Shown piece after piece: positions 1-64,000 of a stretch of DNA of 64,000 nt. The position numbers were made by a program, and so were the translations under genes. Numbering within the stretch: the stretch's first letter is position 1; each line of letters opens with the position of its first letter. Source of the stretch: Ferranicluibacter rubi (GTDB taxonomy: Bacteria > Pseudomonadota > Alphaproteobacteria > Rhizobiales > Rhizobiaceae); contig NZ_JAANCM010000016.1 in the NCBI RefSeq assembly GCF_011603255.1, positions 1 through 64,000 on the forward strand, read 5' to 3'. Below the pieces are notes generated by a model. It was not told where the DNA came from, did no database searches, and worked only from the letters and a program-made list of their open reading frames with translations.

Positions 1-22
1 AGAGAATATCGCCGGCGCTCAT
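1..22 (-). CDS. Start of the next ABC permease gene (partial, runs off window)
   Basis: Only the first seven codons are present (Met-Ser-Ala-Gly-Asp-Ile-Leu). The ATG overlaps the TGA of the upstream permease gene as ATGA, the usual translational coupling of dppB-type and dppC-type permease genes, so this is most likely the second membrane subunit of the same importer. That identity is inferred from position only. Confidence 0.5.
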
Positions 23-1047
23 GTCGTCACCTCGCGGGTACGGGGATCGAACACCAGATAAGCGAGATCCGACAGGAAATTGAGGAGCATGAAGATCAAT
101 CCGATGATGAGGGTGCCTGCGAGGATCGCGTTCATGTCGCCGGTCATCAGCGCATTGGTCATGTACTGTCCGATGCCGGGCCAGGAGAACACGATCTCCG
201 TGACGACAGCGCCTTCGAGCAGCCCGCCGTAGGAAATCGCAAGGACGGTGATGAGCTGGACCGCGATGTTCGGCAGGAGATGGCCGGTGACGATCCGCAT
301 GCTGGATGCGCCCTTGGCCCGGGCCGCGATCACATAGTCCTGATTGAGCTGCTCCAGCGTGAAGCTGCGGGTCATGCGCGTGATGTAGGCCATAGCCGAA
401 TAGGCGAGAATGCAGGCGGGCAGGATAATGTGGTGGACGGCGTTCCAGAAGACCTCGGTATCGCCGGCGAGAAGACTGTCGACCAGCAGCAACCCGGTCC
501 TCGGCTCGACGATACCCTCCAGATAGACATCCACCCGCCCCGGACTGCCGACCCATTCGAGGCCGGCGTAGAAGATCACGAGGCCGACGATGCCGAACCA
601 GAAGACGGGGATCGAATGGCCTACGAGCGAGATCACGCGCGTGAGCTTGTCGATCCAGGTATCGCGAAAGAAGGCCGCCGTCATGCCCAGCGGCACGCCG
701 ACAAGCGTCGAGAGGATGACGGCGAGCGTCGCCAGCTCCAGCGTCGCGGGAAAGGCCTGCGCCAGATCCTGCAGGACCGGGTTTCCGGTCAGGATCGCCG
801 TTCCGAGATCGCCGTGCAGGAGCGAGGTCAGATACAGCCAGAACTGCTCATAGACCGGCAGGTCGAGCCCGAGCCGAGCACGCATGGCCTGATAGGCGGC
901 GGGATCGGCCAGCTCTCCGACGATCGCCCCGACGGGGTCGGTCGGCAGGATGCGACCGATCACGAAGGTGACGATGAGCAGAACGAACAGGCTGAGGAGC
1001 AGCTGGCCAATCCGCTTGCCAAGCTCGATGAGGGTGAACTCTTTCAT
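19..1047 (-). CDS. Peptide-type ABC importer permease (DppB/OppB family)
   Basis: Inner-membrane subunit of a family-5 (peptide/nickel/oligosaccharide) ABC importer, 342 aa, the usual length for DppB. The N-terminus carries the typical first membrane helix of the family (RIGQLLLSLFVLLIVTFVIG, residues about 11-30), followed by a large periplasmic loop and about five more helices. The cytoplasmic EAA loop that contacts the ATPase is visible as ARAKGASSMRIV near residues 240-255. It lies 16 nt downstream of the binding-protein gene and overlaps the next permease by ATGA, so it is the middle of an operon transcribed leftwards out of the window. Substrate is not readable from the sequence; the neighbouring dehydratase suggests a sugar acid or glycoside rather than a peptide (inference). 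Confidence 0.93.
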   Translation of the reverse strand: MKEFTLIELGKRIGQLLLSLFVLLIVTFVIGRILPTDPVGAIVGELADPAAYQAMRARLGLDLPVYEQFWLYLTSLLHGDLGTAILTGNPVLQDLAQAFPATLELATLAVILSTLVGVPLGMTAAFFRDTWIDKLTRVISLVGHSIPVFWFGIVGLVIFYAGLEWVGSPGRVDVYLEGIVEPRTGLLLVDSLLAGDTEVFWNAVHHIILPACILAYSAMAYITRMTRSFTLEQLNQDYVIAARAKGASSMRIVTGHLLPNIAVQLITVLAISYGGLLEGAVVTEIVFSWPGIGQYMTNALMTGDMNAILAGTLIIGLIFMLLNFLSDLAYLVFDPRTREVTT

Positions 1048-1063
1048 GAGACGATCGCCTTGG

Positions 1064-2665
1064 TCACGGGGCGTCTGTCTTGGTGACGGCTTCGATGCGA
1101 GTCAGGGACCAAGGGTGGCCGCTATATCCTTTCACGCGCCCGCTGACGACGATCGGCTCGAAGCGCTCGAACATCGGAAGCACCGCCGGCTTCAGCGCGA
1201 TGAATTTTTCCTGGATCTGCCGGACGAGGTCGAGACGCTTCGCATCGTCGCGTTCCCGGTTCGCCTGTTCGCGCAGCGCATTGAGGTCCGGAATGTCCCA
1301 GGCCGAGCGCCAGACGAAGTTGCCGGCATTGTTGGCTTCCTTGGCATTATTCGGGTTCGACGCAAAATTGTCCAGCGACCCGAGCGCCGTCGGCATGAAC
1401 GAACCGGTCTGGGGAAGAAGCAGGTCGAAATCGCGCGCGCGGTGCGCCGCGACGATATCCGCGCCGTTGCCTTGCTGGATCGTCACCGTGATGCCGATTT
1501 CGGCAAGGCTTGCCTGGATCGCTGTCGCCATATCGACACGCGGCGTCTGGGAGATCGTCTTCAGCGTCAGCGACAGGCCGTTGGGATAGCCTGCGTCGGC
1601 AAGAAGCTTCTTGGCTTTTTCGGGCTGGAAGGACCAGTCGGGATTGGCGATGGCGCCGGCCCAGTCCTCGGGAACCGGCACGTTTCTCCAGCGGCCGTAG
1701 GAGCCGAGGATCGTATCCGCGATGCCCTTGTAGTTGATGCCGTAGGCGATGGCTTCGCGAACTTCGGGCTTGGCAAGCGCTTCCCGGCCGGCATTCATCG
1801 CCAGCACGTAGTAACCGCCGGTCTTGACCTGATCGATGACGAAGCCTGTCTTCGTCTCGAAGGTCCGGACGTCGGCGGCCGTCAGCGCGTTGGCAATGTC
1901 GATATCGCCGCGTTCGAGCATCAGGCGGGCCGCCTGGCTCTCGGGCACATGCCGCATGACGATGCGGCGGATCGCCGGCGCGCCGCCGCGATAGTCCTTG
2001 TTGGCTTCCAGCAGGACGATGTCGTTCGGCGTCCAGCGGCGCAGCGTGTAGGGACCTGAACCGGCGGCCGTCGTGCGCAGCCATTCATTGCCGTAATCGC
2101 CGTTCTTCACGTGCTTTTCGACCTCGACGCTATCGACGACGCTCGAAACGCCCATGGCAAGGCGATAGAGAAGCGCTTCGGGAATAACCTTGTCGGTCAG
2201 TTCGATGCGGAATGTCTTGTCATCGATGGCGGACACGAGGCCTTCGATGTTGTCGGCCGTGTAACCAGCGGTCTTGTAGTTGGTGGCGGCCGACTGGTCG
2301 AGCTTCAGGAGACGGACGATCGAGAAGACCACGTCCTTCGCCGTCACGGGATTGCCGGAGGTGAAGGTGGCTTCGCGCAGCTTGAAGGTGATGCCCTTGT
2401 CGTCCACCTCCCAGCTTTCGGCGAGCTGCGGCTTGATCTTGTAGCCATCAGTCTGGTCGGAGAAGACGAGACGGTCATAGGTGTTCGCGAGGATCTCCTG
2501 CGTCTTGACCTCGGTTCCCTGCTGTGGATCGAGCGACAGGACCTGCGCCAGCGACGTGCCGATGATCAACTGATCGTTCGGAGTTTCCGCCAACACGGCC
2601 GTCGCACTGCCGAGAGAGACGGCGAGGGCCGCTCCCACCAGAAACGGTGAGCAAAAAGGTTTCAT
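1064..2665 (-). CDS. ABC importer substrate-binding protein (family 5, DppA/OppA-like)
   Basis: Periplasmic binding protein of the importer, 533 aa. I chose the ATG at 2665 because it is preceded by a good ribosome site (GGGAGGAC) and begins a clean signal peptide, MKPFCSPFLVGAALAVSLGS, cleaved near the Ala-Glu at residues 26-27. Family-5 features follow: the Asp-Pro-Gln segment after the mature N-terminus, the LAESWEV motif near residue 90, and the GPYTLRRW motif. Longer upstream reading is possible in frame but would precede the signal peptide with unlike sequence. First gene of the leftward importer operon; its promoter region holds a sequence that recurs in front of the mannonate dehydratase gene, suggesting control by the divergent GntR regulator. 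Confidence 0.93.
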   Translation of the reverse strand: MKPFCSPFLVGAALAVSLGSATAVLAETPNDQLIIGTSLAQVLSLDPQQGTEVKTQEILANTYDRLVFSDQTDGYKIKPQLAESWEVDDKGITFKLREATFTSGNPVTAKDVVFSIVRLLKLDQSAATNYKTAGYTADNIEGLVSAIDDKTFRIELTDKVIPEALLYRLAMGVSSVVDSVEVEKHVKNGDYGNEWLRTTAAGSGPYTLRRWTPNDIVLLEANKDYRGGAPAIRRIVMRHVPESQAARLMLERGDIDIANALTAADVRTFETKTGFVIDQVKTGGYYVLAMNAGREALAKPEVREAIAYGINYKGIADTILGSYGRWRNVPVPEDWAGAIANPDWSFQPEKAKKLLADAGYPNGLSLTLKTISQTPRVDMATAIQASLAEIGITVTIQQGNGADIVAAHRARDFDLLLPQTGSFMPTALGSLDNFASNPNNAKEANNAGNFVWRSAWDIPDLNALREQANRERDDAKRLDLVRQIQEKFIALKPAVLPMFERFEPIVVSGRVKGYSGHPWSLTRIEAVTKTDAP

Positions 2666-2701
2666 CGAACGTCCTCCCAGAGACATATTCATCAATATTA
2701 G

Positions 2702-2720
2702 GTGATATGTCGTATTATGA
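2702..2720. promoter_or_regulatory. Putative GntR operator, copy 1 (importer promoter)
   Basis: GTGATATGTCGTATTATGA lies 37 nt upstream of the binding-protein start. The reverse complement of a near-identical sequence (15 of 19 positions the same) stands directly before the mannonate dehydratase gene at 3543-3561. The shared core TATGWCRTA is nearly palindromic, as FadR/GntR-type sites usually are. Assignment to the GntR protein encoded between the two copies is inference. Confidence 0.55.
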
Positions 2721-2799
2721 TTATGGTCATTTTTTGAAAGTCGCAATAGCACGTCGTAAAATGTGATACCTGCCTTGTACGCGGCATGGGGACAGAACA

Positions 2800-3504
2800 A
2801 TGAAAACCGTTTCAAATCGAAGGCCGCGTCTTGCGCAGGGCGTCATAGACGAGTTGAAGCGCCAGATCGGAGCAGGGACCCTCTCGTCCGGCGCACAACT
2901 GCCGACGGAACCACAACTGGAACGCCAGTTCTCCGTCAGCCGTACAGTGGTGCGTGAAGCGATTGCCGAACTGCGCGCGGCCGGGCTGGTCACGCCGATC
3001 CAGGGCAAGGGCATGTTTGTCATGGATACCGCGAGCCGGACATCCGTTACGCTGACGCCGATCGAGTTGGAAAGCGTACCACAGACGCTCGAACTCATCG
3101 AGTTTCGCATGGGTGTTGAGGTGGAAGCTGCTGGAATTGCTGCGTATAGACGCTCCGCTTCCCAAGAGGAGGCCATCCGTCTGGCGCATCAGGAGATGGC
3201 GCGCAAGATCGATGCCGGCGACCCGACGGTCGAGATCGACTTCCTGTTCCACCGCGCCATTGCCGCTGCCACCAACAACCGGTATTTCGCCGAAGCGCTC
3301 GACCGATACGGCCAGAGATCCATTCCCCGAGGGCAGTTTCCCACTTTGCCGGATGCCGGAAGCCGGACGTACCTGACAGGCGTCCTTGCCGAGCATGAAC
3401 GCGTTCTCGACGCAATTTCCGATCAGGATCCGGAGATGGCGCGGGTGGCGATGCGGGATCATCTCGTCGCCAGCCAGAAGCGATACCGGCGGCTCGCGCG
3501 GTAG
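2800..3504 (+). CDS. GntR family transcriptional regulator, FadR subfamily (FCD domain)
   Basis: DNA-binding repressor or activator, 234 aa. Residues about 10-75 form the winged helix of the GntR family (LPTEPQLERQFSVSRTVVRE, then AIAELRAAGLV). Residues about 95-225 are an FCD effector domain with the expected metal or ligand residues in DFLFHRAIAAATNN and in the final HERVLDAI and RDHL helices. FCD regulators typically sense sugar acids or carboxylates. It is divergent from the ABC importer and runs toward the mannonate dehydratase; matching operator-like sequences in front of both suggest it controls the whole cluster, as ExuR/UxuR-type regulators do. The ligand could be a hexuronate derivative, which is inference. 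Confidence 0.93.
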   Translation: MKTVSNRRPRLAQGVIDELKRQIGAGTLSSGAQLPTEPQLERQFSVSRTVVREAIAELRAAGLVTPIQGKGMFVMDTASRTSVTLTPIELESVPQTLELIEFRMGVEVEAAGIAAYRRSASQEEAIRLAHQEMARKIDAGDPTVEIDFLFHRAIAAATNNRYFAEALDRYGQRSIPRGQFPTLPDAGSRTYLTGVLAEHERVLDAISDQDPEMARVAMRDHLVASQKRYRRLAR

Positions 3505-3542
3505 GGCGACACCGCCGCGCCTCGCTCGACAACCCGCAAAAT

Positions 3543-3561
3543 TCATATTATGTCATATCAC
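3543..3561. promoter_or_regulatory. Putative GntR operator, copy 2 (dehydratase promoter)
   Basis: TCATATTATGTCATATCAC sits 17 nt before the dehydratase start and just upstream of its AGGAGG ribosome site. Read on the other strand it matches the sequence in the importer promoter at 2702-2720. The position between promoter and start fits repression. Confidence 0.55.
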
Positions 3562-3578
3562 GTTCAGGAGGATACGAC

Positions 3579-4559
3579 ATGTATGTAGGAACCCAACTCG
3601 CTGCGCGCGACGACGACGATTACCGGGTCTGGTCACAGCTCGGCGTCAACCATATCTGCGCCGATCCAGACGGTCCGCTCGACCGCTGGTCGCTCGACGA
3701 TCTCAGGAGATTGCGCGAGAAGGTCGAAAGCTTCGGCCTCGTCCTGGACATGATCCAGCTGCCGCTGCCGTCGAGCCCGATCGAGACGGCGACCTATCCC
3801 GACATCCTTTTGGCGGGCCCGAACCGCGACCGGCAGATCGACGCGATCTGCACGCTGATCGAGAACCTCGCAAAGGCCGGCATTCCCGCGGCTAAGTACA
3901 ATCTCAACCTGATCGGCATTCCGCGCACGCCGGACGAGAAGGGGCGGGGCGGTTCTCTCAACGCGTCCTTCCGCTGGGACAAGACCGATCGTGACGCCGC
4001 ACCCGGTCTAGCCGGTGTCCTTTCCGAAGAGGAGAACTGGGAGCGGATCGACTATTTCCTCGAACGCGTCGTGCCCGTTGCTGAATCCAACCGCGTGCGC
4101 CTCGCATGCCACCCGCACGACCCCTACACCCCGCCCGGCTACAAGGGCGTGACCCGCGTCCTCGGCACGGTGGAAGGGCTGAAGAAATTCGTCACGATGC
4201 GGGAGAGCGCCTATCACGGCCTCAATTTCTGCCAGGGCACGGTCGGCGAGATGCTCGACAATCCGCGCGAGGAGATCGAGGACGTCATCCGCTGGTTCGG
4301 CAGCCGGAAGAAGATCTTCAACCTTCACTTCCGCAACATCCGCGGCCGGAAGCTTTCCTTCATGGAGACATTCCCGGATGAGGGCGACATGGACATGGCC
4401 CGCTCCCTGAAGGTCTACAAGGAAGTTGGCTACTCCTACATGATCATGCCGGATCATGTGCCCGCGATCTCCGGCCGCGACCCGCAGGGCGTCGCCTTCG
4501 CCTATTGCTACGGCTACACCACCGGGCTGCTGCAGGCGCTGGACGCCTTCGACGCTTGA
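3579..4559 (+). CDS. Mannonate dehydratase family protein (UxuA-like TIM barrel)
   Basis: Predicted to dehydrate D-mannonate to 2-keto-3-deoxygluconate in hexuronate breakdown, or a closely related sugar acid. It is 326 aa, shorter than the roughly 390-aa enterobacterial UxuA but typical of the short alphaproteobacterial type. Metal-site motifs of the family are present: the LACHPHDPY segment, the FCQGT segment, NLHFRNIRG and the C-terminal MPDHVP. The start has a strong AGGAGG seven bases upstream. Downstream comes a secreted lactonase-like protein, upstream the GntR regulator, so this looks like a hexuronate or hexuronide utilisation locus. Activity on another aldonate cannot be excluded. 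Confidence 0.88.
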   Translation: MYVGTQLAARDDDDYRVWSQLGVNHICADPDGPLDRWSLDDLRRLREKVESFGLVLDMIQLPLPSSPIETATYPDILLAGPNRDRQIDAICTLIENLAKAGIPAAKYNLNLIGIPRTPDEKGRGGSLNASFRWDKTDRDAAPGLAGVLSEEENWERIDYFLERVVPVAESNRVRLACHPHDPYTPPGYKGVTRVLGTVEGLKKFVTMRESAYHGLNFCQGTVGEMLDNPREEIEDVIRWFGSRKKIFNLHFRNIRGRKLSFMETFPDEGDMDMARSLKVYKEVGYSYMIMPDHVPAISGRDPQGVAFAYCYGYTTGLLQALDAFDA

Positions 4560-4565
4560 GACCTG

Positions 4566-4590
4566 CTGGCTGCCGACGGAAGGCAGCCGG
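4566..4590. terminator. Hairpin after the dehydratase gene
   Basis: GGCTGCC and GGCAGCC pair around a seven-base loop, beginning a few bases after the dehydratase stop. There is no clear T-run, so a weak terminator or mRNA-stabilising hairpin is likely. Confidence 0.4.
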
Positions 4591-4671
4591 TCGCTCTCAC
4601 CCTCACCGTGAAATGCCGGATCGGCCGGCACCCGGTCGCCTGCCTCTTAATCATAACGCGAAGGATTGCCG

Positions 4672-5847
4672 ATGCCGAAAGTAATGTCCGTTTCAGCCCT
4701 TTGCCTGACGATTGCCGCCACCTCGATGGTATCTGCCACCGTATCGCGCGCAGAGACATATGTTTACGTTTCCGCCGCGACAGACGGGAAGATCGATACC
4801 TATCGGCTGGATGAGACATCCGGCAATCTCAAATCTCTGGGTGATGTCGATGCCGGCACCTCGGTCATGCCCATGACCGTCAGTCCCGACCGGACGCGTC
4901 TCTACGCCGTCGTCCGGTCGCAGCCCTACCGGGTGCTGACCTATGCGATCAATCCCTCCACGGGCAGCCTGACGGAGAAGGCATCGGCCGCATTGCCGGA
5001 CAGCATGCCGTATGTCTCGATCGATCCTTCCGGCAGGCTTTTGTTCTTTGCGTCCTACGGCGGCAACAAGATCGCATCCCTTCCGGTGGGCCTGGAAGGT
5101 CTGGTCAAGGACGGTGCGAAGCAGGTCATCCCGACCGGGCACAACGCGCATTCCATCGTCAGTGATAAAAGCGGAAAATACATCTTCGTCACCAATCTCG
5201 GCGCAGATGCGGTGCTTCAATACAGGCTGAACGGCGAGACAGGCCTGCTGGAGCCAAACAGCCCGGCATCCGTGCAGACAAAGCCGGGGCAGGGTCCCCG
5301 ACATATCGTCGTCTCCCCGGACAACCGGTCCATCTATATTCTCACCGAACTCACCGGCGAGGTCATCCACTACGCTCTCGATGCCGCGACGGGGACGCTG
5401 GCCGAACGCGACACCGCCACGATCCTCCCACCCGAATCGACCCTCGAGCCGGGCGTCGCGCCTCCACCCCCGCCGCCGTTCAGTCAGCCGTTGAAGCCCG
5501 CAGCCGCCAGCACCACGACGCCACCCGCGCGGATCTGGGCGGCCGATATCGGCGTGACGCCCGACGGCCGCTTCGTCTATGCGACCGAGCGATCGACCAG
5601 CATCATCACGGCGTTTGCGGTAGACCCCGAAACCGGCGCGCTGACACGTCTTAGCAGCATCGGCACGGAGAAACAGCCGCGGGGCATCCGGATCGACCCC
5701 ACCGGCCGCTTCCTCATCGCATCGGGAGAGAAATCCGACAGGCTTTCCGTCTACGCCATAGACGGCCAGACCGGCAGGCTTACAGAACAAGGGCGTTATC
5801 CCGTGGGCAAGGGCGCGAACTGGATCGAAATCGTCGACGTGCCATGA
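4672..5847 (+). CDS. Secreted lactonase-family beta-propeller protein (YbhE/Pgl-like)
   Basis: Seven-bladed propeller of the 6-phosphogluconolactonase/muconate-cycloisomerase-like family, 391 aa. Repeating blade motifs are visible (VSPDRTRLYAV, IDPSGRLLFFAS, VSPDNRSIYILTE, VTPDGRFVYATER, IDPTGRFLIASGE). An N-terminal signal peptide (VMSVSALCLTIAATSMVSAT, cleaved after SRA) places it in the periplasm, unlike the cytosolic Pgl enzyme. A proline-rich insert of seven prolines interrupts the propeller near residue 265. I start at the ATG at 4672, six bases after AAGGA; a TTG at 4666 is in frame but too close. Being next to the dehydratase, it may open a sugar lactone before import, which is inference. 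Confidence 0.82.
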   Translation: MPKVMSVSALCLTIAATSMVSATVSRAETYVYVSAATDGKIDTYRLDETSGNLKSLGDVDAGTSVMPMTVSPDRTRLYAVVRSQPYRVLTYAINPSTGSLTEKASAALPDSMPYVSIDPSGRLLFFASYGGNKIASLPVGLEGLVKDGAKQVIPTGHNAHSIVSDKSGKYIFVTNLGADAVLQYRLNGETGLLEPNSPASVQTKPGQGPRHIVVSPDNRSIYILTELTGEVIHYALDAATGTLAERDTATILPPESTLEPGVAPPPPPPFSQPLKPAAASTTTPPARIWAADIGVTPDGRFVYATERSTSIITAFAVDPETGALTRLSSIGTEKQPRGIRIDPTGRFLIASGEKSDRLSVYAIDGQTGRLTEQGRYPVGKGANWIEIVDVP

Positions 5848-6038
5848 TCGGGTCGTCGCAGTCGTCGTCGGCAAAGGGGAACGATGTCGGCTTCACCCTT
5901 TCCGCGAACGCCGTCGGTCGAGCGATGTCGATGCAGTTTCTCGGCGATCACGTCAACGCTCAGTCCAGCCGTACGCAGCGCGCAATCTTGCGGCGTTCAT
6001 CCAGATCGATATGGTAATAGGTGCGTGGAGAAGCTAAC

Positions 6039-7127
6039 CCAAGTGCATCATGCCTGATTTGGAGGATATTGGATCAGCTGCCTTCCTGCAAATGCGCTGT
6101 AAACACCTCGGTTGGCGTCCTGTATCCAAGACATTTGCGCGGCTGATTGTTGATATGGTGCGTGAGGTGTAGAAGGTCGCGCTGTGAAACAACTGCCAGA
6201 TCTGTGGTGCCAGGCAGGTAGCGCGGAATGCGCTTGTTGGTGTTTTCGACGGTGCCTTTTTGCCAAGGTGCACTTGGGTCGCAAAACCAACTACACGCTC
6301 CGATCCCATCTTCCAAAGCCCTGAACCCGGCAAACTCGGTACCGCGATCAAATGTGAAGCTTTGACGTGCGAATGCCGGTAAAGGCGAAAACGCTCTGAT
6401 GATCTTGTCCATGATCGGGCGCGAGTGTCGGCTCGGATTCTTGATGAGAACGGCATAGCGGCTCTTTCGCTCCACGAGAGTGGTGACATTGGCATGGCCG
6501 AATGGGCGTTGGAAGATGAGCAGGTCGCCCTCCCAATGCCCAAACCGTGATCTATCTCCAACAAAATCAGGCCGTTGGGATATGCGGTGCGTGGCTGGAA
6601 ACGCACCGTCGCGTGGCTTTCTTGATCGCATAGGACGACGTTTGCGGCGTGCCTCCGGTAGATATTGATAGAGACCAAGCCCATAATCTTCCTTGCTGTA
6701 GATGAAGCGATAGATTGTCTCCTTACAAACGCGAACGAGACTGAGGCCGTCTGACAGCAGGCGTCCGGCAATCTGTTCTGGTGACCAGCGAGCCTCCAAC
6801 TGGTTGACAATCTCTGCGCGCAAAGTCGGGTGGCGCTGCAGCTTTCTCAACCGCCGGCGCCGCTCTTTGGCAATACCCTCGGCAACCGTGCTGTAATAGC
6901 CGTCGTAGTCCGGGAGTTCGCGATCGTGAAACGTGTTGCGCTTGATCTCGCGGTATATAGTTGAGCGATGGCGACCAAGCTGACGTGCCATCTCGTTGAT
7001 GGGAACGTTTGCCGCCACTAGGTGATGCAGGCGCCGGCGATCGGCGAGGGTGATCTGCGTATAGGATCGCGACATGCCTAAATCTCCAAAATGAAACCCC
7101 TTGAAATCATTGGCATGTCGCAGTTGG
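6039..7127. mobile_element. IS30-family insertion sequence
   Basis: Imperfect terminal inverted repeats flank the transposase: CCAAGTGCATCATGCC at 6039-6054 and, inverted, CCAACTGCGACATGCC at 7112-7127 (13 of 16 match). The true ends may lie a few bases further out, and I could not identify a target duplication. Size of about 1.1 kb fits the family. Confidence 0.7.
6074..7075 (-). CDS. IS30 family transposase
   Basis: DDE transposase, 333 aa, apparently intact. The N-terminus has the IS30 helix-turn-helix (ADRRRLHHLVAANVPINEMA, then RQLGRHRSTIYREIKRN). The integrase core follows, with the first acidic motif in GHWEGDLLIF, the second in TFDRGTEFAG and the third in the NTNKRIPRYLP segment. The N-terminal SYTQITLADR and the C-terminal HHINNQPRKCLGYRTPTEVF are hallmarks of IS30. 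Encoded leftwards inside its own inverted repeats and in no operon with its neighbours. Confidence 0.95.
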   Translation of the reverse strand: MSRSYTQITLADRRRLHHLVAANVPINEMARQLGRHRSTIYREIKRNTFHDRELPDYDGYYSTVAEGIAKERRRRLRKLQRHPTLRAEIVNQLEARWSPEQIAGRLLSDGLSLVRVCKETIYRFIYSKEDYGLGLYQYLPEARRKRRPMRSRKPRDGAFPATHRISQRPDFVGDRSRFGHWEGDLLIFQRPFGHANVTTLVERKSRYAVLIKNPSRHSRPIMDKIIRAFSPLPAFARQSFTFDRGTEFAGFRALEDGIGACSWFCDPSAPWQKGTVENTNKRIPRYLPGTTDLAVVSQRDLLHLTHHINNQPRKCLGYRTPTEVFTAHLQEGS

Positions 7128-7824
7128 AAATAGAATGTACCCGGCTACATATATCGATTAGATAATATATCTTATGGAACTCTTGAGCATTGCGCCGTCA
7201 CTTTCTTTCGCACGTCTTTCGAACCGTATAGCCCATATCGCTTTCGTGGCCGGACTTGTCAGCGATGAGATCCAGACCTATCCTATCCGGGTCGGCCTCA
7301 GTTCCGACTATGAACCAGCTGCCAAGTTTAACCCCTTGGAGGTGCGGAAGGTTGAGCCTAGACGCTACGACGTAACATGCTGATGTATTTCTGTTTTTTG
7401 CTGTCCAGGTGAGTTGGCCTTCCGCGCCTGTAGCGGGGTCAAATGCCGCGCTGAAACACACTCAAGGCCAAACGTCTCCAAAAATGGCGGCAAAAACTCT
7501 GAAAGCTCAGCATCTCAATCCGCCATATCACTGTGAAAACGAAGAGAGCGCTTACCATCTCAAATCAGCCCTGCTCAATCCATGTATGGATGGCTCCTGC
7601 GAGTCAAGGATACGATTGGCTCCGGTGAACAGGTCGGTTGCGGCCAGGTATACCGCGTCTGATATGCAGCGAGACCGCTGCGCGCCCTGATGAATATCCG
7701 CCTGGAGAGCAGGTCCTACTCAATCGAGCGCTCTCGAAGAGCTTCGGATTGATCGGGGTGTCCTGGTTCTTCGTCTCTGCTTATTGGCCATCACCTCGCG
7801 TTGCCCTGACCATTCCGAGAGCTG
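7128..7824. other. About 700 bases without a recognisable gene
   Basis: Between the IS30 and IS110 elements no open frame has convincing protein character, and no RNA gene was seen. An 87-codon frame on the minus strand (7198-7461) has no motif or ribosome site that I could support. The stretch is probably debris between mobile elements. Confidence 0.5.
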
Positions 7825-8835
7825 TCAGGCGGCCTGCGGCTCGTATCGAGAACCGTCCCTGAGGACGGCGAAGATCATTCTTGCCATGCGATGCGCCAGG
7901 GCAATCGCGACAATCTTCGTCTTCTTCCGCACGAGCATGCCCGACAGCCGGTCCGATCCTGACTCTCGCTCGAGCCGACGTCTGAGCATGATCTGCGCCA
8001 TGGCGCCGAGATACCGCAGGCGCCGGATGTATCGATTACCCATCTTCGAGATCCCGCCCACCCTCTGCTTGCCTCCGGTAGAGTGAGGCTTGGGCGTAAG
8101 GCCGAGCCAGGCGGCATAATCCCTCGCGCAGTCGAAGTTGTCGACATTCGGTGTCGTTGCCGCGATAATCGTCGCCGACAGCACCCCCACACCGGGGATC
8201 GTCGCCAGACGCTGACTTGTCTCGCTTTGCGAATAGGTCTCTTCGATCTCGCCCGTCAGCCGCTCGATCCGCATGTCCGCTTCGGAAAGTTGCTCAAAGA
8301 GTAAGATCAAGAGCATCCGAGCCGCTTGCGGCAACTGATCCACTTGTTCCTTCAACCGCTCGATATTCTGCGCGCCCTTAGCCGTTATGATGCCAAACTC
8401 AGTCATGTGGGCCCGGATCGCATTACCGATCTGCGTGCGTTGACGGACCAGAAAGTCCCGCGTGCGATGAAGAACCATGACCAACGAGCAGGACTCGCTC
8501 TTGATGGCGACAAACCGCATCGAGGGCCGCGTCACAGCCTCGCAGATGGCGGCCGCGTCCGCGGCGTCGGTCTTTCCGCGCTTCACGTATGGCTTCACAT
8601 AAGACGGCGGCATCAGCCGGACGTCATGTCCCATTTGCTGAAGCCTGAGTCCCCAGTCATAAGCACCAGCGCAAGCCTCCATGCCAATCAGGCACCGTGG
8701 GCGGTTCTGGAAAATCGCAAGCAACTGGCTGCGCCGAAGCTGGCGCCGTACAAGAACCAGACCGTTCTCGTCGACACCATGGATCTGGAAGACGCTCTTT
8801 GCGAGGTCAATACCAACTGTGGCAAGTTCTGACAT
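7825..8835 (-). CDS. IS110 family transposase (IS1111 type)
   Basis: DEDD-type serine-dependent transposase, 336 aa. N-terminal RuvC-like domain starts with TVGIDLAKSVFQIHGVD, including the first catalytic Asp; GMEACAGAYDWG carries the conserved Glu, and the KRGKTDAADAAAI motif follows. The C-terminal transposase-20 domain has the IPGVGVLSA helix-hairpin-helix and the catalytic-Ser region STGGKQRVGGISKMGN. Start at 8835 has AAGGAG before it. Elements of this family lack classical terminal repeats, so I did not set ends; its upstream flank meets an IS630 fragment at about 8912. Confidence 0.94.
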   Translation of the reverse strand: MSELATVGIDLAKSVFQIHGVDENGLVLVRRQLRRSQLLAIFQNRPRCLIGMEACAGAYDWGLRLQQMGHDVRLMPPSYVKPYVKRGKTDAADAAAICEAVTRPSMRFVAIKSESCSLVMVLHRTRDFLVRQRTQIGNAIRAHMTEFGIITAKGAQNIERLKEQVDQLPQAARMLLILLFEQLSEADMRIERLTGEIEETYSQSETSQRLATIPGVGVLSATIIAATTPNVDNFDCARDYAAWLGLTPKPHSTGGKQRVGGISKMGNRYIRRLRYLGAMAQIMLRRRLERESGSDRLSGMLVRKKTKIVAIALAHRMARMIFAVLRDGSRYEPQAA

Positions 8836-8913
8836 GGATCGCTCCTTTGCTCCGGACAATGACACCCGAACTATGCCGGAATACGCCGGCTGAAGCAGGA
8901 GCCATCCACAACA

Positions 8914-9072
8914 TCAATCGAGAAGGCGTTCGCCAAGCTCAAGGCTGCTTTGCGCGCCAAAGCCGAGCGCACGGTCGAGGTCTTATGGAATACGGTCGGC
9001 CAGATCGTCACCCTGTTCGAGCCGCAAGAATGCGCCAACGACTTCAAATCGTGCGGATATGACCCCGAGTAA
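8914..9072 (+). pseudogene. C-terminal fragment of an IS630-family transposase
   Basis: A 52-codon frame reading SIEKAFAKLKAALRAKAER and onward to the ending NDFKSCGYDPE is the characteristic tail of IS630 transposases (normally NPIENAFAKLK... ending CANYF..GYD). Everything upstream of the Ile-Glu is missing, replaced by the region that precedes the IS110 transposase. The simplest reading is that the IS110 element, or a deletion beside it, removed the rest. Confidence 0.75.
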
Positions 9073-9239
9073 AGTGGAGGCGCTCTAGCGTTTTCCGCCC
9101 GCTCGGGCTGAGATCGAACGCGATCGGCATTTCATGCCGAGAAAGACCTTGTCAGCCTATGCAGTGAGGCATTGAACCTTTCACGGATCAATGCCCAGCT
9201 AGCCGGGGCGTCATCTTCGGACGGCGCCCTGCCCTTCGC

Positions 9240-10466
9240 CTACGTGCATTCTCGATACAACTCGATGGACGGCGCGTGCGCTTTGATCATTTCCCGGACC
9301 TTGTCGGCCATTGGCAAGTTGGCTGTCTCCGCGTCCCACACGGCTCGGAAACGCTCCACCGTCTCGCGTGCCGTATCGAGCACCAGCTTCTCGGACAATT
9401 CCGCTTTGGCGGCGAGATGCGCCAGTTCGTCCAGTGACAACGCGGCCATTTTCCTCGTGCGCGAGAAGTTTAGTGCGGCCGTATCCTCACCTTTCATATA
9501 GGGTATCGTCGATAGCAGGTCGTAAGCGGGGGAAAGCGCTGGTGTTCGTCGGTCGGGATAGATCAGCGACCAGTTCTTCAGATGCATGTCGCCATTGCCG
9601 ATCAGCGTACTGAAAACGAGCCGCCGTATGAACTCGGCGACATCGGCAGGTCCTGTTTCGATACCCAGCACGCGCGCGATGCTACGGTAGTTGCCTTTGT
9701 CGTATTTGTGATCGGGAAACACACCGAACACCTGCGCGAAATCTTCGATATGGACCGGACCTTCCGCCGTGCGATCGAAGCGCCTTATCGCCAGCGCCTG
9801 ACCTTGCAGCTCGCCCAAGCCTTGCGGTAGACCGTCGACGGCATCCAGATCGACCAGCTGGATCTCGGGGACATTCATCCCCATCATGCCGGCGATCGTC
9901 ATCATCGCGAACTCGTTCTCGGGAACGCCGCTATATTGCTGAGAAGGCAGTTTCACGATCCATGAACCGCCGGTCCCTTCCGCCGGTATGGTCAGGCCGC
10001 CTGCTCTTCCCGTATTTTTGAATGCCGAGAATTTCAGCTGCACGCCGGCCAGCGAAAACCGCAAGGCGTTCGGTCGTGCCTCGAGATCGTCCCGATCGTC
10101 GTCCGGAGGTGCGTCATCCCCTTCCGAGGAGTGTACGGTTACCGCGCCCGGCAGGTCGCGCCCCAACATCCAAAGCAGAAAAAATTCGCGCGTCTGCTTT
10201 ACGCGGGCGCGTTCGGCAAGGTATCGGCGCAGAGGTCCCTCCGGCAGAAGGTTCGAGAAGAACGGCGGCACGACCATGTTATAAGGCCGGAACTTGGTCA
10301 CAAGCCCGCCGAAGGCGTCTTTGTAGGAAAGACTGAGTGTCGGGCGCTTCTCGTTGTCGATATAATCCGTGTTGAACGCGAAGATGGTGCGGCCATCCTG
10401 CAGGTTGGTCAGGGTCGCGACCCGTTCGCCATTAAGCCTGACATCCAGTACCGTGACCTTAGGCAT
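9240..10466 (-). CDS. hipA: HipA-family Ser/Thr kinase toxin
   Basis: Toxin of a HipBA module, 408 aa, close to the 440 aa of the E. coli enzyme; E. coli HipA phosphorylates glutamyl-tRNA synthetase and causes dormancy. The N-terminal couple_hipA region (RLNGERVATL, then the ARRYLAERARV-type segment) precedes the kinase fold. The catalytic-loop motif GNGDMHLKNWS lies near residues 290-300 and a DLLST motif follows it, in the place of the kinase metal-binding motif. The start codon lies inside the end of the antitoxin gene, after GAGGAGG, so toxin translation is coupled to antitoxin. Target in this species is unknown. Confidence 0.92.
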   Translation of the reverse strand: MPKVTVLDVRLNGERVATLTNLQDGRTIFAFNTDYIDNEKRPTLSLSYKDAFGGLVTKFRPYNMVVPPFFSNLLPEGPLRRYLAERARVKQTREFFLLWMLGRDLPGAVTVHSSEGDDAPPDDDRDDLEARPNALRFSLAGVQLKFSAFKNTGRAGGLTIPAEGTGGSWIVKLPSQQYSGVPENEFAMMTIAGMMGMNVPEIQLVDLDAVDGLPQGLGELQGQALAIRRFDRTAEGPVHIEDFAQVFGVFPDHKYDKGNYRSIARVLGIETGPADVAEFIRRLVFSTLIGNGDMHLKNWSLIYPDRRTPALSPAYDLLSTIPYMKGEDTAALNFSRTRKMAALSLDELAHLAAKAELSEKLVLDTARETVERFRAVWDAETANLPMADKVREMIKAHAPSIELYRECT

Positions 10467-11049
10467 CATCGTCCTCCTCGTCCAGCGCATAGGCCGAGCG
10501 CGGAATCGCGTCATCGCGGTCACGATGCACCGCTGCATTGCGCAGTGCCCTTACGGCGTGCACAAAATCGCGCACTTCCTTGGGCGAGGGCGGATCGCTC
10601 TTCCAGCGTTGAAGCCTCATGGTCAGGTCATGTAGCGTTTCCAGCTCGTCGGCCGTCAATGGCAGATGGCGCAGGAGCGCTAGACTGTCCTTAAGGCTAT
10701 CGGCATCCGAGGCGACAGCGAAGCGATCTCTTCCTTCAGCCAGCCAACGGTCGATACGTCCCACCAGATGGCGCTGTTGCGAGGTCAGGGAATTGCTCGT
10801 TAAGGATGCGTTGGCGAGGATGTTTCCTATCGCCGGCATCAGCTTTCTAGGAGCGAGGACGATCTCGAGATCGAGCGCACGCGCAACATCCACGAGACTT
10901 GCAAGTCCCGGCTCCATGGTGCCCCGCTCTATCTGCGATATATGGCTCTGTGTCAGGCCAGAGCGCGCACTTAGCTCGCGCTGGGACATGTTACGTGCCT
11001 CGCGTGCTGCACGTATCTGCTGGGTGATGTGCTCAGTTTTGTATGCCAT
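10459..11049 (-). CDS. hipB: HipB-type antitoxin with XRE helix-turn-helix and C-terminal extension
   Basis: Antitoxin and autorepressor, 196 aa, about twice the size of E. coli HipB (88 aa). Residues about 5-65 are a Cro/CI helix-turn-helix (SQRELSARSGLTQSHISQIE, then the LASLVDVARAL helix). Residues 75-196 form an extra, mostly helical region ending in an acidic tail (LDEEDDDA) with no motif I recognise. The gene overlaps hipA by 8 bases. Its own start region is covered by the palindrome at 11056-11090, which contains TATCC and GGATA, the half-sites known for E. coli HipB. I chose the ATG at 11049 for spacing from AGGAT; 11055 is also possible. Confidence 0.88.
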   Translation of the reverse strand: MAYKTEHITQQIRAAREARNMSQRELSARSGLTQSHISQIERGTMEPGLASLVDVARALDLEIVLAPRKLMPAIGNILANASLTSNSLTSQQRHLVGRIDRWLAEGRDRFAVASDADSLKDSLALLRHLPLTADELETLHDLTMRLQRWKSDPPSPKEVRDFVHAVRALRNAAVHRDRDDAIPRSAYALDEEDDDA

Positions 11050-11055
11050 AATCAT

Positions 11056-11090
11056 TATCCTGTATCAGGCAATACCATATATACAGGATA
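11056..11090. promoter_or_regulatory. hipBA operator: long inverted repeat
   Basis: Perfect 10-base arms TATCCTGTAT (11056-11065) and ATACAGGATA (11081-11090) lie immediately in front of hipB. The outer five bases equal the known E. coli HipB half-sites TATCC/GGATA, though the spacing here is longer. Overlap with the ribosome site and probable promoter fits autorepression. Confidence 0.7.
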
Positions 11091-11442
11091 ATATATAAAG
11101 GATTCTGCAAGGCATGGCAATGATGATATATGATAGTGTATTAACTGGGTGTTTTATGCAGGATTCTATATCATCCTGACGCGTGCAGCACCGGCGGGTG
11201 TTGATAATCGCCCAAATTCGATCCCCGGTCGCATGAACGCGCACAACGACCACGGCTCCAGTGAAGGCGAGGCAGTCGCGATTGCCAAGTCCGACAGGGG
11301 CCGCACGCATGTCGAGGGGACATTGCTCGGCCTTTTCGGTATCGACTAGTCGCGCGACAGATGCTCGCCACTCTCACGCGACGCACGATGCGTCGATCCG
11401 AACCAAACATCGCATCGCGCTTCCTCACATCATGCGTTCATT
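11091..11442. other. Intergenic stretch with a second HipB-like palindrome
   Basis: About 350 bases with no supported gene. CAGGAT and ATCCTG form a 6-base inverted repeat with an 8-base spacer at 11159-11178, resembling the hip operator in inverted arrangement, so a second binding site for HipB is possible. The rest shows nothing I can name. Confidence 0.35.
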
Positions 11443-11730
11443 TCATTGCTTGGCCTTCACGGCATCGGAAAACGCATGGGCGAGATCCTGCTCCGACACA
11501 TCCTTCATCGCCATATGGATGGAGACCTGGAGCATATCCGTGTCTTGCATCACCAGAATGACCGTCTCCTTCGGCGGGCAGCCGGGCACGTGGCAAGCGA
11601 GCTCGCTCACCGTGACAACTGCCTCGTCCGGCAGCGCGAGCAGCTGGCGCGCCCAGGATTTGATCGAGCGTGCGCTGTTGATGACCGAGGCTCCATTTCG
11701 CGCCAGCGGGTTGACGAAGGCCGCACTCAT
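11443..11730 (-). CDS. Small conserved protein with Cys-His...Cys-Pro-Pro motif, zinc operon
   Basis: 95 aa, function unknown. The middle carries ELACHVPGCPPKETVILVM, with a possible metal-binding Cys-His and Cys pair followed by Pro-Pro. No signal peptide or membrane helix. Its ATG overlaps the TGA of the COG0523 GTPase gene, so it is the last gene of the zinc uptake operon. I recall similar small proteins beside COG0523 GTPases in proteobacteria but cannot name the family; a role as recipient or partner in zinc transfer is only inferred from context. Confidence 0.75.
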   Translation of the reverse strand: MSAAFVNPLARNGASVINSARSIKSWARQLLALPDEAVVTVSELACHVPGCPPKETVILVMQDTDMLQVSIHMAMKDVSEQDLAHAFSDAVKAKQ

Positions 11731-12854
11731 GCCGCGCCGCGCTTGCGTGTTGGCGCACGGGGAGCCAGCACCTCGAAGAGATCGCGGATCGGCTTGACCG
11801 GCATGTTCCGGCCTATGAGCACCACGCGGCTGCCGCGATCGTCGTCCGGCCAGCGTTCCAGGCGCTGGAGCGGGTAGAGGCGATGCTGCACGGCGTGCGC
11901 GACCAGCGGCCGGGCCGGATCATCCGAAAGCGCGAACAGGCCCTTCAGCCGCAGCAGGCCGGAGCCGATATTGGTCGTCACGATGTGCAGGAAGGTCTCG
12001 ACCGCCTGGGGCGAAAGGGTCACGTCATGACGCAGACTGATCGCCTCGACTTCATCCCCGTGCCGGTTGGGGTCGTGGGCGTGATCTCCGTGAGCCGCCA
12101 GCCTCTCCATCGCTAGCCAGCCGGGGACGTCCTCGGTCTTGCCGCTGACGGAATAGGCACCCGTGCCGAAGAGTTCGGCGAGCGCAAACCCTTGCCGGTG
12201 GCGGTCGTGATAGACAGCGGCCGGATTGAGCGCGCTCAGTTCTCCCGGCCAGTCGTGATGCCCCCCGGCGATATCGGTCTTGGTCAGGACCACGTGATCG
12301 GCAAAGGCCAGTTGCTTCCAGCCTTCCATGAAACCGTCGAGCGTCGCGCGGCCGCCCAGCACATCGAAGGTGGTTACGACACGGGCAAGGTGGAAATGCC
12401 GGGCGACGACATGATCCCGCAGCGCCAGCGCCGGCGATCCCCCGGGAATGACGCTGTTGATGATCGGTGCCGGGTCGGCGAGTCCGGTCGTCTCGATCAC
12501 CACCCGAGCGACCGGGGGTATGTCGCCACGCATCTGAGCATCGTGAAGCTCCGATAGGGAGCGCCGGATGTCGCTTGTCGCCGTGCAGCAGATGCAGCCG
12601 GTGGTCGTCCGGGCATAGGTTTCGGAGCCCTTGCGGACCAGATCGTGATCGATCGGGACAGTGCCGAACTCGTTGATGATCACGGCCGTACCCTGCATGC
12701 GCGGATCAGCCAGAACATCGTTCAGCAACGTTGTCTTGCCCGATCCGAGAAAGCCGGTCAGAAGCGTGACCGGCACGGAATCGTACAGCCGTTTCACCCC
12801 ATCCTCCGTAGCACCCGCTGCCTTGCGCCATCGCTTGAACACGCTGCCCGCCAT
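11727..12854 (-). CDS. COG0523 GTPase, putative zinc chaperone (CobW/ZigA-like)
   Basis: 375 aa G3E-family GTPase. Walker A GFLGSGKTT is at residues 34-42, the metal-binding GCICC motif at 86-90, the Walker B region in RVVIETTGLADP and the specificity motif in VLTKTDI. A histidine-rich stretch (HGDHAHDPNRHGD) precedes the C-terminal CobW_C domain. COG0523 proteins near znu genes and Zur sites are thought to deliver zinc to client proteins under starvation. It follows znuA after a 75-base gap that contains a strong hairpin, and overlaps the next small gene by ATGA. The start at 12854 leaves an unusual basic 25-residue leader before the GTPase domain. Confidence 0.92.
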   Translation of the reverse strand: MAGSVFKRWRKAAGATEDGVKRLYDSVPVTLLTGFLGSGKTTLLNDVLADPRMQGTAVIINEFGTVPIDHDLVRKGSETYARTTTGCICCTATSDIRRSLSELHDAQMRGDIPPVARVVIETTGLADPAPIINSVIPGGSPALALRDHVVARHFHLARVVTTFDVLGGRATLDGFMEGWKQLAFADHVVLTKTDIAGGHHDWPGELSALNPAAVYHDRHRQGFALAELFGTGAYSVSGKTEDVPGWLAMERLAAHGDHAHDPNRHGDEVEAISLRHDVTLSPQAVETFLHIVTTNIGSGLLRLKGLFALSDDPARPLVAHAVQHRLYPLQRLERWPDDDRGSRVVLIGRNMPVKPIRDLFEVLAPRAPTRKRGAA

Positions 12855-12891
12855 CGTCCAGGGACTCCCTGCGGTTTGAGGTCGGGGTCAG

Positions 12892-12921
12892 ACGCCTGCC
12901 CGACCAAAGCCGGACAGGCGC
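12892..12921 (-). terminator. Strong hairpin between znuA and the COG0523 gene
   Basis: On the minus strand the two arms, beginning GCGCCTGTCC and ending GGGCAGGCG, form about 13 pairs (some G-T) around a four-base loop. No T-run follows, so it may attenuate transcription or protect the upstream message, allowing less COG0523 than ZnuA. Confidence 0.45.
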
Positions 12922-12928
12922 TTGCGGA

Positions 12929-13879
12929 TCAGCTGCCGAGAATGGCGGCCGTCATCGTCTTTACGTTGTGATGGAACATGTCGATATAGGTGGAGGCCGG
13001 GCCGTCCTTGGCCGAAAGCGCGTCGGAATAGAGCGTGCCGCCGATCTTCAAGCCGGTCTCGCGGCCAATCTGCTCGACAAGCCGCGGGTTGGTGATGTTT
13101 TCGACGAAGATCGCCGACGCCTTGTCCTGCTTCACCTGATCGACGAGCTTGGCGACATCGGCCGCAGAAGCTTCCGCTTCGGTCGATATGCCTTCCGGCG
13201 CGATGAAGTTCAGGCCGTAGGCATGGGAGAAGTAGCCGAAGGCATCATGCGAGGTGATGATGGTGCGCTTGTCCTGCGGGATGCCGGCGATCGCCGCCTT
13301 CACCTCCGTATCCAGCGCCTTGAGTTTTGCCAGATAGTCTGTGGCATTGGCCGTATACGTCGCGCAACCCGCCTTGTCCGCCGCGCAGAAGGCGTCGGCG
13401 ATGTTCTTCACGTAAATCTCGCCGTTGGCGATCGACTGCCAGGCATGGGGATCGAACGCGCCGTGATCATGGCCCGCATGGCCGGCCTCGGGCGCCTTGC
13501 CGGCTTCGTCGTGGTGCCCTTCCGCCTCGTCCGCCTTCAACGGCTCGACGCCCTTGCTGACCTCGATGACGGACGCTTCGGTGCCGCTGGTCTCGATCAG
13601 CCGGGACATGAAGCCTTCGAGATGGAGGCCGTTGACCAGAACGACCTGCGCCTTCTTGAGCGCTGCGGCATCGGCCGGACGCGGCTCGTAGACGTGGGCG
13701 TCGCCATCCACCGGCACGAGGGTCGAGATCTGAACGCGGCTCCCTCCGACGTTCTTCGCGAGATCCGCGATGATGGAAAAGCTGGCCACGACCTTGAGGT
13801 CGGCGGCCGACGCGCCGGACGCGAAGCCGCCAAGGGCAAGAATGCTGGCGCAGGTGATGAGACGGACTGTCCTGAACAT
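12929..13879 (-). CDS. znuA: Zinc ABC transporter substrate-binding protein
   Basis: Periplasmic zinc-binding protein, 316 aa. The ATG at 13879 follows AGGAGA and begins a signal peptide (FRTVRLITCASILALGGFAS, cleaved after ASA). The cluster A-1 fold shows in LKVVASFSIIADLAKNVGG at the mature N-terminus. A His/Asp/Glu-rich loop (EGHHDEAGK ... GHAGHDHG, residues about 125-155) is the feature that separates ZnuA from manganese-binding relatives. Conserved metal His residues are visible in GDAHVYEP, NGLHLEGF and TSHDAFGYF. Third gene of the znuC-znuB-znuA order, 20 bases after znuB. Confidence 0.95.
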   Translation of the reverse strand: MFRTVRLITCASILALGGFASGASAADLKVVASFSIIADLAKNVGGSRVQISTLVPVDGDAHVYEPRPADAAALKKAQVVLVNGLHLEGFMSRLIETSGTEASVIEVSKGVEPLKADEAEGHHDEAGKAPEAGHAGHDHGAFDPHAWQSIANGEIYVKNIADAFCAADKAGCATYTANATDYLAKLKALDTEVKAAIAGIPQDKRTIITSHDAFGYFSHAYGLNFIAPEGISTEAEASAADVAKLVDQVKQDKASAIFVENITNPRLVEQIGRETGLKIGGTLYSDALSAKDGPASTYIDMFHHNVKTMTAAILGS

Positions 13880-13899
13880 GGAAATCTCCTTTTTGGTGA

Positions 13900-14766
13900 T
13901 CAGGCGGACGTATGCCGGCGCGAGGGAAGCGCGCTGGCAAGCACGCCCCTTCGGCCGAAGAGAGCGGAGAACAGGTAGGCGACGCCCGCGACCATGATGA
14001 TGGCCGGGCCGGATGGCATGGAGGCGTGATAGGATAAAAGCAGGCCGCCAAGCGACGAGACGACGGCGATAGCAATGGCGATCCCGCAAAGCGCCCGGAC
14101 ATCGTTCGACCAGAAGCGCGAGGTCACGGCCGGCAGCATCATCAGCCCGACCGACAGCAGCGTGCCGAGTGCCTGGAAGCCGCCGACCAGATTGAGAACG
14201 ACGAGCACCAGAAACAGGAGGTGCGTCGGGCCGCCGATGCGGCTGACGGAGCGCAGGAATAAAGGATCGAGGCATTCGGCGACCAGCGCGCGCCAGAAAA
14301 TGCCCAGGGCCAGAAACGTGACAACGGCAATTCCGAGGATCAAGACCAGCGCTTCGTCGTTGAGCGCAAGGACGGAGCCGAACAGCACATGCATCAGATC
14401 GACGCTCGATCCGCGCCAGGATACCAGCAGCACCCCCACGGCGAGCGAGATGAGATAGAAGGCCGCCATCGAGGCATCCTCCTTCTGGACCGTGAAGCGC
14501 GACACGAAACCAGAGCCGAGCGCCACCAGCAGGCCGACGACCAGCCCGCCGATCGTCATCGGCATGATCTCGAGCCCGAAGAGAACAAAGCCGATGGCCG
14601 CACCCGGCAGGATGGCATGGGACATGGCATCGCCTGTCAGGCTCATGCGGCGCAGCATCAGGAAGACGCCAACAGGTGCGCAGCTGACGGAGAGCACCAG
14701 CGAGCCCAGAAGCGCCCGTTGCATGAAGCCGTATTCGACGAAGGGAGACACCAGCCATTCAAACAT
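13900..14766 (-). CDS. znuB: Zinc ABC transporter permease
   Basis: ABC-3 family membrane subunit, 288 aa, with about eight hydrophobic segments. The family motif around RRMSLTGDAMSHAILPGAA is near the N-terminus, and LGTLLSVGLMMLPAVTSRFW marks the coupling region. I start at 14766 (MFEWLVSPF), just inside the end of znuC with GGAG upstream; an in-frame ATG lies 30 bases earlier and would add ten polar residues. Works with ZnuA and ZnuC to import zinc. Confidence 0.94.
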   Translation of the reverse strand: MFEWLVSPFVEYGFMQRALLGSLVLSVSCAPVGVFLMLRRMSLTGDAMSHAILPGAAIGFVLFGLEIMPMTIGGLVVGLLVALGSGFVSRFTVQKEDASMAAFYLISLAVGVLLVSWRGSSVDLMHVLFGSVLALNDEALVLILGIAVVTFLALGIFWRALVAECLDPLFLRSVSRIGGPTHLLFLVLVVLNLVGGFQALGTLLSVGLMMLPAVTSRFWSNDVRALCGIAIAIAVVSSLGGLLLSYHASMPSGPAIIMVAGVAYLFSALFGRRGVLASALPSRRHTSA

Positions 14767-15565
14767 GCGCGGCACTCCGCGCCACATCCCGGCCATGCAG
14801 GGGATCTTCGGGGGCCTGAGGCAGCAGCGCCGGGACCGGCTCCACGCACCAGGCGGCGTTCTCGTCCCAGGCCTCCTGGAATGTGCGGGCCGCCGAGAGA
14901 TTGTTCGGCGTCATGACATCGGTCGTCCTGCCCCATGCCACGGGCTTGCGGGCCATCAGCAGCGTCTGCGGAAAATGGCCGTTCACCAGCGCATGATCGT
15001 GCAGGACGCAAAGGATCGTCCGGCCTTCGTCCGCCCATTGCCGGATCAGCGCAAGCAGGTCGCGGACCGTGCGCTCGTCCACCGCGTTGAAGGGTTCGTC
15101 CAGCAGGATTAGATCGGCATCCTGCAGCATGGTGCGGGCAAAGAGCGTCCTTTGCATCTGCCCGCCGGAAAGACTGTCAAGCGACCGGGTCTCGAAACCC
15201 GAGAGGCCGACGGCCGCAAGACAGTCCAGAAGCCGCGCCTTGTCGCTGCGGGTCATGCGACCAAGGAGCCCCCTCTCCTGCCAGAAACCGAGCGAGACGA
15301 GATCGATCACCCGTGCCGGAAAGGACCGATCGATTTCGGATTGCTGCGGAAGATAGGCGAGCCGCCTGTACGCGGCGTCGAAGCTGCCGCTGATCGGCTT
15401 CAGGATGCCGGCGACGCCCTTCATCAGCGTGGATTTGCCGGATCCGTTGGCACCCACGACCGCCGTCAGCGAACCCCGCTCGACCACACCCGAAAGGTGG
15501 TGGACGGCTGCGTGGCGCTGATAGCCGAGCGTCAGATCTTTGAATTCCAGGCAGGTGCTGCTCAT
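14759..15565 (-). CDS. znuC: Zinc ABC transporter ATP-binding protein
   Basis: 268 aa ATPase. Walker A GANGSGKST, Q-loop in AYLPQQSEID, signature LSGGQMQRTLFAR, Walker B LILLDEPFNAVD and switch His in CVLHDHAL are all intact. The ATG at 15565 follows GAGGAC. It is the first gene of the leftward zinc operon and its promoter faces zur across two inverted ATGTTATTAC boxes, so it is probably shut off by zinc-loaded Zur. Confidence 0.94.
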   Translation of the reverse strand: MSSTCLEFKDLTLGYQRHAAVHHLSGVVERGSLTAVVGANGSGKSTLMKGVAGILKPISGSFDAAYRRLAYLPQQSEIDRSFPARVIDLVSLGFWQERGLLGRMTRSDKARLLDCLAAVGLSGFETRSLDSLSGGQMQRTLFARTMLQDADLILLDEPFNAVDERTVRDLLALIRQWADEGRTILCVLHDHALVNGHFPQTLLMARKPVAWGRTTDVMTPNNLSAARTFQEAWDENAAWCVEPVPALLPQAPEDPLHGRDVARSAAHV

Positions 15566-15600
15566 CGCGTCCTCAGGGATTGACAGCGGCGGTATAAGTA

Positions 15601-15641
15601 ATGTTATTACATACGTCAAATGAATTGTTACGTAATAACAT
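15601..15641. promoter_or_regulatory. Zur-like boxes between znuC and zur
   Basis: ATGTTATTACATA at 15601-15613 and, inverted, ATGTTATTACGTA at 15629-15641 stand 36 and 64 bases from the znuC start. A-T-rich boxes with ATGTTAT cores are what alphaproteobacterial Zur recognises. Position in the divergent region fits repression of the zinc operon and possibly of zur. Confidence 0.65.
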
Positions 15642-15921
15642 ATGTTCGACGTTCCGATGACGGCGCGGATCCGAGAAGACGGTGACCTTGCAGCCGGCGG
15701 ATCAACCCCAGGTGATAGGCGAGATCAAACGACGCGACGACCTCATTGGGGTTTCCGCTGCCGTAAGCCGGAACGAGGTCTGCACGCTGAAGAGCAAGGG
15801 CCCGCCTACCGTCGCCGTTGCCGCCTCGAGGATCCACCGCGATGCGATGAAGCCACGACCCGGAACCGGCAGAAACAATCCCGGGCCGACCTCAAAGACC
15901 GGCACCCTTTCGGAGATCCGC

Positions 15922-16335
15922 ATGTTGCCCGCCGTTCCTTCCCACGATCTGAAGCTGACGCGAAACCAGAGCCTCGTGCTCTCGGTTCTGCAAGCGTCCG
16001 ATCAGCCGCTGAGCGCCTACAGCATTCTGAACAGGCTGCGCGACGACGGCTTGCGCGCACCGCTTCAGGTGTATCGGGCGCTGGACAAGCTGATGCAGGC
16101 CGGCCGCATTCACCGTTTGGAAAGCATGAATGCCTTCGTCGTGTGTTGTCATTCAATGCACGGGCAGATCCACCCGCGGATCACCGCCTTCGAGATCTGC
16201 GAGTCCTGCGGAAAGGTCAACGAATTCCACGACGCGACGATCGAAGACGCCTTGGGATCCCGCGCCCGGATCAGCGGCTTCAAGATCCGCTCGACCACGA
16301 TCGAGGTGCACGGCCTTTGCGCCGAATGCCGCTGA
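15922..16335 (+). CDS. zur: Fur family zinc-responsive regulator (Zur)
   Basis: 137 aa. I chose the ATG at 15922, seven bases after GGAG, which gives the usual Zur length; an open frame extends about 240 bases further upstream but its sequence is unlike any Fur protein. N-terminal winged helix (LTRNQSLVLSVLQASDQPLS, then the VYRALDKLMQAGRIHRLES recognition region). The C-terminal half has the two structural zinc pairs, CESC (residues 93-96) and the final CAEC, and an HPRITAFEICESCG segment typical of Zur. It is divergent from znuCBA. Confidence 0.9.
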   Translation: MLPAVPSHDLKLTRNQSLVLSVLQASDQPLSAYSILNRLRDDGLRAPLQVYRALDKLMQAGRIHRLESMNAFVVCCHSMHGQIHPRITAFEICESCGKVNEFHDATIEDALGSRARISGFKIRSTTIEVHGLCAECR

Positions 16336-16478
16336 GGGTCTGACTCATATTCCGCGCAGTAAAGGGTCATAGGGCAGCCATAACTCTTGCCTCGAGCAGG
16401 CCGAGCTTAGCCCGGCAAACATTTGCCGCTTGATGGATTTGAGGCGTTTGACGTTGCCTTCGACCTGACGCGGGCCGG

Positions 16479-17153
16479 TTATCGGCCTGCTTTTTCCGTG
16501 TGATGTCGTGGCTCGACACGCTCGATTGCTGCAATCAGGCGATGGGTATAAGCCGAGAAAATCGTGACCATATCGAACTCTTCTGGCGATCTGAGCCAGA
16601 GCATCTGAAGACCATCCATCATGGCTATCAGTTCGGCCGCGATGATGTCGGGATCGGTATCGGCCTTCAGTTCGCCCGCGGTTAACCCCTTTTGCAGCGA
16701 GAGCACCAGGTTTCCCTTGAGATCGTGCACCCTTGAGGCGAACCACGCCTGCGCCGGGTGGTCTGTCGTCAGGCTTTCGGCATTGAGAACCGAAAATGCC
16801 TGCACAACGCCGGGAATGGTCTGGTTGTTTCTGGCAACCTCTATCAGGCCAAGCAGGAATGTGCGCCAGTTGGCGCTACTGGCGTCGATAGCCGATGTGC
16901 TTTCCAGATCGCGCTTGTCGAGAATGGCAAGCAGAAGATCCACCTTTGTCGGGAAATAATGTAGAAGGCCGGGCAATGAGAGGCCGACATCGGCGGCGAT
17001 GGCTGCGAAAGAGGCGCTTTGATAGCCGGCACTGGCGAAGTGACGCATGGCCGCGGTGAGGATTTCCTCTCGCCGGATAATGCCTTTTGAGGATTTACGC
17101 CGTTTGATCGACGATCCATCGGAGGTTTCTCCGACGGTTTTCCCTTCATTCAT
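16479..17153 (-). CDS. TetR family transcriptional regulator
   Basis: 224 aa. The N-terminal helix-turn-helix is clear: REEILTAAMRHFASAGYQSA, then FAAIAADVGLSLPGLLHYFP. The rest is an all-helical ligand domain of unknown specificity. The ATG at 17153 is preceded by a purine-rich AAGAGG. It is divergent from the sugar transporter and beta-glucosidase genes, so it most likely represses their uptake and hydrolysis of a beta-glucoside. A partial palindrome in the shared promoter region (17276-17291) is a candidate operator. Confidence 0.9.
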   Translation of the reverse strand: MNEGKTVGETSDGSSIKRRKSSKGIIRREEILTAAMRHFASAGYQSASFAAIAADVGLSLPGLLHYFPTKVDLLLAILDKRDLESTSAIDASSANWRTFLLGLIEVARNNQTIPGVVQAFSVLNAESLTTDHPAQAWFASRVHDLKGNLVLSLQKGLTAGELKADTDPDIIAAELIAMMDGLQMLWLRSPEEFDMVTIFSAYTHRLIAAIERVEPRHHTEKAGR

Positions 17154-17275
17154 ACCTCTTCCACCCCCTCGATGCGTTTGTGCTCTTCTAGCGTGAAATA
17201 TCCGGCCCGTAACCTTTTCAGCGCAAATCCCGAATGCCAGTCCATGGACAAACAAAAAAGTTGACTCTTTATAAA

Positions 17276-17291
17276 TACCTAGTAGTCGGTA
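17276..17291. promoter_or_regulatory. Candidate TetR operator
   Basis: TACCTAGTAGTCGGTA has outer arms TACC/GGTA and a near-symmetric centre. It lies between the divergent TetR and transporter genes, ten bases after a TTGACT hexamer. The assignment is inferred from position. Confidence 0.35.
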
Positions 17292-17358
17292 GATTTAATA
17301 GGAGGTTCGACGGAGGACGATACCGGTACGAACTTTTTCGAGGTGGAGGATTTCGGAA

Positions 17359-18642
17359 ATGAGCATTGCAGGCCCGGATATTATTGCAGTTCCTTCGGGC
17401 AAGGCGACCGAAAAATCGGTCGGTCTGCCATTCATCCTCACTTACGGGCTTGCCAGTGTCGGCTTCTTCACGGCCGTCATGACGCCCGTTGCCATGACGC
17501 TGGCCATTCGCGTCAATACGCTTGACCCCGCAGGCAAAGGTGCCAGCCTTGGAGCCATCCTCGGCATCGGCGCGCTTTTCGCGCTGCTCGCCAACCCTAT
17601 TTTCGGACAACTCTCGGATCGTACACGGTCGCGCTTCGGGCGACGCAAGCCCTGGCTGGTGGGTGGCGTGGTGGTGGGCAGTATCGCGCAGATTTTCATG
17701 GCCTATACATCGAGCCTCGTGGTGATCGGCATCGCGTGGTGCGTAATCCAGACGGCCTACAACGCCATGCTGGCGGCACTTGTGGCAACCGTGCCGGATC
17801 AGGTACCCGAACATCAGCGCGGTCTGGTTTCTGCGCTTGCGGGCATGTCGATCTATATCGCCCTGCTGATCGGCAGCGCCATTCTGGCCCTGACGGGAAC
17901 CGCAAGCAATGCGATGTTCCTCATGCCCACGGCTATCGGCCTGGTAACGGTTCTCATCTTCGTTCTCGTGATCGAAGATCGTCCCGCCAGAGATGCGCCG
18001 CAGCAGGCTGCACCGGGACTGTGGGAATTGCTGGGCAGCTTCTGGGTCAATCCCGTCAAACACCCCGATTTCGGTTATGCATGGCTTAGCCGCTTTCTGG
18101 TGTTTTTCGGCTTTCCGGTCCTGACATCCTATCAGGTCTATTACCTGATGGATCATCTGAAGGTGGCGGAGGCCGATATCGGCGACATCATGTTCATATC
18201 GACGTTGATTACAGCGATCTGCGTTGTCGGCTCGTCTTTCGTGTCCGGCTACATGTCGGATCGCATGGGTCGCCGCAAGGCATTCGTGCTGGTAGCCGCC
18301 ATGACCTATGCGCTGGGTATTGTGGTCATTGTTTTCTCAAGCGATCTCGCCGCCTTTTACAGCGGTATCGCAGTGACCTCTATCGGCTTCGGCGTTTACA
18401 TGGCGGTCGATCAGGCGCTGGTCGTGGATATCTTGCCGGACCGCGAAACCCATGCGGCCAGAAATCTCGGCGTTCTCAATATCGCCAATGCCGTGCCGCA
18501 ATCGATTGCCCCGGCTGTCGCACCCCTTCTTCTCGCGATCGGTAATGCCGGGGGCCAGAGTTAAGGCGTTCTCTATGCCGTGGCCGCTGTCAGTGCCTTC
18601 CTCGGCGCGCTGGCGATTGCCCCCGTGCGCGGTGTCCGCTGA
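17359..18642 (+). pseudogene. MFS sugar transporter interrupted by a late TAA codon
   Basis: Major facilitator carrier of the glycoside-cation symporter-like group. The frame opens at an ATG after GGAGGA and runs through eleven likely membrane helices; loop motifs GQLSDRTRSRFGRRKPW and SGYMSDRMGRRKAF match the duplicated MFS motif. After 401 codons a TAA at 18562-18564 stops it, yet the same frame continues for 26 more codons (GVLYAVAAVSAFLGALAIAP) to a TGA, which is plainly the last helix. TAC or TAT to TAA is a one-base change. The truncated protein may be inactive, or the stop may be a sequencing error. Pairs functionally with the GH3 enzyme downstream. Confidence 0.85.
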
Positions 18643-18718
18643 CAGGATGCCAAGGACGCGCCATTCCCGATGACTGACGCATCCCTTCTTCCATAGCATT
18701 GCAAAACCGGAGGCTCGT

Positions 18719-21229
18719 ATGATCGAGAATATCCTGAACCAGATGACGCTCGAAGAGCAGGTTTCGCTGCTGGCAGGCGCAGATTTCTGGACAACCGTGC
18801 CAGTCGAGCGTCTCGGCATTCCCAAGATCAAGGTCACAGATGGCCCCAATGGCGCCCGTGGTGCAGGCTCCCTGGTTGCCGGTGTCAAGGCAACCTGCTT
18901 TCCCGTAGCGATTGCGCTTGGTGCGACGTGGAACCCGGAGCTTGTGAAGCGCATGGGTGTTTCGCTGGCTGGCCAGGCGAAAAGCAAGGGCGCATCGGTT
19001 CTGCTGGCGCCCACCGTCAATATCCATCGCTCGGGCCTCAATGGTCGTAATTTCGAGTGCTACTCCGAAGATCCCTTGCTGACGGCATCTCTCGCCGTTG
19101 CCTATATCCAGGGCGTGCAGAGCGGTGGTGTTGCGGCAACGATCAAGCATTTTGCCGGCAATGAATCCGAGATCGAGCGCCAGACGATGTCGTCGGACAT
19201 CGATGAGCGCAGCCTACGCGAGATCTATCTTCTGCCCTTCGAGCAGGCGGTGAAGAAAGCTGGCGTAATGGCTGTCATGTCATCCTATAATCGCCTCAAC
19301 GGCACCTATACCAGCGAACATCCGTGGCTGCTGACTGACGTGTTGCGCAAGGAATGGGGCTTCGACGGCATTGTCATGTCGGACTGGTTCGGCTCCCATT
19401 CAACGGCCGATACGGTCAATGCCGGTCTCGACCTCGAAATGCCCGGGCCCAGCCGTGACCGTGGCGAAAAGCTGGTCAAGGCCGTTCACGATGGCGAGGT
19501 GAAGGCTGAAACGGTGCGTGATGCGGCACGCCGCATTCTGACGCTGCTGGAGCGGGTTGGCGCGCTCGAAACTGCGCCCGATCTTGCGGAAAGCTCACTC
19601 GACCTGCCTGAGGATCGCGCCCTTATCCGCCAGATCGGTGCCGAAGGCGCGGTGCTGCTCAAGAACGAAGGTATTCTGCCACTCGCGCGAACCTCGCTCG
19701 ACAGCATCGCCGTTGTCGGGCCCAATGCCGGTGTAGCCCGCGTCATGGGTGGCGGTAGCGCCCAGATTGCCGCGCATTACACCGTCAGCCCACTTCAGGG
19801 TATTCGCGCCGCCCTTTCCGATGCCAATAGCGTGCACCACGCGGCCGGATGCAGCAATAACCGCCTTGTCGAGGTTTTCGCAGGCGATATCGAAGTTGAA
19901 TATTTCACCGGCCGGGCGCTGGAAGGCACGCCCGTTCACACGGAAAGGGCTGATAAGGGCGAATTCTTCTGGTTCGACCTGCCGTCACCCGATCTCGATC
20001 CCGCAAATTTCTCGGCGCGGATCACCGGGAAATTCGTGCCTTCTGACAGTGGTGAGCATATTTTCGGCATGACCAATGCCGGTCTTGCGAAGCTCTCTAT
20101 CGACGGCAAGCTGGTCGTAAACGGCTATGATGGCTGGACGCGGGGCGACAATTATTTCGGCACCGCCAATAGCGAGCAGCGCCAGGGGCTGGAACTGGAA
20201 GCCGGGCGCAGCTACACGCTGACAATCGACTATTGCTCGCCGGCAGATACCGCCGATGGCATTCACCTGACGGCCATTCGCTTCGGCGTCGAAAAGGCGC
20301 TCGGCGATGCCGCCATCGATGAAGCCGTTGCCAGAGCTGCCGATTGCGATGTCGCCCTTGTCTTCGTTGGCCGTGAGGGTCAGTGGGATAGCGAAGGTCT
20401 CGATCTTCCCGATATGCGCCTTCCGGGCCGCCAGGAGGAGCTGATCGAAAAGGTTGCAGCCGTCAATGCGAACACCGTTGTGGTCCTCCAGACCGGCGGG
20501 CCTGTGGAAATGCCGTGGCTGGACAAGGTTCAGGCCGTTCTGCAAATCTGGTATACCGGCCAGGAACTGGGAAATGCTGTGGCAGATGTGCTGTTCGGCG
20601 ATGCGGAACCCGGTGGCCGCCTGCCGCAGACCTTCCCGAAATCGCTGTCGGACAATTCCGCCATCACTGGCAATCCGCTGGTCTATCCCGGCCAGGATGG
20701 TCATGTGCGCTATGATGAGGGTGTGTTTGTCGGCTATCGCCACCACGACAGCCATGGGGTGGAGCCGCTTTTCCCGTTCGGCTTCGGTCTGGGCTATACG
20801 CAATTTTCTTGGGGTGAGGCGAAGGCATCGTCTACGGTACTCGGTGAGGACGGTATCACCGTGACTGTCGATGTCACCAATACCGGCGCGCGCAAGGGCG
20901 CTGATGTCGTGCAGCTTTATGTGCGTCCGCTGGCCTCGGCTGTCTTACGGCCCGAGAAGGAATTGCGGGCTTTTGCAAAGCTTGAACTTGCCGCGGGCGA
21001 AACCGCGACCGCGACATTGACGGTAACGTTGCGCGATCTGAGCTTCTTCGATGTCGCGGCAAAGGCTTTCCGCTCGGAAGCCGGTAATTATGAGCTGTTG
21101 ATTGCCGCAAATGCCGCCGATATCCGCAGCCGCATCGCCATCGTCAACCCGGCGGAATGGCTGGGTCACGTTACAGACCCTCTATCTGAGGGGCATAGTC
21201 ATCGATCGGAGCCGGGGCATGCGCAATAG
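18719..21229 (+). CDS. Beta-glucosidase, glycoside hydrolase family 3 with PA14 insert
   Basis: 836 aa, probably cytoplasmic (no signal peptide). GH3 N-terminal domain: KVTDGPNGARG, the KHFAGNESEIERQ motif and the nucleophile Asp in GIVMSDWFGS (about residue 222). The C-terminal GH3 domain has VVGPNAG and GREGQWDSEGLD, interrupted by a PA14 carbohydrate-binding insert at about residues 390-540. A fibronectin-III-like domain ends the protein. This architecture matches broad-specificity beta-glucosidases that act on imported oligosaccharides. The start has CCGGAGG upstream. It follows the sugar transporter after about 75 bases and is likely in the same transcript. Confidence 0.95.
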   Translation: MIENILNQMTLEEQVSLLAGADFWTTVPVERLGIPKIKVTDGPNGARGAGSLVAGVKATCFPVAIALGATWNPELVKRMGVSLAGQAKSKGASVLLAPTVNIHRSGLNGRNFECYSEDPLLTASLAVAYIQGVQSGGVAATIKHFAGNESEIERQTMSSDIDERSLREIYLLPFEQAVKKAGVMAVMSSYNRLNGTYTSEHPWLLTDVLRKEWGFDGIVMSDWFGSHSTADTVNAGLDLEMPGPSRDRGEKLVKAVHDGEVKAETVRDAARRILTLLERVGALETAPDLAESSLDLPEDRALIRQIGAEGAVLLKNEGILPLARTSLDSIAVVGPNAGVARVMGGGSAQIAAHYTVSPLQGIRAALSDANSVHHAAGCSNNRLVEVFAGDIEVEYFTGRALEGTPVHTERADKGEFFWFDLPSPDLDPANFSARITGKFVPSDSGEHIFGMTNAGLAKLSIDGKLVVNGYDGWTRGDNYFGTANSEQRQGLELEAGRSYTLTIDYCSPADTADGIHLTAIRFGVEKALGDAAIDEAVARAADCDVALVFVGREGQWDSEGLDLPDMRLPGRQEELIEKVAAVNANTVVVLQTGGPVEMPWLDKVQAVLQIWYTGQELGNAVADVLFGDAEPGGRLPQTFPKSLSDNSAITGNPLVYPGQDGHVRYDEGVFVGYRHHDSHGVEPLFPFGFGLGYTQFSWGEAKASSTVLGEDGITVTVDVTNTGARKGADVVQLYVRPLASAVLRPEKELRAFAKLELAAGETATATLTVTLRDLSFFDVAAKAFRSEAGNYELLIAANAADIRSRIAIVNPAEWLGHVTDPLSEGHSHRSEPGHAQ

Positions 21230-21739
21230 GCGCTAGCTTAACCACCGAGCCATTGCGGTAACGTTTTCCGCAGAGGCTCGGTGATGTATGGCCACATGAT
21301 AGCCCAGGCGCGAGCATTGACGTTGTGATTGAGCGTTCCGATGATGGCCGCTCGCAGAGCACCCAATACAAGTTTGATGCCTCGCCACAAGCAGCACGTC
21401 TTTAATATCTCCGATTGGCGCAATGCGGTACTTGGTGATGACGTTGGCCCTGCGCGGAACTTTCGGCGCATCGCTAATTAGGTTGGCGACAGTTCACCAG
21501 GAGCCAGCACATGACCAGCAAGCCAGACGGCAAGCTGACGAGCGAAAGTGACGACTCTCGGGCCAGTGATGGCGCTGAGGCAGACAAGCGCTGCGATGAT
21601 GCGGTTAAGGCCGCTGACGCGAGAGTGCAGGTGACAGCTAACAGTGAAAAGGCGGTCATCAACGACATGCTGAGGCCGCCGCACCAAGAATACGGACACC
21701 GTCATTCATGGTTACCTTGTCTAAACGATCAGCCTAATC
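21230..21739. other. Gene-poor stretch with a two-part hairpin
   Basis: Fifteen bases after the GH3 stop, ACCGAGCC (21244-21251) pairs with GGCTCGGT (21275-21282), and inside it GCGG pairs with CCGC around a nine-base loop. No T-run follows, so it may be a weak terminator or a recombination-type structure. The rest of the 500 bases has only short frames of no recognisable character; a minus-strand run near 21300-21480 looks like degraded coding sequence. Confidence 0.45.
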
Positions 21740-22309
21740 TTAAACTGCTTCGCCGAGCGTGTGCATGAGGCGGTTCGCCCAACCAAAGATCGCTGAAGAG
21801 AAAACCAAGTCCAGCTGCTGTAGTTCATCGAATCCGACATCGCCGAGCGCTCTTGCATCGTCGTCTGTCGCCTTGGGCGGGGCCGTCGAGAGCTTGGCCG
21901 AGAAGGTGAAGATCGCCTGGAGATGCTCTTCGAGTTCCGCATCAACCCAGTCTGCAAAGATCGTATCGATGACGTCTGCCCGCTTGGTGTGGCTGATAAA
22001 CCGAGATGCGTGGACAGCCGCGCAATAGATACATCGGTTTACGACGGACGCTGCGGTTGCCCCGAGTTCCCGTTCACCCGAAGCAAGCCCGTCCTTGCCG
22101 TACATGATGTCGTTGAAGAGCGGCGAACGGACGGCGAGCGACTCCGGATCATGCGCGAGGGTCAGGACATAGGTGGAGATGCCCTTGCCCGAGGGAGTGA
22201 CCTGCATCGCCGCACGCTGCTCTTCCGTTGCCGTCTCAAGATCGACGGGCACCACGTACGGCTGCCAACGCGGAACCTTGGTGGTAAAGCTATGGATCAC
22301 GTCGCTCAT
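21740..22309 (-). CDS. Alkylhydroperoxidase-domain protein (Avi_7169 family)
   Basis: 189 aa AhpD/CMD-fold protein. The redox-active motif NRCIYCAAVHASRF (Cys-x-x-Cys with the following His) is intact near residue 90-100, which in AhpD reduces peroxides. Family recognition is from the overall pattern of the Agrobacterium vitis Avi_7169 group, which occurs beside the Avi_7170 group, as here. Its ATG overlaps the stop of the upstream CMD gene. Divergent from the LysR-led operon with a flavin monooxygenase and ABC importer; a detoxifying or oxidative role in use of an imported organic compound is inferred. Confidence 0.85.
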   Translation of the reverse strand: MSDVIHSFTTKVPRWQPYVVPVDLETATEEQRAAMQVTPSGKGISTYVLTLAHDPESLAVRSPLFNDIMYGKDGLASGERELGATAASVVNRCIYCAAVHASRFISHTKRADVIDTIFADWVDAELEEHLQAIFTFSAKLSTAPPKATDDDARALGDVGFDELQQLDLVFSSAIFGWANRLMHTLGEAV

Positions 22310-22788
22310 GTTCTTCTCCCGATCAGGTTCATGCCGGCGATCACGCGCACCTGATAGCTTACGAACGCAGCGAGTTCCGACAGCCGCACGATGTCGGCAT
22401 CATCAAGACCCACGTCTCTCAGCGCGAGGATGTCGGCTCGGGTCGCATCGCGAGGCGACACCGTGAGCATGTCGGCGTGCCGGACGATCGCTGCCGTTCG
22501 TAGATCGTCGCTCGTCGCGCCGGGGATCACGAGATGACTTGTCTCCGGCTCGGCGGCGCGGGCGACGAGTGTCTCATAGTGAGCTGCAAGGCTTTCGTCC
22601 GCATTCTGCCGCGACATGCGTGCCGCAAGTGCTGCCCTGAGGCCATGCGAAAGTCCGCCGGGATCCCGAGGAAGGAGAACCGCATCGTGTGCCGCCTGGC
22701 TGAGGCGAAGGATTTCGGCGCGTTTTTCCATGGCGTCGGCCAGAGCAGAGCCCGGCCTCGCAGACACGAGGGTTTCGATCACGTTCAA
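22306..22788 (-). CDS. CMD-domain protein (Avi_7170 family)
   Basis: 160 aa carboxymuconolactone-decarboxylase-like fold. Helices such as DDLRTAAIVRHADMLT and DDADIVRLSELAAFVSYQVR fit the CMD bundle, but there is no Cys-x-x-Cys, so it lacks the peroxidase active site of its neighbour and may be structural or use a different chemistry. It is the first gene of a two-gene operon coupled by ATGA. The 160-base divergent region to the LysR gene contains two palindromes. Confidence 0.82.
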   Translation of the reverse strand: MNVIETLVSARPGSALADAMEKRAEILRLSQAAHDAVLLPRDPGGLSHGLRAALAARMSRQNADESLAAHYETLVARAAEPETSHLVIPGATSDDLRTAAIVRHADMLTVSPRDATRADILALRDVGLDDADIVRLSELAAFVSYQVRVIAGMNLIGRRT

Positions 22789-22896
22789 GACACGCTCCTT
22801 GGCTCATAGAACAGGCGTGAAATTTAGGTAGGTACAGGATCGAAGCATGTCAATCTGGAATGAAGGTCGCCGAGTCATGTGGAATTATTATCTAGG

Positions 22897-22921
22897 AATG
22901 ATCGTCATTTGAGCATGCTCA
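22897..22921. promoter_or_regulatory. Tandem palindromes in the LysR divergent promoter
   Basis: AATGATCGTCATT (22897-22909) is directly followed by TGAGCATGCTCA (22910-22921), both perfect dyads, about 30-55 bases before the LysR start and about 110 before the CMD gene. They are candidate binding sites for the LysR protein. Confidence 0.45.
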
Positions 22922-22950
22922 TGCTTTACTCACATGAAGGAGGGTGATTG

Positions 22951-23949
22951 ATGTCATTCATGCATTCTAGCTCTATAGATGTTCGACAACTCGAGGCCTT
23001 CGCAGCCGTCATGTCCGCCGGAAGCGTGACAGGTGCAGCGCGGCTGCTCGGCCGCTCTCAACCGGCGGTGACCCGGCTCATCCAGGATCTAGAGGCGGAT
23101 ATCGGATACGCGCTCCTGCACCGAAGCGGACCTCGGATAACACCAACGGCACGCGGGCTACTTTTCCATGCAGAAGTAGAACGGCATCTGTCGAGCCTTG
23201 CCCATATCCGCGAAAGGGCCAGCGCAATTGGCTTGGGCGAGCCGGTATCCCTGACGATCGCAGCAACGCCCTCGCTCGCAGCAGGTGTGCTTCCTCAAGC
23301 CATCGCTGCGGTCGCACCAGGGCTGATCCCGCGTCATCTCCACGTACAGGCGCTTGCTGCGGAAAACGTTGTCCAGGCCGTGCTCGCACGTTCGGCGGAC
23401 TTCGGTATTTCAAGCCTGCCGCTGGAACATCCCGGTCTTGACGTCCATTGGGTTGCCCATGCGCCGTGTGTTGTTGCACTTGCTGATAGCGATCCGCTCG
23501 CCAACAGCGAGGTTGTCAAGCTTTCAGAGCTTGCCGCGCGCCGCATCATAACCCTAGCCAACCCGTACCGCCTACGTCATCGCATAGATGAGGCACTGGA
23601 AAAGGCCGGTGTCGAGCCGCAGCAGATGATCGACGTCAATGCATCGATGACGGCTCTGACCATGGTCCGTGCTGGCCTTGGCGTGGCGATCGTCGAACCG
23701 GCAACGGTGGTCGGCGTCCCCATAGAGGGCACGGTGATGCGCATGCTTGACCACGACATCCCGTTTCTGTTTGGGGCAATCTCACCTGCGGCGCTGCCCC
23801 TGACCGCCACCGTCGCGGCCGTGATCGACGCGGCTCGTGCGGTCGCGCTGGCCATGCCGGGCTGCCGCCTGCTGGATGCGGGTGGCGCGGACGCTTTGGC
23901 AGACACGGTCTATGGACCGACCGCTTCGCCTGAAAGAGTGCCGACATGA
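22951..23949 (+). CDS. LysR family transcriptional regulator
   Basis: 332 aa. N-terminal helix-turn-helix is clear: LEAFAAVMSAGSVTGAARLL then GRSQPAVTRLIQDLEADIGY. The effector domain follows from about residue 95. The ATG at 22951 is six bases after AGGAGGG; an adjacent TTG adds only one residue. The stop overlaps the flavin monooxygenase start as ATGA, so the regulator is co-transcribed with the operon it probably controls, while also facing the divergent CMD pair. Confidence 0.93.
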   Translation: MSFMHSSSIDVRQLEAFAAVMSAGSVTGAARLLGRSQPAVTRLIQDLEADIGYALLHRSGPRITPTARGLLFHAEVERHLSSLAHIRERASAIGLGEPVSLTIAATPSLAAGVLPQAIAAVAPGLIPRHLHVQALAAENVVQAVLARSADFGISSLPLEHPGLDVHWVAHAPCVVALADSDPLANSEVVKLSELAARRIITLANPYRLRHRIDEALEKAGVEPQQMIDVNASMTALTMVRAGLGVAIVEPATVVGVPIEGTVMRMLDHDIPFLFGAISPAALPLTATVAAVIDAARAVALAMPGCRLLDAGGADALADTVYGPTASPERVPT

Positions 23950-25427
23950 GCGCTGCGTCCTCTCTCCCAAAAGACCTCGACGCACTTGAAGCGCGGCTGG
24001 CACAGGACTTGGCTTGGCTGGAGCTCCCGGCGAAGTCCTGGGTCCCACCGCGTGTCATCGGCGATCGGCCGGTTATCGACGTCGTCATCCTTGGTGGCGG
24101 TATGGCGGGGCTTGTTGCTTCCGGCATGCTGAAGCGCCTGGGCGTGGCCAACCATGTCGTGCTCGACAAGGCGCCGGCTGGCCAGGAAGGCCCATGGGTC
24201 ACCTATGCCCGGATGCGCACGCTGCGCTCCCCCAAGCAGCTCACCGGACCCGCCATGGGACTGCCGGCTCTTACATTCCGCGCTTACTACGAGGCTCGTT
24301 TCGGATCGGAAGCCTGGGCTGCGCTCGATCGGGCGCCACGCGAAATCTGGATGGACTATCTGATCTGGTATCGACGGGTCCTCGACCTTCCCGTGCGAAA
24401 TGGTGTTTCCGTCGAGGCCATCCTGCCGCGCGCGGATGGCATGCTCGATCTTCACTGCAGCCAGTCCGGCTCGACGAAAACCCTAATCGCCCGTCACGTG
24501 GTGTTGGCCACCGGTCGCGATGGCCTTGGGGGGCCTTATGTGCCGCCGATCTCCAACGACATCGATCGGACATTCTGGGCTCATACTGCGGATAGCATCG
24601 ACTTCTCCGCTCTTCGCGGCAAGCGCGTCGGGGTGGTTGGCGCTGGAGCATCGGCGATGGACAATGCCGCAACCGCGCTGGAGGCCGGAGCGGCACGCCT
24701 CGATATGTTCGTTCGTCGCAGGGAGCTGCCCCGTATCAACAAGTTCACCGGCATTGGCAGCCAAGGCGTCGTACATGGGTTCGCAGGCCTTCCCGACGCG
24801 TGGAAGTGGCGCTTCTTGAACTACGCGATGGGCGAGCAGACACCACCGCCACGCCCGAGCGTCCTGCGCCTCAGTGCCTTTCCGCAGGCCCATCTGCATC
24901 TGCAAAGTCCCATCACGGCGCTCCTTCAGAAGGACGATCATATCCTACTCGACACGCCGAAGGGTCGCTATCGCATCGACTTCCTGATCTTCGGGACCGG
25001 CTTCAAGATCGAGCTGAAAAACAGACCGGAACTCGCAGCCGTTTCACCGTTCATCCGGCTTTGGCGCGATCGTTTTCCCGTGCCGGCCGGCATGCCGAAT
25101 GCAGAACTCGAGTCTTCACCGGATCTCGGCGACGCGTTCGAGTTCCTTGAAACGGTGCCCGGCGCCTGCCCCGCTCTTTCGAAGATCCACTGCTTCAATT
25201 TCCCGGCGACGCTGACCCACGGCAAGCTGACAGGAGACATCCCTGCGGTCAGCGAAGGCGCGGACCGGCTCGCGCGTGGCATCGTCCGGGAGCTTTTTGT
25301 CGAGGATCGGGAGCGTCATTTCGAAAACCTTCAAGCCTTCGACACGCCGGAACTCCTCGGGGACGAATGGGCCGACGACGATGCGCTCCGCGAACCACTC
25401 CGAAAGGACACGGACCTGAAATGCTAG
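23946..25427 (+). CDS. FAD-dependent monooxygenase/oxidoreductase (FMO-like)
   Basis: 493 aa flavoprotein. The FAD-binding Rossmann motif is VVILGGGMAGLVASGML near residue 45, and a second dinucleotide motif, RVGVVGAGASAMDNAATAL, near residue 230 would bind NADPH. The ATG-like LATGRDG and IFGTGFK segments fit the group of flavin-containing monooxygenases. It overlaps both the LysR gene and the ABC ATPase gene, placing it in one transcript with an amino-acid-type importer. Probably hydroxylates or N-oxidises the imported compound; substrate unknown. Confidence 0.86.
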   Translation: MSAASSLPKDLDALEARLAQDLAWLELPAKSWVPPRVIGDRPVIDVVILGGGMAGLVASGMLKRLGVANHVVLDKAPAGQEGPWVTYARMRTLRSPKQLTGPAMGLPALTFRAYYEARFGSEAWAALDRAPREIWMDYLIWYRRVLDLPVRNGVSVEAILPRADGMLDLHCSQSGSTKTLIARHVVLATGRDGLGGPYVPPISNDIDRTFWAHTADSIDFSALRGKRVGVVGAGASAMDNAATALEAGAARLDMFVRRRELPRINKFTGIGSQGVVHGFAGLPDAWKWRFLNYAMGEQTPPPRPSVLRLSAFPQAHLHLQSPITALLQKDDHILLDTPKGRYRIDFLIFGTGFKIELKNRPELAAVSPFIRLWRDRFPVPAGMPNAELESSPDLGDAFEFLETVPGACPALSKIHCFNFPATLTHGKLTGDIPAVSEGADRLARGIVRELFVEDRERHFENLQAFDTPELLGDEWADDDALREPLRKDTDLKC

Positions 25428-26161
25428 AGCTGAAGAACATCAAGCTATCGTACGGAAGCACGCAGGTTCTCAATGGTGTCGATCTCTCCGTAAAGCGCGG
25501 CGATGTCGTGTCGATCATCGGACCGAGCGGCACGGGTAAGACGACCCTACTGAAGTGCATCAACTCTCTGGCTAGACCGTCGTCGGGTACGATCGCCTTC
25601 GATGACGTTCGTATGGACTACCAGAAGCTCGACCGCACGGCGATCCAGGCGATCCGGCTTCGTACCGCCATGGTGTTCCAGCAGTTCAACGTCTTCAAGA
25701 ACATGACGGTCCTCCAGAACGTCATGGATCCGCTCGTGGTGGTCCAGCGCAAGTCGAAGGAAGAGGCGCGCAGGATCGCGTTGGAAGAGCTGGATCGGGT
25801 CGGCCTGTCGAACAAGATCGACAGCTATCCTTCACAGCTCTCAGGCGGCCAGCTCCAGCGGACGGGCATCGCCCGTGCTTTGGCGGTAAAGCCGGACGTC
25901 ATGCTGTTCGACGAGCCCACATCCTCGCTCGACCCCGAACTTGTCGGCGAAGTTCTGAAGGTGATCAGAGACGTGACGTCCTCGGGGATCACCTCGCTTC
26001 TCGTCACGCACGAGATGCAGTTTGCAAGAAACATCTCGAACCGCATCGTCTTCATGGATCGCGGCGTCGTTGCGGCCGACGGCAGTCCCGCCGAGATCTT
26101 CGAAGCTTCATCGAACCCGCGCCTCACCCAGTTCCTCACCACAGAACACTCCATCCAGTAA
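25421..26161 (+). CDS. Polar amino-acid-type ABC transporter ATP-binding protein
   Basis: 246 aa, GlnQ/HisP class. Walker A GPSGTGKTT (residues 33-41), Q-loop AMVFQQFNVF, signature LSGGQLQRTGIAR, Walker B VMLFDEPTSSLDPE and switch His in LLVTHEM are present. The signature has Leu-Gln-Arg-Thr in place of the common Gln-Gln-Arg-Val. I use the ATG at 25421, seven bases inside the monooxygenase gene; a longer in-frame start has no homology. Energises the importer encoded by the next three genes. Confidence 0.93.
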   Translation: MLELKNIKLSYGSTQVLNGVDLSVKRGDVVSIIGPSGTGKTTLLKCINSLARPSSGTIAFDDVRMDYQKLDRTAIQAIRLRTAMVFQQFNVFKNMTVLQNVMDPLVVVQRKSKEEARRIALEELDRVGLSNKIDSYPSQLSGGQLQRTGIARALAVKPDVMLFDEPTSSLDPELVGEVLKVIRDVTSSGITSLLVTHEMQFARNISNRIVFMDRGVVAADGSPAEIFEASSNPRLTQFLTTEHSIQ

Positions 26162-26177
26162 CGAAAGGTTGCCTGAC

Positions 26178-27002
26178 ATGTCATTCCTCGCGTCAACATC
26201 CCGCCGCACCTTCGGTCTCGCCGTTGCAGGCCTCACACTCGCACTTGCGACCGCTGGTCTCGCCCGTGCAGACGACGTCCGCACGATCAAGATTGCGACG
26301 TCCGCCGAATCCAAGCCGCTTTCCTGGGGGGCGATCGGCGTCGAGCCTCAGGGCTATGAGCCGGATGTCCTGAAAGCGATCAACGCCAAGCTGCCACAGT
26401 ACAAATTCCTGATGGAAGGTGCCGCCGACATTGCGCAGGAGACCGGCCTTGCAACGGGCAAGTACGACATGGCGACCGGCGGCTACTATCGGGCACCCGC
26501 CCGCGAAAAGCAGTTCCTTATCCCGGAAAGCCCGATTGGTGCCAGCCTCATCAAGATCTACAGCCGCAAGGACAGCGGCATCAAGGAGATGAAGGATCTC
26601 GTCGGCAAGAAGATCGTGCCCGTGACGGCAGGTGGCGGCATCTACAAGTTTGCGAATGCCTGGCAGGAAAAAAACCCCGACACCCAGATCGAGGTTACCG
26701 CCTCCAGCGCTGGCATTCCTTATCCGGATCGCCTGAAAGAGGTCGAGAACGGCAAATACGACGCGCTGATTTTGCCATCGAACCTCGGCGAGCAGACGGT
26801 GATCGACCAGCAGAAGCTTGAGATCACGGCGAGCGAGCCGGCTGCGATCAACAACACCTTTATCCTGATCCACCGCTCGGAAGAGAACCAGGCACTCTCC
26901 GAAGGCATCGACAAGGCTCTGAAAGAACTGAAGGCTGACGGCACACTGGCGAAGCTCTCGCAGAAATGGTTCGGTGAAGACATCACATCGTACATGAAGT
27001 GA
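26178..27002 (+). CDS. ABC transporter substrate-binding protein (family 3) with twin-arginine signal
   Basis: 274 aa extracytoplasmic binding protein. The leader MSFLASTSRRTFGLAVAGLT has a twin-arginine motif (SRRTFGL) and ends in ARA, so export by the Tat route is likely. The mature part has the SBP_bac_3 pattern (IKIATSAESKPLSWG, then GYEPDVLKAINAKL) and closes with the typical LKADGTLAKLSQKWFG. Ligand probably an amino acid or a small amine; not determinable here. The start follows AAGG by about nine bases. Confidence 0.93.
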   Translation: MSFLASTSRRTFGLAVAGLTLALATAGLARADDVRTIKIATSAESKPLSWGAIGVEPQGYEPDVLKAINAKLPQYKFLMEGAADIAQETGLATGKYDMATGGYYRAPAREKQFLIPESPIGASLIKIYSRKDSGIKEMKDLVGKKIVPVTAGGGIYKFANAWQEKNPDTQIEVTASSAGIPYPDRLKEVENGKYDALILPSNLGEQTVIDQQKLEITASEPAAINNTFILIHRSEENQALSEGIDKALKELKADGTLAKLSQKWFGEDITSYMK

Positions 27003-27055
27003 CGTTGGCAACGACCGGCGATCAGGCCCAGGACTGAAACAAGGAGTGCTCCCCA

Positions 27056-27763
27056 GTGGACCTTTCCATCATGATCCCAGAGCTGCTCTCGGCATTGCCG
27101 CTGACGCTCGCGATCACGTTCACGGCCATGATCGCCGGTTTTTTGCTGGCCCTGGTCACCACCACCTTCCGTGTGCGCAGGATTCCCGTGGTCAGCCAGT
27201 TTGCTGACTTCTACGTCTCCTACGCCCGAAGCGTCCCTGTCGTTCTCCAACTCTTCGTCGCGTTCTATGGACTGCCGCTGGTGGTGGCTCTCCTTGACGT
27301 GGAGGACTTCGTTTCTCCGAACGTGGCGGCGATGGTCGGCCTCAGCCTGTATCATGGTGGGTATCTGTCCGAGGTGCTGCGGCCTGCTTACCTCGCCGTG
27401 GAACGGGGTCAGCACGATGCGGCCGACAGTCTGGGCTACAGTTTCCTGCAGAAACTCGTCCGGGTGGTCGGTCCTCAGGCGGTACACATCGCCCTGCCGG
27501 GCTACGGCAATGCCATCATCTACCTGATCCACAACGTCGCGCTCGTGATGTACATCGGCGCTGCGGACGTCATGGCGACCGCCCACCTCGTCATGGAGCG
27601 CGACTACAACCAGTACCAGTTCGAGACCTACCTGGTCCTGGCGGTGATCTATTCGCTGCTTTGCCTCGTGGCATGGAGCATCGTGCGCTTCTTCGAGAAA
27701 CGAAACGCTCGGTTTGCGCCCAACACTGCCCGAGCGAAAGCGACAGTCATGCCCAGCGTCTGA
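27056..27763 (+). CDS. Amino-acid ABC transporter permease (HisM/GlnP type)
   Basis: 235 aa inner-membrane subunit. The start is a GTG nine bases after AAGGAG. Helices and the coupling EAA loop (HDAADSLGYSFLQKLVRVVG) are as expected, together with the SYARSVPVVLQLF motif of this subfamily. It forms a heterodimer with the next permease. Confidence 0.92.
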   Translation: MDLSIMIPELLSALPLTLAITFTAMIAGFLLALVTTTFRVRRIPVVSQFADFYVSYARSVPVVLQLFVAFYGLPLVVALLDVEDFVSPNVAAMVGLSLYHGGYLSEVLRPAYLAVERGQHDAADSLGYSFLQKLVRVVGPQAVHIALPGYGNAIIYLIHNVALVMYIGAADVMATAHLVMERDYNQYQFETYLVLAVIYSLLCLVAWSIVRFFEKRNARFAPNTARAKATVMPSV

Positions 27764-27782
27764 GCGTTCGAAAGGTCATACC

Positions 27783-28469
27783 ATGTTCGACTCCGAAGTC
27801 CTTCTGCCCGATCTCTGGGACATACTCGGCGCAGTCCCCGTGACGCTCGCCATGGCTCTCGGCATCTTCGTCTTCTCCACGATGATCGGCAGCCTGTTCG
27901 CGATGGTGGAATATCGGCGTATTCCTTTGCTCCGCGAACTAGTCGTCGCCTACAAGGTCATCTTCAAAGGCGTGCCAATGGTGATCGTAATCTTCCTCGC
28001 CTACTACGGCCTACCACCGACATCGAGGTTCCTGACCTCGCTCGTCGGCATTGACTACAACGGTCACTCGACGCCGAACTGGATCACCCTGATAGTCGCG
28101 CTGACGCTCTGCGTCTCGGCCTTCCAGGCGGAGGTTGTCAAGGGCGCGCTCAATTCCTTCGACAACGGGCAAGCAGAGGCTGCCTATTCCCTCGGCTACA
28201 GGAAAACACAGCTCTTTCGCCGGGTGATGTTGCCTCAGGTAATCGTCGCTGCGATCCCCGATCTCGCCAACTCGATCATGGTGATCATGAAGGCGCTCTC
28301 GCTGGGATTTGCGATCGAAGTCGTCGATATCTTCGCCCAGTCGCAACTGACTGCGGCCCTTAACTTCTACTACCTCGAAGCTTTCCTGATCGCCGTGTTC
28401 GTCTACATGGTGATCGCTTACATCGTCACATTCGTTGCAGACCGCCTCGAGCGGTCGCTGAGAGTATGA
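27783..28469 (+). CDS. Amino-acid ABC transporter permease (second subunit)
   Basis: 228 aa. The family segment FKGVPMVIVIFLAYYGLPP and the EAA loop GQAEAAYSLGYRKTQLFRRV are present. The ATG at 27783 lies 20 bases after the partner permease gene, with AAGG upstream. It is the last gene of the LysR-monooxygenase-transporter operon; no clear terminator follows. Confidence 0.92.
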   Translation: MFDSEVLLPDLWDILGAVPVTLAMALGIFVFSTMIGSLFAMVEYRRIPLLRELVVAYKVIFKGVPMVIVIFLAYYGLPPTSRFLTSLVGIDYNGHSTPNWITLIVALTLCVSAFQAEVVKGALNSFDNGQAEAAYSLGYRKTQLFRRVMLPQVIVAAIPDLANSIMVIMKALSLGFAIEVVDIFAQSQLTAALNFYYLEAFLIAVFVYMVIAYIVTFVADRLERSLRV

Positions 28470-28870
28470 CATTGAATGTTAGCACGCCCTTAAACGAGAA
28501 ATCCTGCGTTCAGCATCTTGAGTTCGCACCGCCACCTTGAAGGGATTTGAACCGTCGACCACGTGCCGTGGACTCGCTAAACGTTTGAAAAACGGCTCAC
28601 TCACACGGGGAGATGTCGGTCATCATCACCAAGCCTCGCAGCAAGGACCTCCGCTTGCTGACGCCGCCCTCACTTGGTTTCGCTGGCTATCCCGCAATGA
28701 TCCGCATCGAAGGGATAGTTAACGAACGGTAGTACAGCTGAGGTCGCCAGGTTGCTGAGAAATCAGCGCGGGAACGGAGAGGAAGGTGCGGTGGATACTG
28801 GTGGCTTATATTCGCACACCGCTTTCAAAAGCGAGATTGTCTTCGCTTGTGCAGTTCTCGAAATATCCGC
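28470..28870. other. 400 bases without a supported gene
   Basis: No convincing gene. GGGATTTGAACC at 28549-28560 resembles the T-loop of a tRNA on the minus strand, but the neighbouring arms do not pair, so I did not call one. Confidence 0.4.
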
Positions 28871-29461
28871 CTATCCTTCTCTGTACTGAAGCTTCCCCAT
28901 AACCGTACTAGCGAGGCCTGCGTTCATCCTCTCGGCGACTGCCAATGCAGCGGCGGCCTTGTTTTTGAAGGGCAAGAGAGCTTCGACAACGTATCGATCG
29001 CCGAGTGCCTTGGCAATGCACGCGATATCGAACATGTCGAGTGGTTGAAGGGAGGCACCCCGGTAGTGAACCTTCTTCGCGATGATCTCGCCCGGTGTCT
29101 CAAGGTCAACTTCGATCCCTCGCACCGTGACACGGGACGTAGGATCGTCGGTCAGGCTTGGAGCGCAAATGTAGTCGATTTCACCAATGTCCGCGAACAC
29201 GATCTTGAGCGCATGCGTCCCGTCCGAAATATATTCATCGGGGTTCACCTGCAGGGTATAGCCCTGCGTTGTCGGATTCAGATATGGGAGGACCTGCGGA
29301 TCATCGATGAAAATGTCGATATCGAAGCTTTCACGATGGCTGATCTGGAGCATAGGGGCGGTCCCGCCGCCGAAAGTCCAGCTATCGAGGAGTGTAAAAG
29401 AAGAGTTTGCCTGATTGATAATCGACACAGACTGGTCGAAGAGGCTTTCCCATTGGCTCAT
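28871..29461 (-). CDS. AbiEii/AbiGii-type nucleotidyltransferase toxin
   Basis: 196 aa, the short form of the family. The polymerase-beta-like active site is visible as TFGGGTAPML (Gly-Gly-x-x-Ala loop) and ESFDIDIFID (Asp-x-Asp). The helical half includes TPGEIIAKKVHYRGA and the LDMFDIACIAKALG segment found in AbiEii proteins. AbiEii toxins of type IV toxin-antitoxin and phage-abortive systems transfer nucleotides to targets such as tRNA. A usual AbiEi-type winged-helix antitoxin is absent; the gene instead follows an 87-codon gene of unknown family by 11 bases. Confidence 0.85.
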   Translation of the reverse strand: MSQWESLFDQSVSIINQANSSFTLLDSWTFGGGTAPMLQISHRESFDIDIFIDDPQVLPYLNPTTQGYTLQVNPDEYISDGTHALKIVFADIGEIDYICAPSLTDDPTSRVTVRGIEVDLETPGEIIAKKVHYRGASLQPLDMFDIACIAKALGDRYVVEALLPFKNKAAAALAVAERMNAGLASTVMGKLQYREG

Positions 29462-29472
29462 CAGGACAGCCC

Positions 29473-29736
29473 TCAGGCGGATAGGGCGAGCGGGTATCCG
29501 GCTAGCTGCGAGAATTTCTTGGCAATCTCGGATGCGGTCCCGTAGTCAATTTCCATCTCATCCAGAAACTGGTGCTGGAGCTCAACTTTCACTTCGGAAT
29601 AGAATGAGAATGCGGAAGCATCGAAATTCTCAACACTAGCGAAATCGAAAATCTTCGAAGCGAGTTGCTCAGCCGAAAGGTTCGTCCCGTAGGGGGCGTT
29701 CACCGTCGACAGTACCTTAAACGCAACGCTAGACAT
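29473..29736 (-). CDS. Small protein of unknown function upstream of the AbiEii gene (possible antitoxin)
   Basis: 87 aa, not recognised. Sequence is soluble and mixed (SSVAFKVLSTVNAPYGTNLS at the N-terminus, then an acidic DEMEIDYGTASEIAKKF helix). No helix-turn-helix. It is 11 bases from the nucleotidyltransferase gene on the same strand, an arrangement usual for antitoxin and toxin. The ATG at 29736 gives the better distance to GGTGG; 29742 is also in frame. Confidence 0.65.
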   Translation of the reverse strand: MSSVAFKVLSTVNAPYGTNLSAEQLASKIFDFASVENFDASAFSFYSEVKVELQHQFLDEMEIDYGTASEIAKKFSQLAGYPLALSA

Positions 29737-29947
29737 CGTCATTACCACCAGTTTTCAATAGGCTATGTAATACATATCCGTCAAAAACGCAAGAAACACC
29801 GCAGATGCAGGCATTCAACGGCAATTACACAAATGGGAAACGATGTCGCAACGAGCACGCGCCAGTCGCGACGTAATCAGCAACGCTGAAACGCCGCTGA
29901 ACCGCCCCGGCTTTGCCGGAGACCTCAACTCGTGAGAAGTAGGGTCT

Positions 29948-31113
29948 ATGACAAGCAAAACGACGAACAAATTTTCTCCTGAAGTTCGTGCCCGTGCTGT
30001 TCGGATGGTGATGGAGCATGAAGGCGAACATCCCTCCCGCTGGGCGGCGGTATCGTCGATAGCGGCCAAGGTCGGTTGCTCGGCGCATACCCTCCATGAA
30101 TGGGTGAAGAAGGCCGAGGTCGACAGCGGCAAGCGCGCAGGTTTGCCGAGTGACGTGGCTGAGAAGATGAAGGCTCTGGAACGGGAGAACCGGGAGCGTC
30201 GTCAGGCGAATGAGATTCTACGCAAAGCCTCGGCGTATTTTGCCCAGGCCCCTTTCAGCGAATGCAAGCATTCGCTTGTCGGGCAAGGGGAGCTCGACCG
30301 CCCACTGAAGCGATGATTTCCTTCATCGACGAACACCGCTCGGTGCTCGGGGTCGAGCCGATCTGCAGGCTGCTGCCGATTGCCCCGTCCACCTATTATG
30401 AAGTCGTCGCCAAGCGCACGGACGTGGGTCGCCTATCAGTCCGCGAACGGAATGATATTGCCATGAGAGTCGAGATACGCCGGGTGTTCAACGAGAACTT
30501 CCAGGTCTATGGCGTGCGGAAAGTGTGGCGACAGTTGCAGCGAGAAGGCTTCGACGTCGCTCGACCGCGTCAATCGCCACTTCAAGGCTCCCGCGCCGAA
30601 CATGCTGTGGTTATCCGATTTCACCTATGTCGCGACCTGGCAAGGCTTCGTTTACGTGGCCTTTGTCATTGATGCCTTCGCCCGCCGTATCGTCGGTTGG
30701 CGGGCAAGCCGGACGGCTCATGCAGGCTTCGTGCTCGATGCCCTCGACCAGGCGCTTCATAATCGGCGGCCTGTCAAACGCGGCGGGCTTGTTCATCATT
30801 CCGACCGCGGCTCACAATACGTGTTCATTCGCTATTCCGAACGGCTGGCCGAGGCGGGCATCGAGCCGTCTGTCGGAAGCGTTGGCGACAGTTACGACAA
30901 TGCTCTCGCCGAAACGATCAACTGTCTTTACAAGGCCGAGGTCATCCATCGGCGAGGACCATGGCGCAACTTCGAAGCTGTGGAGTTCGCCACACTGGAA
31001 TGGGTCGACTGGTTCAACCACCGCCGCCTTCTGGAGCCCACCGGAATATCCCGCCAGCCGAGGCCGAAGAACGATACTACGCCATGCTGGACGTGCCAGC
31101 CATGGCCGCATAA
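29948..31113 (+). pseudogene. IS3-family transposase orfA-orfB with cassette insertion, deletion and frameshift
   Basis: OrfA (29948-30316) has the IS3 helix-turn-helix ([20 protein letters not shown] ... [14 protein letters not shown]) and the leucine-rich tail ending ELDRPLKR, but 13 extra codons (30250-30288) split its last part in frame. OrfB starts at 30313 by ATGA overlap. Near 30558 the frame jumps: GFDVA is followed directly by DRVNRHFKAP in another frame, so about 40 residues are missing compared with related IS3 transposases. The catalytic core is otherwise recognisable (LWLSDFTYVA, HHSDRGSQYV, GDSYDNALAE). One more base is missing near 31042, shifting the end; the native ending DVPAMAA is readable up to 31113. 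Confidence 0.85.
30250..30288 (+). repeat. Palindromic mini-cassette, copy 1 (in IS3 orfA, in frame)
   Basis: A 39-base insertion relative to related IS3 orfA genes. Its centre is a perfect 9-bp stem, AGCGAATGC-AA-GCATTCGCT (30257-30276), followed by TGTCGGGCAAG. The same organisation recurs in IS66 tnpC at 54823-54862. Length divisible by three, no stop in the read frame. Confidence 0.7.
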
Positions 31114-31199
31114 CTTAAACCAAACGGTCTCCGGCAAAGCCGGTGCGGTTTAAGCAATCGCTACGGTGCGAAGCAAGATTTCGGATTGTCCATTTCGTT

Positions 31200-32978
31200 T
31201 CACGCGACGTTGGCACGTCCTGTCTTGGACGAAAACCACTGCTGAAGAGCATGGACTTTCAGGGGCTTCGAAAAGAGATATCCCTGAGCTTCGTCGCAGC
31301 CCATGGCCATCAAAGTGTCTGCGGCCTGAGCGCTTTCTACGCCCTCCGCCACAACCCGATAACCGAGGTCGTGCGATAGGGCGATCATTGACCGCACAAG
31401 GTTTTCGTCACGATCCCCAACGCCAAGATTTCTGATGAAAGACTGATCAATCTTCACGACCGTTGTGGGCAACCTCTGGAGATACGACAAACTGCTGTAG
31501 CCAGTTCCAAAATCGTCTATCGAAAGCGCAATGCCGGCCTCGGCCAGAGCCTGCAGCTTCTTCAATGCAGCGCCAGCATCCTTCATGATGGCACTTTCGG
31601 TGACTTCCAGTTCGAGGAGTGACGGAAGGATGCCGTGTCGAAGCAACATCACCATAATCCGGTCAACGAAGTCTTCTTCCTCCAGATTGGCCGCCGAGAT
31701 GTTGACAGACATAGGGACCGTAAGCCCCTGGTTTTTCCATAGGCGGGCCTGACGAAGCGCCGCGTCAAGGACCCAGCTCGTCATGTCTCTGACATGCGGC
31801 GAGTTCTCGATGATCGGGATGAACTCACCCGGCGATATGCTACCCAGTTCTGGATGAAGCCAGCGCAAAAGTACTTCCGTTGCGACGCATTGCCCAGTGT
31901 CAAGCGATACGCGCGGCTGAAATACCAACGATAGTTGACCATCAGACCGTAAAGCTGAGTCAAAATCTTGCAGCAGCCTGAAACTGCGGCGATGTTTGTC
32001 ATCACTTTTTGCCGAAAAGACGTTGACCTGGACTCCTTGTAGCCGGGCATCCTGAGCGGCACTGCCCATAGCCCTCAAAAGGTCGGCCGGATCGATACCC
32101 GGACCGAAAGGAGCGATACCGGCCACCGGTGTCATCATGAACTGGAAGCTCGAAGCCGCCTCCAGGCGTGTGAGCATGGCGGCAACGTCTCTGATGTAGT
32201 TTTCTTCCCCAACGTGGTCGTGTGCCACAAAAGCAAACTGAGTTGCCGAAATATGATAGGCAGCGCGCCTGCCGGTTTCCGCCCTCAAGAAGCAGGCAGC
32301 CTCCCTGACGCCAGTATCAATCTCTGCAGGACCCAGGACGCGAGATAGGTGATCGACCTGTTTGGTATCGGCCAAATCAATCAGAACGGCAAGCCGATGG
32401 GTGTCGACAGTTTCATCCTGCCCAAAGTCGCTTATGTCATCAAAGAACTGCGTTCTGTTCGGTAAGCCGCTGATCGGATCAATGCGTCCGAAGGCGTGTT
32501 GCAGCTCGACCTGTGCCATCACCATGGCTGCAAGGTCCGTCAGTGCTGCCAGCTCTTCCGGGGTCGTTTCTCTAGGCGATGTTCCGAGAACGCACAACGC
32601 GCCGAGGCCATACCCTTCGCGGGTGATCAAGGGCGCACCGGCATAGAAACGAATGCCGCTTTTGCAAAGGACGCTTTGCTTGTAGCATTCATCCGTCGCC
32701 ATGTCTGGGATCACCAGGACGTCGGCGCTTTCAGCAACCTGGGCGCAGGGGGCTTCATCTCTGGGGATGGATTGATGATCGACCCCTACACGAGACTTAA
32801 ACCACTGCCGATCGACGTCGGTTAAGGAAACCGCTGCTATGGGGAGATCGAAAATTTGGCTCGCCATCCTGGTGATGCGATCAAAGCTCTCGCTTACCGG
32901 TGTGTCCAATAAATTGAGATTGTACAAAGCATCGAGACGTTTGGCCTCGTTTAATTTTACCACTAGACGTCCATCCAA
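31200..32978 (-). CDS. GAF - degenerate GGDEF - EAL protein (c-di-GMP phosphodiesterase)
   Basis: 592 aa, cytoplasmic. Residues about 25-160 are a GAF sensor (ESFDRITRMASQIFDLPIAA). Residues about 170-320 are a GGDEF-like fold lacking the GGDEF motif, so not a cyclase. Residues about 335-580 are an EAL domain with TEVLLRW in the EAL position (Glu kept, Ala replaced by Val), the metal motif DDFGTGYSS, KIDQSF and AEGVES; these suggest active c-di-GMP hydrolysis. The start is probably the TTG at 32978, six bases after GGGAGAG; a GTG at 32963 is an alternative. It stands 47 bases from the IS3 end. Confidence 0.9.
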   Translation of the reverse strand: MDGRLVVKLNEAKRLDALYNLNLLDTPVSESFDRITRMASQIFDLPIAAVSLTDVDRQWFKSRVGVDHQSIPRDEAPCAQVAESADVLVIPDMATDECYKQSVLCKSGIRFYAGAPLITREGYGLGALCVLGTSPRETTPEELAALTDLAAMVMAQVELQHAFGRIDPISGLPNRTQFFDDISDFGQDETVDTHRLAVLIDLADTKQVDHLSRVLGPAEIDTGVREAACFLRAETGRRAAYHISATQFAFVAHDHVGEENYIRDVAAMLTRLEAASSFQFMMTPVAGIAPFGPGIDPADLLRAMGSAAQDARLQGVQVNVFSAKSDDKHRRSFRLLQDFDSALRSDGQLSLVFQPRVSLDTGQCVATEVLLRWLHPELGSISPGEFIPIIENSPHVRDMTSWVLDAALRQARLWKNQGLTVPMSVNISAANLEEEDFVDRIMVMLLRHGILPSLLELEVTESAIMKDAGAALKKLQALAEAGIALSIDDFGTGYSSLSYLQRLPTTVVKIDQSFIRNLGVGDRDENLVRSMIALSHDLGYRVVAEGVESAQAADTLMAMGCDEAQGYLFSKPLKVHALQQWFSSKTGRANVA

Positions 32979-33559
32979 ATCTTACTCTCCCAGGATATCT
33001 ATTGCGATAAAAGGATTGAGATATAGATAAATGAATATTTCAAAGGCTGTGGGTATGCTCCGAAATAGCCTTGGATCGCTTCTCTTGGGGGCAGCTGTCA
33101 TATCGGCAGGTCCACGCCCGCTCTTTAATCTCCTCCGAAGGATGTCGGCGACATCTTCGTGAGCCACCCGTCCGTTGGTGGCCTGAAGCGGACCTCAGTT
33201 TCTTGAAAAAGCAGGCGACGGACCGATATGTTCCGAGCTCACTCGTCTTGGACCGCACTTTCAGAATCTTGCTGTCTTCGATTTCAAAGATGCAGACGAC
33301 GTCGATTTCTCCCTTTCCTTGGGAAAAGTTCGCGTAACGGTTTAGTGATGGCACAGGACTGATCCTACTGTTTGCACTAGGACTTCCGATGTTCCCATCA
33401 ACCTCGCACGGCGGCCCTCCTCACCGGGGGCTAGGGTAGCGGACATTGCCTGTATCGAGCAGATCGGTACGGAAAACCCCGGTGAGACCAAGGTCAGCTT
33501 GATGCCGAACTGTTCGACTTAGTGGGCGACGGAAAACATCACCCAAGGAGTGCGGATGG
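32979..33559. other. Intergenic stretch with a possible SnoaL/NTF2-like remnant
   Basis: No intact gene. On the minus strand near 33230-33354 the run NRYANFSQGKGEIDVVCIFE then IEDSKILKVRSKTSE resembles the end of NTF2/SnoaL-like small enzymes (pattern F-E-I-E-D-x-K-I). The following codons lose that character, so at most a decayed fragment. Confidence 0.3.
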
Positions 33560-33991
33560 GATTTGGTCGGTCCTGCGCTTCGCCAAATCGGCCTGCCCGA
33601 GACGTTTGCAGAGCGCTTTCCGCACCAGCTCTCCGGCGGCCAGCGCCAGCGCGTCGCTATCGCCCGCGCCCTGATGCTCGAGTCGGAGATCCTGCTTCTC
33701 GACGAGCCGACGTCGGCCCTCGACGTCTCCGTCCAAGCCGAGGTGCTCAACCTCCTCTGCGATCTGCGCGACGAGCGCAATCTCACCGATGTCCTCGTCA
33801 GCCACGACCTGTCCGTGATCGCCCATATGTGCGACAGCGTCCTCGTCATGCAGTGCAGCACCTTTGTTGACGAACTGACCAAGGACGACCTGCAGCGCGG
33901 CGTCACGCATCATGCCTATTCGCAGATGCTCTTCGAGGAAGCCGTCAATGGCCTGAGAGCGGTGAAGGACGTGGTGCCCGTCCTGAATTAA
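33560..33991 (+). pseudogene. C-terminal fragment of a peptide-type ABC transporter ATPase
   Basis: The frame carries the signature LSGGQRQRVAIARAL, Walker B EILLLDEPTSALD and the switch His in VSHDLSVIAHMCD, as in DppD/DppF-type ATPases, but Walker A and the Q-loop are missing. The sequence before LVGPALRQIGLPE is unrelated, so the first half has been lost. It ends after VVPVLN. Such ATPases belong with the importer type at the left edge of the window, but a link is not shown. Confidence 0.8.
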
Positions 33992-34012
33992 AAGGCGGCG
34001 CCGAAGCGTTCC

Positions 34013-34040
34013 GCCGAACGGCCCGTGGGGGCCGTCCGGC
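34013..34040. terminator. Bidirectional hairpin between convergent genes
   Basis: GCCGAACGGCCC pairs with GGGCCGTCCGGC (one mismatch) around a short GTG-rich loop, between the end of the ATPase fragment and the end of the RraA gene. It lacks a T-run, but convergent placement suits a terminator. Confidence 0.5.
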
Positions 34041-34059
34041 ATTATGGCAAGCCGATCGC

Positions 34060-34770
34060 CTACCGGTTGTTCGTCTTTCGCCACTCGGCAAACAGCTTGA
34101 GATTGGTCTCGTCCGTTGCCGGATAAAGGCCGATGATCGTGTGACCCTGCTTCACCCGTTCTACGGCGAAATCCTCATAGGCGGTCATTTCCACCGCTTC
34201 GTCCGCGATGTCGTCTACGATCTCGGCAGGAATGACGATGACGCTGTCGTCGTCGCCGACCATGATGTCGCCCGGAAAGACCGCGACGTCGCCGCAGCCG
34301 ATCGGCACGTTGATGTCGACCGCCTCGTGCAGCGTCAGGTTCGTCGGGCTGGACGGGCGATGGTGATAGGCGGGAATGTCGAGATCGCCGATCGTCATCG
34401 CGTCGCGAAAGCCGCCATCGGTGACGACGCCTGCCCCGCCCCGGATCATAAGCCGGGTGATGAGGATGTCGCCCGCGGACGCCGCACGCGCGTCCTTGCG
34501 GCTGTCCATCACCAGAACATGGCCTTCAGGGCAGGTTTCGATCGCATGGCGCTGGGGATGCTTCGGATCGCGAAAGATCGTCATGGGGTTCCGGTCTTCG
34601 CGCGCCGGCATGTAGCGCAGTGTGAAGGCGGGCCCCACCATGTTGCGGCCCTTCGGCCTGACGGGGCGCACGTCTTGGATCGTCTGGTTGCGCAGGCCGC
34701 GCTTGAAGAGCGCCGAGCACAGTGTTGCCACGGATACGCCCATTAGCTTGTCACGGGTTGCAGGGTTCAT
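34060..34770 (-). CDS. RraA family protein (aldolase/decarboxylase-like)
   Basis: 236 aa, same fold as RraA and 4-hydroxy-4-methyl-2-oxoglutarate/oxaloacetate lyases. Active-site-like segments are GDILITRLMIRGGAGVVTDG and GFRDAMTIG (Arg-Asp pair binding the carboxylate and metal), plus PIGCGDVAVFPGD. Proteins of this type next to sugar-acid dehydratases usually cleave or decarboxylate a keto-acid intermediate rather than regulate RNase E. It is the last gene of the tctC-tctB-tctA-dehydratase operon, 22 bases after the dehydratase. Confidence 0.88.
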   Translation of the reverse strand: MNPATRDKLMGVSVATLCSALFKRGLRNQTIQDVRPVRPKGRNMVGPAFTLRYMPAREDRNPMTIFRDPKHPQRHAIETCPEGHVLVMDSRKDARAASAGDILITRLMIRGGAGVVTDGGFRDAMTIGDLDIPAYHHRPSSPTNLTLHEAVDINVPIGCGDVAVFPGDIMVGDDDSVIVIPAEIVDDIADEAVEMTAYEDFAVERVKQGHTIIGLYPATDETNLKLFAEWRKTNNR

Positions 34771-34792
34771 GGTTCCTCCTCGAACATAGTTG

Positions 34793-36529
34793 TCAGTTGA
34801 TCACCGGCTCGCTGACACGCGCGCCGAAGTCGGTTTTGAGAAAATCGAAATCGCAGCCCTTGTCGGCCTGCTCGATGTGCTTGGTGAACATGAAACCGTA
34901 GCCGCGCTCGAAGCGCGGTTCCGGCGCAACCCAGCCGGCGCGCCGTTGCGCAAGCTCCGCCTCGGGCACCAGCATGTTCAGGCTGCGGGCCGGAATATCC
35001 AGCTCCACCATGTCACCGGTTTTCAGCAGTGCAAGCGGGCCGCCGACGAAGGCTTCGGGCGAAGCATGGAGGACGCAGGCGCCGAAGCTCGTGCCCGACA
35101 TGCGCGCATCGGAAATGCGCACCATGTCGCGCAGGCCAAGCTTCAACAGCGCCTTCGGCATCGGGATCATGCCCCATTCCGGCATGCCCGGCCCGCCCTG
35201 CGGCCCGGCATTGCGCAGGACCAGAACGGTCTCCGGCGTCAGCGGATAGTTGGGATCGTCGATGATGGCTTTCAGCTCTATGTAGCTGTCGGCGACGAGC
35301 GCTGGACCGCGATGGCGGTGAAACACCGGATCGCAGGCGGCCGGCTTGATGACGGCCCCGTCCGGGCAGAGATTGCCCTTCAGCACGGCGAGGGAGCCCT
35401 CGTGATAGACCGGGTTGGCAAGCGGCCGGATGACGTCCTCGTTCCAAACCTTCACCTGGTCGAGCCCCTCGACCAGCGGCTTGCCGGTGACGGTGATGGC
35501 CGTGGGATCGAGCTTGTCGCCGAGCTGTTTCATCAGGGCGCGAAGCCCGCCCGCATAGAAGAAGTCCTCCATCAGATAGGTCGTTCCCGACGGACGGATA
35601 TTGGCGATGACGGGCGTGGTGCGGCCGATGCAGTCGAGATCGTCGAGTTCCAGGGGAATGCCGGCGCGCCGCGCCATGGCGATCAGGTGGATGATCGCAT
35701 TGGTCGAACAGCCGGTCGCCATGGCCACGGTCACCGCATTGTTGATGGCGGCCTGCGTGATGATCCGGTCCGGCTTCAGGTCTTCCCAGACCATCTCGAC
35801 GATGCGCCGGCCGCAGCTGGCCGACATGCGCTGGTGGTTAGCGTCCGCGGCGGGAATGGAGGAGGCGTTGGGCAGCGTCAGGCCCATGGCCTCGGCAATC
35901 GCCGTCATGGTCGAGGCCGTACCCATCGTCATGCAATGGCCGTAGCTCCGGGCGATCCCGCCCTCGATGCCCTGCCACTCCTCCTTCGACAGGGTGCCGG
36001 CCCGCCTTTCGTCCCAGTATTTGAAGCCGTCGGTTCCCGAACCCAGGGCCTTGCCGGCATAGTTGCCGCGCAGCATGGGCCCGGCGGGCAGGTAGATGAA
36101 GGGAAGGCCCATGGAGACGGCGCCCATCACCAGTCCCGGCGTGGTCTTGTCGCACCCGCCCATCAGCACGGCGCCATCGACGGGATGCGAGCGCAGCAGC
36201 TCCTCGGTCTCCATCGCCAGCATGTTGCGGTAGAGCATCGTCGTCGGCTTGACGAAATTCTCCGACAGCGACAGCGCCGGCAGTTCCATGGGAAAGCCGC
36301 CCGATTGCAGCACGCCGCGCTTCACCCACTCGACCCGCTCGCGGAAATGCATGTGGCACGGCTGAGCGTCCGACCAGGTGTTGAGGATGGCAATGATCGG
36401 CCGCCCCTCCCAGTCCTCCGGCGCATAGCCCATCTGCATGGTGCGCGAGCGGTGGCCAAAGGAGCGCTGGTCGTCCGGCACCATCCATCGCGCCGAGCGC
36501 AGGTCTTCATAGGTCTTTCTGTCTGCCAT
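34793..36529 (-). CDS. IlvD/Edd family sugar-acid dehydratase
   Basis: 578 aa, typical length. Iron-sulphur cluster cysteines lie in NTWSDAQPCHMHF, MGGCDKTTPG and MATGCSTNAIIHL, and the catalytic end in ISDARMSGTSFGACVLH. The pattern is of the pentonate/hexonate dehydratase branch (L-arabonate or D-xylonate type) rather than branched-chain IlvD. I start at 36529 with GGAG seven bases upstream; the frame stays open for another 143 codons upstream because it runs over the end of tctA in another frame. Removes water from an aldonate to give a 2-keto-3-deoxy acid. Confidence 0.92.
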   Translation of the reverse strand: MADRKTYEDLRSARWMVPDDQRSFGHRSRTMQMGYAPEDWEGRPIIAILNTWSDAQPCHMHFRERVEWVKRGVLQSGGFPMELPALSLSENFVKPTTMLYRNMLAMETEELLRSHPVDGAVLMGGCDKTTPGLVMGAVSMGLPFIYLPAGPMLRGNYAGKALGSGTDGFKYWDERRAGTLSKEEWQGIEGGIARSYGHCMTMGTASTMTAIAEAMGLTLPNASSIPAADANHQRMSASCGRRIVEMVWEDLKPDRIITQAAINNAVTVAMATGCSTNAIIHLIAMARRAGIPLELDDLDCIGRTTPVIANIRPSGTTYLMEDFFYAGGLRALMKQLGDKLDPTAITVTGKPLVEGLDQVKVWNEDVIRPLANPVYHEGSLAVLKGNLCPDGAVIKPAACDPVFHRHRGPALVADSYIELKAIIDDPNYPLTPETVLVLRNAGPQGGPGMPEWGMIPMPKALLKLGLRDMVRISDARMSGTSFGACVLHASPEAFVGGPLALLKTGDMVELDIPARSLNMLVPEAELAQRRAGWVAPEPRFERGYGFMFTKHIEQADKGCDFDFLKTDFGARVSEPVIN

Positions 36530-36594
36530 TCCGAGCTCCGAACTCTTAACGTAAATTCTGGTCCCTGCACGCTGCCGAGGGACGGTATCGGCCG

Positions 36595-38094
36595 CTATTC
36601 CGTGAAGGCTTCGTCGCGTTTGCGACTGATGCCCGGTGCCAGCACGAGCACAAGAACGACCACGGCGAAAACGAGCAGCGACAGGCTGAGCGGGCTGCGC
36701 ACGAAGATCGTCGGGTCGCCCTGGCTGATCAGCATGGCCCGCCGCAGATTTTCCTCCAGCATCGGCCCAAGAATGAAGCCGAGCAGCAGAGGAGCCGGCT
36801 CGAAGCGCAGCTTGCTGAGGGCAAAGCCGACGAAGCTGAAGCCCGCCATGACGAAAACGTCGAAGACACTGTTGTTGATGCTGTAGGCGCCGATGCAGCA
36901 GAAGCCGATGATGGCGGGGAACAGCAGATGGTAGGGCACCGTCAGCATGCGCACCCACAGGCCGATCAGCGGCAGGTTAAGGATGACGAGCATCAGGTTG
37001 CCCGACCACATGGAGACGATCATGCCCCAGAAGAGAGCCGGCTCGTCGGAAATGACGTTCGGGCCGGGCGTGATACCCTGCAGGATCATCGCACCCACCA
37101 TCAGCGCCATGACCGGATTGCCGGGAATGCCGAGCGTCAGCATGGGAATGAACGAGGTCTGCGCGCCGGCATTGTTGGCGGATTCGGGTGCGGCCACGCC
37201 TTCGATCGCGCCCTTGCCGAACTGCGCCCGGTTGGGCGACAGGCGCTTCTCCATCGCATAGGACGCAAAGGACGCGAGCATGGCGCCGCCGCCGGGCAGA
37301 ACGCCTAGAAACGAGCCGAGCGCCGTGCCGCGCAGCACCGGGCCGACGATGCGTTTGACGTCGTCCTTCGTCAGCATCAGCCCCGTCACCCGCTTGACGC
37401 TGACGGATCGCTCCTGCTCGTTCTCGAGATTGCGCAGGATCTCGCAGATCCCGAAAATGCCCATGCTGACGGCGACGAAGTTCAGGCCGTCGTAAAGCTC
37501 AGGAATGTCGAAGACGTAGCGCGGCGTGCCGCTCTCCACGTCGGTGCCGACAGTGCCAAGCATCAGCCCGAACACGATCATCGCCATGGCCTTCGGCAGG
37601 GAGCCGCTCGCCAGCGCTACCGAGGCGACGAGCCCGAGCACCATGAGCGAGAAATATTCCGCAGGGCCGAATTTGAGCGCGACGGCCGCAAGCGGCGGAG
37701 CGGCCATGGCGAGCAGGATCGTCGCCACCGTGCCGGCGAAGAAGGAGCCGAGCGCAGCCGTTGCAAGGGCCGCGCCCGCCCGCCCGTTGCGCGCCATCTG
37801 GTAGCCGTCGATCGCCGTGACGACGGAGGAGCTTTCGCCGGGAAGGTTGATGAGGATGGCAGTCGTCGAGCCGCCATACTGGGCGCCGTAGAAGATGCCT
37901 GCGAGCATGATGAGCGCGGATTCCGGCGGCAGGCCGAAGGTGATCGGCAGCAGCATGGCGATGGTCGCGGTCGGCCCAAGGCCGGGAAGCACGCCGATAG
38001 CCGTACCGAGCAGACATCCGATGAAGCCGTAGAGCAGGTTCATCGGCAAGAAGGCCGTCGATGCACCGAGCATGAGGTTCGAGAAGAGATCCAT
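36595..38094 (-). CDS. Tripartite tricarboxylate transporter large permease (TctA family)
   Basis: 499 aa with about eleven membrane helices. The conserved motifs are GVLPGLGPTATIAMLLPIT near the N-terminus, YGGSTTAILINLPGE and the second copy LGVLPGGGAMLASFASYAME. TctA forms the channel of a secondary transporter that takes substrate from the TctC binding protein. Ribosome site is weak. Lies 36 bases after tctB. In this setting the likely cargo is a sugar acid rather than citrate (inference). Confidence 0.94.
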   Translation of the reverse strand: MDLFSNLMLGASTAFLPMNLLYGFIGCLLGTAIGVLPGLGPTATIAMLLPITFGLPPESALIMLAGIFYGAQYGGSTTAILINLPGESSSVVTAIDGYQMARNGRAGAALATAALGSFFAGTVATILLAMAAPPLAAVALKFGPAEYFSLMVLGLVASVALASGSLPKAMAMIVFGLMLGTVGTDVESGTPRYVFDIPELYDGLNFVAVSMGIFGICEILRNLENEQERSVSVKRVTGLMLTKDDVKRIVGPVLRGTALGSFLGVLPGGGAMLASFASYAMEKRLSPNRAQFGKGAIEGVAAPESANNAGAQTSFIPMLTLGIPGNPVMALMVGAMILQGITPGPNVISDEPALFWGMIVSMWSGNLMLVILNLPLIGLWVRMLTVPYHLLFPAIIGFCCIGAYSINNSVFDVFVMAGFSFVGFALSKLRFEPAPLLLGFILGPMLEENLRRAMLISQGDPTIFVRSPLSLSLLVFAVVVLVLVLAPGISRKRDEAFTE

Positions 38095-38130
38095 GAAAAA
38101 TCCAGTCGGGTTGCCGGTTGCCGGATGACG

Positions 38131-38607
38131 TCAAACGCTGCCGATGAGGGGGACCCACGGCCCGAAGGGGGCGACAGGCAGCGACAGCAGCCGGGTGAAC
38201 AGCAGCACCGAACAGACGGAAAGAAACAGGCCGAGCAGGATTGAGTGCCGCCAGTTCGCATAGCGGCTGGCCGTGGCCACCCCGACGATGAGAAGGAACA
38301 TGGTGGGCGCCAGACCGAGACCGGCCAGCGCGAGTCCGAAGCCGACCGGCCCAAGAACGACCAGCACGAAGGCCTTGGCGTTCCACGTCTCCGGCTCGCT
38401 GCCGTCCGCCTCGACCACGATCGACTGGACGGTGATCAACGCGCCGAGCGCGATCAGCAGCAGGCTCAGCACGACCGGGAAATAGCCAGGCCCCATCTGG
38501 AACGAATTTCCGACCGTCAGGTCGCGGGCGAACCAGATGAAAAGGAGGGCGACGCAGATCATCGTCAGTCCGCCGATGAAGTCGCGGCTGTTTCGTATCT
38601 TCAGCAT
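38131..38607 (-). CDS. Tripartite tricarboxylate transporter small permease (TctB family)
   Basis: 158 aa with four membrane segments, the usual form. The N-terminal helix begins FIGGLTMICVALLFIWFARD and the QMGPGYFPVVLSLLLIALG motif is characteristic. Partner of TctA. Located between tctC and tctA on one transcript. Confidence 0.92.
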   Translation of the reverse strand: MLKIRNSRDFIGGLTMICVALLFIWFARDLTVGNSFQMGPGYFPVVLSLLLIALGALITVQSIVVEADGSEPETWNAKAFVLVVLGPVGFGLALAGLGLAPTMFLLIVGVATASRYANWRHSILLGLFLSVCSVLLFTRLLSLPVAPFGPWVPLIGSV

Positions 38608-38669
38608 GGATCAGGTCTCGCAGACGAAGGATGTTGCCGGCCGGGCGGAGCCTCGGCCGGCAAGACGGA

Positions 38670-39653
38670 TCATTGCAGGGGAACGTTCGCGGCCTGGATG
38701 ACGCCAGCCCACTTCGCGGTTTCCTTGGCGATGAAGTCCTTGAACTCGGTCGACGTGCTGCCGACAGGCGTTACGCCCATCGCCTCAAGCTTCGCCTTCA
38801 TGGCGGGATCGGCGATGATGGCCTGAACTTCCTTGCTCAGCTTTTCCACGATCTCCGGCGGCGTGCCGGGAGGAGCGAAAAGGCCGTGCCAGGAGGTCGC
38901 CTCGAAGCCGGGAATGACGCTTGCCATGGTCGGCACGTCGGGCAGAAGGGTGGCCTTGCCGAGGCTCGTCACGGCGAGCGCCCTGACCTTGCCGGCCTTG
39001 ACCTGCTGCGCGGCCGTCGGGATGTTGTCGAACATCATGTCCACATGGCCTGCCACGACATCGAGGATGGCTTGGCTACTGCCCTTGTAGGGAACGTGGG
39101 TCATCTTGATGCCGGTCTTGGTTGCCATGAGTTCACCCGCAAGATGAATGGAGGTGCCGACGCCCGAGGAAGCATAGGTATGCTTGCCCGGCTCGCTCTT
39201 CAGGAACGCGATCAGCTCCTCAACGGTGGTCGCCTTGATCTTGTCCGGGTTGACCACCAGCACGTTCGGCAGGCTGGCAATCAGCGAGATCGGCTCGAAG
39301 CCCTTTTCCTTGCTGTAGGGCAAGGTCTTGTAGAGCGTCTGGTTGATGGCATTCGAGCTCACCGTGCCCATGCCGATCGTGTAGCCATCGGGCTTGGAGC
39401 GGGCTAGATCACCCAGGCCGATATTGCCGCCAGCTCCGGGCTTGTTTTCCACGATGAACCGCTGGCCCAGCCGCTTGTCCAACTGCTCGGCCACCAAGCG
39501 GCCGAACGTGTCGGTGTTGCCGCCCGCCGCGAAGGGGACGACCACGGTCACGGTCTTGGATGGATAGACGTCGGCCGCGCGGCCGGGGCCGCCCCCCGCT
39601 GCGACAAGCGCCGCGGCAACGGCTGCAAGTGTCATTACCCGCTTGAAGTTCAT
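38670..39653 (-). CDS. Tripartite tricarboxylate transporter binding protein (TctC/Bug family)
   Basis: 327 aa periplasmic receptor. Signal peptide MNFKRVMTLAAVAAALVAAG is cut after GRAA or nearby. Bug-family motifs include TVTVVVPFAAGGNTDTFGRL, VENKPGAGGNIG and HVPYKGSSQAILDV. First gene of the operon; a LacI-type operator is 73 bases upstream, so expression probably follows the divergent LacI regulator. Confidence 0.94.
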   Translation of the reverse strand: MNFKRVMTLAAVAAALVAAGGGPGRAADVYPSKTVTVVVPFAAGGNTDTFGRLVAEQLDKRLGQRFIVENKPGAGGNIGLGDLARSKPDGYTIGMGTVSSNAINQTLYKTLPYSKEKGFEPISLIASLPNVLVVNPDKIKATTVEELIAFLKSEPGKHTYASSGVGTSIHLAGELMATKTGIKMTHVPYKGSSQAILDVVAGHVDMMFDNIPTAAQQVKAGKVRALAVTSLGKATLLPDVPTMASVIPGFEATSWHGLFAPPGTPPEIVEKLSKEVQAIIADPAMKAKLEAMGVTPVGSTSTEFKDFIAKETAKWAGVIQAANVPLQ

Positions 39654-39725
39654 GCTGTCTCCTCCCTATGCGTGGCTGTCGCCAGCTCTCGAAACATCAT
39701 CTCGTCCGGATCCTCCTCCGGCTGA

Positions 39726-39743
39726 AATGAAAGCGCTTCCATT
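39726..39743. promoter_or_regulatory. LacI-family operator upstream of tctC
   Basis: AATGAAAGCGCTTCCATT is an 18-base palindrome with one mismatched pair, centred on the CG step that LacI/PurR-type hinge helices insert into. Lies between the divergent tct operon and the LacI gene. Confidence 0.75.
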
Positions 39744-39855
39744 CTACGCCCGCATGTATTCGCCGCAAGTTGCGAACAAAAATTAATTATACAATAGAGT
39801 CATAAGCTTGATGATTTTCAGTGAATCCTGCCTGATGGCACTCTTGATCATCTGC

Positions 39856-39878
39856 AAAATGAAAGCGTAAATCATTTT
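39856..39878. promoter_or_regulatory. Second, half-conserved LacI site before the regulator gene
   Basis: AAAATGA and TCATTTT form arms around AAGCGTAAA, so the left half repeats AATGAAAGCG of the operator at 39726. It lies 14 bases before the LacI start codon, which suits autoregulation. Confidence 0.45.
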
Positions 39879-39892
39879 GACGGGAGGAACTC

Positions 39893-40918
39893 ATGACGGA
39901 TCCGGTGAAGAGCAGGCAGGCCCCGACGCGCGGACCGGTGACGCTGGCTGACATCGCGCGGCTGGCGAACGTGTCGCCCGTCACCGTCTCGCGGGCCATC
40001 AACACGCCGGCCCTCGTGAAGCCGCGAACACTGGAGGCGATCGAACGCGTCATCGCGCGAACCGGCTACGTTCCCAATCTGCTTGCCGGCGGTCTCGCCT
40101 CGCGCAGGACCAAGCTGATCGCCGCAATCGTTCCCGCGGTCTCCAGCACAATCTTTGCCGAAACCATCGAGGGCCTCAACACAGAGCTCGTCGCAGCGGG
40201 GTATCAGCTGCTGCTCGGCCTCAGCGGCTATGACCCGCGGCGGGAGCTAGAGCTGACGCGCGCAATTCTGGCCCGCCGCCCCGACGGCATCATCCTGACG
40301 GGGATCACGCATCTCAAGGAAACACGCGCCATGCTGACGGGCGCCGGGCTGCCGATCGTCGAGATCTGGGATTCCACGCCGTCACCGCTCGACACGGCGG
40401 TCGGATTCTCTCACGCGGCCGTGGGCATGCTGGTTGCAGACCACCTGCTGCGCAAGGGCTACGACCGGTATGCACAGGTCGGCGCGAACGACCCCCGGGC
40501 CGTGCAGCGCCGGGACGGCTTTGTCCATCGCCTCGCCGGCATTGCCAAGGTGGAGCTCCCCGATCTCGAGATGAGTTCCCCGTCGACCTTCCGGGACGGA
40601 CGGCAGGCGATGGCGCAGCTTCTCGATCGCGGCGGCGGCACGCTCGGCGTTTTCTGCTCGTCGGATGTGGTGGCCCATGGGGCTCTCGCCGAAGCCTATG
40701 CACGCGGATGCCGCATGCCGGGAGACCTCGCCATCGTCGGGTTCGGCGATTTCGATTTTGCGGCCCACACCCATCCGCCGCTGACCACCGTGCGGATCGA
40801 TCGCCGCGACATCGGCACGAAGGCGGCGCAATCGATCCTGCGCAAGATCGCGGGCGACGAGACCGTCGAGGCGATGATCAACGTCGATTTCCATATCGTG
40901 ATGCGTGGCACGGCCTGA
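39893..40918 (+). CDS. LacI family transcriptional regulator
   Basis: 341 aa. The N-terminal LacI headpiece is TLADIARLANVSPVTVSRAI and is followed by the hinge in PNLLAGGLASRRTKLI. The rest is a periplasmic-binding-like ligand domain (AAIVPAVSSTIFAETIEGL). GntR/GguR-type LacI proteins with this context sense aldonates or aldarates. The start has GGGAGGAAC upstream. Divergent from the tct-dehydratase operon and convergent with the enolase-superfamily gene, 9 bases apart. Confidence 0.94.
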   Translation: MTDPVKSRQAPTRGPVTLADIARLANVSPVTVSRAINTPALVKPRTLEAIERVIARTGYVPNLLAGGLASRRTKLIAAIVPAVSSTIFAETIEGLNTELVAAGYQLLLGLSGYDPRRELELTRAILARRPDGIILTGITHLKETRAMLTGAGLPIVEIWDSTPSPLDTAVGFSHAAVGMLVADHLLRKGYDRYAQVGANDPRAVQRRDGFVHRLAGIAKVELPDLEMSSPSTFRDGRQAMAQLLDRGGGTLGVFCSSDVVAHGALAEAYARGCRMPGDLAIVGFGDFDFAAHTHPPLTTVRIDRRDIGTKAAQSILRKIAGDETVEAMINVDFHIVMRGTA

Positions 40919-40927
40919 GGTGCGGCG

Positions 40928-42097
40928 CTACGGCCGCTTCCCGAACTCGGCCTGCGCCCTCGTCCATCGATGGGCCTGTTCGGACAGCGTGATACCGAGA
41001 CCCGGGCGGGTCGGCACGATCATCCGGCCGTTTTCGATTTCCAGATGCTCGTTGAAAAGCGGGTCGAGCCAGTCGAAATGCTCTACCCAGGGCTCCAGCT
41101 CGTAGGCCGCCGCAAGATGAAGATGGATCTCCATCGCGAAATGTGGGGCCAGTTGCAGCTTCTTTGCTTCCGCGAACGCGCAGATCTTCAGGAACTGGGT
41201 GATGCCACCCACGCGCGGCGCATCGGGCTGGATGAAATCGACGGCGTTGTTGTTGATGAGCGCCACATGTTCCAGCGCGCTGGCCAGCATCTCGCCGGTT
41301 GCGATGGGGGTGTCGAGTTGCGCGGCGAGCATCGCATGCCCCTCGACGTCATAAGCATCCAGCGGCTCCTCGATCCAGGTCAGCATGTAGGGCTCCATCA
41401 TCCGGCCGAAACGCATGGCCGCCGGCCGGTCCCATTGCTGGTTCGCATCGACCATCATCGCCGCCCGACCGCCGATGCGCTCGTGCACCGCCGCTACGCG
41501 CTGCGCGTCGATCGCCATGTCGGGCTGGCCGACCTTGATCTTTATGCCGCCGATGTCCGCGCCGATCGACTGCTCGACATTGTCGAGCACCTCTTCGATG
41601 GGCGAGGACAGAAAACCGCCCGACGTGTTGTAGCAGCGCACGGAATCGCGGTGGGCGCCAAGCAGCTTGGCGAGCGGAAGACCGGCGCGCTTGGCCTTCA
41701 GGTCCCAGAGGGCGATGTCAAAAGCGGCGATGGCCTGGACGGCGAGACCGCTGCGCCCAACCGAAGCGCCGGCCCAGCTGAGCTTGATCCAGAGCTTGGC
41801 GATGTCGTTCGGATCCTCGCCGATGAGGACGTTGGCGATCTCGCACGCATGCGCATACTGGCCCGGACCGCCCGCCCGCTTCGAATAGCTGAACCCGATA
41901 CCGCTGTGGCCCTCAGTCGTTTCGATTTCCGCAAACAGAAAGGCGACCTCGGTCAAAGGCTTCTGCCGGCCGGTCAGCACCTTCGCGTCGCTGATCGGCG
42001 TTTTCAACGGCAGGAAGATCGATGACAGCCGGATCCAGGCAATGCTGTCCGGGCTGGCGTCTTGTTGCCGAGAAACGGTCTTGGCTATCGTGTCCAT
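40928..42097 (-). CDS. Enolase superfamily sugar-acid dehydratase (mandelate racemase-like)
   Basis: 389 aa. Active-site layout of the mandelate racemase subgroup: catalytic Lys-x-Lys in GGIKIKVGQP, metal ligands in MMVDANQQW (Asp), WIEEPLDAYD (Glu) and PIATGEM (Glu), and the general-base His in LAPHFAMEIHLH. Such enzymes dehydrate galactarate, talarate, gluconate or similar acids. Start at 42097 leaves 25 residues before the capping domain. Separate transcript from the tct operon, divergent from a LysR gene. Exact substrate is not readable. Confidence 0.9.
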   Translation of the reverse strand: MDTIAKTVSRQQDASPDSIAWIRLSSIFLPLKTPISDAKVLTGRQKPLTEVAFLFAEIETTEGHSGIGFSYSKRAGGPGQYAHACEIANVLIGEDPNDIAKLWIKLSWAGASVGRSGLAVQAIAAFDIALWDLKAKRAGLPLAKLLGAHRDSVRCYNTSGGFLSSPIEEVLDNVEQSIGADIGGIKIKVGQPDMAIDAQRVAAVHERIGGRAAMMVDANQQWDRPAAMRFGRMMEPYMLTWIEEPLDAYDVEGHAMLAAQLDTPIATGEMLASALEHVALINNNAVDFIQPDAPRVGGITQFLKICAFAEAKKLQLAPHFAMEIHLHLAAAYELEPWVEHFDWLDPLFNEHLEIENGRMIVPTRPGLGITLSEQAHRWTRAQAEFGKRP

Positions 42098-42199
42098 CGT
42101 TCGCGCACCTGATGTTTTGTTGGTCCCTTGACGAATACCGCTCCGATCCATCTAAGTCCAAATCGAATATTGTCGGTTATCTATTCAGGAATTGAATGA

Positions 42200-43111
42200 A
42201 TGCTGGACATGACGCATGTCAGATCCTTCATCGTTCTGGCGTCCGAACTGAACTTCAGCAGGGCAGCCCGCCGGTTGAACATGACGCAGCCGCCGCTCAG
42301 CCGCCAGATCCGGCTGCTGGAGGAGCAGCTTGACGTGTCGCTCTTCGAGCGCAGCAGCCGGCGCGTGGCCCTGACGCCGGCAGGCCTTACCTTCCTGCAC
42401 GAGGCGCAGAAGCTTCTGGCGCAGGGCGAGGCCGCGATGACGGCGGCAAGACGCGCGGCGCGCGGTAGCGCGGGATCGGTGCGGGTCGCGTTCGTCGGTG
42501 CGGCGACCTACACGTTTCTCCCCGATTTCATCGCGAGAGCGCGCACGGCCGCGCCGCAGATCGAGCTGGAGCTGGTGCAGATGGAAACCGCCGAGCAGTT
42601 GAAGGCCATCAACGAGGGCCAGGTCGATCTCGGCTTCTCACGGCCGCTGAACGGGCAGCACCGTCTCGCCAGCCTTTGCGTTGCCCGTGAAGCGATGATA
42701 CTAGCGATACCAAGGACCCATCCGCTGGCAGCCCATCGGCGTTTGCGCCCTGATATCCTGAACGGAGAGCCCTTCATCATGTTTTCGCCGCAGGCGCGCT
42801 ACCTGCACGACATGCTGACGCTTATGATCGCCGAACACCGCATTGAACCGCGAATCGTTCAAAGTATGACGCATTCGCAAGCGATTCTCTCCCTTGTAAG
42901 TGCCGGCATCGGACTGGCGATCGTACCGGCTGGAACGCAAAATGCCTGCTCCAACGAAGTGATCTTTAGGCCGCTTGACCTGCGCGACGACTGTGTTGCC
43001 GAACTTCACATGATCTGGAGCGCCGACAATCGCAATCCCCTGTTAACGGATTTGCGCGAGATAGCTGGCGCCGGGCATGCAAATACGAAAACGAGAAAAC
43101 TGACGCCTTGA
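42200..43111 (+). CDS. LysR family transcriptional regulator
   Basis: 303 aa. Helix-turn-helix: FIVLASELNFSRAARRLNMT then QPPLSRQIRLLEEQLDVSLF. Effector domain follows with SAGIGLAIVPAG near the end. Divergent from the enolase-superfamily dehydratase with about 100 bases between, so it likely controls that gene; the LacI protein would then govern the transporter arm. Resembles the CatR/BenM branch in its DNA-binding region. Confidence 0.92.
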   Translation: MLDMTHVRSFIVLASELNFSRAARRLNMTQPPLSRQIRLLEEQLDVSLFERSSRRVALTPAGLTFLHEAQKLLAQGEAAMTAARRAARGSAGSVRVAFVGAATYTFLPDFIARARTAAPQIELELVQMETAEQLKAINEGQVDLGFSRPLNGQHRLASLCVAREAMILAIPRTHPLAAHRRLRPDILNGEPFIMFSPQARYLHDMLTLMIAEHRIEPRIVQSMTHSQAILSLVSAGIGLAIVPAGTQNACSNEVIFRPLDLRDDCVAELHMIWSADNRNPLLTDLREIAGAGHANTKTRKLTP

Positions 43112-43468
43112 AATAAATCGAATAGCAGGTACGGACAAATCGCATCCGTTCCTGGGAAGACCGGCCTGTAGCATGCGGGATGAATTTGAAATCGCTTCCA
43201 AAATCAGCCCGACATTACCACCGTTCAGCCGCAGCCTTCGGGACGGAGCAGCATACGATATCGCTAATTATCAAGAGGCCGGAAAGCAGCGTTCAGCAGG
43301 GCATCATCCTAGAGCCCGGGCTTCACATTTTCCGACGAGAAGGCGTTTGAGGACGCATGTCAAGGCAATCCTTCCGTCGGAGATTCCGTCAAATGCGTGT
43401 TGATTATTTCACCAGCCGTTCAATCCTTGGCATGTAGCCGTCATCCTGTCTCTTAAACAGGATGCCGT
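43112..43468. other. Intergenic, nothing recognised
   Basis: About 350 bases between the LysR gene and the diguanylate cyclase. One 76-codon plus-strand frame (43173-43403) has no ribosome site or protein-like character. No repeat or RNA gene seen. Confidence 0.45.
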
Positions 43469-44674
43469 ATGCCGGATTTCTTCACGCTGTTCGTTGTCGT
43501 CCTGCTCCTCAGCCTTTCGCATTGCGTACTATGGGGCATGCTCGCCTACCGGTATAGGGATCTGCATGCTGCGCGTTACTGGCTCGCCGGAAGCGCCGCT
43601 GGCGTCGTTGGCGGGATCGCACTTTCTCTTCAAGGTCAGAGTGGCCTCCTCGCGAACACAGTAGCGGGCAACGGCTTTATCATTCTTGGCTTCTACCTCA
43701 ACTGGTGTGGTTCGCGTCTCTTTCACGGCGATACCGTTCAAGGTGTGAGGACCTCCATCTTGGTCGTCATAAGCATTCTGGTAATGCTCGCGACATTTCA
43801 CGCGTGGTATGGCCGCAATCCTGTCTACACGCTGGCTCAGTCGATCCCGCTGGCACTAGCGGCCAGCTATCTTCTGCGTAGACACCGCAGGGATCTTGGA
43901 GCGGTTTTTGCCGCCATAGCAATGGGGGCGGGCGTGTTGTCCCACAGTGTCATCGCTGGGGGCAACCTGCTCATCGTGACTGGCATTAGGCCTGACCTCC
44001 AGCTTTATCAGGTCGCATCGATTGACCTTCTGGTCTTCCTGTTCGCCTCGGTCATCTGGAACTTCGGGTTTCTTCTCTCAGCCGTCGAGCACTTGCGCTC
44101 ACAAGTCGAGCGGTTGGCAAACCAGGATGAGTTAACGGGGATCGCCAATCGCAGAATGTTTATGACGTGTCTGAGCAGGACCTGTGCTCATGCCGGCGCC
44201 GGACACAATTTCAGCCTGCTCTTGTTCGATCTCGATCGGTTCAAGGCGATCAACGATAAACATGGGCACGCGGCGGGCGACGCAGCACTGAAGCACGTTG
44301 TTGAGGTGATCATGGGGCAGTTGCGAAACGGCGAAGTCTTTGCCCGCCTTGGCGGAGACGAATTCGGTCTATTGCTCCCCCAAACAAGCGCACACGACGC
44401 AGCAACCGTTGCAGTTCGCATCGTTAGCGCAGTTCAGGGCACACCGGTGCGATGGAATGCCATGCGACTGCCTGTCACGGTAAGCATCGGCGTTGTTACG
44501 CAAAATCAATCTTCTGCCACACCTGAAACCCTGTTGGAGAATGCTGACAGCGCGCTCTATGAGACGAAACGCCGGGGTCGGAACGGCTACACAGCGTTTG
44601 GCTCGACGTCTATCGCCTCCAACATCATTCATCTCTCAGATTTTTCAGAGTCTGGATCTGTCTTGAGGTCCTAA
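43469..44674 (+). CDS. Membrane diguanylate cyclase (GGDEF)
   Basis: 401 aa. The first half has about seven hydrophobic helices (FFTLFVVVLLLSLSHCVLWG at the start), a membrane sensor of unknown ligand. The GGDEF domain begins at LANQDELTGIANRRMF, with FDLDRFKAINDKHGH and the active motif RLGGDEFGLLLP near residue 295. An RxxD inhibitory site is not obvious. Synthesises c-di-GMP. Stands alone, 180 bases before the dual-domain protein. Confidence 0.92.
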   Translation: MPDFFTLFVVVLLLSLSHCVLWGMLAYRYRDLHAARYWLAGSAAGVVGGIALSLQGQSGLLANTVAGNGFIILGFYLNWCGSRLFHGDTVQGVRTSILVVISILVMLATFHAWYGRNPVYTLAQSIPLALAASYLLRRHRRDLGAVFAAIAMGAGVLSHSVIAGGNLLIVTGIRPDLQLYQVASIDLLVFLFASVIWNFGFLLSAVEHLRSQVERLANQDELTGIANRRMFMTCLSRTCAHAGAGHNFSLLLFDLDRFKAINDKHGHAAGDAALKHVVEVIMGQLRNGEVFARLGGDEFGLLLPQTSAHDAATVAVRIVSAVQGTPVRWNAMRLPVTVSIGVVTQNQSSATPETLLENADSALYETKRRGRNGYTAFGSTSIASNIIHLSDFSESGSVLRS

Positions 44675-44851
44675 TTCCGATCTACTGTTTCCGAGCACCT
44701 GGCGTCCGCCGGGTATGCTGGTTGATTCCAGGTCGCAGGCGAGCATTCCCCTGCTGCAGTAACCATTTATTCAGGATGCTTTTAATTCAGTGGGGTAGTT
44801 AACGTTGCAACCTCATCGCTATGCTACCTTCCATTGGGGAAAGGAGCAGCC

Positions 44852-46708
44852 GTGCTGATTGAAGTTCAAAACAGTATTTTGAGGATGGTTGCTCAGGGCG
44901 ACGACCTCGAGGCAACACTTGCTACGTTGTGCCGTCAACTGGAAAGCCTGTTGCCGGGCACGCGGACGTCGATCCTGACACTAGATTCACACGGCTTGTT
45001 GCATCCATGCGCAGCACCAAGTTTGCCAAAAGCCTACTCGGCCGCGCTAGACGGTATCCTGATCGGCCCATCCGTGGGATCTTGCGGATCTGCCGCATAT
45101 CTGCAGCGGGTTGTTGTGGTTGATGACATTGAGAGCGATCCGAGGTGGGCCGCCTTTAAAGGCTTGGCTGAGGCTGCGGGTTTCAAGGCATGCTATTCCA
45201 GTCCCATCTTTGGCAGCAGGGGCCTTGTCCTTGGCACGTTCGCGCTGTATTTCGACGAGGCCCGCGGTCCAACAGCCTTGGAACAAAGCGTTGTCGAAGG
45301 TTGCCTGCCGCTCTGCATGATCGCCCTTGAGCGTCACGAGAGATACCTGGAGCGGGAGCGTCTCGCGTATACCGACGCATTAACGGGGCTTACCAATCGA
45401 GCAAAATACAACAAGGACCTAAAAACCGTCCCTTGCTCCGGGTGGTCACTGGTGCTGATCGATATCGACAACCTCAAAAGCGTGAACGACACGTTCGGTC
45501 ACGCTGCCGGCGACGACTTGATTACAGCTGTGGCAGCTCGCATTGCCAACGCTGCAAGCACGTTACGGTCCTATCGCATCGGTGGCGACGAGTTTGCGGT
45601 CATCGTAGATGACACGGATATCGATCCCGCAGACCTAGCCGAATGTATCGGTCGGAAGGTGAGCCTCCCGGCCACCTGCGGGGAGCACACAGCGTTCCCT
45701 ACCGTTACGATTGGTATCGCCCATTCCCGGGCTGGGCTCAAGGTTGCGGAGGTTCGCCAGAACGCAGACATCGCTCTCTATCACGCTAAGGAAGGAATGC
45801 GCGGGGGCGTACTTATCTTCAACGCTGCGCTGACCACGGCCATTTCCAGACGTGTTGAAGCCATTCATAAGGTAGCCGCCGCCCTCAAGGACAACAGGGT
45901 AGAGGCGTGGTATCAGCCGATCGTTCGGATAGACACTGGAGACATTGTCGGCGTAGAAGCTCTGGCTCGCATCCGCACACTCGATGGCGTGATCGTGCCC
46001 GCGGCTGAATTTTTTGAAGCCACCAAAGATGCCCAGGTCGCAGCAGCTCTGACACGACGCATGATCGAGTGCATCGCTCGCGATGTCGGTGGATGGCTCA
46101 GGCTTGGCATCCCGTTTCAACATGTGGGCATCAACCTTTCTGCCGCAGACTTCTCATGCACGGATTTGCCGGAAAGCCTTGAGAGTGCCTTTAGGCAGGA
46201 AGGAGTGCCGCTGCATCATGCCGTTTTAGAAGTGACGGAATCCGTTTACCTCGGTGATCGCGACCGGCGTGTTGCGAAGAAGATTGCGTCGCTACGCGCT
46301 TCAGGTTTGCGGGTTGCCCTCGACGATTTCGGGACTGGCTTTGCGTCCCTCACCCACCTCATCACCGTTCCTGTCGATATTATCAAGATCGACAAATCCT
46401 TCACCGATCTCTTAGGGCCCAACGACCCGGGCACGAGCATCGTTGAGGGCATACTCCATATCGCCAAATGCCTTGGCATCAGGGTTGTCGCGGAGGGCAT
46501 TGAAACCCGCGAACAAGCAAAGCTCCTGCTGGAGCGGGGATGTGTTCTTGGCCAAGGCTATTACTACTCAAAGGCACTACCTCCTGGCCAGATCTGCGAG
46601 CTTCTGCGCGAGCGCGGACAGCGCTTGGACAAGGTTTCCGCACTGAACGATACGCTGAACCGTCTTCGAGGCCAATCAGGATCCAATCCCGAACGAGGTG
46701 TAGCGTGA
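44852..46708 (+). CDS. GAF-GGDEF-EAL dual-domain c-di-GMP protein
   Basis: 618 aa, cytoplasmic. GAF domain at about residues 15-165. GGDEF domain has DALTGLTNRAKYNK and an intact IGGDEFAVIV near residue 243. EAL domain has GVEALARI (residue about 367), LEVTESVYLGD, DDFGTGFASL (about 490) and AEGIET, so both synthesis and breakdown are possible. I start at the GTG at 44852, five bases after AAGGAG; a TTG 18 bases upstream is in frame but has no such site. With its two neighbours it makes this region rich in c-di-GMP signalling. Confidence 0.92.
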   Translation: MLIEVQNSILRMVAQGDDLEATLATLCRQLESLLPGTRTSILTLDSHGLLHPCAAPSLPKAYSAALDGILIGPSVGSCGSAAYLQRVVVVDDIESDPRWAAFKGLAEAAGFKACYSSPIFGSRGLVLGTFALYFDEARGPTALEQSVVEGCLPLCMIALERHERYLERERLAYTDALTGLTNRAKYNKDLKTVPCSGWSLVLIDIDNLKSVNDTFGHAAGDDLITAVAARIANAASTLRSYRIGGDEFAVIVDDTDIDPADLAECIGRKVSLPATCGEHTAFPTVTIGIAHSRAGLKVAEVRQNADIALYHAKEGMRGGVLIFNAALTTAISRRVEAIHKVAAALKDNRVEAWYQPIVRIDTGDIVGVEALARIRTLDGVIVPAAEFFEATKDAQVAAALTRRMIECIARDVGGWLRLGIPFQHVGINLSAADFSCTDLPESLESAFRQEGVPLHHAVLEVTESVYLGDRDRRVAKKIASLRASGLRVALDDFGTGFASLTHLITVPVDIIKIDKSFTDLLGPNDPGTSIVEGILHIAKCLGIRVVAEGIETREQAKLLLERGCVLGQGYYYSKALPPGQICELLRERGQRLDKVSALNDTLNRLRGQSGSNPERGVA

Positions 46709-47094
46709 TCTAACGCTTGTTTCACCTTACGAGATGCCAACCGCTAACCGTAAACCCCAATCCGGTAATTCGTCTTTTGTGCAACGAGCTGATAGACAAC
46801 TGTACCCGCTGCGACACTGCACGTTCTACACGAAAAATACGCCCCGACATAAATGACGGAACTCCGAAGAATTCGGTTTTAGTTCTCCTTCTTCTCCCAT
46901 TCGCCTCGAAGTAGATCTGAACCATTGACATTCACAACCAATGAACTCGCCGATGGACCCAAACGATAGTAGCGACAGGGAGGTCTTGAGGTTTCAACGC
47001 TGCCCATTGGAGCCAACGTTACCAATGACGAGGATATCATCAAAGCGTGTCCTGCGTGTGGTGACGCGCTCTCCCTTCGATGGCATCTTCTCCA
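46709..47094. other. Intergenic, nothing supported
   Basis: About 390 bases. A 69-codon minus-strand frame at 46722-46931 begins with a basic run (GRRRRTKTEF) that recalls PilZ domains but does not continue like one. No RNA gene or repeat seen. Confidence 0.4.
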
Positions 47095-49239
47095 TCAAGA
47101 AGCCATCGCGTAGTATGCTTGTTCTGACCTGCGGCCGCTCACTGTCTTGAACCCACGTAGAAGCTCAGCAAGATCTTCCGTCTCCTGCGTTAGGCTCTGT
47201 GCTGCAGCCGTTGTTTCCTCAACCATAGCCGCGTTCTGCTGCGTGACCTTGTCCATCTCGTCACCCGCGGCCGACACTTCGCGTAGGCTGTGCGCCTGAT
47301 CGCGAGAAGATACAGCAATCTCGGTGATGGTTGCATTCATGGCGCTCACTTGGCTGACGATCTGCTGAAGCGAGACCCCGGACTCGCCTACCAGCCGCAC
47401 CCCCGTGTCGACTTCCTTCGCCGACGTTGAAATCAGATCCTTGATTTCCCGGGCCGCCTTCGCGGAACGTTGGGCAAGCTCGCGAACTTCCTGTGCCACA
47501 ACTGCAAAGCCCCGGCCGGCTTCCCCAGCGCGCGCAGCTTCCACGCCGGCATTCAGCGCAAGAAGGTTCGTCTGGAAAGCGATCTCATCGATAACATTGA
47601 TAATATTGCCGATCTTCAACGACGATCCCTGAATTTCCGTCATTGCGGCGATGGCACGAGCGACGATTTCACCACCCTTCTCGGCGGTGGTTCGCGCCGT
47701 CGCCACCACGCTCTGGGCGCGGCTGGCGCCTTCGGCAGTTCCATTCACACCGCGCGTCACATCGCCCAGTGCTGCAACGGTTTCCTCGAGCGAGGCAGCC
47801 TGCTGTTCGGTACGACGAGCCAGATCATTGGAGGCGGTGGAGATTTCGGCAAGCCCTGAACGGATGGTGCCGACGGCGCGAATGACAGAGTCTACCACGT
47901 CCTGGAGACTTTCCACCGAGCTGTTGAAGTGGTCACGAATCTTGACATAGCGTTGATCGACCGCGCCGACCCGGATGGTCAGGTCGCCCTTCGATAGCGC
48001 GTCGAGCCCCAACGAGATCTGGCGAAAAGCATGTTCCATCACATCGGCATCGCTCAAGCGCTCGGCCTCTTGGCGCAGACGCCCCTCTTCGGCGGACAAA
48101 CGTGCGCGTTCGGCGTTTGATTCCGCGATCAGCTTGGCGCGACCGGTCTCTTGGAAGATCTTCAGCGAGCGCGCCATTGCGCCCAGTTCATGCCTGTATT
48201 CTGCGCCTGTTATCGTGAACTGGTCGTCGCCGCGCGCCAGCCGCTCCATCGACTGCGCCATCTTGCTGACAGCCGAGGAGATCAGCTTGCCGATGAAGTA
48301 GGACAGCACAAGGCCGATAACGATCAGAAGGCCGCTGATGACAAGCGTCGTGTTGCTAGCGGAAGCAACCGTCTCGTCCACCGAGCCGTCGAGCGTCTTC
48401 TGCGCGCCGGCAATGCCGGCTTGCAGCTCTTCAAATTCTGCAGAGATTTTTGGTGCAAGCACGCTGAGTTGCGTCTGGCGAATGCTGTCGCTGTTCTGGA
48501 GAACGGTCCTCATGTCACCGAGACGCGCCGTGTAGTTCTGCATGAGCTGTTCAGCACCGAGCAGGCGCTTTTTCTACAGCTCGTTCCGTGCAGCCTCCAA
48601 CGCACTACCGTTGAGCGACACTGCTTGCGCAAGTGCCGCCTGCGCCGTTTCGTAGGCGGCGAAGTCTCCCGCGTGAACGAAGCGCTCGGAGTAATAGAGG
48701 CTACGGTTCAGCGCATCGAGGGTCGCCGCTGTTTTTTGCAGCAGAGCCACGTCGTTCTGGCGGCCGGCGCTGGTCATCACATCGTTCAGCGCAACGCCCG
48801 TCCACGGTCCGAACTCGGTGACCTTTGAAATTAGCATATCGCGCTTAGCTTGTAGCAGGACAATCTGCTCGAAGGCCTTACTGTAGGACGCGATATCCTC
48901 CCGGATCGTTGCGAGGCCTGCCATCAGATCACCATTGCCGTCGAAGCGCTGGTCAGCGACCTCGAAAGCCTTCACTCCTGCGCGAAAGCGGTCCACGATC
49001 GCTTGGCCGGGCGTTGCGCGGAATGTCTCGACCGACATCTGAATCTCGTTCAGACGGTCGCTGTACTCCGATATCGCAAGGCTCTGGCCCGTCGTGGTGC
49101 GGTAGGATGCGAAGATGGAGGCAAGCCCGTTCAGACCGGAAAGGGCTGTTATCGTCAGCAAGCTCATCAGGAGGATCAGGGGTATGAAGCCGGCGGTGAT
49201 CTGGGCGCGGATACCGCGCTTATTCCATAAAGAAAGCAT
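47095..49239 (-). pseudogene. Methyl-accepting chemotaxis protein interrupted by an amber codon
   Basis: One frame of 714 codons with a single internal TAG at 48574-48576. The first part (49239-48577) starts after AGAGG and has a membrane helix (ITAGFIPLILLMSLLTITAL) and a periplasmic helical domain ending AARNEL. After the stop the frame goes on as [14 protein letters not shown], a second membrane helix, a HAMP domain, and the signalling tip [20 protein letters not shown]. Replacing TAG with CAG would restore the expected Gln. The downstream part could only be made from an internal start at 48543. Likely non-functional receptor or a sequencing error. Confidence 0.9.
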
Positions 49240-49255
49240 CTCAGACCTCTTCTAT

Positions 49256-49408
49256 TCACTGGCTGTTCGGCAGATATTTTGCGACGGTCTGTGGCGTGAC
49301 TAGTTCGAACGGAATGTTGTTCTCCCGTGGCACGGTCTGCTTCTGGGCGAGCTTAATGGCTGCATCCAGCGCGCCAGCGCCTTGTCCCGTTGCACTCTGA
49401 AGCACGGT
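49256..49408 (-). pseudogene. C-terminal remnant of a sugar ABC binding protein (RbsB-like), cut by IS21
   Basis: Fifty codons read TVLQSATGQGAGALDAAIKL and then PFELVTPQTVAKYLPNSQ before a TGA, the usual end of ribose/galactose-type periplasmic proteins. The upstream part is gone; the frame stops exactly at the IS21 left end at 49409. Its position 16 bases before the chemoreceptor gene suggests binding protein and receptor formed a chemotaxis pair. Confidence 0.8.
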
Positions 49409-51897
49409 TGTTGGTTTTCACGCGGAACTGAGCCGGTTTTTCCACCGAGAAGTGAGCCACCTCTGAGTATGGTTTTCTGATCAGGGTTTGGTCAAGGGGT
49501 TGGCTTTTTGTCCTTTCTTCTGCGCTGCTGCAGCCGAGCTGGCCTTGAAGCGGAAGCTGTCATTTCCTGTTTCCAGGATATGGCAACGGTGGGTCAGACG
49601 GTCGAGCAGAGCCGTGGTCATCTTGGCGTCGCCGAAGACTGTTGCCCATTCGCTGAAGCTGAGGTTGGTGGTGATGATGACGCTGGTGCGTTCGTAGAGC
49701 TTGCTCAACAGGTGGAAGAGCAGCGCTCCGCCTGAGGCGCTGAACGGCAGGTATCCCAACTCGTCCAAGATGAGCAGATCGAGGCGCACCAAGGTCTCCG
49801 CGATCTGGCCCGCCTTGCCCTTGGCCTTCTCCTGCTCGAGAGCATTGACCAGTTCGATGGTCGAGAAGAAGCGGACCTTTCGGCGATGATGCTCGATCGC
49901 TTGGATTCCAAGACCGGTCGCGACATGCGTTTTTCCAGTGCCAGGGCCACCGATTAGGACAACGTTCTGCGCCCCATCCATATACTCGCATCGATGCAGT
50001 TGGCGCACGGTGGCCTCGTTGATCTCGCTGGCAGCGAAGTCGAAGCCGGAGATGTCTTTGTACGCAGGAAAGCGAGCGGCCTTCATATGATAGGCGATGG
50101 AGCGGACCTCGCGCTCGGCCATCTCGGCCTTCAGCAACTGTGACAGGATGGGCACGGCCGCATCAAAGGCAGGAGCCCCTTGCTCGATAAGGTCTGTGAC
50201 GGCTTGGGCCATGCCATACATCTTCAGGCTCCGTAGCATGATGACGACGGCAGCACTTGCGGGGTCATGACGCATGGCGACCCCTTCGATCCTGGCGCGT
50301 AGGCCATCATAGCGTTCGACATTGGCCTCGGGTTCACGCACCAAGGTCAGCGCCTGTGGCGTATCGATGTCGGGACCATCGATTGTCTTGCCGTCGATCA
50401 GCCGATGCAGCAGGTTCAGCACATGCGTCTTGGTCGCCACCCCCGCATCCAGGGCCAGTTCCACAGCCCTGAGGACGACCTGTTCGTCGTGATGAAGGAC
50501 AAGGGCCAGGATATCGGCCATCTCACGATCACCGCCGGGGCGGCGAAGCATCTGATCTTGCAACTGTCTGAAGGCCACCGGGAGTTCCAGAAAGGGTGCA
50601 CCGTTGCGCAGGGCACCGGGTTTGCGCTGGATGACGGCAAGGTAATGTCGCCAGTCGTAAATCGTTCGCGGCGGCTTGTCGTGGCTGCGCTCAATGACCC
50701 GCTCATGCTCGCATAGGATATTGCCCTCGGCCGCAACGACCAGTCTCTCGGGATAGATCCGCAGGCTGACGGGCCGGTTCGCAAACGATGCTGGCACGCT
50801 GTAACGATTCCGCTCGAAGGTGATCAGGCATGTCGGTGAGACGCGCTTGCTCTGCTCGACGAAGCCGTCAAACGCACCGGGGAGCGCCATCAATGCTGGT
50901 TGTTCTGCGGACCAGACGTCCGCGATCGTGCCGGGTAAGGTGCCGTGCGCCGTGTCGCGCCACAGGTCCTGGCAATGCTGTTCCAGCCAGGTATTCAATG
51001 CCGCCAGATCCGGAAAGTCCGGCATCTGTTGCCACAGCCGCGGTCGGGCATCCTGGACATTCTTCTCGACCTGACCCTTCTCCCAACCCTCGGCGGGATT
51101 GCAGAACTCGGGCGCAAAAACGTAGTGGTTCGTCATCGCGAGGAAACGGATATTGACCTGTCGCTCCTTGCCACGACCGACACGATCGACCGCTGTCTTC
51201 ATGTTATCGTAAATGCCGCGGCCAGGCACGCCGCCGAACACACGGAACCCGTGCCAGTGGGCGTCGAAGAGCATCTCGTGCGTTTGCAGCAGATAGGCCC
51301 TGACCAGAAACGCCCGGCTGTGTGATAGTTTGATATGGGCGACCTGCAGCTTCGTGCGCTCGCCGCCTATCACGGCATAATCTTCGCTCCAATCGAATTG
51401 GAACGCTTCGCCTGGGCGGAAGGACAGAGGAATGAATATGCCGCGGCCCACTGTCTGCTGCTCAGTCCGCCAGTCACGGGCGAACGCGGCAACCCGACCA
51501 TAGGAGCCAGTAAATCCGAGAGCCATCAGATCGGCATGAAGCTGCTTCAAGGTTCGGCGCTGCTTGCGCGACCTCCCGGCCTCGGTCTTCAGCCAGCCAG
51601 ATAGTTTATCGGCGAAAGGATCAAGCTTGCTCGGTCGTTCCGGTACCGTGAATGTCGGTTCGATCGTGCCGGCATTCAAATACTTCGCGATCGTGTTGCG
51701 TGACAACCCGGTGCGCCGGCTGATCTCCCGGATCGACTGTTTCTCACGCAGCGCCATCCGACGGATGATGTTTAAAAGTCCCATGTGGATCACTCCGTTG
51801 CCCCCGTCGCTCGCCGCGTTGGGGGGAAGGTTCACATGGCTCAATTCTCAATGGAAATTATGCGCCTAACCGGCTCAGTTCTACGTGGAAACCAACA
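49409..51897. mobile_element. IS21-family insertion sequence
   Basis: Ends match as inverted repeats starting TGTTGGTTTTCACGCGGAAC (left) and TGTTGGTTTCCACGTAGAAC (right, inverted), both continuing TGAGCCGGTT. Each end holds a second inner copy of the GAAnTGAGCC sequence, the multiple-repeat layout of IS21. No exact target duplication; the genes on the two sides are different and both truncated, which suggests a deletion or rearrangement at insertion. Confidence 0.9.
49481..51784 (-). CDS. Fused IstA-IstB (IS21 transposase plus ATPase in one frame)
   Basis: 767 aa. Residues 1 to about 510 are IstA: helix-turn-helix [20 protein letters not shown], the DDE core with [12 protein letters not shown] and [15 protein letters not shown] and the [15 protein letters not shown] motif. 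From about residue 525 the protein is IstB, beginning [20 protein letters not shown], with Walker [11 protein letters not shown], Walker [13 protein letters not shown] and sensor [15 protein letters not shown]. Usually these are two genes in overlapping frames; here no stop separates them. I start at 51784 with GGAG upstream. A separate IstB could still start at the internal ATG. Confidence 0.88.
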
Positions 51898-52207
51898 ACG
51901 ATCCGATCAAGCGGACGAGAAATCCGGCGCTGACTTTGCCCTGGGGCACCGTCTTCATCGAGCCCGGCGCCCGCATGGCAGTGTCGAAATCCGTCTGGTC
52001 GTCACCTACCAGCGAACGCTGCGTCTTTATGGCGAGCCGGGCCTGTTCCGATGACAGGGGGGTCCCGGCAGCCTCCCCATCGGTTTCTAATGGTGCTGCC
52101 GCCGGGTCGAAGCCCTGGCGAATGTCACCCGTCTTTCCAGCCTGGATGTCGCCACGGACCTGTGCCGCGGTTGGATCCCGGTGGTGATGCTGTCTGTTCC
52201 TACACAT
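51898..52207 (-). pseudogene. Hypothetical gene truncated at its 3' end by IS21
   Basis: About 103 codons begin after GAGGGGATACG with MCRNRQHHHRDPTAAQVRGD and continue QAGKTGDIRQGFDPAAAPLE, then meet the IS21 right end and stop a few codons inside it. Composition is hydrophilic with a hydrophobic stretch near the break (FLVRLIG), perhaps the beginning of a membrane helix. Function unknown. Confidence 0.6.
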
Positions 52208-52290
52208 CGTATCCCCTCGTTATCCTACCCTGACGGGCTTATCGTCTCTGCCTCACGGCTATAAGCTCCGATGTGCGCTTCGGTACGGCG

Positions 52291-52420
52291 TCATCCATCC
52301 TGCACATGGCGGAATTGCAGATACGCCTGGTCGAGCGCCGCATCGATGAGGGCCATAAGCCCTGCGGAACGCTCAGTGCCCTCGAACCGAGCGATTTCCT
52401 TTGCGGCAGCTAGATGCACC
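52291..52420 (-). pseudogene. 3' part of a small gene split by IS66
   Basis: Reads from the 8-base duplication GATGCACC through LAAAKEIARFEGTERSAGLM and DQAYLQFRHVQDG to a TGA. Joined to the other part at 55296-55365 after removing the IS66 and one duplication copy, it makes one uninterrupted 63-codon frame. The protein is a soluble, helical, unrecognised small protein. Confidence 0.8.
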
Positions 52421-52480
52421 GTATGCCTCCGCCGAAGGCCGTCTGCCCTGATTTGGTGATTGGCTTTAAGTCCATGCCTT

Positions 52481-52885
52481 ATGTCATGCGCTACAATCAT
52501 TTCCCCTATTGAGGTCTCTTCCGCGGACGATCTTGGCCGTCGACGGGATTGGTCGGACGAAGAGAAGGTTCGGATCGTTGAGGAGAGCTTGCAAGGCTTT
52601 CGGCAGGGTTCAGTGACGGCGCGGCGATATGGATTGTCTCGGTCGTTGTTGACCCGTTGGCGTCGGGAATACCGGAGCGGGCTTCTGAGCGTTACCGCAT
52701 CAACAAGCTTCGTGCCGCTTTCGATTTTGCCGCCGCCGGCATCTTCCGAGATGGCCGGTCCGCTCTGGTCGGACGGCGACAAGACGATCGAGATCGGCCT
52801 GCCGAACGGTCGTCGCCTGACGATCCCGGCCTCGCTTGATCCGAACATCCTTGCCGGCCTTTTGCCGGTCCTGGATGCGTCATGA
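52481..52885 (+). CDS. tnpA: IS66 TnpA
   Basis: 134 aa. Helix-turn-helix of the IS66 Orf1/TnpA type: RRRDWSDEEKVRIVEESLQG then VTARRYGLSRSLLTRWRREY. It ends with the characteristic IEIGLPNGRRLTIPASLDP segment. The start is uncertain (no clear ribosome site; ATG at 52481 or a TTG at 52460). It overlaps tnpB by ATGA. Confidence 0.88.
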   Translation: MSCATIISPIEVSSADDLGRRRDWSDEEKVRIVEESLQGFRQGSVTARRYGLSRSLLTRWRREYRSGLLSVTASTSFVPLSILPPPASSEMAGPLWSDGDKTIEIGLPNGRRLTIPASLDPNILAGLLPVLDAS

Positions 52886-53232
52886 TCGCCTTTCCGGCCG
52901 GGGTGAAGGTGTGGATCGCGGGCGGCGTGACGGACATGCGTTGCGGCATGAACAGCCTGGCGCTGAAGGTGCAACAGGGTCTTGGCCGCGATCCTCATGG
53001 CGGTGAGGTCTTCTGCTTCCGGGGTCGCAAGGGTGATCTGATCAAGGTTTTGTGGCACGACGGGATCGGCATGTCGCTTTACCTGAAGCGGCTTGAGGCT
53101 GGAAAGTTCATCTGGCCGGTCAGCCAGAATAGCTCCGCCGTGCCAGTGTCGGCGGCGCAACTCGGCTATCTTCTGGAAGGGATCGACTGGCGCAATCCAC
53201 GCTGGACGCAGCGACCTGCAACGGCAGGATAG
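52882..53232 (+). CDS. tnpB: IS66 TnpB (Orf2-like)
   Basis: 116 aa, standard length. The family motifs AGVKVWIAGGVTDMRCGMNS, VFCFRGRKGDLIKVLWHDG and YLKRLEAGKFIWP are complete. TnpB is needed for IS66 transposition by an unknown mechanism. Translationally coupled to tnpA; 59 bases precede tnpC. Confidence 0.95.
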   Translation: MIAFPAGVKVWIAGGVTDMRCGMNSLALKVQQGLGRDPHGGEVFCFRGRKGDLIKVLWHDGIGMSLYLKRLEAGKFIWPVSQNSSAVPVSAAQLGYLLEGIDWRNPRWTQRPATAG

Positions 53233-53291
53233 TCGCCAACCGTTCCACTGTTTTTGTTGGGCTTTCTGTGGTTCCATGGTAGCTTTCGGCC

Positions 53292-54969
53292 ATGGATGAT
53301 GCTGCTTCGGAGATAGCCAGATTGCGCGCCGCGCTTGCGGTATCGGAAGCGCGTGCCGCCTCCGCCGAGGCCGATCTCGCGCAGGTGCGCGCCGTCGTGA
53401 CGACTTCGGAGGCGATGATCCGGCACCTCAAGCTCGAGATCGCAAAGCTGCGCCGTGAGCAGTATGGCCAGAGCTCGGAACGGCGCGCCCGGCTGATCGA
53501 CCAGATGGAACTGCAGCTCGAAGAACTCGAAGCTGACGCCACCGAAGACGAGATCGCGGCTGAACGCGTGGCAGCGAAGATCACAAATGTCTCCGCCTTC
53601 GAACGCCGCCGGCCGGCCCGCAAGCCGTTTCCCGAACATCTGCTGCGCGAGCGCCTGGTCATCGAAGCTCCCACGCAATGCGCCTGCTGCGGCTCGGCCC
53701 GGATCGTGAAGATGGGCGAAGACGTCACCGAGACGCTGGAGGCGATCCCGCGCCAGTGGAAAGTGATCCAGACGGTGCGGGAGAAGTTCACCTGCCGGGA
53801 CTGCGAGAAGATCAGCCAGTCACCGGCCCCGTTCCATGCGACACCGCGGGGATGGGCAGGTCCCAACTTGCTCGCTACGATCCTGTTCGAGAAGTTCGGC
53901 CAGCATCAGCCATTGAATCGCCAAGCCGAGCGCTACGCCAGGGAAGGCGTCGATCTCAGCCTCTCCACGTTGGCCGACCAGGTCGGAGCCTGCGCGACCG
54001 CCCTCCAGCCGATCCATGACCTGATCCGTGCCCATGTTCTGGCAGCCGTTCGGCTGCATGGTGACGACACCACCGTGCCGCTTCTGGCCAGGGGTGCAAC
54101 AAGGCAGGCAAGGTTATGGACCTACGTCCGCGATGATCGTCCCTTTGCGGGCGGCGGGCCTCCTGCAGCGCTCTTCCACTTTTCTCCGGACCGGGAGAAG
54201 ACCCATCCCAACACGCATCTTGCCGGATGGCACGGCATACTGCAGGCGGATGCCTATGGTGGCTACAACGATCTCTATCGTGCGGATCGCCGCCCCGAAC
54301 CGGTCAAGAGCGCGCTCTGCTGGAGCCATGCACGGCGCAAGTTCTTCGAACTGGCCGATATCGCCGGCAATGTGCGCAAGGGCAAACCTGCCCACGAGAT
54401 ATCGCCTGTCGCGCTCGAGGCCGTCGCCCGCATCGACGCGCTCTTCGATATCGAGCGAGGCATAAATGGGAAGTCCGCCGAGGAGAGACTGGTAGCGAGG
54501 CGGCAGCATGCGCTTCCGATCGCCGAGGAACTGCGCGACTGGCTCATGGCCCAGCGTTCCCAGATGTCGAAGCACAATCCCGTCGCCAAGGCGATCAACT
54601 ACATGTTCGAGAAGGAGGGACGCTGGGAGGCCTTCACCCGGTTCCTCGATGACGGCAGGCTATGTCTGACCAACAATGCGGCCGAGCGCGCCCTGCGCGG
54701 GATAGCTCTCGGAAGAAAGGCGTGGCTATTCGCCGGCTCCCAGCGCGGCGGCGAGCGTGCTGCCTTCATGTATTCCCTGATCGTCACGGCCAAGATGAAC
54801 GACATCGATCCGCAGGCCTGGCCTTACGGCGCATGCAAGCATGCGCCTGTCGGCTAAGAGCATGGCGGACGTGCTCGCTCGCATGCCTGGCATCCCCGTG
54901 TCGCGGCTGCCTGAACTGTTGCCGTGGAACTGGTCTTCCGCAGGCCACGTCCACCAGAAAGCAGCCTGA
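53292..54969 (+). pseudogene. tnpC: IS66 TnpC transposase truncated by a palindromic cassette
   Basis: DDE transposase. N-terminal coiled coil, a zinc-finger pair in CACCGSARIVKMGEDV and FTCRDCEKISQ, and the catalytic Asp in VRLHGDDTTVPLL, a second in LQADAYGGYNDL and Glu in NNAAERALRG are intact. After DPQAW a 40-base insertion (54823-54862) shifts the frame and brings a TAA at 54855-54857, giving 521 aa. The lost tail is readable after the insertion (ADVLARMPGIPVSRLPELLP ... VHQKAA) up to 54969. Only the tail is missing, so activity may or may not remain. Confidence 0.9.
54823..54862 (+). repeat. Palindromic mini-cassette, copy 2 (in IS66 tnpC, frameshifting)
   Basis: 40 bases with a perfect 9-bp stem GGCGCATGC-AA-GCATGCGCC (54828-54847) followed by TGTCGGCTAAG. 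Same layout and mostly the same bases as the insertion in IS3 orfA at 30250-30288. Limits are inferred from related tnpC sequences, so they could be off by a base or two. Confidence 0.7.
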
Positions 54970-55268
54970 TGGCGCGCCCGACGCATGTCTACACGATCGA
55001 CTATGTTGCCTCGCTGATCGGCGAGAACATTGAACTTCTCCAGAAAATCGCCAACAATTCCGACAACATCGACTACGGCGAGATGATCCATGTCCATGAC
55101 GGCAGCGAAGAGGGCATCACCACCTTCACGGACCGGGGGATCGAAAGCTTGCAGGAATTCCTCGCCGATATCCGCACCTGGGACGGAGGTGTGCGGCAGT
55201 TCCTTATCGACGAGCAATGTGATCCGGAAAGGATCGAACGCATCATGGCGGACCAGCCTAAATCATAA
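54969..55268 (+). CDS. IS66 accessory protein of unknown function
   Basis: 99 aa, soluble. Begins MARPTHVYTIDYVASLIGEN and contains DNIDYGEMIHVHDGSEEG and RQFLIDEQCDPERIERIM. I recall proteins like this downstream of tnpC in other rhizobial IS66 elements. Its ATG overlaps the native tnpC stop (TGATG), showing it was coupled to full-length TnpC; with the truncated TnpC ending 110 bases earlier that coupling is lost. No known fold recognised. Confidence 0.75.
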   Translation: MARPTHVYTIDYVASLIGENIELLQKIANNSDNIDYGEMIHVHDGSEEGITTFTDRGIESLQEFLADIRTWDGGVRQFLIDEQCDPERIERIMADQPKS

Positions 55269-55295
55269 GCTCCGCGGCCTTCGCCGGATGGATAC

Positions 55296-55365
55296 GATGC
55301 ACCAGCACCCTCTGGAGGTTGGGAAGGTGAGCGTCTGGCGGCCGGATGATATCGTCGGTGAGCAT
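55296..55365 (-). pseudogene. 5' part of the small gene split by IS66
   Basis: Starts with ATG at 55365, five bases after the sigma factor stop, and reads MLTDDIIRPPDAHLPNLQRV before the IS66 insertion (second part at 52291-52420). So it was the second gene of the sigma factor operon. Its size recalls an anti-sigma factor, but it lacks the NepR pattern; function unknown. Confidence 0.8.
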
Positions 55366-55370
55366 GGCGG

Positions 55371-55862
55371 CTAACCGAGCGCCGAGACAAGCGCGCTACG
55401 CGCCCGGCAGACCCGGCTCTTCACTGTGCCGACTTCGCAATTCATCTCGATCGCCGCGTCCTGGTAGGAGGTTCCGCAGGCTATGATCAGGACCGCCTCG
55501 CGCATCGACGTTGGCAGAGCCTTCAAGGCCTCATCCACCTCTGACTGTCGGATCGCCCATTCCTGCGACGGCGGTACCGACGGGTGTAGGGCCGCGCAAT
55601 CGCCCAACCCCAGAACCTCTCGCTGTCGATTTTTGTAAGCCGAACAAAACGTGTTGAACATGATCTTGAACAGCCAAGACTTCAGATTGGTACCCGTATG
55701 GAACCTCTCGGACGCGTTCAGCGCCTTAGCGATCGTTTCCTGAACGAGATCCTCCGCTTCGCTTCCGCCGCGCGTTAGACGCGTGGCATATTTTTGTAAG
55801 ACTGGCTGCCAGTTTAGGACATCCTTGGAGAAATTGTCATGAGCACTGCCATTCTTCAACAT
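55371..55862 (-). CDS. ECF-type RNA polymerase sigma factor
   Basis: 163 aa. Region 2: RLTRGGSEAEDLVQETIAKA and GTNLKSWLFKIMFNTFCSAY, which melts the -10 element. Region 4: LKALPTSMREAVLIIACGTS and YQDAAIEMNCEVGTVKSRVC, the -35 binding helix-turn-helix. Related to the small ECFs of alphaproteobacterial stress responses. The ATG at 55862 is six bases after AGGGAG; 55868 is too close. No nepR or phyR gene is nearby; the gene that followed it in the operon has been split by IS66, so any regulation by that product is lost here. Confidence 0.93.
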   Translation of the reverse strand: MLKNGSAHDNFSKDVLNWQPVLQKYATRLTRGGSEAEDLVQETIAKALNASERFHTGTNLKSWLFKIMFNTFCSAYKNRQREVLGLGDCAALHPSVPPSQEWAIRQSEVDEALKALPTSMREAVLIIACGTSYQDAAIEMNCEVGTVKSRVCRARSALVSALG

Positions 55863-56297
55863 ATACATCTCCCTGATCTGGCAGACGGGAAACTTTCGTA
55901 TCCAACATTAGTTCTGGTGCGGTTTCGTACGGATTGCAGTACGGCGTAACCGGCGCGAGCAATTGTGATGCGCTTCGCTGAGCTCGAGCTACCGTTCTGC
56001 TCAACTGCATGCTGTCTCCTCTCCACAGCGCGACCATTGATACGCCAACACGTCAGGCGATATAGCGTTTCTGCCAGCCGTACCTCCGTACGTTTTTCAC
56101 GGTGCTGCACTCGCCAGCGATCCGACTGAGGGCTCGTCAGAACAATCTCTTGTTGGAGCCGGCGGTGCCAAGATCTCCGGTCTGTCGGATTTCGTACCAA
56201 CAGCGCGAAGCTATGGAAAATGAAAGAAGCTTGCGGCATAAGCCGTTGATATTAGATCACAACAACGAGCTCCAGCTCTTCCCTTGGAGGGGGAGAA
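55863..56297. promoter_or_regulatory. Divergent region with CGTAC-type motifs
   Basis: 435 bases between the sigma factor and the first Crp/Fnr gene with no gene. It contains GTGCGGTTTCGTACGG at 55917-55932, a CCGTACG at 56086-56092 and GGATTTCGTACCAAC at 56188-56202. Related sequences occur before two other genes at 61311 and 62160. They may be binding sites for the sigma factor or for the Crp/Fnr proteins; neither is shown. Confidence 0.4.
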
Positions 56298-57020
56298 ATG
56301 AACCCACCTTCGCAGGACCTAGTGCAGAATCTCTTGCTTCGTGCCGCCAGTCCGGATGCGTATGCACTGATCGCTCCGCACATGCGTTCCGTTCACCTGC
56401 CTCTTAAGTTGACGCTCGTAGAGCCAGATGAACCAACCGATGTTGTCTGCTTTCTGGACAGCGGTCTGGCCTCTGTCGTTGCGGTCACCGACGAGAAGGA
56501 CATGGTCGAGGTAGGACATATTGGCTTTGAGGGAGCGACCGGTTTGCATACGGCCCTCCATAGCGGTCAATCACCAACTAGGACGTTTATACAAGGCGAG
56601 GGAGCAGGATATTTGGTTCCGACTTCGATCGTAAGGTGTACGCTCGACACCCAACCCGATTTCGAAACTCTGGTTCTGAGATATCTGCATTCGTTTAACA
56701 TCCAGGTCTCGTATACCGCGTTGGCGAATGCCCGCTTTAGCATTTACGAACGTTTGTCGCGCTGGCTGCTGATGTGCCAGGACCGCCTTGGCCAGGACCT
56801 CGGCCTCACCCATCAATTCCTTTCCATCATGCTCGGCGTTCGCCGATCGGGCATAACCAATCAATTGCATCTGCTCGAAGGTATTGGAGCGATCAGATCG
56901 ACACGGGGCAACATCCGAATTTTGGATAGGGCCAAGCTCGAGGAAATTGCGGGGGGAAGCTATGGCGTGGCGGAAGGAGAATATGAGCGTTTGATCGGTG
57001 TAGCGCTTCGATATCGATAA
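56298..57020 (+). CDS. Crp/Fnr family regulator, paralogue 1
   Basis: 240 aa. N-terminal cyclic-nucleotide-binding-like barrel (EVGHIGFEGATGLHTALHSG) without the cAMP-contact residues of CRP and without Fnr cysteines. C-terminal helix-turn-helix in LTHQFLSIMLGVRRSGITNQ, followed by LHLLEGIGAIRSTRGNIRIL. The start follows a GGAGGGGGAGA site. It is the most divergent of three paralogues in this region (others at 58783 and 59991); all end with a KLEEIAGGxYG-type segment. Confidence 0.9.
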   Translation: MNPPSQDLVQNLLLRAASPDAYALIAPHMRSVHLPLKLTLVEPDEPTDVVCFLDSGLASVVAVTDEKDMVEVGHIGFEGATGLHTALHSGQSPTRTFIQGEGAGYLVPTSIVRCTLDTQPDFETLVLRYLHSFNIQVSYTALANARFSIYERLSRWLLMCQDRLGQDLGLTHQFLSIMLGVRRSGITNQLHLLEGIGAIRSTRGNIRILDRAKLEEIAGGSYGVAEGEYERLIGVALRYR

Positions 57021-57180
57021 TTGTCCGCTGGGCTTCGCGTCGATTAGCGTCATTTCCCAATATTGCGATGTAGAGAGCCATATCGACAGACGGCACAGAG
57101 CGCTACTGTCACTCCCACCATGCGCTGTTCGTGATCGACAGCAATTTGCTTGAGCTTGGTATCAGGACTTTTGCCACTAG

Positions 57181-58012
57181 GCTCAAGACTCATTGTTTCA
57201 AATCCAGAAGATGACGGTTGCAGCGATGCAGATGGCTGAGAAGAAAGTGTGGGCGCATCGGTCGTATCGTGTAGCGATGCGTCGCCAGTCCTTGAGCTTG
57301 GCGAAGAGGTTCTCGACCTTGTGGCGCTGGCGATAGAGTGCCTTGTCGTAGGGATAAGGAATTTTCCGGCTTCGGCTCGACGGAATGCAGGGTTCGATGC
57401 CCTTGGTTACGAGCGCCTGCCGGAACCAGGTGCTGTCGTAGCCGCGATCGGCGATAAGGACGTTGGCTGGCGGGAGGGCGTTCAGCACGAGACGGGCGCC
57501 TTTGTGGTCACTCATCTGACTTTCCGATAGCAGCATGACGACGGGACGGCCTTTGTCGTCGCAGACGGTGTGGAGCTTGGAGTTCAGGCCGCCCTTGGTG
57601 CGTCCGATACGTCGGGGAACATCCCCTTTTTAAGCAGGCTCGCCGCCGTGCGGTGGGCCTTCAGGTGTGTCGCGTCGATCATGATGCGCTCGGGCTTGGG
57701 ACCTTCGCCCGCCAAAGCCGCAAATATCCGGTTGAACACGCTGAGCCGACTCCAACGGACGAAGCGATTGTAGAGCGTCTTGTGCGGGCCGTAGTCCTTC
57801 GGCGCATCCTTCCACTGCAGCCCGTTGCGGATCACATAGACGATCCCGCTCACCACCCGCCGGTCATCGACCCGCGGCACACCATGCGCCAAGGGAAAGA
57901 ACGGCGAGATCCGAGACATCTGACGCTCGCTCAGCAAAAACAAATCACTCATCACGACCTCGTCAATGGAGACTGTGAATCACATCTCAAAGCAGATTAA
58001 TAGGTCCTGAGC
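57181..58012. mobile_element. IS5-family (IS427-type) element with CTAG duplication
   Basis: Ends GCTCAAGACTCATT (left) and, inverted, GCTCAGGACCTATT (right). CTAG stands on each side (57177-57180 and 58013-58016), a likely target duplication. Size 832 bp is typical of the group. Confidence 0.8.
57198..57952 (-). CDS. IS5-family transposase, two frames joined by -1 frameshift
   Basis: OrfA (from 57952) reads MSDLFLLSERQMSRISPFFP and WKDAPKDYGPHKTLYNRFVR with the first catalytic Asp in IMIDATHLKAH, and ends at 57584. OrfB in the -1 frame contains TKGGLNSKLHTVCDDKGRPV, the second Asp in LIADRGYDSTWF and the Tyr/Arg/Glu signature RHKVENLFAKLKDWRR. The switch point is the slippery AAAAAGGGG in LLKKG, the programmed frameshift site used by the group, so this is probably a functional fusion rather than a defect. 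Confidence 0.88.
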
Positions 58013-58379
58013 CTAGCCAAATGAAGTGGCTGTTCAGCGATATCCCGGATAAAGCCGGGCCAGTGCCGTCGTCTACAGCACCGTGCCGACGTCGCCGAAT
58101 TTCCGCCTTTCAACGTCAAAAAAATCGACGCTGCCTGATCCAATGCAGCTGCCGCACAGCGACCCGGCGAAGTTGGACGCGTGAACGCGAATGGAAAGGC
58201 GCGTACAAAACGTCAATAAGGTGTGCGGTTCTCCTCGTTGACGAAGAAGGCAGCGGCAGCACCACGGGCCTTCAATAAACCTTGTTCGCGTGCGACACGG
58301 AGACATCATCCGCCATCGATCCTAGGCGCGGGTGGCTGAGAGATCGTTTTGCTCTTGCCTATGCAGGAGTAACAGATCA
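58013..58379. other. Intergenic, nothing recognised
   Basis: About 370 bases after the IS5-type element. No open frame with protein character and no clear repeat; the promoter of the DUF6894 gene must lie here. Confidence 0.4.
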
Positions 58380-58652
58380 ATGGCTCGGTATTTCTTCAAC
58401 GTTCACGACGGCGTCTCGATTGCAGATACGGTCGGTTCCGAGCATCCCAATATAGAGAGCGCCCGGAGCGAAGCGGTCGAGACGATCGCCGAGCGCCTGA
58501 GAGGAACCATGCTGAAGAAGACCGATGTTTCGGCGTGGCTTATGAACGTTGTCGATGAGAGCGGCTTTACCGTCATCGTCCTGTCATTCACCGCTGCCGT
58601 CAAAATTGTCGATCGGTTTGATGCCACTACCACAGAAGCTGCTACAACTTAG
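58380..58652 (+). CDS. DUF6894 family small protein, copy 1
   Basis: 90 aa. The family opening ARYFFNVHDGVSIADTVGSE, then RSEAVETIAERLRGTML and a closing strand TVIVLSFTAAVKIV. Common in rhizobia in several copies, often near stress regulators; function unknown. Start at 58380 has AGGAG about 11 bases upstream. A second member is at 59543-59782. Confidence 0.85.
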   Translation: MARYFFNVHDGVSIADTVGSEHPNIESARSEAVETIAERLRGTMLKKTDVSAWLMNVVDESGFTVIVLSFTAAVKIVDRFDATTTEAATT

Positions 58653-58782
58653 AAATGTCAAAACCGCACACAATGGCCGCAGCTCTTGGCCTATGCGGTG
58701 GCTTGCGCCATAAGCTGTGGATTGTTGACGCCTTGCTTTCCGTCGACATGAGATCGGGCTCCTTCCCGCCGGAGGCAGTGCC

Positions 58783-59508
58783 GTGTCCGACTTTTCCCAA
58801 TCGACTGTTTCGAATTTGCTGTTGCGGGCCTTGCCGGCTGATGCGTTTGACCTGTTGAAGCCTGCGATGGAGCTAGTCGATCTGCCGTTACGCTTTGAGT
58901 TGGTGGCGCCTGACGTGCCGAACGATGTCGTGTACTTCCTGGAGCGCGGGCTGGGATCGATCGTCGCCACAAGCAGCGACGACGAAACCGTGGAAGTTGG
59001 TCACATCGGCTACGAGGGCATGTCGGGCGCGCATGTTCTGTTGAAAGTGCCAAAGACACCCAACAAAACCTTCATGCAAGCTGAGGGCAGCGGCCTTTCG
59101 GTGCCAACGACGGTGTTTCTCAACATGGTGAAACAGGTGCCACCCGCAAACGACCTGCTTCTGCGCTATGTTCATTGCTGTGAGCTTCAACTGGCGCATT
59201 CGGCCCTTGCCAACGCACGTTACAACATGCCGGAACGCTTGGCGCGCTGGCTACTGATATGCCATGACCGTCTTCAGACAGATGATCTGCCCCTCACGCA
59301 TGAGTTCCTTTCGATCATGCTGGGTGTACGACGCTCAGGCGTTACCAATGAAATTCATATCCTGGAAGGCCTCCACGCAATCAAGGCTACCCGTGGAAAT
59401 GTCAAAATCGTAAATAGACAAAAGCTCGAAGACGTTGCCGGGGGGGCCTATGGCATTCCCGAGCTGGAATATGAGCAATACATCGGCATTCCGATCCGGA
59501 AAGCGTAA
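58783..59508 (+). CDS. Crp/Fnr family regulator, paralogue 2
   Basis: 241 aa, starting with GTG after GGAGG. Sensor barrel with EVGHIGYEGMSGAHVLLKVP; helix-turn-helix in LTHEFLSIMLGVRRSGVTNE; tail QKLEDVAGGAYGIPELEYEQ. Closest to paralogue 3 (shared CCELQLAHSALANARYNMPE-type region). No Fnr cysteines or cAMP pocket residues seen, so the signal is unknown. Confidence 0.91.
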   Translation: MSDFSQSTVSNLLLRALPADAFDLLKPAMELVDLPLRFELVAPDVPNDVVYFLERGLGSIVATSSDDETVEVGHIGYEGMSGAHVLLKVPKTPNKTFMQAEGSGLSVPTTVFLNMVKQVPPANDLLLRYVHCCELQLAHSALANARYNMPERLARWLLICHDRLQTDDLPLTHEFLSIMLGVRRSGVTNEIHILEGLHAIKATRGNVKIVNRQKLEDVAGGAYGIPELEYEQYIGIPIRKA

Positions 59509-59542
59509 TGGACACCTTGCTCTCAGAGAAATCTTCAGGGCA

Positions 59543-59782
59543 TCAATCGCCGAGTTCGTAAGCCTCAGAGAAGGGTACCTCCATTAAAAGGTCGCCATCG
59601 GCATCGCAGATTTCGATTTGACGATGGGAAATATCCCGCCCTTGCAGGATCGCTGCGCTCATCAGAGCTCTGGCATCCATGATCGCTTCGCGGCGCGCTG
59701 CGTCCAAATCCGCCAGTTCAGAGCCCTCTTCATCCGGGATAACTGTCGTTCTGGTCGAAATATTGAGATGGAATATCGGCAT
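59543..59782 (-). CDS. DUF6894 family small protein, copy 2
   Basis: 79 aa. Starts MPIFHLNISTRTTVIPDEEG, with LADLDAARREAIMDARALMS and the closing DADGDLLMEVPFSEAYEL. Fits DUF6894 by pattern. Lies between the second and third Crp/Fnr genes on the other strand, with only 34 bases to the end of the second. Confidence 0.83.
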   Translation of the reverse strand: MPIFHLNISTRTTVIPDEEGSELADLDAARREAIMDARALMSAAILQGRDISHRQIEICDADGDLLMEVPFSEAYELGD

Positions 59783-59990
59783 TGACCGCCCTTCGCGGAA
59801 ATAGCCAACGTCAGTGCTGGCATGAAACTACTAATCATTTGCTCGCGTCGCGTCGGTTCAGGGAATTGTCAAAATCGTACAGTTCCCGCGCCACGCTAGA
59901 GTATTCGCTTAATCCGCGCCATAACCTATCTATACCTCTCTTTTTATATGATGGGTTCGAGTGCGGGCTCTCCCCCGATGGAGCCCAGAC

Positions 59991-60704
59991 ATGCAAGACA
60001 TTAAACGTGCAGACGTCCGGAACCGGCTCCTTGGAGCGCTCGGGACCCAAGCGTTCGAACTGCTCCAGCCTGGCATGGAACGCATCGATCTTCCACTCCG
60101 CACCGTATTGGTGGAGAGCGATCAGCCGACCAGTCATATCTTCTTTATTGAGAGCGGTTTGGCGTCGATCGTTGCAAGAACGGTCGATGACGAGGCTATC
60201 GAAGTCGGACATATCGGCTGGGAAGGCTTGTGCGGCACGCATAGGCTTCTGAGACTTGAAACGACGCCTAATCGGACATTCATGCAAATCGACGGAAGCG
60301 CCATCACGGTTCCGGTGGAACTTGTGTATCGACTTATCGACGAAGACGCCGCCGCGCGTGACCTGTTTTTCCATTACATTCATACCTGCGAACTCCAGCT
60401 TGCCCATTCGGCGCTGGCGAACGGCCGGTACAATATGTCGGAGCGCCTGTCGCGCTGGCTCTTGATGTGCCACGATCGGATCCGCGATGATGACATGGCA
60501 CTCACCCATGAATTCCTTTCGCTGATGCTGGGCGTGCGCCGCTCCGGCGTGACCGATCATTTGCATATCCTCGAAGGCATGCACGCCATCAAAGCGACAC
60601 GAGGTCGTATCCGTATTCGCGACCGGGCCAAGCTCGAGGAAATTGCCGGCGGTTGTTACGGAGCCCCCGAGAGGGAATACGACCGCCTGATCGGCAGCAG
60701 ATGA
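59991..60704 (+). CDS. Crp/Fnr family regulator, paralogue 3
   Basis: 237 aa from the ATG at 59991 (GGAG eight bases upstream); a GTG 30 bases earlier is in frame. Sensor region EVGHIGWEGLCGTHRLLRLE; helix-turn-helix LTHEFLSLMLGVRRSGVTDH; tail AKLEEIAGGCYGAPEREYDR. The stop overlaps the next small gene as ATGA, so the two are co-translated. Confidence 0.92.
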   Translation: MQDIKRADVRNRLLGALGTQAFELLQPGMERIDLPLRTVLVESDQPTSHIFFIESGLASIVARTVDDEAIEVGHIGWEGLCGTHRLLRLETTPNRTFMQIDGSAITVPVELVYRLIDEDAAARDLFFHYIHTCELQLAHSALANGRYNMSERLSRWLLMCHDRIRDDDMALTHEFLSLMLGVRRSGVTDHLHILEGMHAIKATRGRIRIRDRAKLEEIAGGCYGAPEREYDRLIGSR

Positions 60705-60943
60705 CGCCGGGGGCAAAGAAGATCCGCCTCAACCTATTGCTCAACCATCTGCGGAAAAGACGGTGGCGCAATCTGCCGGCTCAGGTGGGCCTAAAGACAG
60801 CGCTTGTTGCCGAAGACCTTGGCCTTATTAGATCCAGAGGCGATGACCTCCGAACAAGAAATTATCAACTGACATCAGCTGGCCACGCCTACTTGGTGGG
60901 CTTACCGGCTGTTGCATTGAATGACGTTCATGCGGTCCGCTGA
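60701..60943 (+). CDS. Small protein coupled to Crp/Fnr paralogue 3
   Basis: 80 aa, unrecognised family. Basic N-terminus (TPGAKKIRLNLLLNHLRKRR) followed by a region like a small winged helix (AQVGLKTALVAEDLGLIRSR ... RNYQLTSAGHAYLVGL). The ATGA overlap with the regulator gene supports that it is real. It may bind DNA or modulate the regulator; both are guesses. Confidence 0.65.
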   Translation: MTPGAKKIRLNLLLNHLRKRRWRNLPAQVGLKTALVAEDLGLIRSRGDDLRTRNYQLTSAGHAYLVGLPAVALNDVHAVR

Positions 60944-61050
60944 CCTTTTCAGGTTCCAACCCTGCGCATTTTTGGGTATCTAGCACTAAAATGCTCTGCG
61001 GCCGTGCCTACGTCAGAAACCGTACCGTCAGCTCAGGCGCCCGGGAACAG

Positions 61051-61236
61051 CTACGGGCGGTTCTCATTCTGTTTCCGATCGCGCTGCAGCCGTGCAGCTT
61101 TCAGTCGCTCGGTTTTCTCCCGGTCGGCTAGGCGCTGGGCTTCAAGCACCCTTATTGCCTCGGCTTTTGCATCCTCGGAGCGTCCCCGTGCGGAGGGGCC
61201 TCTTGGCCGTCGCTTCTTTTCTTCAAGTTGATCCAT
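61051..61236 (-). CDS. Small basic, charged protein
   Basis: 61 aa, nearly all charged and helical: EEKKRRPRGPSARGRSEDAK then AEAIRVLEAQRLADREKTER and LKAARLQRDRKQ. I recall similar short proteins in many rhizobia, unassigned. The ATG at 61236 follows GGAGG by five bases, better than the ATG at 61248. A CGTACGATACCGCAC motif lies 75 bases upstream. Confidence 0.7.
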   Translation of the reverse strand: MDQLEEKKRRPRGPSARGRSEDAKAEAIRVLEAQRLADREKTERLKAARLQRDRKQNENRP

Positions 61237-61642
61237 TCCATCCTCCATGAAGATCTTTGAAGGAGGAAAGCTACGTCAGACTTGTCTCATTTCCACATTT
61301 CTGCTGACTGCGTACGATACCGCACTTATTTCAATGTCGTTGGAAACGCTGCGTTAGCTAGTGATTTTGGATCGGTTCTGAGATCTCCCCAGCCAGGCGC
61401 TCAACATCAGTTGCAAAGAGTTTGATTTACACGCCAAGAAAACCTTTCCTATGAAATGTGGGCTGGAAAGGGCAGCTTACCGGAGTCCGTTTGCAAGAAC
61501 AGCCGTATTGAAGGGCTATAAGTACAGTGAATTACTGAACTCCGGTGGGCTGTGACCACTGTACGCTATCCGACCCTTCTCCTCCTGGCATTTCGCAATC
61601 CATAGCTTGCGACTAGTATCGACTTTTCGAAGGAGGTCGATC
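61237..61642. other. Divergent intergenic region
   Basis: About 400 bases between two small genes. It holds CGTACGATACCGCAC (61311-61325), matching a motif upstream of the sigma factor. No further gene or RNA seen. Confidence 0.4.
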
Positions 61643-61849
61643 ATGACCCATAGCTATGCATTCGCATCTGAGCCCCTCTCGAGTGATGACTTGAATTTGC
61701 TGCACGGCACGCTGCGAAAATGGTGCGACGAACGCGGCGTTAAGATCACCGCCCCGGAAGCCGAACAGGCCGCTGTCGAACTTATTGACTGGTTTCAGTT
61801 CGGTCTGCGTCACGAAGACCAGTTGATCGAGATGATCCGCCGGTCCTGA
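61643..61849 (+). CDS. Small conserved-looking protein
   Basis: 68 aa after a strong AGGAGG. MTHSYAFASEPLSSDDLNLL then RKWCDERGVKITAPEAEQAA and LIDWFQFGLRHEDQLIEMI. Soluble, helical, resembling other unnamed rhizobial small proteins. It ends four bases before the convergent DUF982 gene. Function unknown. Confidence 0.7.
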   Translation: MTHSYAFASEPLSSDDLNLLHGTLRKWCDERGVKITAPEAEQAAVELIDWFQFGLRHEDQLIEMIRRS

Positions 61850-61853
61850 TTGC

Positions 61854-62111
61854 TCATCGTTCCAACATCCCCGCCTCGAAACTCGCGGCCAAGAAGGTCT
61901 CGCGTACAACTTCGGCAGAAATCCTCTTCTGCAGGGCTTGAAGACATTGCAACCGAGCATTGTCGTAGTGCGCTCCATCCGTGACAGGCCAGCGATATGT
62001 CAGATGGTGTAAGGCTTCTTCCGGTCCATGGACTGCGTCAGCGATACCATAGCCAACCCTTATCCGAACAGGAACGTTCCACTGAATCGGAAGACTATTC
62101 TCGCTTTGCAT
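61854..62111 (-). CDS. DUF982 family protein
   Basis: 85 aa. Family pattern: NVPVRIRVGYGIADAVHGPE, EALHHLTYRWPV, ARLQCLQALQKRISAEVVRE and a final FLAASFEAGML. DUF982 proteins are numerous in rhizobia and of unknown role. The ATG at 62111 follows AGGAG. A CGTACGAAACGGTACG palindrome is about 50 bases upstream. Confidence 0.85.
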   Translation of the reverse strand: MQSENSLPIQWNVPVRIRVGYGIADAVHGPEEALHHLTYRWPVTDGAHYDNARLQCLQALQKRISAEVVRETFLAASFEAGMLER

Positions 62112-62159
62112 GGAAATCTCCTCTCGTGGTGACTAACATGGATCAACGCGTTTGGTTGC

Positions 62160-62175
62160 CGTACGAAACGGTACG
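62160..62175. promoter_or_regulatory. CGTACGAAACGGTACG palindrome
   Basis: Arms CGTAC and GTACG around GAAACG, between the divergent DUF982 and HWE kinase genes. On the minus strand it reads CGTACCGTTTCGTACGG, close to GTGCGGTTTCGTACGG upstream of the sigma factor. Confidence 0.45.
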
Positions 62176-62284
62176 AAGAATGTGGCTTTGCCCTGACAGA
62201 AGTGTGCGTTTTCCGACCAAATGCCCGAAAATATTGACACCCTGCTAGCGTGGCTCTCGAAAACTTTAGCGCGGGGAAGAGAAT

Positions 62285-63682
62285 ATGGATTCAAAGGGGC
62301 GGCATGCGCAAAGCGATCCCTCCGATTTCGGCGATGCGATCTACCGTCAGATTATTGCGAGCGCCACCGACTATGCCGTCATCACGGTCGCTCTTGACGG
62401 CAGGATCTCCACCTGGAGTGCCGGTGCCAGCAATCTTTTCGGCTATACGTCGCAAGAAGCCGTAGGACAAAACCTCGCCATGATTTTCACGTTCGAAGAT
62501 CAGTTGGAGAGCGCTTGTCATGCGGAGATGCACACTGCCCTGCAATACGGTCGAGCCGACGATAATCGCTGGCATGTTCGCAAGGATGGTAGCCGCCTGT
62601 GGGCGTCCGGCCTGCTCATGCTACTGAAAGACGACGAACAGCGCGCCATAGGCTTTGTCAAAATCTTGCGTGACCGCACGCAATACCTCGAACAGGACGA
62701 AGCCGTACGCTCAAGCGTAGAGCGGCTCCGGCTGATCCTGGAGAGCGCTACTGATTACGCCATCCTTACGTTCGATCAAGAGGGAACTCTGCTTACCTGG
62801 AATGCCGGGGCCCGACGCATCCTTGGCTACACGGAAGAGGACATCATCGGACGGGACGCACGGGTCCTGTTTACGCCCGAGGAACGAGAGGCCGGAGCCC
62901 TCGAATGGGAGATGGAAACGGCAACCAAGGAAGGCCGCGCGGAGAACGAGCGCTTCCACGTTCGCAAGGACGGCTCCCGGTTTTGGGGCAGCGGCCTGAC
63001 GATGCCGCTCATGGCGCGGCAGGACAAGCCCGGCTATCTGAAGATCATGCGCAATGACACCGAACGGCATCTCGCCGAAGAACATCAGCAGGTCATGATG
63101 CGAGAGATGAGCCATCGCGTGAAAAACAGCCTGATGTTGGTGACTGCGATGCTGGCAATGCAAGCACGGGTAGCCGATGTCCCCGAGGTGAAGCGCGTTC
63201 TGACAGATGCTGAGACCCGAGTTGCAACCATCGCAGCCGTCCACGACCATTTGTGGCGCCAACCTGATCTCGAGACCATCGACCTTGCCGCTTTTCTCAA
63301 GGATCTGTGCAGCCGCCTCGCACAAACCTCTGACCGGCATACACTCTCTTTCGACGGCACCCCTTGCCGGATCGACACAGACCGCGCCATACAGGCAGCC
63401 CTTATCGTCAACGAGCTCGTAACCAACGCGATCAAGCATGCCTACCCATCAGGAGGCGGCAGAATCGACGTCTTGATCACCACCACTGACGACATGATTT
63501 GCCTGACCGTTGCAGATGATGGCGTCGGATTGCCAACCGATTTTGATTTGGAGGGAAACTCAGGAAGGAGCCTTGGAATGAAGGTTATCAGAGGGTTGGT
63601 AAGACAGCTCCAGGCAGAACTTATGGTAATAAGAACTGCGCCGGGCACCGCCTTGATCGCGAAAATTCCAATGAGTTCGTGA
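62285..63682 (+). CDS. PAS-PAS sensor histidine kinase, HWE/HisKA_2 type
   Basis: 465 aa, soluble. Two PAS domains (residues about 20-135, AVITVALDGRISTWSAGASN; and 150-265, AILTFDQEGTLLTWNAGARR), each with a RKDGSRxWxSGL motif. The phospho-accepting His is in MREMSHRVKNSL near residue 276. The ATP-binding part has NELVTNAIKHAY (about 376), VADDGVGLP and SLGMKVIRGLV. HWE/HisKA_2 kinases feed response regulators of the alphaproteobacterial general stress response, but no receiver gene is in the window. Confidence 0.93.
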   Translation: MDSKGRHAQSDPSDFGDAIYRQIIASATDYAVITVALDGRISTWSAGASNLFGYTSQEAVGQNLAMIFTFEDQLESACHAEMHTALQYGRADDNRWHVRKDGSRLWASGLLMLLKDDEQRAIGFVKILRDRTQYLEQDEAVRSSVERLRLILESATDYAILTFDQEGTLLTWNAGARRILGYTEEDIIGRDARVLFTPEEREAGALEWEMETATKEGRAENERFHVRKDGSRFWGSGLTMPLMARQDKPGYLKIMRNDTERHLAEEHQQVMMREMSHRVKNSLMLVTAMLAMQARVADVPEVKRVLTDAETRVATIAAVHDHLWRQPDLETIDLAAFLKDLCSRLAQTSDRHTLSFDGTPCRIDTDRAIQAALIVNELVTNAIKHAYPSGGGRIDVLITTTDDMICLTVADDGVGLPTDFDLEGNSGRSLGMKVIRGLVRQLQAELMVIRTAPGTALIAKIPMSS

Positions 63683-63743
63683 GCCTAGACAGTGGCCTAG
63701 CTCCTAACTATCACGAGGAAACGGGAGCCAAAGCTCCCGCCGC

Positions 63744-63980
63744 TCATAAGTGTCTTGTGGAACTTTCAGCCGCCACTTCGCCGACGGAAAGCGCCTTGAA
63801 GAATGGCACAAGCTGATAGAGTGCTGACAGGCCGACAAGGACGTAGACGATAGTGGTGAGCGCGCTTTCACGGCCACCAAATATCGTGGCGACAAGGTCG
63901 AAATCGGCGACGCCGACAAGAAGCCAGTTGATGCCGCCAATGATAATCAAAAGCAATGTGATAAGGTTGATCGCTTTCAC
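63744..63980 (-). CDS. DUF378 small membrane protein
   Basis: 78 aa with two membrane helices: INLITLLLIIIGGINWLLVG and TIVYVLVGLSALYQLVPFF. The GGxNWxLVG motif defines DUF378. Function unknown; often stress-induced in rhizobia as I recall. The start follows AGAGGAGA at the window edge. Confidence 0.88.
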   Translation of the reverse strand: MKAINLITLLLIIIGGINWLLVGVADFDLVATIFGGRESALTTIVYVLVGLSALYQLVPFFKALSVGEVAAESSTRHL

Positions 63981-64000
63981 GCAAAATCTCCTCTGGAAGG

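Follow-up and report, generated by a model that had tools for sequence, protein, structure and literature searches.

Two small hairpins lie inside transposase genes of unrelated families in a 64,000-nt stretch of Ferranicluibacter rubi DNA (GCF_011603255.1, NZ_JAANCM010000016.1; this whole stretch is called the window below), which raises the question of what they are and how they came to be there. The initial annotation regarded them as a small mobile element inserted into an IS3 orfA and an IS66 tnpC. Both hairpins were found at these places, and it is probable that they belong to a new family of very small non-autonomous mobile palindromes, possibly moved as single-stranded DNA by a trans-acting enzyme.

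Hairpin copies in the window and their relatives

Copy 1 (39 nt, positions 30250-30288, plus strand; covariance model E 3.1e-10) was located in an ORF of 122 aa (29948-30316, plus strand) that kept its frame across the insert and was assigned to IS3-type orfA by Pfam and NCBIfam, the match being weak and under the NCBIfam cut-off. Copy 2 (E 8.6e-8) was located in the IS66 tnpC gene (53292-54857, plus strand), identified with the same two databases as TnpC. Its site had been recognised correctly, but the proposed borders, 54823-54862, were off by two to three bases with respect to the family-wide borders, which give a 39-nt element at 54821-54859 of the plus strand. Pairing analysis and DNA folding placed an inner stem of 9 bp with a two-letter loop at 30257-30276 in copy 1 and at 54828-54847 in copy 2, both on the plus strand. 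A third copy in the genome lay on another contig, at the same IS3 site as copy 1.

Comparison with uninterrupted homologues showed that 39 nt of the window orfA were absent from the gene of Rhizobium sp. C104, and that 40 nt of the window tnpC were absent from the genes of Shinella sp. and R. leguminosarum. The extra 40 nt consisted of the 39-nt element and one adjoining base, which was a separate change. Since the empty Shinella tnpC was 97.3% identical to the window gene, the IS66 insertion looks recent. Several related IS3 elements have the orfA site in common, as would be expected if the hairpin were native to these transposase genes; empty alleles were found for both window genes and at 108 of the 258 family sites tested, which ruled this reading out and leaves it with next to no probability. 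The same empty homologues, at the window genes and across the family, support the view that the hairpin is a small mobile element. An insert of 13 in-frame codons had also been proposed, and this was correct for copy 1, with its 122-aa frame, but did not emerge as a clear property of the family (29 of 95 sites drawn with the covariance model had a length divisible by three). The stop that copy 2 was said to bring was present, the tnpC frame terminating inside the insert.

When the family of the window's organism (394 genomes) was searched with the pattern, 27 matches in 20 genomes were obtained and the reversed control pattern gave none among the matches listed, so the resemblance is not a matter of chance. 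When one genome per species was scanned, at least 117 stretches matched; the best 80 of these were mostly from Rhodobacterales, with Rhizobiaceae and Aureimonas in addition. A covariance model was then built from 72 sequences (alignment A3), comprising the two window copies and 70 of 78 reference loci; the eight loci omitted had been judged by eye to be chance matches, and three of them (L035, L044 and L110) later reached E <= 1.4e-5. The covariance search of the whole genome and of related genomes that the initial annotation had suggested revealed a large alphaproteobacterial family. The F. rubi genome contained three copies, the next match having E > 1. Across the class, 7 of 289 genomes, with F. 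rubi itself counted, had matches. In a Rhodobacteraceae-like family, 20 of 41 genomes carried copies, up to 38 each, in a sample centred on genome G547, which had been picked for having matches. Six further genomes (G722-G727), reached through loci with matches to the fixed-length pattern, had 7-29 copies each. Once partial matches (positions 8-27), some duplicate loci (few in number) and matches with E above about 0.01 had been set aside, 345 model rows were left, and these gave 265 distinct copies. Similar elements were found at different sites. The family is spread in rhizobia and marine relatives, mainly inside genes of other mobile DNA.

Element anatomy and insertion site

The element was 34-45 nt long, 39 nt being the commonest length. 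With position 0 set at the C of CTCTC, the 39-nt form spans -2 to 36 and has the layout N CC TCTC, a stem of positions 5-13 with 16-24, two loop letters, TGYCGG, N' and Y A R N R. Over the 265 copies the arms were conserved as NCCTCTC on the 5' side and TGYCGGN'YARNR on the 3' side, and stem and loop together measured 15-26 nt. The conserved AA loop of the initial annotation was not borne out, as the two loop letters were free.

In the 72 aligned sequences, 95.0% of the stem cells were paired, against a shuffled mean of 82.9, and changes on both sides of a pair were found in 99 cells, against a shuffled mean of 30.8; none of 500 shuffles was as high in either measure. Two cruder measures on the same sequences gave no excess, namely the number of pairs having a both-sided change (7 versus 6.3 in shuffles) and of further pair types (13 versus 13.0). 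Two of the 13 pairs were broken in 15 and 20 of the 72 sequences. The compensatory nature of the stem changes, proposed from the two window copies, was thus upheld by the cell counts but not by the cruder measures. Beyond the stem, positions -2:31 and 32:36 formed coupled pairs. DNA folding of four copies gave the inner hairpin with modest z-scores (-0.57 to -2.71). The stem is kept through its pairing, and its sequence is free.

Insertion sites were studied by joining the two flanks of each copy by script and seeking empty homologues of the joined sequence among the loci compiled for the family. Enough flank was available for 258 of the 265 distinct sites, and an ungapped empty homologue was found for 108 of them. 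When the 3' border was shifted by up to two bases, the borders -2 to 36 were the best in 82 of the 108 cases and were one base off in the other 26. Insertion therefore did not duplicate the target and in most cases removed nothing from it. Where the empty site was exact (82 cases), the target read N, followed by G (62), A (52), T (50) and G (48). The point of insertion was thus exact and lay ahead of a GATG-like target, and in most cases target bases were neither duplicated nor lost. The combination of terminal inverted repeats with target duplication that characterises MITEs was not found, 82 sites being exact without duplication and 26 one base off. With the IS66 allele left aside, the best empty homologue was 91.4% identical, so most of the insertions seen may be old.

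The base at -3 of the empty site was coupled to element base 36 (mutual information 0.455 over the 82 sites; as high in none of 10000 permutations), and the host base preceding the insert was also coupled to element base 32. A host G was accompanied by T32/A36 in 12 of 18 cases, and the other host bases by C32/G36 in 62 of 64. Among all 265 copies, T32/A36 after C, T or A was found in 13. Because rhizobial and marine copies differ in their arms, part of the -3 coupling may be subfamily structure; the link between -3 and the 32:36 pair may arise from two subfamilies that differ in their targets, and not from direct contact.

The ends of IS200/IS605 elements form hairpins, insert without target duplication and read the target by means of element bases. 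By analogy with the IS200/IS605 and REP types of HUH/Y1 element, the hairpin would move as a folded single strand, its arms and the 32:36 pair may help to read the target, and movement would be carried out by an enzyme supplied in trans. At the level of described features, the likeness to IS200/IS605 ends consists in the hairpin and in insertion without target duplication (82 of 108 sites exact). Unlike them, the present family has no transposase gene, a single hairpin and a different target, and the possible counterpart of target reading is a statistical coupling of -3 with 32:36. This association, together with the small size of the family and its location mainly in IS genes, makes the movement of transposase-less palindromes testable.

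Host genes of the element and comparison with described palindromes

The kinds of genes that carry the element were determined for distinct sites. According to local profiles, a transposase or integrase domain lay no more than 150 bp away from 181 of the 265 sites, and from 66 of the 95 in the model-drawn sample; this typing is partly circular, because the profile seeds came partly from the flank peptides. Tallies with Pfam and NCBIfam were independent of the local profiles and were made on 94 of the 95 flank peptides of the model-drawn sample, one duplicate having been dropped. The NCBIfam matches, in overlapping rows, were to IS3 (45), IS481 (28, overlapping IS3), IS5_2 (15), IS1182 (8), IS30 (3), IS630 (3), IS66 (2) and IstB (2). 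The Pfam tallies agreed in direction, with rve (32) and DDE_Tnp_1 (9) in the lead.

The other 84 sites had 163 ORF pieces, of which 147, from 76 of the sites, were scanned, and the most frequent NCBIfam matches were IS3 (7), IS481 (6), IS91 (5), IS5_2 (5), IS256 (4), IS1182 (3) and IS21 (3), with 25 of 64 families listed; most of the 147 pieces were without a match among the matches listed. In genome G722, 11 of the 21 sites examined (29 copies in total) adjoined transposase or integrase domains, and 2 of 20 ORF pieces from the ten untyped sites matched Pfam or NCBIfam models, these being Dxr and a weak IS91. In the plasmid gene annotation, whose table holds no pseudogenes, most of the listed element places had no listed gene. 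Overall, models of IS3, IS5, IS1182, IS66, IS21, IS30, IS256, IS630 and IS91 were matched. The family is among the smallest mobile elements and is found mainly in IS genes, with at least nine IS families matched.

The number of elements per genome followed the IS3 load (Spearman 0.61, 41 genomes), the IS3 counts of the richest genomes being lower bounds. Against an assumed IS3 share of 3%, a value chosen in view of the IS3 candidates, which numbered no more than 106 in any of 42 genomes, the 45 IS3 matches among 94 peptides gave a binomial p of about 1e-42. The proposal that the element targets mobile DNA was thus in agreement with a strong enrichment in the transposase genes of IS from many families, but these genes were not its exclusive hosts: HrpB, acyl-CoA synthetase and citramalate synthase models were matched by one neighbouring ORF piece each. 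Targeting, selection or amplification driven by the IS may account for the enrichment in IS genes.

Such ordinary-gene neighbours would be expected if the element inserted at random everywhere and IS genes were a neutral sink, insertions into needed genes being purged and those into IS genes tolerated and multiplied. This explanation is a serious possibility, although we consider it less probable than not. It accords with the multi-copy nature of insert-carrying IS. However, the enrichment was obtained for distinct sites and not for copies, with IS3 in 45 of 94 flank peptides but in no more than a few percent of these genomes, as estimated from IS3 counts; several inserts were found in one IS of about 1.4 kb; and neutral intergenic DNA and other pseudogenes would be expected to hold many more copies.

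As a separate observation, repeated antisense insertions in different genomes (L012, L014, L029, L055, L088 and L120) were noticed by eye at or near the conserved YGY|RR of IS3 orfB, which looks like a recurrent hot site.

Most descriptions of small bacterial palindromes place them outside genes, and the best-known ones occur together with RAYT transposases. Like the GTAG REP sequences associated with RAYT, the present element is a hairpin with a conserved foot and is thought to be mobile; unlike them, it has no GTAG foot, the arms over the 265 copies being NCCTCTC and TGYCGG, and is not mainly extragenic, and the Y1_Tnp domain was missing from 17 of the 20 carrier genomes in the Rhodobacteraceae-like family. 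Rickettsia palindromic elements are palindromes within protein-coding genes of an alphaproteobacterial group, and differ, by description, from the present family in that the hosts here are mainly IS genes. Mitochondrial byp elements are mobile hairpins of about this size within genes; here, in contrast, both orientations occur, and there are mixed indications as to whether an interrupted host gene still functions.

CGTC palindromic repeats are mostly alphaproteobacterial, have no dedicated transposase and are partly intragenic, according to the account in PMC3733652, which also names the Rickettsia palindromic elements and reports that CGTC repeats are associated with transposase genes in only a few cases, which are fortuitous. 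As far as that account describes them, they share with the present element a short palindrome with a stem of 8-9 bp, a mainly alphaproteobacterial distribution, the lack of a dedicated transposase and an occasionally intragenic position. The differences, on the same descriptive basis (PMC3733652), are a CGTC tag and a CCA tail instead of the NCCTCTC and TGYCGG arms, a stem that opens with a paired A-T where most stems here open with RRYG or similar, and the location mainly in transposase genes, which holds for the hairpin family only. Of the tags CGTC, TGTC and CCTC, none was found beside the stem in the way described: CCTC was present two bases away from it, and TGTC adjoined its 3' side in some copies. 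With regard to HH dimers, many copies were single, and inverted pairs within a few hundred bases were seen, untallied, in IS-rich genomes. In view of these differences, the family was not classed with the CGTC REPs.

Membership in one of the described REP super-families, GTAG and CGTC, or kinship with the Rickettsia elements, is accordingly improbable in spite of the similar size of the palindrome and the shared features named above, since the GTAG foot, the CGTC tag by the stem and the A-T stem start are lacking and the transposase context is strong. Insert lengths speak on both sides of this comparison. In the six genomes G722-G727, 62, 22 and 17 of the 101 copies had lengths leaving 0, 1 and 2 on division by three (the 62 were mostly of 39 nt, and 22 of 29 copies in G722 were divisible), as would be expected of inserts tolerated in proteins; these genomes had been reached through loci of the fixed-length pattern. 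The model-drawn sites, by contrast, showed no bias to multiples of three (29:40:26 for 95 sites; 12:13:16 for the 41 sites with a transposase domain on both sides). The two counts are opposed, and selection for frame may or may not have acted. Judged by titles and the beginnings of abstracts, with subscription papers poorly covered, no earlier description of the family was recognised in the literature. The hairpins apparently form a new family of REP-like mobile elements concentrated in IS genes.

Fate of the interrupted insertion sequences and candidate enzymes

The consequences of insertion were studied in multi-copy IS. In genome G694, one IS3 was present in six copies that had at least 99% identity across the query and shared four inserts; three partial matches at 75-81% are left out of this count. 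The copies had matching inverted ends, and three of the six were flanked by a 3-bp duplication. Since they share the same four inserts, the IS was most simply copied after insertion. Two inserts lay in each orientation, and when the inserts were skipped, a continuous frame of 308 aa was obtained. Among the six copies there were 14 replacement changes but 3 silent ones, as dead genes would show; this also suits the neutral-sink explanation. In genome G547, all four matches of at least 99% carried inserts, and these four IS5 copies differed, in one frame, by 5 silent and 2 replacement changes. The evidence on host function after insertion is therefore mixed, the replacement-to-silent ratios of 14/3 in G694 and 2/5 in G547 pointing in opposite directions.

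The multiplication of insert-bearing IS, seen in all six G694 and all four G547 copies, the intact G694 frame outside the inserts and the excess of silent changes in G547 would be explained if the insert were skipped on expression of the host gene, by translational bypassing or RNA removal as in byp elements, so that the transposase stays active. We regard this as very improbable. Among the 95 model-drawn sites, 61 inserts were in the sense and 34 in the antisense orientation (sense excess, p 0.007), so both orientations occur, as they do within the G694 IS; the G694 copies show 14 replacement against 3 silent changes; further IS3 elements of G694 have open frames and could supply their products in trans; and the window IS66 frame stops within its insert. 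In the preferred explanation, that of a mobile palindrome moved by an enzyme in trans, an insert can break the host transposase, as it may have done in the window IS66, or disturb a frameshift signal, as it may in the window IS3. An IS copy with its passenger would still be multiplied, most simply by transposase acting in trans, and the hairpin would spread with it. In nature, the hairpin may also hold insertion sequences in check.

Candidate enzymes were sought in 42 genomes. A RAYT-type transposase, for which the initial annotation had recommended a search, gained no support: Y1_Tnp was found in 3 of 20 carriers and 1 of 21 non-carriers of the Rhodobacteraceae-like family, showing no link to the element, and none was found in the F. 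rubi genome. Y2_Tnp (IS91 type) was found in 6 of 20 carriers and in 0 of 21 non-carriers (Fisher p 0.009). None was found in the F. rubi genome, and it was also missing from 14 of the carriers; because of this, and because it may follow IS load, Y2_Tnp is a weak lead. A stronger reading of all these data is that the hairpin is a hyperparasite of IS, whose own bases encode target choice, whose transposition is directed to the transposase genes of IS from many unrelated families, which silences IS while spreading by them and which is moved by a new kind of trans-acting enzyme. This combination of claims is unlikely.

In the window, an Rfam search gave a single match, the ALIL frameshift pseudoknot of IS3 at 30273-30387 of the plus strand (84.9 bits). 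The ALIL score was 110.6 bits in the empty locus L007, and 77.8 and 60.6 bits in L006 and L005, where the match spans the insert. By comparison with the empty homologue, the window IS3 insert falls in the 5' part of the pseudoknot and may therefore disturb orfA-orfB frameshifting. Apart from the hairpin, a second lesion was observed in the orfB of this IS, where about 100 bases were missing at approximately 30557-30563 relative to Rhizobium sp. C104. On the minus strand at 28871-29748, a nucleotidyltransferase-like ORF of 196 aa and a neighbour of 91 aa were noticed by eye, which resemble an AbiE-type toxin-antitoxin pair.
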